Part shown: positions 1 to 64,000 of the stretch, one piece after another | Layout: each line of letters begins with the position of its first letter | Position numbering within the stretch: the first letter of the stretch is position 1 | Assembly: GCA_963924555.1 (NCBI GenBank) | Contig: OZ004590.1 | Span: forward strand, 5,014,001 to 5,078,000 | Direction of reading: 5' to 3' | Origin: Crambe crambe | Lineage: Eukaryota; Porifera; Demospongiae; Poecilosclerida; Crambeidae | DNA length: 64,000 bases | Notes under the pieces: generated by a model | Told to the model about the DNA's origin: nothing | Database searches by the model: none | What the model saw: only the letters and a program-made list of their open reading frames with translations | Position numbers and translations under genes: made by a program

Positions 1-180
1 ATTGAAGCGTCTCGAACCTAATCTGAAATGGAAAGGCTTTTGCTGTATATTAAACAACCGAAATCTTATTTTTAATCAAGTGGATAGGAGAACAGAAAAT
101 TAGAACACCTTTGCCGTGTCCCATTAGTGTTTCCCTCTAATCAAGACACTTTCTCCGTCTTATTGCATTATAATTTACCC

Positions 181-395
181 TGAAATAAGGGACACCTCTC
201 TAGTCAGGACACTTCTGTGTCTTTATAAATGTGCATTAAGTTTAATAGACCTTGAAAAATAAGGGACACCTCTCTAGTCAGGACACTTCTGTGTCTTTAT
301 AAATGCATATTATGTTTAATACACCCTGAAAAATAAGGGACACCCTGAAAAATAAGGGACACCTCTCTAGTCAGGACACTTAATTTTTCAGGTTC
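181..395. repeat. Direct repeats, unit about 74 bp, about 2.5 copies
   Basis: The phrase aagggacacctctctag recurs near 187, 261 and 354, followed each time by a similar stretch ending in tctttataaatg; a 20-bp piece is doubled again near 334-354. This looks like local tandem duplication upstream of (3' to) the PTB gene. The rest of 1-531 shows no gene I can support. Confidence 0.75.
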
Positions 396-531
396 CAAAG
401 TGTCCTCATTAAGAGTACTCACTGTATATTGGAGAGTAAAAGTTCCCTATTAAGTGCAGAAAACACACAAGTTTCCTACCATATCAAAGGTATCACAAAC
501 CAGATGGTTCCAGTTCCTTTAATTAAAATAG

Positions 532-1968
532 CTAAATTACCTCACTTGAGGGGACATCATCCACTTTCTGGGTTTGTTCCCACAAAGCATCAAAGAGAGA
601 CACAGCTGTGATGTTGTCACGACAGCGAAGGATGTGGCAAGCCGGTTTGCTGTCCTTGGATTTCCAGATCATGATCCCGATGATACGCTTGTTCTTGGAA
701 CACTGCCTCACAAACAAAATATCCTTCACGGCAAAGGATAGGAAGAGGGTGGCACTGTTGGGAGGGGCCAGTCTAATTCTCTTGGAGGTGACGTACACCT
801 GGACTTCCTTTGGTCTTTGGTCTGCTGTTAGCTCCTTAGCCACCGAATTGATAGACTTAATGTACATGTCTACTTCTTTCATGCCCAGATAATCGGCACA
901 GAACTTCCCACTTTCCTCTCCTTCTTTGCACTGGAGGAAAGTGACAGTTTGTGAACGTTGGAGATCCAGTGAGTTCAAGAAACTGGAGGACTGTGGAAAC
1001 GCTCTCCGATGGAAATACTGAGGTTTTGATGAATACTGAGATTTCGATGGATAAGGAATAGAATGTGGTTGATTTGAGGATGGGATGTCTTTGGAGGATA
1101 AAGGGGAGCATTCATTATCATCACCATCATCATCATCACTACTGTCGTCCAAATCAAAATTCCGTGGAGGTTTTATGGGTCTAGTTTTGATCATCAATTT
1201 GTGATCTGGAGATATCAGTACCACTTTCTTTCCTCCACTGTCTTCTTTTTTAGAGAGGCATGTTGATAGTATCTTATCCTGTGGCATGGAGAGAGAGAGA
1301 GACTGCTCACCTACGCTTGTGTTTGATTGAGTCTGCCGTACAAGTGGACGATGATGCACCTTGGAGAGTGAAGGGCTGGATCTTGGAAGAGCAGAACACA
1401 CGAGAGACAGAGGAGATGGGCTCACTGCATCTCTTTCAACACTGGAACCTGAGCACTGACTTTCATTGCTGCAAGAAGTTTCTGATCTTGTTTTGGTGCA
1501 GAAGACGTAAGGCTCAAAGACAGGTTCTGGAAGGGGAGAGGGAGAAGAACTGATATCCTTATACCTCTCCATCAAGTCTTCAGACTTGTAACCCGAGGAC
1601 AAGGGATCTCTGGTTGTAGCACAACTATTCTCCATTTCTGTGTTCAATCTGTGCACACAGACACCACTCTGTTCTAGGTTGGAGTTTGAATTCAAACTTT
1701 CAGCAGTAGATGATGCTCCAACAGCTGCAATGCCTGCATAGCACATCTTCAGCCCCTCCTCATGAACGTCTTGCAAGATACAAGGATTGATAATAGCCTG
1801 CTTGTCCTCAGGGCATATAAATTCCTCTGAGCCAGCTCTTCCTCCCAGTCCCTCAGGCATCTTTAGGTTGCAACTGCCTCCTTCTTGACCGAAACTTGGC
1901 GAGAAGTCTCTCACCGAACAGAAATTGGAGAAGTCTTCATCGAAAGCTGTGTCTAACTGGGTTGCCAT
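532..1968 (-). CDS. PTB/PID-domain adaptor-like protein, intronless
   Basis: A single open frame of 478 codons with its ATG at 1968. The last ~115 residues (about 352-467) read as a phosphotyrosine-binding/PID fold: the strand-helix opening contains CADYLGMKEV, followed by VYVTSKRIRL, LSFAVKDILFV, a strand with IIGIMIWKSK, CHILRC and a closing helix VSLFDALWEQ. PTB domains bind NPxY-type tails, usually at the plasma membrane or endosomes. The N-terminal three quarters is Ser-rich and low complexity, with an acidic run of Asp/Ser near residue 275. I cannot assign a named PTB family. Most neighbours have many introns, so the single-exon structure could reflect retroposition or a naturally intronless gene. 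Domain call is firm; partner and role are unknown. Confidence 0.7.
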   Translation of the reverse strand: MATQLDTAFDEDFSNFCSVRDFSPSFGQEGGSCNLKMPEGLGGRAGSEEFICPEDKQAIINPCILQDVHEEGLKMCYAGIAAVGASSTAESLNSNSNLEQSGVCVHRLNTEMENSCATTRDPLSSGYKSEDLMERYKDISSSPSPLPEPVFEPYVFCTKTRSETSCSNESQCSGSSVERDAVSPSPLSLVCSALPRSSPSLSKVHHRPLVRQTQSNTSVGEQSLSLSMPQDKILSTCLSKKEDSGGKKVVLISPDHKLMIKTRPIKPPRNFDLDDSSDDDDGDDNECSPLSSKDIPSSNQPHSIPYPSKSQYSSKPQYFHRRAFPQSSSFLNSLDLQRSQTVTFLQCKEGEESGKFCADYLGMKEVDMYIKSINSVAKELTADQRPKEVQVYVTSKRIRLAPPNSATLFLSFAVKDILFVRQCSKNKRIIGIMIWKSKDSKPACHILRCRDNITAVSLFDALWEQTQKVDDVPSSEVI

Positions 1969-2165
1969 GGACTGCCAGCTGAAATAATTATTAACTTACT
2001 AGCTAGCTAGGTTCAGCTGTTTGTGAGCTGTTTGTGAGTTTAGCTAGTTTTCTAGTTAGAACTTCTAACTTTTGACAATCAGTCGATATTAAAGCCTTTG
2101 ATCATAAAATTATTGTGGTTTTCGAGCTTATTAATAATATGTAATTAAAGGGGTGTGGCTTCGCA

Positions 2166-2483
2166 TTATTCATCCCCTGGACCTCCGAAGTTCCACATTT
2201 CGCTGTCCCATTTCGAAAGTCTTTGTAGTGCGCTCAAGTTAGCACTTCCCAACGATAGTAGTTCTTCTATCTTGTTAGGATCTGTTTCTGCAGCGTAGAG
2301 TTCGAAAACTTCTCTGATGTTAAACCTAATTGCATAAAGTATTGCATAAAACGGAAGATCTGCTTCAGAAGCAAGTAAGTCAAGTTGGACACCATACCTA
2401 AGCTTTTTTCTGATCGATTTCTTCTGAATTTTCCCTGCAGTTCTAAGCAGGTGCCTGTAAAGTCTCAAAACTTCAACACTCAT
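2166..2483 (-). CDS. LYR-motif (complex 1 LYR-like) mitochondrial protein
   Basis: An intronless 105-residue ORF beginning MSVEVLRLYRHLLR, with the LYR tripeptide at residues 8-10, a following basic helix (IQKKSIRKKLRYG) and a second helix. This is the layout of LYRM proteins, small mitochondrial matrix factors that bind the acyl-carrier protein and assist Fe-S cluster delivery or respiratory-complex assembly. A downstream Phe, normal in the family, is probably F35 or later. The C-terminal tail (MWNFGGPGDE) is not one I recognise, so I do not choose a specific LYRM. Its start codon is 50 bp from the divergent PET117 gene, another mitochondrial assembly factor. Confidence 0.65.
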   Translation of the reverse strand: MSVEVLRLYRHLLRTAGKIQKKSIRKKLRYGVQLDLLASEADLPFYAILYAIRFNIREVFELYAAETDPNKIEELLSLGSANLSALQRLSKWDSEMWNFGGPGDE

Positions 2484-2533
2484 TTTTCTCTAATAATCCG
2501 AATTTGTTGGTCTCTGAAATATTGAAATCACTG
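2484..2533. promoter_or_regulatory. Bidirectional promoter between LYR gene and PET117
   Basis: Only 50 bp separate the two divergent start codons, so 5' UTRs and core promoter must be shared or overlap the coding starts. I see no TATA box. Function is inferred from gene arrangement. Confidence 0.55.
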
Positions 2534-2860
2534 ATGATTACCAGACCTCAACTGGCTCTAGTGAGCTCTCTAGGGCTTGCAATTGGAATTATATTCTTTG
2601 TACATCATAACCAAAATGCTGAGAGAAAGGTAGAAAACCATTCCACTGTTTATAGCCACTGGCTGAATGTGTGTGTCATATGATGTACTATCATAGATGA
2701 TGCTATCACTGTCCTGTAGAGAATGAGACTAGGAGTACAGAGAGATATTGAGCGGCAACTTAGAAAGGAAGAAAACAGACGAAAATTGAAGGAACAACAA
2801 GTCCTGGAACAGAGACTAAAGAGAAGAGATGAAAATGACTCCACTAATGATAAATTTTGA
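2534..2860 (+). CDS. PET117: PET117-like cytochrome c oxidase assembly chaperone
   Basis: Two exons, 2534-2629 and 2720-2860, joined by an 90-bp GT-AG intron in phase 0, give 78 residues; human PET117 has 81. Residues 7-23 are a hydrophobic membrane anchor (LALVSSLGLAIGIIFFV). After the splice comes the family signature GVQRDIERQLRKEENRRK and a charged helical tail. PET117 is a small mitochondrial inner-membrane-associated protein that works with PET100 and COX15 in complex IV assembly and haem A handling. The gene falls below many ORF length cut-offs because it is split, but length, anchor position and signature all match the family. Confidence 0.87.
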
Positions 2861-3194
2861 GACTTCACATTGTCCTGATTACTGCGTGTACTATCGATAA
2901 TAATTGCATGGTTAGAAATGGCACAAATTACAAGATTAAAGGTATATATATAGCAGAACAATGCAATTGCAAGAATGTAAAAAATGGTATTTTATTGTGT
3001 TATTAGTATAATGCATAATAATTAAAAACAAAAGCAAACAAACAAACATTACAGTATGCACTAAGGTGTTTTTTTTTTTTTTGTTGGTTTTTTCCTTTTT
3101 GTTTCCAGGTTATACTTATTGTTATATTTAAGCACCATCAAAATATACTATACTAATGATGTGTGTGGTTTTCTTTTAAAGTGGTAGACTAGGT
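2861..3194. other. Convergent 3' flanks of PET117 and PPM1 genes
   Basis: A 334-bp AT-rich spacer between two stop codons on opposite strands. It holds short A/T runs, including a T run near 3069-3081. It presumably contains both 3' UTRs. No further gene seen. Confidence 0.6.
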
Positions 3195-5583
3195 TCAATT
3201 ATCTGCTGTGGAATCATTTTTTTCCATGGTTGCCTTGTCGGAATCAAGTGACGATGAATCCACTAGTTGATTGGATACAATCTTAACATTCTCCAAAGCA
3301 TGACCCTGAACAGAATAGAGAGAAAGCTTAAAGGGACAGGATTACCATAAAATAAAAAGGTATAATATGCTGTAGCCAACATTGATATGTAAAGCTTCTT
3401 AGGGTGAAATCTAGGAAGTTAACATTGTACGTTTTTGACCATCACACAAACTCCACCTAACATCTTGGCTTCCTTTGCACTATTAACAAGCATACTTGTT
3501 TTTTTATGGCCATGAATATTACCCAAGATTATGAATACTACTGCAGATAGCATTATCACTCCTTTCCCCAGGGAATTATGGTACACACATAATAGAGTGA
3601 GTTTTAAAGTTATGGTTCGACATAATGACTTGATTACTTATACTCACTGAGCTATTTTCTTCTGGTATATTTATTTCAGACGCTAAGACTGGACTACTGA
3701 AATGATCGAAGCTGCTTGGGGCATCAGACGAATCACTCGGCCCTGTAAAATCATCACCACTATCGTCTTCATTCCCGAATCTCTCCTTTCGTCGAGTTGC
3801 TAGAAGTTGTGATATCATCTGCCGTCTATACGAAGAGTATATAAAGTAATGCCTGACTGACACATAGTAGAATCTATCCCAATAAGGTATACTTGACTCT
3901 ATACCACAATGAAAATAGACCTTGTGTTGATCATGAACTTTAAATCTTTATCATAACAAAAATGAGACAGATTCCTCCTAACTGGCTCTATACATGAATT
4001 ACTCACTTAGAATAGATATCATACTCTTTCGGTAACTCTGTCTCAAGCTGCTCCATTACAATGTTCTCCTCTATATCCAGTGGGTCATTTGCTTCGCTCA
4101 CAAGCTCTGTAATGACGCGAAAAGCATGAAGTAATCACCTATTCTTTTTAAAGCTCACCATAATTATAAGCTCCACTAGCACTACCCACAAACTATGAAC
4201 AATCCCTATGACTATACTGCACACAAGGACATGGCTCTCTCCTATAACACAAAAGCACAACCTACCTACACACACACCTTGCAAAACATCAAAAAAAAAA
4301 AAAGTCCTGTTAACAAATGGGAACCATTCAGAAAAAATGACCGCAAGTGTTAGGATACATTACTAATACTAAACCCAAAGCCAGAAAAGTTTATATTGAT
4401 AACAAATCAACTTTAAATTCAAAATAACCAGTTATTTCTTGCTTGTGGCTAACTTTTTGGCTATACTTAATATATCCACTACATATTACTTCTTATCTTT
4501 TTTTCTATTTTTTCTTTGGCTTCTTTCTGAAGTTTTTTTTCCTGTAGATACAAAAGCATTACCCCACGACCAATACAACAGAGCATACCAACTTACTGCT
4601 TCGATTGCTTCTTTTGTTGGTTTCGGTGCATTTGGAAATGTCACAAGAACTACACTCATATTGTCTCTACTATTCTGTATGTAAGAAGAACAAAGAGGTG
4701 TGCATTAGTTAGAAGGGAAAGATGCACAAGTTGAGTACAAGCCATTCCTCACCTTGTTAAGACATGTATCAATCAGTGAGCTACATATTTGAGCCAGATC
4801 ATCTGTTAGTTCGAGTTGGTGCAGTACGTATTCTGCCACAGCTTCGTTTGTCATCACATCAAAGATTCCATCACACGCAAGTAGCAAAAATTGGTCCTCT
4901 TTATGATCTCTCTCTAATATTTTCATTTCAGGCTCGGGTGAAACCAGCTGCTCTACGTCTTTAATAGCTTGACTTCGTTTGTAGTCAAAGTCTCCAAGTG
5001 CTCTGGACACTGCTAATGATCCATTGACTCTCTGCATCATCACAGTACCACCAGCTTTCTCAATTCGATTTCTTTCTGTGTCAATATAGGGCTTGTGATC
5101 TATGGTGACATAGCTCACTTTGTCTTTCCGACAAAGGACTCCTCTTGAATCCCCACAGTTTCCCCATATGATTTCATTTGGTGTTATCATGACAACTATT
5201 GCCGTTGTACCACTTCGATCCTCTCCATTTTGCCATGGGTCTTGATTTTTCAATTCAGAGTCAAGAGCAAGAAAACCATCGTGGATTGCACCAGAGATTA
5301 GGTCTTTCTCCTCCTTACTACTTTTTTGGTCTTTTTTATACTCTTTTATAATGGTGGCTAGCAAGTGTTCTGAACAGTACTTTGCTACTTTTGGTCCCGC
5401 ATGACCATCAAACACACCAAAGAAGCAGTACTCCTTGTTGATGGCTAAAGAAGTGTCACATACATGTGCATCTTCCATTTCCATTCTCCACCCCTGCATG
5501 GCTGAGACTCCATACCTAATCCCACAACCCTCCCCACTAGCAGTATGCTTGTCTGTCTTGGGTTTTTCTAGAAAAGCTCCCAT
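3195..5583 (-). CDS. PPM1A/B-like: PP2C-type Ser/Thr phosphatase, PPM1A/PPM1B orthologue
   Basis: Five exons in consistent phase: 5583-4753, 4674-4597, 4104-4007, 3825-3648 and 3305-3195. The protein dephosphorylates Ser/Thr residues using Mn/Mg; vertebrate PPM1A/B act on SMAD, MAPK, AMPK and IKK pathways in cytosol and nucleus. Seen motifs: GWRMEMEDAHV, VFDGHAGPKVAKYC, GTTAIVV, NCGDSRG, SLAVSRALGDF, LLACDGIFDV and, across the first intron, SRDNMSVVLVTFPNAPKP. These supply the metal-binding aspartates. The frame is open 16 codons further to 5631, but the second ATG gives MGAFLEKPKTDKH, matching the family N-terminus including the myristoylated Gly2, so I take 5583. The third exon uses the second AG of an AGAG acceptor to keep phase. 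The tail is acidic/Ser-rich and divergent from vertebrates. Confidence 0.9.
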
Positions 5584-5924
5584 CCTAGTGCCTGTGTCCT
5601 GTTCTTCTTGTTTCTTCGTTATAACCTTCACTAGCGAACGACTCTAAGTTCTGTGAAGGTAAATAAAAAGTTCAATATTCAGCCTCAATGGATTATAGCT
5701 AGCTTAGCTAGCGACAGCAACATGCAACACTACCGTAAAGTTACGAATCCTTCAGACCAAGTCTTGCAGTGACTCACTTAGTATTGTGAACGTTTAGAGA
5801 CTTACTGAATTCTATCTCGCATACACTGTGCAGGTCAGCATTATATTTTCAAAAATCTTATGACACTTCCACGGGCAGCCATTTTTTGGAATAAAAATAG
5901 CTGCGCGCATGCTCCGTCATCATT

Positions 5925-5952
5925 ACGTCATTCCTATTTTGAGGAATGACGT
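5925..5952. promoter_or_regulatory. Perfect 11-bp inverted repeat with CRE-like half sites
   Basis: acgtcattcct at 5925-5935 and its reverse complement at 5942-5952 are separated by 6 bp. Each arm carries TGACGT, the ATF/CREB half site, making two outward CRE-like elements about 340 bp upstream of the PPM1 start. It could be a regulatory site or a mobile-element terminus; both are inference. The rest of 5584-5924 is 5' flank with no gene seen. Confidence 0.45.
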
Positions 5953-6170
5953 GCTCGACTCGGCTCGATCATGTCAACGGGCGAGCGAGATATTCGAGAT
6001 CGAGAAACGAGATTTTTGAGGATGACGAGGATTCGAGATCTCGAGAAACGAGATTTGAGGTATGGGAGGTGTGCATTAATTGGAATATGGCGTGTTGCAG
6101 ATGCAGCAGAACCGGAACTGCTCGTGTGTGAAAGCAGGCAAACAATGTCAGAGCTGTCTACCTAGTCGTC

Positions 6171-6970
6171 TTGGCCAATGAATGTTCCAATCACAGCAAT
6201 TCTCTACCTCCAACCAAAGCAGCTACTTCACAACCTCCTGTCCAGTCAGCCACTTCACAACCAGCCTCTGTCATAACAGCCATTTCACAACCCACCAGAT
6301 CAACACTCACTCCAGCTATCGGCACCAAGGAATACTGTGACCAATTTGTTGAAGGGAGAGTGACTAAATGGTGCAATGAGTTGGAGAGACTGGTACATAT
6401 CGCTGAAACTGAGCCTCATGCTGGCTATGCAGCTTTTACCCATGGTCTTACCAGCAAATGGAATTATCTCTCTTGTTGCACCATCCCAAATATCAGTGAT
6501 CACCTAGCTCCTCTGGAAATCATCATCAGAACAAAAATTTATTCCCATCCCCCCCCCCCCCCCCCCCCCCCCCAAAGTGATGCAGAATATGATCTCTTGG
6601 CCCTGCCTGTCAGGTTAGGAGGGATTGGTGTGATTGACCCTTCAAAGCATTCTTCAGAAGAGTTTACTGCTTCTCTCAAAATCACAACCCCCTTAAAAAC
6701 CTTAATCAGAGGAAAAGATCCAATGTACCCCTTTGAGACCTGGGAAGAACAATACAAAGCTAAGGATGAAGTTCACAAATCAAGACGAAAAAAATAATTG
6801 GATACTGCAAACTAAATGAAACTGTCACTTCCCAGTGCCCTTCAACGCTCCATGATGCTGGCTCAAGAAAAAGGTGCCTCCAGCTGGATGACTACCTTCC
6901 TGTGGCTGAGTTTGGGTTCACGTTACATAAAGGTGCCTTCCGAGATGCCCTATGCCTTACCCAAACAAGC
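6171..6970 (+). pseudogene. Retroelement fragment (reverse-transcriptase-type ORF, 3' part)
   Basis: An open frame at 6171-6797 (208 codons) contains WCNELERLVHIAETEPHAGY, AAFTHGLTSKWNYL, TIPNISDHLAPLE and ALPVRLGGIGVIDPS. I know this series from the region downstream of reverse transcriptase in retroelements common in marine invertebrate genomes. A run of 25 cytosines (6549-6573) interrupts it and reads as Pro. After the stop at 6797 the homology continues in another frame near 6816-6965 (SLQR-like, MTT, KGAFRDALCL), so it is frameshifted. No catalytic YxDD region is present in the window. Best read as a dead 5'-truncated copy. Exact element class (LINE or DIRS-like) not determined. Confidence 0.65.
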
Positions 6971-7800
6971 ACATCCATTTCTGACTTCCTTTCGAAGCTC
7001 GCTTTCATTATATTTATGATTGACTGAATAACAGCATCAACAAATACAGTACTAGTGAAATCAGGAGGCTTATTTAATACTGATGCTATCGGTACATCTC
7101 CATGAAGGATATCTGGCACATCAGACCATTTCATTGCAGAGGGGGTTGGGATACGTTTGCGTGCTAATGCTTCCTTAAGTTTAGTCGTTAGTAAGCATTT
7201 TTGTCTTTCGTCTAACCCAATCCGGTTTTTAAAAAAAGAACTTGTTATATTTCGTTCATGTCCAAGAAATGGTATGGAGTAAAGTACTCTTCATGTCGTA
7301 CGACTATATTAGTTCCTTCAAGTACGTCACACCAATTGAGTTCCCTAGGCCTTTTTCGGGATGTGGTGGTGGCTTCTGAAACACTCTGTAGAGTAAGAAA
7401 TGGCAACATTGCTTAGTACAGCACAGCAAAGAGCAATCCCCCAGGAACAATTTGTTCTCTGCTCTCACTTGTACTTACAGTCCTAGTATCTGCAATGGCA
7501 GCATCAACTTCTTGTTTGAAGTACTGGGCAAGTTTTGCCACTCCATAGTCTTCTTGAAGTAGTTCAGTTATCTTTTGTTCAACTGGATCTATTATCTCCA
7601 TCAAGTGGGATCAATCGTATAGTTCAACAATGAGTTGGCTGAGGTGCCGCCTATCGTTTTCACTACTGAGATCCTCAATCCAAGCCATCAGAGGAGCTAG
7701 ATCAGCTGCTGGCAGAGCTACGAAATCACCTATACCTCCAATAGACCTTGTGACTAGTGAATCACAAGTTACTCAGCTCTCTGAAGCATAAACTTCACCA
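6970..7800 (-). pseudogene. Unrecognised broken coding stretch, antisense to the retroelement
   Basis: On the minus strand several coding-like segments follow one another. About 7800-7620 includes GGIGDFVALPAADLAPLMAW and ends in a stop. About 7604-7478 (MMEIIDPVEQKITELLQED...) ends at a plausible donor (gtaagt). About 7392-7240 includes SRKRPRELNWCDVLEG. The frame then shifts by one and runs on to about 6970 as FLGHERNITSSFFKNRIGLD, IPTPSAMKWSDVPDILHG and PPDFTSTVFVDAVIQSI. Stops and a frame change separate the parts. I do not recognise the protein. It could be a decayed transposon ORF or a decayed multi-exon gene. 7801-8131 holds an A/T homopolymer junction near 7863-7882 and the 3' flank of alpha-actinin. 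Confidence 0.4.
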
Positions 7801-8131
7801 AACACCAAAAGGAAGAACTCCCACTCTACTCTATTATGTATCATGTACCAAAAAATATATATTTAAAAAAAAAATTTTTTTTTGAGGAATAGGCGGGGCT
7901 AATTACTGCAACTGCGTACGCATGCGCAGTGTGTCCAAGCTATAAGGGCACAAATTAAATTCAAACATTGTGGCATATGAATTGGGAACAAAACAAAAGA
8001 AACAAACAAAAAATATATAAGTCTAGAACACATCACATAAAACATAACTTCTCAAGTTTCAATTTTATTAACTAAACTAAGCAAAAAGTTTTATATGCAA
8101 CAAGCAAGTTTGGTGAATCATACAACACTGA

Positions 8132-10380
8132 CTACAGCTCGCTCTGTCCATAGAGGGCAGTGGAGAAAGACATGTAGTCCAGTGCTCCGTCAACAGCATC
8201 TGGACCTGAATATGGAGCCATGCGTTGGATGCAATACTCGGCTTGATCTTCAGGCAGTTCCCTGCGTAACTCATCAGCTGTGATGTATGCCTAGTGAAGA
8301 AAAGTTTAAAATCCGAAAATTAATGTGATTCCCAACTGTACCTTGTCACCAGCAAGGATCTTGAAGGAATTCATAACCTGATCGGCGGTGTCCTGGTCCA
8401 CAGTCTCACGAGTCATAAACTCCACAAATGCCTCAAAGGTCACCGACCCAGTTGCATTTGGATCAATGTCATCCCAGAGTTTGTCAAACAGAGGATCAGC
8501 AGTCTACAAGAAAATATCATCACCACCAAGTCTAGTGAACAGTGAAAAAACTAATCTTACTGGATCATTGCCAAGTTTGTAACCCAGACTGAGCAAGCAA
8601 GACCTGTACTCATTCTTGTCCAAGCGTGCATTGTTATTCTGCATCAAGAAGAAGTAGTGATAAATTAACGAATGTTTGGCACCTTAGGCAATAATTTAGA
8701 CATCCGAAACGACATAATCTTGAGATGCCATTTTTATCAATCGGTAAAACTTACCTTATCAAAGTGATTGAAGGACTTTCTGTACTCTGCTACTTGCTCC
8801 TGTGTGAGACCTTTAGAGTCCCTGATGAGAATCTGGTTGTCAGTCTCGTTCATGGCACGGTTGATGGCAGCCATCATTTGTCCCCAGTTAGCTCTCAAGG
8901 CCTCCATGGTGTACTCACTGTGAGGGTTGTCAAACACCAATGCAGCCTCTACAGCCTGCACACAGTGTAACAAAGCGTAACCACGATCAATGTTAGGATA
9001 AGGCTAGGAAGAAACTTTCAACAGAGGACACAAACCTTTCTCGACAATTAAAAGACAATCTCTGTACAACATTCTATACAAAATAACCTCCAAAAGAGGA
9101 CAACTTCTCTACAAAGGAAGGCCGTGTCCATAAGGTTTCATGTTATACAAGGAGTATGTATCCCACTTCAGCTGATATAATTAACATTCTCAAATCCACT
9201 GTTGAATTTTCTAACCTGGTTGGCAGCCTCAGCTTCATCCAACTTGGGCTGATTGGCCATTGTTTCTGCTTGGAAGGCCTTTATAGCCTCCAATTGCTCC
9301 TCCATGGTGTCCTTTCCTTGCATGCTGAGCTCAGCAAGAGCAGCGCTCCTAGTCTCGATGTACTCTCCAACTTCCTTGGCAATCTTGGCAAAGTTGAGGC
9401 GAAGCTCTTCATTCTGCTGCTGCTTCTGGAGTTCCTCTTCCAAAGAAGCGTCACGTGATGGGACGGTGTCAAGGACTTTGCACCATTTCTCGTACAGAAG
9501 CTGAAAAACCAAGATAATTTGATTCTAATTAGAGCACACCACACTTAGATCCTAATTAGAGCACACTTGTGGAGTGAGGGTGGTGTAGGAATTGTCAGAG
9601 GAGCCCATTTCTGTCATCGCTTCAGTGAGTGTCGAGAGCTCATTGTACTTGGTCTCAGCGTCTTTGAGACCACCTGCTTTGAACTCCTCGTGCTCCTCCT
9701 GCAGCTTCTGGACATCTTCAATGGTGGAGCAAACAAAGGACTCGTGGAGATCATCAAGAGTATTGTCCATCAAATTATTGAACATCTACAAACAGAAAAA
9801 AGAAGAGCAATATAACTTCTTTGCCAGACTGCTCCCTTGAAAATCACAGATATGAGTTCATGATATTACCACATGCACTTACAGCTGCGCGTTTGGCAAA
9901 GTCAAGTTTCATGGAATCAAGTTTCTGCTGGGCAGCGATTGCATTTTGGATCCTCTCTCTGCGATCGTCAGAGAGGGCCTGGAGGTTGGCGAAGGAGTCC
10001 TTGATGGACTGCAGGCGGGCGTTAACAGTCGAGCAGTTGTAGTAGTTGAGAGACTCGAGTTCCTGGGCGATTTGCTCCAGCTGATTCACACGAGTGTTCT
10101 CAGCACTCATGTCACTCTCAAAAGTCTCATGCACTTTCTCAAGAGCCTAAAATGGGAATAAGAAAACGCCATATGTTGAACAACCATTTGCAGGTGCTAC
10201 ATACAACTTACCATCACCTCTGCAAGGTTGGCAGCCTCGATGTCGTCGTTCTTCTGCAGAAGAGTGGCTTTTCCTTCCTGCCACTTCTCAATGTTCGTTG
10301 CCTTGTGATCGAATTTGGCTGCCAAGTGCTCCAGACGCTGGAGTCTGGAAAAATAAAAGGGATTTTAAGAGGGAGGGAGG

Positions 10381-10435
<55 letters not shown>

Positions 10436-13400
10436 GACCTCCTCAGTTCACTCATGAGGAATTCTTGCTTGGCCTTCTCTGCTGCCTCCAGTGACCTCCA
10501 GGCAGTGTTCACATCGGACACCAGCTTCCCCTGAGAGGGTACATAAGCAGGTCTGTTGCTAAGGCGGAGCTTAGTCTGGAGGGTGTGGAAGTGGGTCTCC
10601 AAGGCACCCTTCTCCTCAGCTTTGGGAGGTTTGGTGGTGGTAGCATACTGACGGAACTCCTCTAGATGTGCTTGCGTGTCGGGGAGGGTGTTTTCCTGGG
10701 TCCTGTCATTCACCCATGGCATCGTTTGCTCTATCCACTCCAGCAACTGCAAGCAATACAGAGCAAGAACCGAGTGACTAAAACCTTTGAATCATTTAGT
10801 CAAAACTGATTTAAGTGTTAACATGTACCCATCTGCTAAAAAGAGAGGAACTAGACAAGCCAGCATATCCAAGCACGATCCATTGAGCTCAAAGCAATAA
10901 CGTCATTAATCCCACGTAGCTAAGAAAACATGCATAATATCATACAGTATTGCTTTTCACAGCCCAAAGCAACTTTACTTAGAATATGCACGACTTAGAC
11001 TTCATCAATATTGCCTTATAAGGCAAAAAAGAAGTGTTGTGATTGAAGATTAATTCCCCCGAGGTCCCAAAATATACAAAATCCAATAGAATCAATATAA
11101 ACAGTTTCCATGCAAAGAATTTATAAACAGTTATTTGGCTAATCTTGTGTACTTGAGAAAACATTTTCCCAATTAGAGCACACCACACTCACATTGGTTG
11201 CCATCTGCTCGTATTCCTCCATCATGTTCTCGTTCTCCTGGTTGATATTCAACACCTTTCCGATCCTCTTTGCAGCAGTCTCGGCCTGGGCAGTGCTAGA
11301 GAAGGCGTGGTAGTAGGAGGACACGTAAGTCATGATGGCTCGCTCATCCGGCTTGGGAGTCCCGATGATATCTGAATATGAACATAATGACAATATCGAT
11401 CAAATCGTGGAACAATGATATTCAGATAAGACAATAGTGAAACACCACAGTTATAAGTTCATAATCACTGCAGCCATTAAAAATGATAGGTATACCTATT
11501 GTCAAGGCCTGAGCAAGTTCATAATCACTGCAGCCATAAAAAGATGATCAACCACAAAATCAAGCTAATAGGCAGGGCTGAATAATTGAGCAGGAAAGAG
11601 GTCAAAATTGATGATCTGGATCAAGAACCCTTTCTATTGAAATAAATTCTTCGAGAGGACAACTAGAGACATAATGGTATGTCCCGGTGTGTTGGCTATT
11701 TCTAGATTCCACCAACAAATTCTTGTTCTGTGTACCAAGATGAGCTGGCGACAGAATGACAAGAATATGCTACTATAGCAACAACATACCAACAACTTAA
11801 TCACCCACAAAAAGGTATTAAACCTTTACCCATCACAATCTTCATAAAAACCATCAATTTTAATAATATAATATGTATGGTCTAGACAACCACATACACT
11901 TGTCCCCCCTCCAAGGTGTTAACGACTCACTTACCCTCAGCATCCAACATTTTTGGGATGTCCAAATGCTTCTCTGCTACATCAAATGCCAAGTTCAAGT
12001 TGTTTAGGTCATCTCCCTACAGAAGCCCGTGTATAGAAGAACAGTTAACTAGCTCTCTAAGCATGTATCTTGAATCTGTCTAATTACAAGTACCTCCAAA
12101 CGAAGCACACCAATTTTAAATAAAGCACACCACACACTTTCATGCACACCTACTACACACCTTCCTGAGAGAGTCATAGTCAATGAGGTCAGGTCGGTGG
12201 CGATGGATCAGAGCACAAAAAGCAAGCCCGTCCTTGAAACTGAAGGAGAGAAATATGGATGATTGGATGCCAAGTTTTAACAGAAACACAACATGATGTC
12301 ATCCATCATGTTTTTTCCTCTATTATACTGACAGGAGAAAAACACGTCATGCATTGTATTCCTTCAGAAAAGGAGGAAAAAAGGAACAAAAACTGTTAAC
12401 TGTTATTTTCATTTCTAAGATTTCTCCCATCACATCTAGGGATATACACACACTACAAAAAAACAACGACAAAAAAAAAATTGTTACCAAAAACTGCATC
12501 CTTATAAACTGAAGGAAAATATGCTGATGTATGCCAAACAATTCTACTCCGTGTAGTAAGTGAGAAGCTGCTTTTTAACCTAATAAGGTCGAAATGTGCA
12601 TGCACCATGTCTGGATTCTCCCTTGCGCCTTCCAAAGCTAAAGATAAATCTTTTAAGATTCAGACACAACGCCCTGAGGTATATGTTCAAGCATTAATCA
12701 GTAGTGAAAATGTGGGACATTAACAACCAATGGATACTTCCACTTTAGAAATCTCAAGCCAATTTTCATCCAAAACCACACTTGCTCTGCTTATATAGAA
12801 TTTGAACGAAGCTTCTTACTTAACAGATTACAATCAAGGTGAAAAGTTAATGCAAAAGACATTAGGTACTCTACTGACCACATAAAAGCATAATATATTA
12901 CTATTCAGCTCTCAAGTATACACTATTACAAAAGTTTTCCATGTAATAAGAGCACATACTAGTTTGACTAGCCCTAACACTGGGAAACAAGACTGCACGC
13001 CTGTATGAAGTAAGGAATTTGTTCACACAAAGAGCTGAATCAAGACCACTACATGTTACATTGAAGGAAAGAAAGACTAACACCATCCATTCGTCGATCA
13101 AATCGCCAATTCAAAGGCCAGGAACAAAAAAAAATGCTACAGAAGAAAGAGTTCAGGTCGATGTCTTTGTCTTGTTTCGTCTGCCTGCCACACCACTCTT
13201 AATATGGAGCGAGAATTGACATACACGTACACAGTGACCTATGTCATGCCATAACATGGCCACACCCTAATCCAACACTTAAGGTGCTAAACTGTCATTA
13301 TCTTAGAAGAAAGATGGCATTTATGCAAGAGATGGGAGTTTCCAGAGTGCAGGGTGCTGATAGCTCTAAACAGTTGCATTTCATTCATACACAAACCGCT

Positions 13401-15025
13401 ATCATGCCTTTCAGCCATTATTTTTCACTTTTTATCCCAATTTTAAAAGACCCTAGATTAGATTAAGATCTTGCTTGTTGGCTTTCCTCTAACACTTCTT
13501 TTCTCTTTGTGATGGCATGAGGACTATAAATACATCGACTCACACTACTCACCTCATGTGGAAATTCTGAACATTGACATTCTTATAAGGTGCAGTCTTC
13601 CTTTGACACCAGAGCAGAAGTCCCTCCTTGGCTGACATTTCTTTTAATTATTAAAAGAAAGAAAGAAAGAACAAAAGTCATTACCTAAAATAGTCTTGAA
13701 AGATCACCATGTTATTACAAATACAAAGGCCACGATACTAGAGTGACCCTATTAGAGCTCTACAGGCAAGGTTCACTATTACAACTACATCCTGTTATCC
13801 TACTCCAAATCTGAACCCCATAGTAACCATACACTGCAGCCACAGAGGTGTTCTAAAACCTACCATACAACTGATAGAGGACACACTGGCTTCCCCCCAA
13901 GATTTCTTATCAATAATAGCTGATATGTACATGTAACCATGTTAATACAAGCAACTGGAAGTTGGTCTTTTTTCCCTCCCTCCAATGTAAAAGGCTTCAA
14001 AACTGTCCCCCCTCCTCTCCTAAGAAGAGGAACAGTGGATCTTTCCATCATTTGACCACTCCCATACAACTAAATTCACCTCAAAAAAAAAAATCTTTAA
14101 AAATTATTTGTACCTGTATGCTAAGCACAAGCTGTATAAAGTCAGAGGCATAGCCCTCTTGTTCACAACATGCTCCCTTCCATTAAGTTAATCTTTACAT
14201 AAAAGCCTTTTTAATGTACCCCACTCAACTAAAAGTTCCCTTTATTCTCCTCAGTAAAAAAAAACACCAAAAAACAACCACACTCAATCTGATGTAAAAG
14301 CCTTTTAATGCACTCCACTCAACTAAGAGATGTCTCTTTTATTCTCCTCAGTAAAAAACAATAACAAACTGAGTGAAAGCACACATGCAACAGCTACATT
14401 AGGACTCCATATAATGCATACAAGAAAAAGATGCTTTCTTTATGGTATATTGCTCACAATATTATACACTTAAATGCAACATGCGAGAAAGAGTGCCCTT
14501 CCTTAATTTTCCCACCCACTCACTCAAGGTCTGCATGTCACTACGACGGACATAAAAGTTGTCACAATAAGTTGTGGGTCCACCTCCGGCGACCATGGAA
14601 ACACACACACCCTAAAACAAAGGTTTTCTTTTCCCCCATCATCACTTACAGCTTAATATTTTCATTACGTATTCCACTAGTACAGGCTTGTCCTTTACAC
14701 CCCACCCACGAGAGCTTTGTAACCCATCAGAACTCCATATAATGCACACCTCATCCATTAATTATACATACCTTCAACAGAAATATCCTGAATGGCAAAT
14801 CGGAGGATGATAGTCCAGATCATGCCCAATGTCATCTTCAAATTTCCGTCAACGATTTCTAAAAAATTAATTTCCACACAGTAACTTTCAATCCAATCAC
14901 AACAGAGGTACTTAGGAAGCTTAGAGACGCACCTTAAAGAAGCTAAGCTAAGAAACCAAGAACAATCTACCATCCACCATGTATAAACAAAAGGATAATG
15001 AAAGCTAACTCTTTCAGTAGCAACA

Positions 15026-15062
<37 letters not shown>

Positions 15063-15303
15063 ACCTTCAGCACCAATTCCTGCCAACTTCACTCCCTTCT
15101 CCCCAATGAACTGCAAGGCTTTGTTGACATTGTTGACCTTATGAACTCTCATCTTCCCCTTCTTCTCGGCTGGAGGCACCTTCTCCCCCGAAATGAGCTC
15201 CAGGAGGCGAAGCAGGGTGAATCCATCTCGCAAATCATTATCCAACTCGTTGATCTTGATCCCGACTTTCCGAAGATGAGAATTACACCAAGCAGTGAAT
15301 GTC

Positions 15304-15400
<97 letters not shown>

Positions 15401-15892
15401 AACATTTTAGCATTCAGGTAAAAACAGTACTGTGAAGAAGAAGGGGAAAAAAAAAACAAAAACAAAAGCTGATAAGCATACTCAATCACCTCCTGAGGCC
15501 ATGCAATTATTTTCCTATTAGCTGCACTACAAGCTGACTGAAACCATGGCAATCAGCACTTGAGGCAGTTTAATAACCAACCACCCATGATTCAGGTTGA
15601 TGATGCACTGTAATCAATGCTAGCATTCCTCAGCCCTTGCCATCTTTTTATACAGCTCAAAAATATAACCTTACACGTGTTCATGAACCGATCGAGAATG
15701 CATAGCTAAACTCCTGCACGATTAGTACAGCCAAGCCCTGCAGATCTGATCTTACGCTGTAGATTAAAAACAAATATACTAATAACATACCTTCTTCTGT
15801 TGCCTCTCCCAAGCAAGATCCAGCACGAGTTTCTCGTTGATGTCTTCGCCCTTTCCAGCATACGCTGTTCCCAAATCAGCCTCGTCGGTCAT
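8132..15892 (-). CDS. ACTN: Alpha-actinin
   Basis: A gene of about 16 exons. The first three are 15892-15791, 15302-15065 and 14858-14772. Others lie near 13638-13553, 12240-12162, 12017-11938, 11372-11193, 10748-10439, 10344-10212, 10147-9885, 9786-9568, 9501-9216, 8957-8755, 8640-8563, 8503-8341 and 8292-8132. The product cross-links actin as an antiparallel dimer at adhesions, stress fibres and cell cortex. Seen in order: N-terminal [20 protein letters not shown] opening two calponin-homology domains ([48 protein letters not shown]), four spectrin repeats, and a C-terminal EF-hand region. EF-hand 1 loop ([12 protein letters not shown]) keeps Asp/Asn at positions 1, 3, 5, 9 and Glu at 12, so it may bind calcium. 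EF-hand 2 ([12 protein letters not shown]) lacks the final acid. It ends [13 protein letters not shown], the family C-terminus. Full length, roughly 890 residues. Confidence 0.95.
10371..10432. repeat. (GGGA/GA)n microsatellite in an alpha-actinin intron
   Basis: GGGA units run into about 23 GA units. It lies inside the 94-bp intron 10345-10438, reading CU in the transcript, and begins a few bases after the 5' splice site. Confidence 0.95.
11455..11548. repeat. Short direct repeat, 60 bp apart
   Basis: aagttcataatcactgcagc occurs at about 11455 and 11515 inside an alpha-actinin intron. Local duplication; no function seen. Confidence 0.7.
14200..14357. repeat. Imperfect direct repeat, 95 bp apart
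   Basis: Two copies of a ~60-bp stretch (taaaagcc...ctcctcagtaaaaa), at 14200 and 14295, within the intron between the third and fourth alpha-actinin exons. Intronic duplication of unknown meaning. Confidence 0.7.
15027..15060. repeat. (AC)n microsatellite next to a 5' splice site
   Basis: A run of AC dinucleotides directly downstream, in the transcript sense, of the donor of alpha-actinin exon 2 (exon ends 15065). The transcript reads GU repeats immediately after the 5' splice site. Confidence 0.95.
15305..15394. repeat. (GA)n microsatellite forming the polypyrimidine tract of a 3' splice site
   Basis: About 45 GA units on the plus strand. The alpha-actinin transcript reads CU repeats that abut the acceptor AG at 15304-15303, so the microsatellite itself serves as the pyrimidine tract for exon 2. 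Confidence 0.95.
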
Positions 15893-16294
15893 ATTGCTAC
15901 GCTCTCGGTAAAACCTTTTGCAGTACAAGAAGTCTATTAAGAATAAGCTCACTTCTGCAGATGTAGCGAGCAAAAAACCTGCTTCACTCGAAGAGAACCG
16001 TAAAGGCGGTCTGGTAAATTGCAAGTGCGGAAAGCATGCACGCGCAGGGTGCCATATAAGGTCATCGATATCGCGATCCCGGCTGCGAAATTCTTGATGT
16101 GGTATACCGTATGTTGACACTTAATCTAATAATTCGTCAATGAATAAATTTAATCTGAAAAATATTCATATTATGTGGGTGAAACCAATGTAATCAAATT
16201 CATTTAAATACTAATTTTTCTCTGCTTTATAAGTACAAAATGTAACCAGGTAATAAAAATAATCGAAATAGTTCATCACAACAATAGGAATGCA
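15893..16294. other. Alpha-actinin 5' flank and HEATR5 3' flank
   Basis: A 402-bp spacer between the alpha-actinin start and the HEATR5 stop, both on the minus strand. The first ~200 bp are relatively GC-rich and presumably hold the alpha-actinin promoter and 5' UTR. The remainder is AT-rich 3' flank. No additional gene supported. Confidence 0.5.
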
Positions 16295-32174
<15,880 letters not shown>

Positions 32175-32416
32175 TGCCAGAGACTCCACTCAGAGAGCAA
32201 AAATTTCGCGCGACTGTAAACTTCCGCATAAATGGAGGGAGGAGGTGGGGCTCGGGCTCGCTCGCGATAAATACGTGAAATCACGGCCCGCTTTCTTTTT
32301 AGTTTGCATGATCTTGGAAATAGGTTTACTAGCTAGTACGGATCTAGAACTATAGCGTTTAGTCAAACCGGTGTAAGATACCTCACTTTGCACGTGCAAA
32401 GGTGCAAAGCTGCAAA
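32175..32416. promoter_or_regulatory. Bidirectional promoter region, HEATR5 / composite NOX gene
   Basis: 242 bp between divergent start codons. A CACGTG E-box lies at about 32392, 25 bp before the plus-strand ATG, and GC-rich patches near 32240-32290. No TATA box near either start. Shared promoter use is inferred. Confidence 0.5.
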
Positions 32417-35400
32417 ATGCCTAAAGAATTGCTCTTTTGCTGCCTCTTCCTGACAGGTTTTCTCATCTCCAGCTGCAGTGCACAACTGTCTCCATGTAAG
32501 TTCATAGCTTTATAAGCTACACTTTGGTATTACCAGATGCAAACAAATTATGATATTGCTAGTTGGCTGGCTACATCTAGTAAAAATTCTACAGCTGATC
32601 ACTTAATAATTATATATATGACCAGCTATTCAATTAAGATATTTATCTAGTTAGCTATAATTGGCATAAAACCAATAATCTCTTGGGTGTACACTAGCTA
32701 CAATATCTGATCGACTGCTAAGGGCTGAAATAACCCAACACACCTGGATGGTGGTTTTGAGGGGCATATTATGGTGTGCCACTGTTACCCTGTTGTCTGC
32801 ACTGCAGGTTAAGCAAAGATAGCTAGCATGCAAATAATGTAAACATGATATGGCATTTTGCAATGCATCAGGGATTCAGGACTGAATGATTTTTCTTCAG
32901 TAATTTTATTTTAGTCTATTTTAATTTCATGCAGCTTTTTGTCTCAATGGGAATCAAATTCTGGTTGGTGTTCCTTTCCACTTGATGGATACTGGAGACT
33001 CACCAACGGCTGCCGAGGCTGAGACAAACCTAAACTGCAGCTTCTCAACTAGAAATTCGATGCAGACAATTGCAGAGGACAAATGGACTCGTGATGGTAT
33101 GAGATAATGTCTTGATTACACCAGTCATGCACTCCAATGAAAGCTTCCTCTCCTCTACGCTCGCTGTCTGTGTGTCACCCTGACTACCTATTTTATTGCT
33201 ACAACTAATTACGCTGCTTTACAATGTAGTTTACAATGCAGCCACAGATGATAACCTAAACCATAGCGGCAGGAAGCTTGCTCTATGAGCATATACTAGT
33301 TAGAATAACATTGAAACCAAATTAACAGATTCCCCATTATTATCATTATTATTACTACTTCCACAGCTTCAGGCTACACTTTCTTTGCAACTGGGAACTA
33401 CACTTACAACTGTGGCAAGAGCAGGACTGGGAACTTGACAGTTGTTTCAGCACTGTACACCATTTCACTTTGCAAAGACTGCCCTTCTGAGAGAAGCCAG
33501 TTTTACGTCACAATTGGTGACAGTGTACAGTGGGTGATACCTGATTCTGAAGTTGCACAGGTAGACTGTGTCATGAGTTTACGCAGTGAGGATGGAACTG
33601 AATTGATGATGTTTCCAACTAGTAAGGAAGTGTAGGCAAACGATTGCATTGTACTTGTGTTTATATCACAATAGTGCTTGAGAACTGCTAATTGGTATTA
33701 ATATCCTATCTTGCAATTGGCTGCATGGAAATTCAATTAAAGCACTGTAGTGGGAATTTGGCAGTTTTATGGTTTTATGTTGCTGTAAATACCTTTTAAT
33801 ACAGCTGTACCAACTGTACATTCATTACACTTCAGTCATCCACACAATTCTCTATCCTTGTAGATGTCACAAAGCATCAATTTCAGGAAGCTGGGAGGTT
33901 TGTGCTGATATGCAAAGACGATGCTTCTATTAATGCAACAATAGTAGTCCGATCGCGAAGTAACACCACCACTAGAGAGGAAGTGGCATCTAATAGATTT
34001 GGGCCTCTGCTCTACACCCACGTGACTATCATGGCTGTTACCTTCGGTGTTCTCTTCCCAATTGCAGTGTTTCTACAATACCACAAAATATCTCTTGCCT
34101 ATAAGATTATCCTTCCAATCACCATTGGTCTAGCAGTCTGTGGGTTCATAATGGTTGTGGCTTATGTCCAGTTAGCTGGGAGGAAACACTTTGGGTTTTT
34201 GATCCATGGGGTTGTTGGACTCGTCCTGCTGATTCTGACAGTGCTGGGCATGCCACTTCTGTTGCTCCACAAGAAAACAAGAATTTACCACTTCAGAGTT
34301 GGTCACATCGTTGCATTCTTTGGGATGGCACAAGTGTTATTGGTAAGTATGGATAGGTTTCATACTAGTTGGAGTTAAAATTACTCTCTTTTTTTCCAGG
34401 GCTTGGGGATTCTGCGTGTGCCCATGCCAGTTGCCCTTTCCTTATGTGCTGTGTATGGACTCATACTCGTGGTCATCGTCTCTTTCTACATTTTCTATCC
34501 TGCAAAGAACACCGGCAGTTTGAATTTGAAAGATGCACAGAAGAATGGATCTGTGGAGATGGCATCACGAAATGGATCCCTTGGAAGCTGCAATAAAGAG
34601 TCATACAGCAGCTTACAGAATGCCACTGGAAGAGGCCCCCAGCCACTGAAACAGAACATCATTAGTGAGGATAGAATGGTGCAGCTGAGAAAGAAGAGCT
34701 TGGACTTTGCAGAGGCTCAAAGACAGATGAAGCAGCTCAACGAAGAGTTAGGACTCAAGCACCAGCTTGCAAGAGAGCTGGAAGAAGAGGAAGAAGAACG
34801 ATTGAAGGATATAATGGATGAAAAGAAAGAACGAAAAGACTCGAAACCTGATCAAGACTTGGCCAGTAGTGAAGACTCTCATGCAGCTTTCAACTTGTCT
34901 TCTCCTGATCTAGACGAAGATCCTTTCCCATCTATAGATCGTAAGTTGTACAAGAAAGACTCAAGCTCAGAGGATGAATATGATAAAAAGGAAGAAGAAG
35001 ATATTGACGATCATGCTCTTTATAAGGAAAGTCTATTGAACAGAATTCAAAATTCTCCAAGAGGAATTAATAGAGCTCGTACTTTCAACCATCATGGTGG
35101 TTCTGGGGATAAAGGCAGGGATTCAGATAACGATTCAGAAAGGGGCGGTTCCTTGAGAATCACCAGACACTCCAAACGAGCCAAGGTGAAGCTGGATCAC
35201 ATTTTCAACCAGCCAGACTTGGCCGAAGTGAGCCAAGAACCTCCTTCCTTCAACATCACGCCATCCACTCCTCCTGTGCACCACAAAATGATGGAGTATT
35301 CGGTGCCAGATGACAGCAGCACGACCGCACTACTTTCCAACACCAGCTTCGATAGTTCACAGGGGATCACACCGTCAGTTACTGAGCAAAGAAACATTCC

Positions 35401-36662
35401 ACCTGTTAATGCTGGGAGACGACAACGCAAAGCTGCAGTCATACCACCAATACTCACTGCTCCCATATTAGAAGGGGAAGGCCCCCCGGGGTGCCCCTTT
35501 CATCAGAGTAATTTAGTGGTTGGTGGGAAATCGCCCTCCCCAAGACCCTGTCGTCGAGGAATCTCTCCAACTGGCGTCTCATCGGGAGAAGACGGCACTT
35601 CGCCGAAACCCAGAAAGAAAAAAGTGAGTGTGGCTCAGATCGAAGCGACTGTGGTACCTCCCACGCCCGTTTCTCTCCAACCTCCTTCGCACTTGTCACG
35701 TTCGTCAAGTTTCAGCACCTTACGAGACCACCGAGATGCCTTTGCCGATAATGCCTTTCGGTCCGTCATGCAAATATCCCAAGACGCCATCGTGTGTGCT
35801 AATAGTGTTGGGGATATCGTCTTCTGGAGTGTGGGGGCTTGTAAGATGTTTGGCTACACTCCTGGAGAAGCCATTGGTAGTTCTCTGGAGGTGAGGGTTT
35901 GTTGTTTTTTTAAAAATCTGTTCTGTTAAACTTGTAAGCGGCATTTTTGAATGTTTGGAGTGGGTTGAATAGTGTATTATAGCCAATGGCAATCACTAAA
36001 ATCATGATTATTAGCTAGCTAATTAAATATTTATCTTACCATGTGGTTTATCAACTTAAGAAGCCAAAAAAAGTGTACAATTAATTTAAGAAGCTTGAAG
36101 TGTGATTAATAATAGTTGAAGCCCTAGGGATGTCCATTTGGTGAGGAAGCCCCCGCTAATCAATGGAAGCCAAAGGAGTAATGGTCCATTTAGTGAGGAA
36201 GCCCTTCCTTCGAATTGACAAGACCTCTAGCAAATAACAAACACTTCATAATAGCTAATAAATGGCTGATAGATCACTCCCACTGCTAAGGGTGCAAAGT
36301 TTACATCATATAACCTGTCTTGTTCCTTTGGTCTACAGATGATAATCCCGCAAAGCTTCAAGGAGAAACATCGTAAGGGAATTAATGACCGCACTGAACG
36401 GACCATGAAGTATATTCGAAAGCACCAGTACACGCCTGAGGAACACAAACATGCTCGTCTCTATGCCGTCCGTGGGATGACAAAGGGCGGTCACGAGTTA
36501 CCTGTGGAAGTGAATGTCACCAGTTTTGTACTCGACGGAGAGATGTTTTACACCGGAGTCATCTCTGAGATGTCCAAGAGTGGCACTGGTTCAAGGAGAG
36601 ACTCATTCTCGAGTACGAGTGATCTGAATGAGATTGCACTGAAGCAAAGAGTGAGTAGAGTA

Positions 36663-36727
<65 letters not shown>

Positions 36728-39700
36728 TTTTATTGATTATGTTCGCCCTCAGGCTCTGGCTGTCGGTGCTCAGATGAAGATGGCCCACAACTTCCGCAGT
36801 GCCGAGCACATTTCTCAGCGTGAGCTGGAAAGAGTGCTAAAGGGTAGCCTGGGAACCAGCTTTGAAGTGGACTCTTACCAAATGGAGCAGATGATTAGTG
36901 GGATCATGAAGGTGAGACCCTGCGATAAGTGATTTGTTCGTAGATACGGCAGTTTGTAGTCTCGTACCATTTGAAAACAATAACAGAACCGTATTGTTAT
37001 TGCATATCACATCTATCCATATACAGGCTGGAGACCCAGAGGAAACAGGTGTGATATCCTTTGTGAAGTTGATTCAACTTCTCTCCAAACACCAACTGTA
37101 CATTAGTGAGTCTGGTCTGATAGTCCGCTATGGTAAGACCAAGGGCAGTGAGAGCTCCGCCAACCAGAACCGACGCCAGCTGGTAAAGGAGAAGATGCTA
37201 CAGTTCCTCTACAGCAATGCAGTTAGCCTGATATGGATCCTGTTCTACGTGATTCTCAACTTGATACTCGTTGCTGTTGGAGTTGGAGTACACAGCCGTG
37301 ACGCAAGCTACACCAGTCAGTGGACAATGTGGGCATATGGCACTGGACCTGTTCTCAGTATGAACTGCGTTCTCTTACTTCTCCCAATGTTAAGTTCACT
37401 AATACATGCAATGCGAAACAGCAGCTGGATGAATAACGTAAGTTAGTTAGTCAAATTCTACGATAATAATAAATTATATTACACCTCCTTTTGTACATAT
37501 TAGGTATTTCCATTGAAAAAGTCCATCCTATTTCACATCATAATCTCCATGGGCTTGCTCTTTTGGGTGGTCATCCATCTCCTCACTCACCTTGTCTCCT
37601 TCGGCCTGGACAGAGAACGAAATCCCGACTACGGGAGAGCCATTATCAAACACCTCATGCCAACCATCACTGGCATTATTGTGCTCATCATCTTCATAAC
37701 GATGGGGGTGAGTAGCATTAAACCCCTCAGAAAACTCCTTCAGTTCATTCCGTTCAACATCACCCACTGGATCGGAAGTGGAGTTTTTTACATACTGCTG
37801 CTGGTACATGGTATCAATTACTGGAATCCATCATTCTGGAAATGGCTGCTCCCAGCTGTCATCATCTTCGCCCTGGAGCGAATCTACAGGCACATCATCA
37901 TCAAAACAGAGAAGATCAATATCAAATCTGCTGGCAGGTATGACAGTGTATCCAGAACGGCCATCGTGGAGTTCGACAGGCCAAAATACTTTGAGTTTGA
38001 GCCTGGGCAATACATACTTCTAAATATTCCGAAAATCGGTGAGTCCTTGCTTTTTATCATTATGATCACATTGTGGCTAGCAAGTAGATGGTTTAAAAGA
38101 AGTTGATTTTTATACTTCCTTTTGTAAACGTAGGTTACTTTGAGAGACAGCCATGTCAGATTAGCTCCAGTCCTAAAGACGAGGTCAGTACACAGCTAAT
38201 TCTATTCTCTATTATTTTTGATAACTCTAAGCATTGAATAGTGACTACAAAATTATTTTCAGCAAAAAAAAAAAAAAAATACTGTCTTTGACTTCTCCCC
38301 TTTCCTCCTTCAGAAATTGACAATTCACATTCCCTTCTCAAATGATGTCTGGTTCAAGAAGGCATTCGAGTACCTGAAGCAGAACCCTCACAACATGCCA
38401 CAGCCTGGTCAGCAAAACAATCGAGGAGGACGTGAAAGGAAGAACGCAAAACCCACCGATGAGCAGACTACGGATGACCCGGCCAACAGATTCCCAGCTT
38501 CTTTCTCTGGACCGTAAGTAGTAAGGGATACATACGTGACCTTAAAAATAGTGTAAGGAAATGAAGTGGTACAGAGTCAGTTGTGGTTAACCATAACAAG
38601 CATTGGTCACTCAACCACTTGAAAACTTAATCTCGTTAGTCTGTGTGATATCACACCTGTGATAACCACACTTGTGATAACCACACTAGTGACACTTTTT
38701 TTTTTGCTTTCCCTCCTATAATAGATACGGTCCTACATGCAACTCAAAATTCATCTTCAAGTACAAAATCTCTACAGTGGTTTGTGGAGATGATGGACCC
38801 CACGCAGCTAAGGCAATAATCAAGAAATTCCTCGACTATAGGAAGGCAGTTACATGTCACTGCGGGTAAGGAAGTCAATTCAGAGAGAGTAATGTTCCAC
38901 ACTTTCACTACACGTTAACGAGGGCACAGTGGTAGCACACATCCTGTGACTTATAAGTCATCTTATTTTGTTTTCATAATTAGAGGCAGAGAGGGAAGCG
39001 TTATGTTAGATTTTAAGCTGTGCACACGTTGTCCACACGTTGTCCAATGACAGACTTATTGTACCCAAGTTAAGTAGCATCATTTCAGCATTCCCAAAGG
39101 AAGTGGATCATTCCAAGTAAACATAAAATCATGATCAATTATGGATGATGACTTCAACAGAACACCTAACAATAGAGGACATAGCTAGATAATAATATAG
39201 CCATTATTATTGTTAGCATGAACCCACTAAACTTGAGATAATTCACTCCATCTCATTTGTATTCGTATATAGGTGCCAACCAGTTCTTTCTAAGCTCTAC
39301 TTTGTCTGGGTCATTCCAACTGGTAATGATTTTGAGGTAAGATGATGTCATTTTATTTTTATTTTTTATTTTTTTATGTTCACTTCAAAGCAAAAAAACT
39401 TAAACCTTATTCTCTCTTTGCAGTGGTTTACTGACTACCTCTCTGATCTTTGTGAGGATGAGCATCTCCATCGTTACCTGGATATTCGTGTATTCTTGAC
39501 GAACATTGACTCAGCTCCCGATGAGCTGGCATCCGCTCTCCTTCAGCTGGGGTTAAAGACAGCAGGGGACAAGGTTACAGTACGACGACCATCCCAGCCA
39601 CAGCTAAACAATCTTTATCACATGACTAGCTATGGACTGCCTGATTTCAATTCACTCTTAGATTGTGAGTTAGTGGAACTTTTGGCTAGAAGTGTGCATG

Positions 39701-40057
39701 CTAATCAAAATGAGTGAAATCTGAGACCTGAGAAGAGTGTTTGTAATGCATTTTTAAAATTATTATTTTTATTTTACTGGCCATTTTGGTGCACAATTTG
39801 TATTAACTATGTTCTATGGAGATTGCGTATGCATGCAAAATAGTCTGTTTATCATCATTTTTTTCCTGTCTAATAATAATTATACAGACATAGCCTCCCA
39901 TCACTCGTCACTGTGGGTGGATAAACCCGTTGCCGAGTTTGGAGTCTTCACAGTGGGAGAACTCAAACACACCATGAACAAAGACTTACTCACAGCCGTC
40001 AAAAAGACCTCCAAGCCAGGACAGCTCCATTTCAAACAGCACAAGATCATACTCTAA
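32417..40057 (+). CDS. Composite transmembrane redox protein: ectodomain, b561-like, PAS, NOX-like
   Basis: Fifteen exons with agreeing phases: 32417-32495, 32935-33096, 33367-33621, 33864-34342, 34400-35890, 36339-36650, 36753-36911, 37027-37437, 37504-38038, 38134-38183, 38314-38513, 38725-38865, 39273-39336, 39424-39664, 39888-40057; 1,582 residues. 1-22: signal peptide (KELLFCCLFLTGFLISSCSA). 23-215: Cys- and N-glycosylation-rich ectodomain; its second half (VTIGDSVQWV ... AGRFVLICKDD) resembles a cupredoxin. 218-355: five helices resembling cytochrome b561, with His218, a third-helix HGVVG and a fourth-helix HFRVGH. 360-775: acidic, basic and Ser-rich linker. 775-900: PAS domain (FWSVGACKMFGYTPGEAIG, MIIPQSFKEKHRKG). 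927-1000: EF-hand-like helices without a canonical loop. 1035-1230: six NOX helices with haem His1127, 1141, 1204 and 1218. 1240-1582: dehydrogenase layout with QPCQ for HPFT and no GVTPF or CGPP. Topology is consistent: ectodomain outside, PAS and tail in cytosol. Function unknown. Confidence 0.85.
36666..36725. repeat. (GA)n microsatellite after a 5' splice site of the composite NOX gene
   Basis: About 29 GA units starting 18 bases after the donor at 36651, in transcript sense. The whole intron (36651-36752) is 102 bp, so the repeat is more than half of it. Confidence 0.95.
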
Positions 40058-40618
40058 AGACACATACAGCTCATTCATTCACTATAGCTAGCTATTCATA
40101 ACACTCCAACTAACTAGCTACTGCAAAAGAAAGTTTTTGGCCAAAATTTTTTTTCTTACTTCCTGTGACGTAACTTCTGTTGTTTTTATTTTTTATACTG
40201 GACCAACATAATTATATTTCATATTTCACCACTATTAATTTCCCCATTCCTTTAGTCCTAGTTTGTGTTGCCCTGGTGGCAGTGTGGATATAGCTGTATG
40301 GAATTTCTGTATTTTTTTATTTTTATTTTTTGTGAAATTTCTTTTTTGTGTGTATGAAACTTTAATATAAAAATATCTATATTGTTCAGTTTGATCAATG
40401 ACTGTGAGACTGTAAGTGAACATCTGTGCTGCATGCTGTGGGTTCCACCATTCCAATGACAATAGTTCACCAACCAATCATGTGTTTTAACATGCTGTAT
40501 TATAGAAAATAAAAGTGGCACGCTTGTTGCTCCATTAGATAAACACATAATAATAATGGTAAAGGGTCGCCAAGTCAACATGTCTTTAGCTATACATACA
40601 GCTCATGTACAGTAGCAC
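40058..40618. other. Convergent 3' flanks, composite NOX gene and 40619 gene
   Basis: 561 bp of AT-rich sequence between two stop codons. T-rich runs occur near 40146-40154 and 40313-40345, and an AATAAA signal (plus strand) near 40506. No gene seen. Confidence 0.55.
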
Positions 40619-41605
40619 TCACCTGAGTATTCTCTGGAAGAATGACTGCGGTTTGGGTTTCTGGAAAGCTTCCCCCCCTCCAACAGGATCGTCCATTCTA
40701 TTGGTCTTGTCTTGAAGGATATCCGTGTTGCCACTAACACTTGGAAGGCTAGCAGACTCGAGAGGCACACTAGCTTCAGGAAACAGCTCCTATAGTATAA
40801 ATATCATCACAATGGTCAAATACATAGCTACACATGATAACCTCTCTATTTTCACTCTTGTATGAATAATGAAGCTTGGATCTTTTTTGACGATGAGTTT
40901 TTTCACGATCACTCATAACTGCACGTTTCTTATAAGCAGAAGGTGAAGAAGGTGATTTGAGCTTGTGTTTTCCGAGAGAGGTCGATTCTGATAGAATAGA
41001 GGATTAGGTATTGGTCAACTGATGGAATAGAGTAATAGAAGGCATCATTATATGATTAGGTATTGCTCAACTTTTTGGAGGAAGGACATGTAGGAGCATG
41101 AATATGACGTTGGGGTGAGCTCTGAGGAGATAGTTGCCATAGGTGAATTCCAGGTCCTGTGCTGCTTTCCATGGGAGGGTTTGAGGGAAAATCACCAGGT
41201 TATCTGTTTGTATAGGGAAAAAGTCATCAGTGCTACTTGTCTGATTTAGAACAGCCACTGTTAGATCCTGTGAACATCAAAATCAGCATAAATTTTTTTT
41301 TGTATGTTAGCAATAATGGAAATTCATTCCTTTATGTCTTTCTGAATCAGCTGAAGTCGGTTGTTGAAGCTTGAGGAAATTTCTTTCAGGTTTACAGAGC
41401 TGTGTAAGGTGTAGCATATATGTTATTCCTTTACATGCTAGCTGGCTTATTGCTACAGTACCTCAATTTGTACTTCAGCTTGAAAATTGTATTTCCAAAT
41501 ACCACACATCTTGTGTCTGGACCTGGAAGTTTTATATCTCTCATGATAGGCATCTTCTCTGGCTAATAGTGTCCTGCACCGCTGCACATTCATATTTCCC
41601 GCCAT
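40619..41605 (-). CDS. Unrecognised small basic protein, four exons
   Basis: Exons 41605-41462, 41267-41072, 40987-40842 and 40789-40619 splice with matching phases (0, 1, 0) to about 218 residues. It starts MAGNMNVQRCRTLL and ends QSFFQRILR. The second exon is the most ordered part (DNLVIFPQTLPWKAAQDLEF, HPNVIFMLLHVLP). The third is Lys/Arg/Ser-rich (GKHKLKSPSSPSAYKKR) and looks disordered, nuclear-like. I do not recognise the family. In the first intron another frame at ~41600-41400 looks partly coding (RDIKLPGPDTRCVVFGN), so the first exon may be chosen differently. Its start lies 66 bp from a divergent small ORF. Confidence 0.5.
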
Positions 41606-41671
41606 AACGAGGTCTTGAATTTCCCGCCAAAGCTGCTGTTACTATAACAACCGAAACAAAATGCCGGCAAG

Positions 41672-41896
41672 ATGAACGTAGAGTCCTGGTGTAAAGTGGA
41701 GGCAGGGGCTAATCCGAAGGTGAAGAGACCAAATCGCAAACACTTCCCTCAGTTCAATAAAACTACTACCTCTATCCCCAAGATAGTGACTCCAGAAAGA
41801 ATGGAAGAAAAACCAAAGTTGGAGATTGGTGAAGTAACCAAGAAGAAGCACTTTCCAGAAAAACGTATATCTTCAAAAATGGATTATATAAAATAA
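41672..41896 (+). CDS. Small Lys-rich hypothetical protein (74 residues)
   Basis: A single-exon frame with ATG at 41672, beginning MNVESWCKVEAGANPKVKR and ending ISSKMDYIK. It is basic, has no hydrophobic segment and no domain I recognise. An upstream ATG at 41661 opens a four-codon uORF (stop overlapping the main start region). It sits between two minus-strand genes, 66 bp from the start of one and 68 bp from the stop of GPATCH11, so it occupies the only plus-strand space there. Could be a real microprotein or chance. Confidence 0.4.
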   Translation: MNVESWCKVEAGANPKVKRPNRKHFPQFNKTTTSIPKIVTPERMEEKPKLEIGEVTKKKHFPEKRISSKMDYIK

Positions 41897-41964
41897 TAGA
41901 ATTTATTCTTTTTTTCCCCCCCTCCCAGATGAAACAACATTGACATGATGACTGGTTAGCCATT

Positions 41965-43008
41965 TTACTCATGGGCTCCTTCGTCATCTCCTGGACAATT
42001 AAGTTTCATATCATCATCATCTATATTCAAAATAACTGTATGCAAAATTATTTAGCTACTGGAATGCCCAAACCTTTATATGCTGTTCCACACCAAATGC
42101 AATAAAAGTGATTGGCACGGAGATAAGCAGTGATGTTCTCCAACTGTTCCAATGGCTGCATTGATAATTATTATTCACATCAGTCTGTATGCTTTAAACA
42201 TTAATCTTGACCTCTATTTCGAGAAGTTCATCCTCATCAGAGTCACTCTCTTCTTCTTCTTCTTCTTCTTCTTCTTCTTTGGGGACGAATTCTTCAGGCC
42301 AATACCAATCCACTGCAGGTGAGGTGCACCCACATGCGGAATCAAGCTGGTGGCAAGCCAATTTGCTTTTCCGTAAGTCTGAAATGATTCTTGTTTTCAG
42401 CAACGATGCTTGCTTCCTCTGTCGGAAATCTGTGAATTTTTTAGCATCTTGCACTTTGCCTTCTACTTTTCTTTCCATATCAAAGTTTCTTCTACCTAGA
42501 CCACTCTTTCCTAATAGGGTACCTCTATAATACAATTTGTAAAAAAAATGAGAAGAAAAATGCATACCATCTTTAACAACAAGTGGTATAAGAGACGTTT
42601 TCCCATCACCTGATAGTACATAAAATAATGATGGACTAATAATGGGGCTCGTTATTCATGGACTATTAAACCTGATCTTCCAAGACTCGTGCCTTGTTTG
42701 TACCCCATTTTTTGCAGGAGAGCAAATCCTTTATTATCAGATGAGATGGGTAGAGACAGACCCTTTTCTCTTGCTTCATCTTCGACCACCTTACGCTTCT
42801 TGGATTTAGGCAATTCTGTAGACTTCTTCTCTACCTAAAATAATTATAAATCATCATGCAGAGATATAGCTAAATCCAAGTTGGATCTCTCACCTACCTT
42901 TGATTTCCTTTTACTTTCCCTACTTAACAATCCAGGTCTCACGTCCTCTAATTCCTTGAGAAAATCCTCTGACATGTAGTCTACATCATCTTCATCACAT
43001 TTCTCCAT
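41965..43008 (-). CDS. GPATCH11: GPATCH11 (CCDC75), G-patch protein
   Basis: Recognised from a series of family blocks over about six exons: MEKCDEDDVDYMSEDFLKE then LEDVRPGLL at the N-terminus (start 43008; the frame continues upstream only through a GTG). The G-patch core is DNKGFALLQKMGYKQGTSLG. Then follow SDLRKSKLACHQLDSACG and DWYWPEEFVPKEE, a Glu run (ten residues), YCIWCGTAY, and the end NCPGDDEGAHE at 41965. The CxxC in YCIWCGTAY with the later Cys fits a small zinc-binding tail. GPATCH11 is a nuclear G-patch protein reported at the kinetochore and linked to pre-mRNA splicing; G-patches activate DEAH helicases. The head-to-head neighbour starts 97 bp away. Confidence 0.87.
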
Positions 43009-43105
43009 CAGCCTAATTAATCGCGCGCGCACTTAATTAAGTCATGTGATTATACTTCAATTAATCATGTGACGATTTCAATTAGCATGTGACCGATTTC
43101 AAAAA
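43009..43105. promoter_or_regulatory. Bidirectional promoter with repeated CATGTGA motifs
   Basis: 97 bp between GPATCH11 and the AT-hook gene. CATGTGA occurs at 43043, 43066 and 43086 in the same orientation; the last two extend to catgtgac(c)gatttcaa. The motif resembles an E-box/bHLH-ZIP or MITF-type site. It also has an alternating CG run at 43022-43030. Confidence 0.55.
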
Positions 43106-45050
43106 ATGGCGGATAAACACAGCGTCAAAAAAATACAGTTGGAGAAGACCTTGATATTGCCATCTGAGGGTATACCTTTGGCTTCAAAACGGCTAGATGC
43201 TCTATGCGAAGAGTTTAGAAGGGAGAAGTTGGATAAAATACATAAAAAAAGACGACGAAAATACAATAAAAGGCATAAGCTTGAATCCTCAAGACCTGGT
43301 AAGCTTACTGGCTATATTAGTTGCTATAGCTATGCTAGTACACTTAAGAAATAGGAATCCATAATACATCAAGAGTAATACACACTGTCAGCAGACCACA
43401 AGTAAAGTTTTGTGTGAATTATTTTCAAATTATAATAAGCTATGAATATCATTAATTTTCCAGAGGGATTTGTGGATCCTGAACTGAAGAAACAATCTGA
43501 GGAGCTGACATGGGATTTAATAGAAGTCCGAGACCAGCTCTTCAAGAAAAGAGAAGAAGGTTTTTCAATTGCTCTGCTGCTTCAAAAGAAAGCAATTGCA
43601 AGGGATATCAATGAGCTTGTGAGTTATTTTTATTCATTAAAGATCAAAATACCTTAACAATGTCTTGACATATCTTTTCATTGCAGAGGTCTAGCCTGGC
43701 CCATGATAGAAACTTGATCCAATCATACATCAACACTTGCCATGTGCAGGAAGTACCCAGTGAACCTCTGTCACCTTGCCACGATCACTTGGAAATCATA
43801 AAGGTAAGGAGGCCAGCATTATGACTTGGCCAATTGGGGTTGGGTTATCTTAATTGTCATAAATAGATAAAAGCATCACAATTCCCATCACACATGGGTT
43901 CAGAGTCCATTACAAATAGCATTATACTATCCTATAATGCAAGAGTAGATCTCCATGTTAGGCTGGGCTAAAAGATACTGTAGTCAATAGCTTCGTACCC
44001 AGGCCCACTTTTTTTGTGGGGCAGTGAACTGATAAATGTCTGTGGTGGCTCACACAGTCTAAAATGAGTCATTAGTACTTGCTTTGAAGATTGTCATGAC
44101 AAAATGTCACACATACTGTTTAAGTGTCAAGGCTACTGCAGTCAATAGCTTACTGTTGATTGCATCTAATCCAATAGGACTTGGAGGCTACAATAGTTCA
44201 GTGTGAAGCAATGATCGAGATAAGGAAGATGAAGCATACCATGACTCCAAGAGTCCCTCAGCTCCACAATCGTACTCTCTCTGGAAACATCTTGGACCAA
44301 TCCCTGGGAATCCTGCATGACACTGTACTGTTGGAGAATGGCTTCACCATGGAGTTGATGGATTCCGAACAAGCTCAGCTTCAAATCATTGGCAAAGAAG
44401 TGAGTATATCACAAGAAGACTCGGAAAATATTGCTGCTTTGGATCATATGAGCAATGAAAAGAAGACTGGTGACCATGAAGAAACTTGGAGTGATGATAG
44501 AAGAGTAGAAATAGAACCAGTTGATAGCAATCTTGAGAAATTGTCCTGTTCTGATGATACACCTGGCATTGGAAGGGAGGTGGTGTGCATTGGTGATTCT
44601 GAGTCTGTTTTTTCCTCGCATCCAATCACCGAAATGGAGATTGTATCATCCCACAATGGTATTGTGAATGGTGGGATGCGGTCCATCCCAACTCACGAGG
44701 AACCAAAGATCTTGCATTCCACCACTGTTGTACAAGATGACAACATCACAGAGAAAACGGTGGACAAGCCCATGTTTGAGAATTTGGAAACTGAGACTGA
44801 TGATTGGCATAGACAGATCTTGCAATTCATTCAGGATGCTCATTATGATCTTAGATTTCCCATCAGTCGGTACAACAACCAGTCTAACAAAAGGATCAAG
44901 AGTACTGTGAGCTCCGAAAGTCCCAGCAAAACACGAAAAACTCGACAATCCGAAAATTCTCGGCACAAACCCACTCCAGTCTCAAACTCTGTAACACCAA
45001 CACCAAGAAAGAGAGGACGACCAAGAAAAAACCCTTTACCTCCAGCATGA
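43106..45050 (+). CDS. Unrecognised nuclear-like protein with C-terminal AT-hook
   Basis: Four exons, 43106-43298, 43464-43618, 43687-43803 and 44178-45050, join in phase to 445 residues. The N-terminus is basic (KIHKKRRRKYNKRHK, residues ~49-63, a likely nuclear localisation signal). It is followed by a predicted coiled coil (PELKKQSEELTWDLIEVRDQ) and further helices. The last exon is long, acidic and mostly disordered, then ends with TPRKRGRPRKNPLPPA, a textbook AT-hook (RGRP core) that binds the minor groove of AT-rich DNA. I cannot name the family. The arrangement suggests a chromatin- or DNA-associated scaffold; that is inference. Confidence 0.7.
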
Positions 45051-45396
45051 CAGCTCATGTGTAACAACATCACACAATTATAAAATAGCTTCACAGTTCT
45101 CATTTGTTTTATATCCTGTCTTTTCTAAGTGTCATCAGCATTTGTGTATATTAGCATAGCTGACATTTTCCCACCAAATTCAACTCCTTATTTTATAAAT
45201 ACAAATTTTATGACATGCTAAAATGTGTACATAGTGTGGAAGCTATGATCACGTCATTACATATAATCATACAAAGAAAAAAGAAAAAGAAAATATAAAC
45301 TTAACTCAAAAGGGCATTCAATACATCTTCACAAAATTACAGATACTAAAAATTACTTTGTTTTTTAAAAGGACCAATAATGCCATGGCACAAAGT
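45051..45396. other. Convergent 3' flanks of AT-hook gene and SNX5/6
   Basis: 346 bp, AT-rich, between stop codons on opposite strands. No gene seen. Confidence 0.55.
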
Positions 45397-48376
<2,980 letters not shown>

Positions 48377-48646
48377 GCTGCAGAGAGCTGGAGACTCCTC
48401 CTAGTCTGTAGATGCTACAGAGATGGATACCCCAAGGCTAGATTCTTAGTGAGGGTTTTTGACCTGACACGCCCACTACCGCGCTCCACACGGAATCATG
48501 TGAGACTCACGCGCAGTTAATTACTTCCGGCATGCGCATACGTACCTAGTACCTATCTCAAGCGGTCACGCGAGAATCACGCTCTATAGCGGTAACCCTT
48601 TCTAAACTCAGAAGTCACTGTTGCTATTGCCAACCCAAGATTAAGA
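48377..48646. promoter_or_regulatory. Bidirectional promoter region, SNX5/6 and DPY30
   Basis: 270 bp between divergent starts, more GC-rich than its surroundings, with repeated gtgag/ctcacgcg elements and an inverted gtgagactcac near 48499-48510. Function inferred from layout. Confidence 0.5.
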
Positions 48647-49103
48647 ATGGATGAACCTGAACAACAGGGAATACCAGAGGCTGCCCATGTAAGACACTTA
48701 CACAAAGTAAGTAATAAAAAGCATGCTACTTAATCCTCTTTTTGGTCATACAGAAAGTGCTGGAGGCAGATGAGTTGTCATCTCGAACTCCTCGATCAAA
48801 GGTGGAGCTGCAGTCACTCAGTACTAGAAGTTACTTGGATCATACAGTTGTACCAATTCTATTGGATGCCATGACTGTTGTGGCTAGAGAAAGGTGGCAG
48901 TACACTATTGAATAACATTGAAACTTGATAGCTTTGTAGTCTCCAGTTTCTCAGAGGGTGGGCTACTTTTTTGGAATGTGCTCTAGCAGTGTTTGAATAC
49001 ATAACCAGTTTGTCCATTCAGTTCATTATCACTCCACAGACCGAATGATCCCATAGAATATGTAGCTGCCTATTTGCTGAAAAACAAGGACAGATATCAG
49101 TAA
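48647..49103 (+). CDS. DPY30: DPY30, core subunit of MLL/SET1 (COMPASS) complexes
   Basis: Three exons: 48647-48706, 48754-48893 and 49040-49103 (88 residues). The Dpy-30 dimerisation motif is clear: RSKVELQSLSTRSYLDHTVV, PILLDAMTVVARERPNDPIE, YVAAYLLKNKDRYQ. The protein dimerises through two helices and docks on ASH2L to stimulate H3K4 methylation in the nucleus. The first exon has two usable donors, after 48688 (CAT|gtaaga) and after 48706 (AAA|gtaagt). They differ by 18 bases and both keep frame, adding or omitting VRHLHK before the conserved core. Confidence 0.93.
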
Positions 49104-49603
49104 CTTCCATCACAGTTGGACCTCACTATAAAGATGCATACACCTATATTTTATGTTCGTAAGAATAATAATTGTGTGAATTCATTACAATGTCAAATAG
49201 ATTCAAACGGTTATGCAACAATGGAAAAAAAAAAGAAAAGTAAAATGGCTAAAATTAATTGAGTAATGAAAAGTGCTAATGTCATAATGTGATTATAGGA
49301 GAAATTAAAGGTACATTATATTAAATAGTGACATTTGTTTTAGTCACAATGATAAATAATAAAGTGTGAAAATCTGACTCGATCTAGTTATTAGTCGACA
49401 AGAGGAAAAAAAGTGCAAACAAAAAATATATACACTATTGCTACTATTACATATACTCAAACACACATCTCATACTGCAAACAGTACGCATCAAGTTTAA
49501 TACAACTAGGCCAAAATCCCATTCGTAGAGCCAAAGTACACAGCAGCTAAGTCCACTTAATAATTCTAACACATTTAAATAATAAAAAAGTATAATTCTT
49601 CTC
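49104..49603. other. Convergent 3' flanks of DPY30 and striatin
   Basis: 500 bp, AT-rich with short A runs near 49224-49236. No gene or strong repeat seen. Confidence 0.5.
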
Positions 49604-52600
49604 CTAGATGAAAACCTTTGCAATGCCGTCGGCTCCAGCACTGGCAAAGAATGGTTCTGAAGAGTGGCATGTTACGTTGTATATAGCCTCGTCGAAATGT
49701 TTCCTATGTGCAGCTCCTATGTGCTGTATACACATCTTTGAGTCCATACTCCAGAATATCAGGGATCCATCATGACCTGTGGAAGTATAAAACATAATTG
49801 GTCCAGCAACAGTGGAACCTCCGTATAATGGACACACTTGGGACCCAGGCTTTTGTCCTTTGTACTCTGAATAATGGACACACTTGGGACCCAGGCTTTT
49901 GTCCTTTGTACTCTGAATAATGGACACACTTGGGACCCAGCCTTTTGAGTGATATGAGTGTGTATTTTTTGATCGTCCTTTTGTTGAGGTTTGTTCTCTT
50001 TCAGAGTCCTTTACCCTCTTCAGAGAATCTCCAACCCTATGAATGCATGTGGACTTACTTCCAGAAAGGAGATAGAGGCCATGTGGATCAAGAGCCAACC
50101 CAGTCACTGCATCTGTGTGAGCTGTTGTCGAGTACATCACTTTCCCTATAAAAAATGAATCAGTTAAACCATCAGGTATTCTTTGAAGAACACTTACCAG
50201 AATTGACATCGTAGAATCTGATGTATTTGTCTTCATGGGCACTGACAACAACAGGCAGAGTTGGATGACACACCACTTTGTTGATCTGTGTTTTAGGTGT
50301 TCCATCTGCAGAGGGTAGATCTGTAAATACACTCTTAATGCACCACTGGGGGGCCCCCCCTGGGATACTCTTCTGATATTTAAACAAATTGCCATTGGAT
50401 AAACTTACCGTATGTGGTACCACTGTCCAAGTTTACAACAGACTGTCCTGTCTCCAGGTCAAAGGTCATAACTTTAGCACCCGAGTATGATACCACCATT
50501 TGGTGTAGGTTTGTCCACACAAAGTCCACTGATGTGGGATTCCCAAATCCTGAACACCAGAGAGATTACAAATCATGGGATAGGCACTGTATTCTTATTA
50601 AAGCACACCATCCTATTGAGTACTAATTTTGAAAGGTACTTACTCTGCTCAGTCCTAAACTCTCTTATTTGAGGACTTGTCTGATGGTGGTTCCAGAGAC
50701 GACAAGAGCCATCAGCTCCACATGAGAGAACAAACCCAGTAGTGGGATGAACAGCCAAGTCCCACACTGCATCTGTGTGACCTTGCAACACTCCTTGATG
50801 AATGTCTGGATCTACAATCATAAAATTTAAGTCCTCAGTATGGTTCCAGACTGAAAGGTTAACTACAGCCTGCTGAGAGGCTGCAAGACTGCACCAACCA
50901 CTGTGAACTAGTAAGTCCTCCTTTCTTCCTTACCATAGCTTTCGAAGGGATCTTCACCCGAGTCCTCAGGTAATCGCCACACTCGTATCATACAGTCAGT
51001 GCTACCACTGAAACAGATGTCCCCTCCCAAACCAAAAGCAGTGCTCAACACCGGCCCTCTACATAAGAAAGAAGCCAGATGAGTCAATGAGCGGAAAGAA
51101 TATGGCACACTTTAATTACCTGTGTCCTCGGAATGTGTGATATGCCTCTACATCTACCAAAACTGATCTGAGGGAGTGAAAGAGCAAAGCATAAAGTGAA
51201 TATACAAATGTTTGCCAGTGTTTACAAGGCCAACCTTCTAGGATCCCTGGTTTTCTGTCTGGCCCGCAGCAGGTTCCAGAGCTTGAGTGTACAGTCCATA
51301 GAGCCAGTGATAACTATCTGGTCTGTGGGATGGAACCCGACAGACGACACCACATCGAAGTGACTATAAAACAGGATATCAGAGTACAAAGTACATCCTA
51401 ATAGAGTAATTTAGCTCAGGTATTGGGTGGCAGTTTGTACAGCATCAAATATGCGCAATATGCTCCGGGGCTTCATCATTAAATACTGTATAGCAGGAAA
51501 ATTTTCGTGGATTTCGTGGTTTTGAAAAAAATACATCATAAAAACTTTACCCCACAAAAATTCAGTATTTATCAAAATGCTACAATAACAATCTCCCTCC
51601 CCCTTCTTAAAAAAAAGGGGGGGGGGGAAGGGGATTAGTTGTTTATTTATCTAATGACTGGCACGCACCCTTGCAATGTGTAGTTCTGTTCCCACTTCCG
51701 AGAGCTCTCCACAGCTGAAATCTAATACAGGAGGAGAGGAAAAAGATTGTGAATCTTCAAGAAACCTAACCCATAACACTTGACTCTACTGCCGCTTCAA
51801 TACTTACATCAGGTTCAATAGAGATGACAGCCAAATTTCCCAGTACGTCAGGGATAACCACACCTCCTTCAGGTGTGATGTCTAAGTCATGAATTCCCTT
51901 TGGCCTTCTCCCAGGCAGTCGCATCATTCCCATCGATGAGGACGCAGGGGCCGAAGAATTTGCCGGTGCAGAATCTGAGGGCTTGGCCTGACCTTCAACC
52001 TGCTTCTTGTACTCCTCCATAAGCCCACGACTAGGACCTGATGATAGAATAATAATACATGTCTTCTCTGATTATGAAAGAAAAAAAATTACACATACGA
52101 TCAGTCTTTGGCTTCGGCCGTGGTTTATTCTTCTGATAAATATCTATTTGTTTTTGGATGAATTCATCACGACGAATGTCTTTGCTAGACTCGGGGTCTG
52201 AAGAGCCCTTCTGAAACTCATCCATAGCATCTTCCGTGAACATGGCATCGTCATTATTATCATTGACATTTCCTTCAAATAGGTAGTTCTGTGAAGTGTG
52301 CATATTAAAAGTGATGGCCTAGCCGTTATACAGTGTGCCCATTCAATAAGGTCAGCAATCACTTATCCACAATGAAGACATTTCTAAAAGCTTCCAAACT
52401 CTGAAGCTTTGTATACATTAATATTACGAGCAAAGTGACCTTATTGCACAGGTTTTTAGTGTCACATCAGCAGGACTCACCGGAGGAGCCGAGTTCCAGC
52501 CCCCATTTTCTCCTTCATCATCATCATCATCGTCATCATCTTCATCACTATCGTCTTCCTTGTCAAGGAACTTGAACTCATCACTGATGGCATTCACTTC

Positions 52601-55600
52601 ATCATCCTCACTAATTAAAATCATTCAATAAATTATGTAATTTGGAGACTCATGAAATAAACGATTCAAAGTATGCTAATATTTCAACAATTTCTTCCAA
52701 AAATCTCGCCTTATGCCTTATTTGTTCAATTCAAGTGTTTGCTTTGATGCCGATATCAATTGTTGATGATTATACAAATAATATTATTTCAACCCCTCCT
52801 GGTGTTATTTCATGAAGATAACTTTCGTATTCCAATGATTAAAGAGTCAATGACAACAGTACTTTCAATGCCAAATGAGTCAGTATTGTCTAAATTATGC
52901 TTCTAATCTCAACTCTGTACTAACCTGATTCCTATTTCATTCTCTGTGGCATCATGGGGGTGTGGTGGCGGTGAGCTAGCTCGTTTCAGGGGACCAGAAG
53001 TAGAGGACCCTTGGGCTTGCATGTCTGTTCCGTTGGCCACAGGTCCATTGGGGAGAGAAGGGATAGCGTGGGACACAGAGGTAGAAGGGGAGGGGGTTGA
53101 CGAAGAAAACAAAGGAAGCTAAAAAAAGAGAGGAAAAAAATTATCCCCCACACTCTATACTATCTGCTATATGACCTGTGCCAGTAACCAATAGCCCTAA
53201 TACACAGTACCACACACATTCTTTCAATTCCTCAGTTCATGGTTTGACACCCACACAACTATATAGCTCCTGATGAATAAAGCTTCAAGGAGTACAGATT
53301 GATTTATTTAGAGGAAAATGGCTAGATCATACTTTTTAAAATAACTTGATGCTCATTAGGCCCACTTTACACCCTTTTCAAATAACAATGAGTCATGTCT
53401 ATATTGTCCTACATACACACAGCAGATATAATACACATGGACTGTATATAAAGCCCTTCTATCTACTAATAGGAATCTTTGGCACAACTTGGCGAGCACT
53501 GGATTGATTCCAGTACCAAATATGGTCCACCTATTGTTAATTAATGTTGTGATTACATTTTTTTCCCTACAGCTCCGTAAATTCCTACAGAATACCATGA
53601 CCTTTGACATGCAATCCTACAGAATACCATGACCTTTGACATGCATTCGCTGTAAATTTATCTACTCTCCAAGCTCATTTTGTGGTCGAGCATTAGTAAT
53701 CACATCAAAGGAGGTAATAATTAAAGGATCAGACAGGATATTGATACAGATTTCTATGAATTTCTAACGGTATCCCTTCCTGACCACTAATTTATGGGGT
53801 TGTCGATTAAAAAACAAACTATTTACAGCAGCTTGTGGGGATTCATTCTGAGCACTGCCGGGAAGTTCTATCATCTGATTCTGTCCATAGAGGTTCTTGT
53901 AGGCTGTCATTCTTGCCACTCGTGCCTCTAATACATTGTCAGGAAATCCCACTTCACGAAGGTAGCTGTACGTGTGTGAAAGAGAACAGGATGTGAGTTG
54001 AGAATACAGGAAGTGAGTTTGAGAGAACAGAGGAAGTGAGTCATAATGTGTGAGAGCTAGGTGAAAAAGTAGCTGAAACACATCCTGATGTGCTAGTCAA
54101 TGTAAGCATACTTTACAGGTTTCTGCCAAGAGACATTGTACAATGAATCTGTTTGCATACAATACAACCTACATATCATTTGAACCTCCTACAAAGAAAT
54201 CCGAATACCCTAATATCATGGACTCAATTGTAGCTCTCTACTTTATTATGCATATGATATATGCACACGTGTGATAAGGAGACTGCACCTCTAGCCAAAA
54301 CTCCTGAATACTCCGGACCCAATTATACTCCTCTTCACACTTTGATATGCATACATATGCGATAAAGAGTAGTCAAACTCACTCTCTTAGAATCTTTCTG
54401 CTTTCTTCCCTCTGATTGGCCAGTGTGGTGATGTCCAGTTGAGGACCTGTATAACAAAAATCCATAAAACTCAAAACAAACTTGACTAGTAGTTTGAGGA
54501 GAATAACATACGGTTATTTTCGGTCTCAGGCGGTGGGGGCTTCATGTCGGCAAATACTAAGTCCTTTCCATGTAGTGCCTTGTAGAGTTTAGCTCTATGA
54601 ATATAGGACAATAAACTCTATATCAATTTCCTTATAGGATCAGTTAATACAAGTGCTCCAATGGACCATGAGCGAATAGAGGCCAAAGTAAGTCAACGTT
54701 ATTGTTTATAATACATTTCTTGTAACTAGTCAGGCATGTGATTATTACTGGTATACAAGATGGTAAATTCTAAATAAAGCCCATCACATGCTGCCCATCA
54801 TGTGAGGCCAGTACACACACATTCTAATAATGCCACAAGGCAAAAGCAACATGTTATCAAGCACACCTAATCCATTGTGCTAAAAATTACAATGAGAGTC
54901 AAATTCTAAACTTGTAGTGCTGATATATTTTGACATGATCACAATTATATAATCTCACTTGACAAGAGTTGACGGGCTTCACAAAAGTCTAAAATTACAT
55001 GCTCGTATCAAAGGCAACACAAACAACTTACAGTACTAACTACCAGAACTAAGCTGTCGTTCAATACTATGTGATGGAGGAACAGTGCAGTGATAAGGTG
55101 ATAATACATAGTTAAATATTGGCAGGCTGATTTTATTTACTCACCTCTCCTGTTTCAAAGCATACTCCAACATCTTGATACGTCGAATAAGGTCATGCAT
55201 AAGATTCTCGTGTCCTTTTCTCTCTCCTTGAAGAAATGCTATTTTTGCCTGTAAAATCATGAGTATGGCTATACTGAGACACAAAATCAGTACTATTTTG
55301 ATTAATAGAGATACTATTCTTATTTCAATGATCTATGGTAAAGAAATTTGGGGCTCTGCTGTGAAGGGCAGAAATTAATTACTTGGCAAGCTACCAGCTT
55401 AACACTTCAGGGTTAGCCTCATACACAAACCTGTAGTTCAGCCTTTTGTACTTCCCAGTTTGTTCTCTCCTTCTCAAATCTACTCCATTCGTGTTTAATG
55501 AAGTGGAGAATGCCAGGGATAGTATAATTAGTGGAAGAAGAAGAATACTCGGGGAGAGACCCAGTCATACTGGCTCCTGGGAAACCAGGTGCTCCTGGCC

Positions 55601-55634
55601 CAGGTCTGTTATTGCCTGGACCTTCCACGTCCAT
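49604..55634 (-). CDS. STRN: Striatin (STRIPAK B''' subunit)
   Basis: About 18-20 exons from MDVEGPGNNRPGPGAPG at 55634 to the stop at 49604. Striatins are PP2A regulatory B''' subunits that scaffold the STRIPAK complex with MST/GCK kinases, Mob4 and STRIP1/2, restraining Hippo-type signalling. The N-terminal block is YTIPGILHFIKHEWSRFEKE, NWEVQKAELQAKIAFLQGER and IRRIKMLEYALKQE: caveolin-binding and coiled-coil region. It is followed by a disordered acidic middle (poly-Asp near 52510-52550) and a C-terminal WD40 propeller. WD motifs include AVWDLAVHPTTGFVLSCGAD, GDICFSGSTDCMIRVWRLPE, HTDAVTGLALDPHGLYLLSG and the terminal FASAGADGIAKVFI, the conserved striatin end. The Pro/Gly-rich leader is longer than I would expect but normal in character. 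Confidence 0.93.
49825..49946. repeat. 46-bp tandem repeat, about 2.6 copies
   Basis: ataatggacacacttgggac starts at 49825, 49871 and 49917, each followed by ccaggcttttgtcc or a variant. It lies in the last part of striatin intronic sequence. A related phrase (acagtggaacctccaaataatggac) appears at about 58794 in AMT1, so this is likely a dispersed family. Confidence 0.9.
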
Positions 55635-55860
55635 ACCTCTTCGTGAGTTTTCTTATTAGACTGTAAATCTTCACTCGCTTGGTTACTATAGGACTCCTGC
55701 CGCCTCGCTATAGAGTGGAATCTAACTGCAAAAGCTGACCAAATTTCATGGCGGAGTTGTAAAATTAAAAGTGCAGGTAAAAGGTCACATGGTTCACACG
55801 TGATCTCATAATGTCGTATAGACTACGCGCGCGCGTAGGACTGAGCTAGCTCGAGTGATT
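55635..55860. promoter_or_regulatory. Bidirectional promoter region, striatin and AMT1
   Basis: 226 bp between divergent starts. Contains GTCACATG at about 55782 and CACGTGAT at about 55797, E-box-like, and an alternating CG run (gcgcgcgcg) near 55827. No TATA box seen. Confidence 0.5.
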
Positions 55861-58800
55861 ATGGGTATCGGTAATGAGTACGGTGCCTCATTCTTGAGTG
55901 AAATCGCAGATGAGCAAGGTGGAGTGTGCTTCAACTATTCCAAATGTGTCTTTGACTATGTAAGATCTAAGTGCGTTGAGTTATTATAAAACTTGTTTCA
56001 ATTCATTCATTGTAGAGACCATGTGATCAAAGTCAACTCCATTATGTTCGCTACTCAGAGCCCAGTGCTGCTTGGGTGCTCATTGCTTCCATTCTTGTAT
56101 TCTTTATGGTATGACTTTTTAACATAATAGTTGTAGATTGCAAGCAACTTCTATTGCAAACACTCAGAAAGCTGGATTCATGCTGCTGGAAGTTGCTTTT
56201 GCCAGAAATCCAAAGGAGAAGAGACACGTTGTCGTTTTGGTGAGTTAATTTTTTGCGCAGCTTGGGAGTTGGTTCATCTTCCAGCCATTAATTTTTTTGT
56301 TTGTGCAGAAACATCAAGATGCATTTGCGAGTGCTTTTGGTTTTTTCCTCCTGGGCTTTGATGCAATCTCCAACTACAAGACACCTATTGAACCAAGTTT
56401 TTTTTCTGTCACTGACCCAGTTCTGTGGTTTTTCAAGGTTGGGGGATGAATCACATGATTGATGTGTCTCTCCACGTGTTACTCTTTGTATTCTTCAGTT
56501 TACATTTGCAAGTAATGCAGCAACAATTGTTGGGGGTTGCCTCGTTACCAGCAAGTATAAATTGCGACTTCCAGCTGCTTTCATCAGTGCCTTTGTCATT
56601 AGTGTGAGTTACATTAACACAAAGATACTGCTTATTGGCAGTTCTTACAGACTTTTGTGTTAAATATTATTTTGTTATGTCCAGGGCATCCTCCATCCCA
56701 TCGTAGCAAGGATTATTTGGTCAGATCATTGCGATACACTCTCTCCTTACCGATTCTGTAATTATGGGATGAACTCTGTACTTCAAAAAGGTCACGGTTG
56801 CTCCTGGAACTGCAGTAACCAGCTCACCAGCTTCACTGAGAGAATGTACATTCTGGATTTTGCTGGAGGAGGAGCTGTCCATCTCATCGGTATGATTTGA
56901 GCTCAGCATGATTTTCCAGCTGCAGGCCTCTGACTCTGAGTGTATGCACCTCTTCAGGTGGAATGGCTGGCCTCATGGTGTGTCTCTTTGCAAAATTTCG
57001 AGAGTGGAAGGATCGGACTAGGCCCAACCATCCCATGGTAAGATCTGGAGGCACTCATTATTGGGCTAGTATAGTATTGTACTGTATTCCGAGTCCCTTT
57101 AAGCACAAAGTACCCTTGAATAAAGAAGCCATCTTGTTGTTGAAATAGACAGGTGGTCAAGTCATACACTACATAGGTTGAATTCAGAAACTCCCATCTC
57201 CCATTGGGAGAGGGGTGGGGGCCTCTCCTGCTGTGTGTTGTAGTGACATATTGACTTTGCCAAAAGCTCGATGCATTCTGCTTACTTATATATTCTTATT
57301 AACTTTCAGATAGTAGCAACTGAAGCCGAAGTACCAGAAGATGTGAAGCCAGAGTAAGTCATTCTTAGGGAATGGGGTTTAACCTCTTCATCACTGCCAA
57401 GACTAAAGACTGCCCCCCTCCCACTAGGCCTTGGCAGATTATACATGCAAAAAGTGAGCATCATGAATATGATAGACATTAAAATAGGATAATAGAGTAG
57501 AAATTTGGTAATGGAACAAATTTCTGCCATGGCTTAGTCTCCACCCCTGCATATAATAATGGCCTCTGATCTGGCTGGATCCAGTAAAATTATTGTGCTC
57601 TCTATTTTAATCAGAGGGTTCTGGGACTGGATGTACCCAGTCACTGGAGGAGAGGAAACCGTGTCTGAAGCAGCACTTGGTGTGATCATACTCTGGTTCT
57701 GCTGGTAAGTCTTCCCACAAATAGCTAGATAGAAGCTACCACCTTAAATGACTTTAAAACATACAGGTTTGCCTTCAACTGTGGTTCAGCAGAGAGTATT
57801 GAAAGTAAAGAGTAATTATTATCTTTATCTCTTTCTCATTGTTTTTATTTGTTTCTGCAGCTGGATTTCATCTTAAATCAAGTTACAACGATAGGTATCC
57901 TTTCTATGGGATTCCTGCAGTGATAGCCGTGAACATGATCATGGCTGGTGCCTCTGGTGGTACTCTTGCCATCATCATTGCTGTGTGTGCACAGGTCTGT
58001 TCAACTAATGATGCTAAGCAACTCTCAGGGAGTTTGTAGGTGTTACAATATCTGTAACACAATGCTATTGATTTTCTGCAGTTGAGGTATCGTACTGAAT
58101 CTGTGAATGCAAATGAGATAGCCAATGGAGTGCTTTCAGCTCTGGTATCCATCACAGCTGGATGTGCCTTTGTTGATTACTGGGGAGCGGTCCTCATTGG
58201 ACGTAAGTTTGAGAAAGAAAGCTTTCCACCTCATCCTGGAAATTTTGCTTGTAGTTTTCGGAGTTATATTCTACCACTGTGGTTGTTTTCTGGAGTATAA
58301 ATTGAAGATTAATGACACAGCAAGAGTTGTGCCTGTTCACGGGGTTTGGTAAGAATCACTGGACTGGTGTGACCCTTTAGGAATTCGACTTCTTGCACAC
58401 TTTGCAGTGGACTGTGGAGTGTGATAGCAACAGGTTTATTCATAGCTGGGGAAACATCTCAATGCAACCTTCATGCAGCATTCGAGGGCCTCTGCTACTG
58501 TCAGCTCAGGCTACCACAATTGGTGAGTCGAAACAGTTGCTCTTTAATATTATTAGGATAAATTAATGCTTCCTCAGAATTGGATTGAGAGACTTGGAGC
58601 TCAAATCATTGGAGCGTTCTTCATGATAGGTGTGGGTCTGGTGGGATCCTTCATCACTTACTTCATCCTCTACATTATCCCCATCTCTCCATTCGTGTGG
58701 TTCTTCGATAGGTAAGAATGAATAGATCACCAAAAAGCCTCTCCTTTATGAGGTGATAAAAGGCCGAAAAGATTTGCAGAGCACACACGCACAGTGGAAC

Positions 58801-59560
58801 CTCCAAATAATGGACAAACTTGAGACGTGATTGGATATAGAAAAAGTGGACTGGGTCTATGGCACTAATCGAATTATATTCTCATGAATATACTTAAGCA
58901 CCCTATTTGAAAGTACAGCTAGGGGAGAAAAGGTGCTTTAGATTTTCCTCTTCTTTTATCAGAGGTTCTACTTGTAGTCAATTTTGCAGTTTAAGACCAT
59001 ATGATGATGAAGAAAGTCGAATGAATACTTGCCTAATCATCCTGCTGTTATTTCTACATTATAGAGTGCTGTTTCTAAGTCCCAAGGATGAAAATGGAGT
59101 GCGTAAGCGATTAGTGTACCAGGGTGGATGGCTACTCACTTGCCCTGAGGAAGATTTCAATCGGATGGGTATGATGGTCCAAGGTGATGCTACCACTTAT
59201 TCACAAGCATTGTTGAACGAGTCACAACCAATGCTGGATCAGACTGGAATCCAGGTGGGAGTGGCTAACTTTAACTGAGTGGAATTTTCATATTTCACAT
59301 TATTACAGGGAAGACGTACACCTAAAACAGTACATAGTAACTTTGGCACTTATGGAGTTCATGACAACAGTTATGGCACCATGAATACACCACACCTGTC
59401 CACGTACACCAACACTGATCAGTCTACAAGGGATGGGGGAGGTGTGGCTTACAGGGGCCGCAACACCAACAACAGCCAGTACTCCAGTGGCAGTCGTGCA
59501 CTAAATGAAGCAAAGCAGAAGCAACAAGAAGATGAGGACAGTGATGATGACAAGTTATAG
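55861..59560 (+). CDS. AMT: Ammonium transporter (AMT/MEP/Rh superfamily), copy 1
   Basis: About 17 short exons; exon 1 is 55861-55959, starting MGIGNEYGASFLSEI, and the last ends at 59560. Eleven membrane helices can be followed: AAWVLIASILVFFM, KAGFMLLEVAFARNPK, DAFASAFGFFLLGFD, FTFASNAATIVGGCL, ILHPIVARIIWSD, DFAGGGAVHLIG, GMAGLMVCLF, ALGVIILWFCW, YPFYGIPAVIAVNMIMAGAS, ANGVLSALVSITAGCAF, and the last, GSFITYFILYIIP. DFAGGGAVH supplies the Asp and first pore histidine, and VPVHGVCGLWS the second, so the conduction site looks intact. It moves ammonium across the plasma membrane. The Cys-rich extracellular loop (CNYGM...CSWNCSN) and an acidic, Gly/Asn/Thr-rich cytosolic tail are variable. The next gene is its tandem paralogue. 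Confidence 0.92.
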
Positions 59561-59817
59561 ATAAAGAATGCTTAGGCAACAATAATTGTATTTTGCATTT
59601 AAATAGAATTAGTATGATATGCATGCGCGATAGCATTGTGGGCTGGGAAATTCAGATTAAACTGCACTGCTGAGAACTGCATTATCCTCCTCGCTACAAA
59701 CTTCGTGCTGAAACTTCTTACGTCTACCTACAGCTTCTCGTTTCCATTTTCTCCTTTTCTTCTTCTCATGAGTAATGCTGCATGATACGCATGCGCATAA
59801 TGCTCGCTCGGGCTAAA

Positions 59818-62800
59818 ATGGATAACTTCAGCAGCTATGAAGGATGCTTCAATTATAGCCAATGCCCTTTCCCCTATGTGAGTTGTAATACACTTTTTTT
59901 CTAGCTAAATTCTTTTTATAAATATTAGAAACCTTGCGCTCAAGAGCATCTCCATCCTGATATTCGCTATTCAAATGCCAGTGCTGCTTGGGTGCTCATT
60001 GCCTCCATCATAGTGTTCTTTATGGTTTGTAATGTTAGATTAGCTAATATTATATGGCAGTTATTGTATCATAAACACCCAGAAAGCTGGATTTATGCTG
60101 ATGGAGCTTGCTTTTGCCAAGGATCCAGACAATAAACGACATGTTGTTGTGTTGGTGAGAATACTCTATTAACCAACAGTAGATCTATCATTCTGTTATT
60201 ATCATTTTCAGAAACACCAGGATGCATTTGCTAGTGCCTTTGGTTTTTTTCTAATTGGCTTTGATGTTATTTCAAACTATGAGACGTCTAAGGAAATTGA
60301 ATTTTTTAACATTACTGATCCAGGATTTTGGTTTTTCAAGGTGGAATAGCTAGTTACATGCATAATTACCTAGTTAGCTTCTGGCATTGTCATTTTGCAG
60401 TTTACTTTTGCGAGCAATGCAGCCACAATCATTGGTGGCTGCTTGGTTAATAACAGCTATAAACTGAGAATTCCAGCTGCCTTCGTCAGTGCATTTGTTA
60501 TCAGCGTGAGTTAGCTAGCTAATCAGTAAGCTGACAGAGGATACTATAGAAAGGAAAGGTCCTGATTGTGTGATAACAGCTGACTGAGCTGTATAGCTTA
60601 TTATTAATATTGATTTCTTTGCTATGATTTTTAGGGGATCATCCATCCAATAGTAGCAAGGATAATTTGGTCAGACCAATGTAATTCCTTTTCACCCTAC
60701 CGGTTCTGCAACTTTAAGGACAGCCCCATACAGGAGAATCGTAATTGCTCCTGTAACCAAACTTACTGTGAGAATTCTCCTCTGGACTTCATCCCTCATA
60801 GAATATATGTTTTGGATTTCGCTGGAGGGGGAGCTGTTCATCTTATTGGTAAATAAAGAAGTGTGTTACTTTGATAATGACACAATTGAAAATCCAGCAG
60901 CATATGCATGCAAGCAACACTCTTCACTATATACTAGCTACTTCGGCCTTAAATGGAAATTGAAATCATTTTTTGGCTATTGATGAGTACTCCCGGTGAT
61001 GTGCATCCATAAAAGTTTGTCTGCATCACACCTTTAATTTCATGTATACACAACATGCATTACATGTAGGTGGCATAGCTGGTCTCATGGTGTGTCTTTT
61101 TGCTAAATTTCAGGAGTGGAGAGATAGAAAAAGACCCAGTCAGGTGCAAAAGTACATGATTTTTATCCAAAAAATTAAAGTTCTTTTCAGACAGAAAAAG
61201 ATGGAGTCGAATCACAAGAGGATGTGAAGCAGGAGTGAGTCTCTCTAACTCAGTGACAGATACCTATAGTAAGCTACACCCTGTTATATAGAGGATTTTG
61301 GGATTGGATGTATCCAGTGAATTGTGGAAATGAAACTGTTCCAGAAGCTGCTCTAGGTGTACTGATACTCTGGTTCTGTTGGTGAGAAATGTTGCTATAC
61401 CAATAATAATGTGAGCAATAGCAATTTCTTTGAAACCCCACAGGTTTGCCTTCAACTGTGGCTCAGCAGAAAGTATTGAAAGCAAGTCATTCAGTGTAAA
61501 ATTGTAAACCCATGGCTACGACAAATTTTTTACCTGAATTTTGTAGCTGGATTTAAGTACAGTACTAAAAAAAACGATAAAACGTACCCTTTCTATGGAA
61601 TCCCTGCAGTGATAGCCGTGAACATGATTATGGCTTGTGCCTCTGGTGGCACTCTTGCCATCATCATTGCTGTGTGTGCACAGGTCTGTCCGTTCACTCC
61701 CCGCCTTTGTGAATTCTACATGGGTAGGGGATATCTGTTCACATTCTGTAGGTGAGGTTTCGTACCAAGTCCATAAATGCAAATGAGATAGCAAATGGAA
61801 TACTCTCGGCTCTGGTGTCCATCACGGCTGGATGTGCATTTGTACCCTACTGGGGAGGGGTCCTCATTGGATGTAAGCATAATAACCAGCTCGCTACGTA
61901 TGGTATCTTAGATCATCCCTTTACTTCAAACAAAACTGGCAGTTTTAGGAGTTATATTCTACCACCTTGGTTCTTTTCTGGAGTACAAACTGAAGATCAA
62001 AGACACGGCACGGGTGGTACCTGTTCATGGGATATGGTATTAAGTAGTAAAAGAATAATTGTGTAGGTAGCTATTATGGTCTTTCCAGTGGCCTGTGGAG
62101 TGTGATAGCAACAGGCTTGTTCATACTTCCCACGAGCGAGGGTGAATGCAACCTTCATGCTACATTCGAAGGACTTTGCTATTGTGAATTACGGTTGCCC
62201 ACAGTAGTGAGTGCTAATAAAGTGATCCATCACACATGCACCTAATCGGTGATCTGTGCATTACATATAGGATTATGGTGAGAGGCTTGGAGCTCAGATC
62301 ATAGGAGCACTTTTCATGATAGTTGTGGGGCTAGTAGGATCCTTCATCACTTACTTCATCCTCTACATCATCCCTGTCTCTCCATTCGTTTGGCTCATTG
62401 ATAAGTAAGACTTAGAGGTATCCTCTATAAAGCAATAACCATAATGCAATACTTTATTTTCTCATTTTTAGAATGACATTCCACTTTCTATCCCCTAAAG
62501 ATGAAAATGGTGAGCGCAGGAAATTAGTATATCGAGGAGGATGGCTTCTCACTTCTCCCGAAGAAGATTTTGAAAGAATGGATTCCTTCCAACAACATTT
62601 GGGGGACAATCAACAGGTTCCACTGATAAGGACAGCACCTGATACTTCATATCGAAACGAACGGGTATGCATATAGAAGCTGTCAAATCAACTATCACAA
62701 ATTTCATGAATTAGCTGTGTAAATTTTAGACCATTGTTGAAGCTGTTGATTATAATTCCTAGGAGACCAAAGTGAAATACTCAGAGAGCACACTCACAAA

Positions 62801-62924
62801 GAGTACCCTGCACACCTACAACACCATGGATACCCCTCGCCAAACCATCGTTAGTGCAGAGAAGGAGGACAAGGACAAAGGAGATGTGGTCTTCAGGGGT
62901 CGTAATGCCAAGACCAAGGAGTGA
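59818..62924 (+). CDS. AMT: Ammonium transporter, copy 2 (tandem paralogue)
   Basis: Same exon order as copy 1, starting 257 bp after its stop. I take ATG 59818 (MDNFSSYEGCFNYSQ; strong context, A at -3, G at +4), but an in-frame ATG at 59800 would add MLARAK. Matching blocks: AAWVLIASIIVFFM, KAGFMLMELAFAKDPDN, DAFASAFGFFLIGFD, FTFASNAATIIGGCLV, DFAGGGAVHLIG, GIAGLMVCLFAKF, YPFYGIPAVIAVNMIMACAS and VPVHGICGLWSVIATGLF, so both pore histidines and the Asp are kept. The copies differ most in the Cys-rich loop, the loop before the tenth helix and the C-terminal tail, which ends VVFRGRNAKTKE versus VAYRGRNTNN in copy 1. One intron uses a GC donor (61482). Recent tandem duplication with diverging regulation is the simplest reading. 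Confidence 0.92.
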
Positions 62925-63100
62925 AAAATAACAACTCAAAAGATATTAGTATAGCATTTAGTATTCATGGATTGGTTTGTTCATCCCCGAAAATGTAATG
63001 ATTGAAAACAGTACTGAGCATAATTTCATCAGAATAGAATTATGTTGTCACTGTTTGGTATTTCTGATGATAAATAAAAGTCCCTAATCATGTATACAGT

Positions 63101-64000
63101 TTAGCTTGGGATTGAAACAGTGAGTGAAGCAGAGGCATAGCTGACTGAACTATCCGTCATGGACTTGCACTTACTGGACTGTGCATACTGCACAAACTTG
63201 AGGGAGCAAGAGATCTCTGGCTGATTCAACTTCATACACTCCACTGCCTGAAGACAACAACAGGGAGGAAGGGAGAGATGAAGTAACACATGAGAACTTA
63301 GCTAAAGATCAGGCATACATTCAAGAGTACTGCTATTGGGTGCCTTCCACATATTGTGTTTAGAGTCCTTCCCAAGTATTGTGAAAAAGCGTCGGGATTC
63401 AGAGAGGACACCGATTCCATACCCTGAATATATACAGCACGATCATAATCATACTGCAAATGAGTGCCAAGGAAAAACTCACAGCTCTATCCAACTCTTC
63501 AATGAAAGTATGAATGGGTCCTCTTGACTTGTCATAGTTTGTATATCGAAATCTCTTCCCTACATGCCATATGACTCACCCCAATGACAAAAATCATGAC
63601 AATGGCTCACCCCAATGACAAAAATCGGATGAAATCACAAAGAGGTTCTCAGGGTCAGCCAAGTAAGGACTGAATATTCTGCCATATTCTGCTTCTTTTT
63701 TGTGATCGGTTCCTCCCACAAGTACAGGGACAATGGTAAAGTGACCTTGTCTGCTCTCCATTACTTTGGCAATATAAGGCAAATGCATTTCTATGCTATG
63801 TTCTTCTTCGTCAACTTGCTGATTCATCTTCTCAAATTTGCCAGTTGCAATGAGTTCTGAGTAGACTAAATAAAGGTGTCCATCAGATTCTTAGGCTACA
63901 ACACTGAGTAAGTGCTTACTTTTCTGATCTATTTCTATGTCATAGAATGGTGTTTCATAGTGTGTGTTTGAAGAGAGGGTACACCCAGCCATATAAACAT
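63101..64000 (-). CDS. MEMO1: MEMO1, 3' part (5' end beyond the window)
   Basis: Minus-strand exons near 63975-63920 ([13 protein letters not shown]), 63868-63610, two or three more down to 63247-63101. Seen: [58 protein letters not shown] and the C-terminal [24 protein letters not shown]1 is a dioxygenase-fold protein linked to ErbB2-driven migration and, in recent work, iron/copper binding. The EHSIEMH histidine and the QSSKC cysteine match two of its three metal ligands; the third (N-terminal His) is outside the window. Stop at 63101-63103. It converges on AMT copy 2, leaving a 176-bp shared 3' spacer with AATAAA at about 63072 (plus strand). Confidence 0.9.

Follow-up and report, generated by a model that had tools for sequence, protein, structure and literature searches.

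The DspNOX architecture was described in four demosponges by Hewitt & Degnan in 2022 (PMC9524095). In the portion of that paper available to us, Table 2 has one DspNOX per demosponge species, the family is termed EF-hand calcium sensitive, and its common features are five extra transmembrane segments (b561/DUF2427), a long disordered region, a PAS domain, an EF-hand region and a NOX core with the HHHH motif; two DspNOX-like genes of E. muelleri lack HHHH. We found in that portion no discussion of FAD- or NADPH-site residues or of a PAS haem ligand, and our comparison with DspNOX is by description. NOX5 lacks the PAS, b561 and ectodomain parts (available portion of PMC9524095), and DUOX is similar in having an ectodomain, a helix, a cytosolic EF region and then a NOX core (PMC3591440). 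In the aligned stretches the FAD and NADPH-loop motifs of NOX5 and the nucleotide-site motifs of DUOX1 are intact. The DUOX ectodomain is a peroxidase, and DUOX is not known to have a PAS. STEAP1 has a membrane haem without an NADPH domain of its own, and an outside electron supply has been shown to be possible for it; it belongs to a different family, whereas the sponge protein still has a degenerate dehydrogenase.

We analysed a window of 64,000 nucleotides from Crambe crambe, to which all positions refer. A gene within it is the Crambe crambe DspNOX, a sponge-specific relative of ROS-making enzymes, with b561/DUF2427 helices, a long linker, a PAS and a NOX core together in one protein, as in DspNOX. 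The initial annotation took no animal NOX with PAS or b561 parts to be known; this is false, and the claim of novelty fails because the architecture had already been published in four demosponges (PMC9524095, available portion). What is new here are signs, in the sequence, of an oxygen-sensor-like PAS (FixL-like, with His833), degenerate FAD and NADPH sites and an EF-hand loop without its last glutamate. No second DspNOX copy was found in the Crambe crambe genome.

Gene structure

The gene was rebuilt from the sequence as 15 exons and 14 introns, all introns being GT-AG and the phases consistent.

32417-32495, 32935-33096, 33367-33621, 33864-34342, 34400-35890, + strand: exons 1-5
36339-36650, 36753-36911, 37027-37437, 37504-38038, 38134-38183, + strand: exons 6-10
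38314-38513, 38725-38865, 39273-39336, 39424-39664, 39888-40057, + strand: exons 11-15
32417..32495, + strand: exon 1, with the start codon ATG and the signal peptide (residues 1-26, recognised by eye; residues 3-25 are hydrophobic)
36651..36752, + strand: intron 6, 102 nt, a multiple of 3, stop-free, with a (GA)n repeat

As had been annotated, the fifteen exons join into one frame of 1,582 residues plus a stop codon. This joined frame contains 1 stop, its last codon; the two alternative frames contain 76 and 93, and each frame of the 2,892 intron bases contains 57-77. With 1 stop against 57-93, the open frame is not due to chance. Exons 1-3 were called from frame and splice sites only, the ectodomain being without a sequence match. 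The domains follow in the order signal peptide, ectodomain, five b561/DUF2427-like helices, linker of about 400 residues, PAS, vestigial EF-hand region and NOX core. In exon 5 an unbroken frame of 497 codons connects the last b561 helix with the PAS, and a single open frame spans intron 6, joining the end of the PAS to the EF-hand region. From the helices onward every exon junction lies inside a recognised domain and adjacent domains share common open frames, and it is therefore likely that one gene encodes all of the parts; this supports both the domain order and the single gene proposed initially.

The amino-terminal half

32935..33982, + strand: ectodomain (residues 27-205; exons 2, 3 and start of 4), from the gene model
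33998..34507, + strand: five b561/DUF2427-like helices (residues 211-361; exons 4 and 5), from hydropathy and DUF2427
34520..35734, + strand: charged cytosolic linker, probably disordered (residues 366-770; exon 5 only), from sequence, disorder being putative

The ectodomain, annotated as Cys-rich, is only modestly so, with seven Cys at 29-182. Neither Pfam nor PDB gave a convincing match to it, and no cupredoxin family matched; a weak CPAP match (E 0.067) was taken as chance. A pattern seen by eye, together with the published description of two cupredoxins in the Ephydatia DspNOX protein (PMC9524095, available portion), suggests that it perhaps consists of two cupredoxin-like halves. In the same source DspNOX has an IDP region at the place matching the linker.

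Five helices are evident by hydropathy within residues 211-361. DUF2427 matches at 4.2e-4 in the whole protein (under the Pfam cut-off) and at 2.5e-5 on the piece alone (over it). Pfam Cytochrom_B561 matches neither the whole protein nor pieces, and a search of the sponge's own genome with this profile gave one match, at another place. The b561-like helices of the initial annotation are thus upheld as five helices with DUF2427 on the piece, and not as a Cytochrom_B561 match. Three b561 histidines can be matched by eye (His218, 280 and 308), the fourth being either His239 or lost (Tyr245). In the pairwise b561 comparison the score is 66, shuffled sequences averaging 39; as 3 of 500 shuffles reach 66, the likeness is weak on its own.

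The PAS domain

35747..36581, + strand: PAS domain, FixL-like (residues 775-903; exons 5 and 6), from Pfam, PDB sequences and NCBIfam
36369..36371, + strand: His833 codon, aligned with the haem-proximal His of FixL

The proposed PAS domain is borne out by Pfam (PAS, 6.3e-8 in the whole protein, over cut-off). Its closest solved relatives are the haem-PAS oxygen sensors FixL and DosP, which account for 13 of 15 PDB sequence matches at E<=0.1 (13 of 18 at E<=10), seven being FixL and six DosP, two of these six presumably being the DosP oxygen sensor as judged from their names. Among specific NCBIfam models FixL ranks first (8.9e-12), ahead of DosP (2.6e-5) and then AtoS (0.0066). The sequence kinship with FixL is observed directly, at 30% identity (35/115) with the S. 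meliloti protein, and His833 aligns with the proximal haem ligand of FixL, His194 in Sm and His200 in Bj (PMC10765370). The sponge PAS differs in having Tyr864 in the column of the distal Arg220 (Arg214 in Sm), Lys859 in that of the distal Ile, about 11 residues inserted after the proximal His, and no attached kinase.

As a control, 30 bacterial PAS domains, taken irrespective of their haem state, were scored against FixL. His occupies the FixL column in 4 of 4 domains scoring at least 120 and in 1 of 26 scoring lower (7 of the 26 have no residue there), the cut of 120 having been picked after the scores were seen; the sponge PAS scores 141 and has His at the column. When the same 30 were aligned to the sponge PAS instead of FixL, 6 had His at the column, two low scorers included. 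Pattern searches of prokaryotic genomes and viral contigs gave 16 matches to the PAS, four of which were confirmed, all bacterial and 24-38% identical. As judged by these alignments the PAS resembles FixL and has the proximal haem histidine conserved as His833, and we infer that it binds haem and senses gas.

The EF-hand-like region and membrane core

36807..37104, + strand: EF-hand-like region (residues 945-1005; exons 7 and 8), loop DPEETGVISFVK, aligned with the NOX5 EF-hands
37189..37905, + strand: NOX transmembrane core (residues 1034-1250; exons 8 and 9), from hydropathy, Ferric_reduct and NOX alignment
37534..37809, + strand: haem-ligand codons His1127, 1141, 1204 and 1218, and also His1145, Thr1172 and Gly1173, from NOX alignment

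The best solved relative is NOX5 (6e-34), aligned from the EF-hand region into the dehydrogenase. Position 12 of the EF-hand loop is Lys, so that the last glutamate is missing, and Pfam EF-hand gave no match to this region searched as a piece. The Crambe loop is degenerate, whereas the published family is called calcium sensitive; its EF-hands were also initially missed by hmmscan (PMC9524095, available portion).

The six NOX helices lie within residues 1036-1249 by hydropathy, and the full HHHH motif (His1127/1141/1204/1218) is present, its histidines standing where the initial annotation had placed them. Ferric_reduct is not listed by Pfam for the whole protein and matches the piece at 2.1e-9, over cut-off. 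FRE and NOX are separated by a rule of His-pair spacing, and membership of the ferric reductases (FRE) was considered for the 13 residues within the second pair, compared with 12 in the aligned stretches of NOX2 and NOX5. The NOX signature residues (His-101, His-119, Thr-178 and Gly-179 in NOX2 numbering; Zhang et al. 2013, PMC3591440) favour NOX, being complete as His1127, His1145, Thr1172 and Gly1173.

Pattern matches to exon 9 were confirmed in none of 83 cases in prokaryotic genomes and none of 15 in viral contigs, and neither the NOX part nor the N-terminal part had an NCBIfam match at E<=1. Single-sequence AlphaFold2 models of exon 4 (mean pLDDT 66.4, pTM 0.48) and exon 9 (65.2 and 0.36) had no PDB match at E<=0.001 in Foldseek, and no NOX structure was among the 50 of 90 Foldseek matches listed for exon 9, a NOX core by sequence. 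Both models are too poor to speak for or against b561 or NOX folds.

The dehydrogenase region

37918..40057, + strand: dehydrogenase-type region (FAD_binding_8, NAD_binding_6), up to the stop codon, from Pfam
38148..38159, + strand: QPCQ (residues 1300-1303), replacing the FAD-binding HPFT, from NOX alignment
38783..38806, + strand: CGDDGPHA (residues 1398-1405), replacing the NADPH loop GAGIGITP, from NOX alignment
39953..39961, + strand: VGE (residues 1549-1551), replacing CGP/CGS, from alignment with DUOX1

FAD_binding_8 (8.1e-9) and NAD_binding_6 (2.6e-5) both pass their Pfam cut-offs in the whole protein, the latter match being limited to model positions 34-136. Of the four families named at the outset, PAS and NAD_binding_6 were thus recovered, Ferric_reduct on the piece only, and Cytochrom_B561 not at all. 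All three catalytic NOX motifs (HPFT, GxGxGxTP and CG[PS]) are directly seen to be changed. All four further NOX genes found in the genome have them intact (HPFT or HSFT, the GxGxGxTP loop, CGP), as do NOX5, NOX2 and DUOX1 in the aligned stretches. Human NOX2 P415H blocks NADPH binding and T341K blocks FAD uptake; the sponge residues there are Ala1405 and Gln1303. We infer a loss of NADPH use, and read the protein as a gas-sensing, haem-bearing membrane protein that is probably unable to use NADPH on its own. Cofactor binding may have been altered and not lost, since both families pass their cut-offs and the FAD domain is largely conserved, including PGQYILLNIP and ISSSP.

Discussion

We propose that the Crambe DspNOX is a haem-PAS gas sensor acting on a NOX core with a non-canonical NADPH/FAD pocket, and put the probability of this whole explanation at about one half. 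The protein would sit in a membrane with its secreted-type ectodomain on the outer side, followed by a five-helix unit of b561-like type, a long linker in the cytosol, the PAS, a vestigial EF-hand region and a two-haem NOX-type core. The PAS would most likely hold haem via His833 and read oxygen (or NO/CO), and its state would alter the attached core. Both haems retain their ligands in the core, and because the core's own FAD/NADPH pocket is without the canonical residues, electrons may come from a partner reductase or a diffusible reductant, as in STEAP1, or the core may be mainly a sensor or scaffold. Of the transmembrane redox relay with PAS control proposed initially, the PAS proximal ligand and the NOX haem ligands survive; the FAD/NADPH sites and EF-hand are degenerate and one b561 His is uncertain.

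It is somewhat unlikely that DspNOX actively generates superoxide, driven by NADPH and regulated by calcium, as Hewitt & Degnan propose (PMC9524095, available portion, where DspNOX is so classed), with PAS and b561 parts regulatory and divergent motifs that still bind FAD and NADPH. The retained HHHH and signature His/Thr/Gly and the two dehydrogenase families over cut-off fit such an enzyme, but the three changed nucleotide-site motifs, intact in the other four NOX genes, the partial NAD_binding_6 match and the Lys at EF position 12 with no Pfam EF-hand argue against it. A pseudo-oxidase, in which the NOX part transfers no electrons and is a membrane scaffold or decoy carrying the PAS signal, seems to us unlikely: it would account for the degenerate FAD, NADPH and EF-hand sites and for the E. 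muelleri genes without HHHH (PMC9524095, available portion), but none of the four haem His has been lost and the NOX signature is complete, which suggests that haem still matters. Two adjacent genes (ectodomain with b561; PAS with NOX) or an erroneous gene model are highly improbable, for although the model is a prediction from sequence, polyA-like hexamers are present in introns 5 and 8 and exon 5, and homology support is absent for exons 1-3, exon 5 joins the last b561 helix to the PAS, the splice after it falls inside the PAS and is crossed by the FixL alignment, the PAS end and EF region share an open frame, exon 7 is the start of NOX5 homology, and four other sponges have the same domain order (PMC9524095, available portion).

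Returning to the haem-PAS sensor, a more specific form can be put forward only tentatively: an animal FixL-type haem-PAS oxygen sensor within a membrane protein derived from NOX that no longer has an NADPH entry of its own, its two-haem core, externally fed or a sensor, being set by the gas that NOX normally consume. Other animals sense oxygen by a transcription-factor route. If the PAS binds haem, sponges would own a direct oxygen or gas sensor fused to a NOX-type core in one protein. The degenerate NADPH site also means that NOX counts made by HHHH or Pfam alone can include proteins that may not make superoxide.

Gene model and published architecture

We rebuilt the exons of the DspNOX gene from the coordinates of the initial annotation, and its fifteen exons and 1,582-residue frame were borne out. 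The 15 exons are separated by 14 GT-AG introns (donor GTCAGT in one, GTAAG, GTGAG or GTATG types in the remainder), and the sole stop in the joined frame is the last codon, compared with 76 and 93 stops in the other two frames. Introns contain 57–77 stops per frame, and G+C is 0.47 in exons versus 0.35 in introns. The 1,582-residue open frame is not a chance occurrence, with support for exons 1–3 confined to frame and splice sites.

Between the helices and the NOX core, the evidence favours a single gene, as initially proposed. One open frame in exon 5 (34400-35890) encodes the final b561-like helix, then the linker and the N-terminal half of the PAS; the splice that follows interrupts PAS coding sequence, and alignment to FixL continues across it. 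Intron 6 has 102 nt and no stop codon, so that a common open frame, 36273-36932, takes in both the end of the PAS and the EF-hand region, and NOX5 homology begins in exon 7 and extends into exon 15. These transitions thus never rest solely on a splice joining unrelated parts, and a two-gene reading of the locus is unlikely.

Intron 6 (window 36651-36752) is in frame, and its retention would encode an (RE)n repeat; a similar run is present in the open frame 22157-22735 on the minus strand. Neighbouring features in the window are as follows.

17623-21187, perhaps to about 32190, minus strand: HEATR5-like exons (HEAT_HEATR5A 1.7e-31; HEAT 2.4e-6)
4705-5643, minus strand: PP2C phosphatase frame (3e-70)
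532-1995, minus strand: PTB/PID-domain protein frame (4.7e-7)
49604-50404, minus strand: WD40 protein frame (6.2e-9)

By eye, the HEATR5-like gene seems to lie head to head with the DspNOX gene and to extend to about 240 bases from the DspNOX ATG; the exon-like frame nearest that ATG (31776-31991) has no Pfam match.

DspNOX of Crambe crambe is a real gene with an architecture that is already known. The initial view that no animal NOX with PAS or b561 parts is known was wrong: excerpts of Hewitt and Degnan 2022 (PMC9524095) report DspNOX from four demosponge sequences, which combine extra helices, an extended disordered region, a PAS, an EF-hand region and a NOX core. The extra helices number five (three in Ephydatia) and match b561 or DUF2427; Ephydatia DspNOX has no EF-hand region and has two cupredoxins, placed C-terminal, and two additional Ephydatia DspNOX-like genes are without HHHH (same excerpts). 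In the literature searched, the name DspNOX was found only in PMC9524095, and a search on NADPH oxidase, cytochrome b561 and PAS domain fusion gave no match.

No second copy was found in the 143-Mb genome with the NOX part, the ectodomain plus b561 part, and the PAS as queries, the best candidates being scored. The same genome carries one NOX5-like, one NOX2-like and two DUOX-like genes (labels by resemblance), a set that agrees with none of the four species in the excerpted Table 2 of PMC9524095, where counts include isoforms and fragments, and that probably marks a further species. The DUOX-like genes (loci L014 and L015) lie in tandem (genome G000, contig C20:3014059-3023772), and have HSFT, not HPFT, at the FAD site and an intact NADPH loop.

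Domain relationships

Pfam searches with the whole protein gave FAD_binding_8 (8.1e-9), PAS (6.3e-8) and NAD_binding_6 (2.6e-5), with DUF2427 (4.2e-4) under its cut-off and Ferric_reduct unlisted; separate pieces gave Ferric_reduct (2.1e-9) and DUF2427 (2.5e-5, slightly over its cut-off). Among the models named in the initial annotation, PAS, NAD_binding_6 and, in a piece only, Ferric_reduct were therefore recovered and Cytochrom_B561 was not; profile searches with EF-hand and cupredoxin models likewise gave no match in the protein. Genome searches with Ferric_reduct and DUF2427 both mark the gene, and those with FAD_binding_8 and NAD_binding_6, whose matches introns interrupt there, do not. 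Among solved structures, NOX5 is the closest to the NOX part (6e-34).

By eye, His218, His280 and His308 are three b561 histidines shared with the genome's own canonical b561; the fourth is His239 in one alignment and is replaced by Tyr245 in another (partly by eye). The EF loop, DPEETGVISFVK, has no final glutamate (NOX5 counterpart, DADGNGAITFEE). No sequence match was found for the ectodomain; read as a pattern only, it may contain two cupredoxin-like repeats (TGNYTYNC and AGRFVLIC ahead of the final strand), in which the usual copper ligands are absent by eye.

A FixL-like PAS domain

FixL and DosP are haem-PAS proteins that sense oxygen. Solved structures that match the PAS at E<=0.1 comprise 15 distinct sequences, of which 13 belong to FixL or DosP, one to a multi-sensor histidine kinase and one to a GGDEF protein; at E<=10 the FixL and DosP fraction is 13/18. 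Two of the DosP entries bear older names and are presumably DosP. NCBIfam gave a generic S-box (1.8e-16), then FixL (8.9e-12) and DosP (2.6e-5), with AtoS far behind (0.0066). The FixL proximal haem ligand aligns to His833, His214 to His858, distal Arg220 to Tyr864 and Ile215 to Lys859 (haem-pocket roles from excerpts of PMC10765370).

As a control, 30 bacterial PAS domains (30 of 247 matches, three genomes) were aligned with S. meliloti FixL. Histidine occupied the His column in 5/30 with FixL as reference and in 6/30 with the DspNOX PAS. It was present in all four domains scoring at least 120 against FixL and in 1 of 26 below (seven without an aligned residue), a cut chosen post hoc from the scores, with the haem state of the 30 domains outside the comparison. 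The DspNOX PAS scores 141 and has the histidine. There is good sequence evidence that this PAS is kin to FixL-type haem-PAS domains, and fair evidence, not proof, that it binds haem.

Haem core, dehydrogenase and proposed function

The four NOX haem histidines noted initially are all in place, as are the signature residues defined by Zhang et al. 2013 (PMC3591440, in excerpt): His1127, His1145, Thr1172 and Gly1173. In alignment, 13 residues separate the second haem pair (residues 1204-1218, window 37765-37809), one above NOX2/NOX5. At the dehydrogenase, the FAD motif HPFT is QPCQ, the NADPH loop GAGIGITP is CGDDGPHA and CG[PS] is VGE, and positions 1-33 of the NAD_binding_6 model fall outside the match; the four further NOX genes identified in this genome all retain H[PS]FT, G[AG]GIG[VI]TPFASIL and CGP. 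NOX2 P415H abolishes NADPH binding (PMC9674757, in excerpt), and that position is Ala1405 here. The NOX2 FAD ring is lined by Pro339, Phe340, Thr341 and Arg356, and T341K blocks FAD uptake (excerpts of PMC13296129); the corresponding residues are Pro1301 (the same), Cys1302, Gln1303 and Pro1318. The FAD fold can still be recognised over much of its length, so weak or altered cofactor binding is possible. An active NOX and a pseudo-oxidase are alternative readings of lower probability.

The reading we prefer, with a probability of about 0.5, is that a haem-PAS would respond to gas within a two-haem membrane protein that derives from NOX and has a compromised NADPH entry of its own. On the same reading, a partner would feed electrons to the two-haem core, as is possible for STEAP1 (PMC10659578, in excerpt), or the core would serve as a sensor. 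Two residue-level surprises in the DspNOX protein merit comparison with its published relatives.
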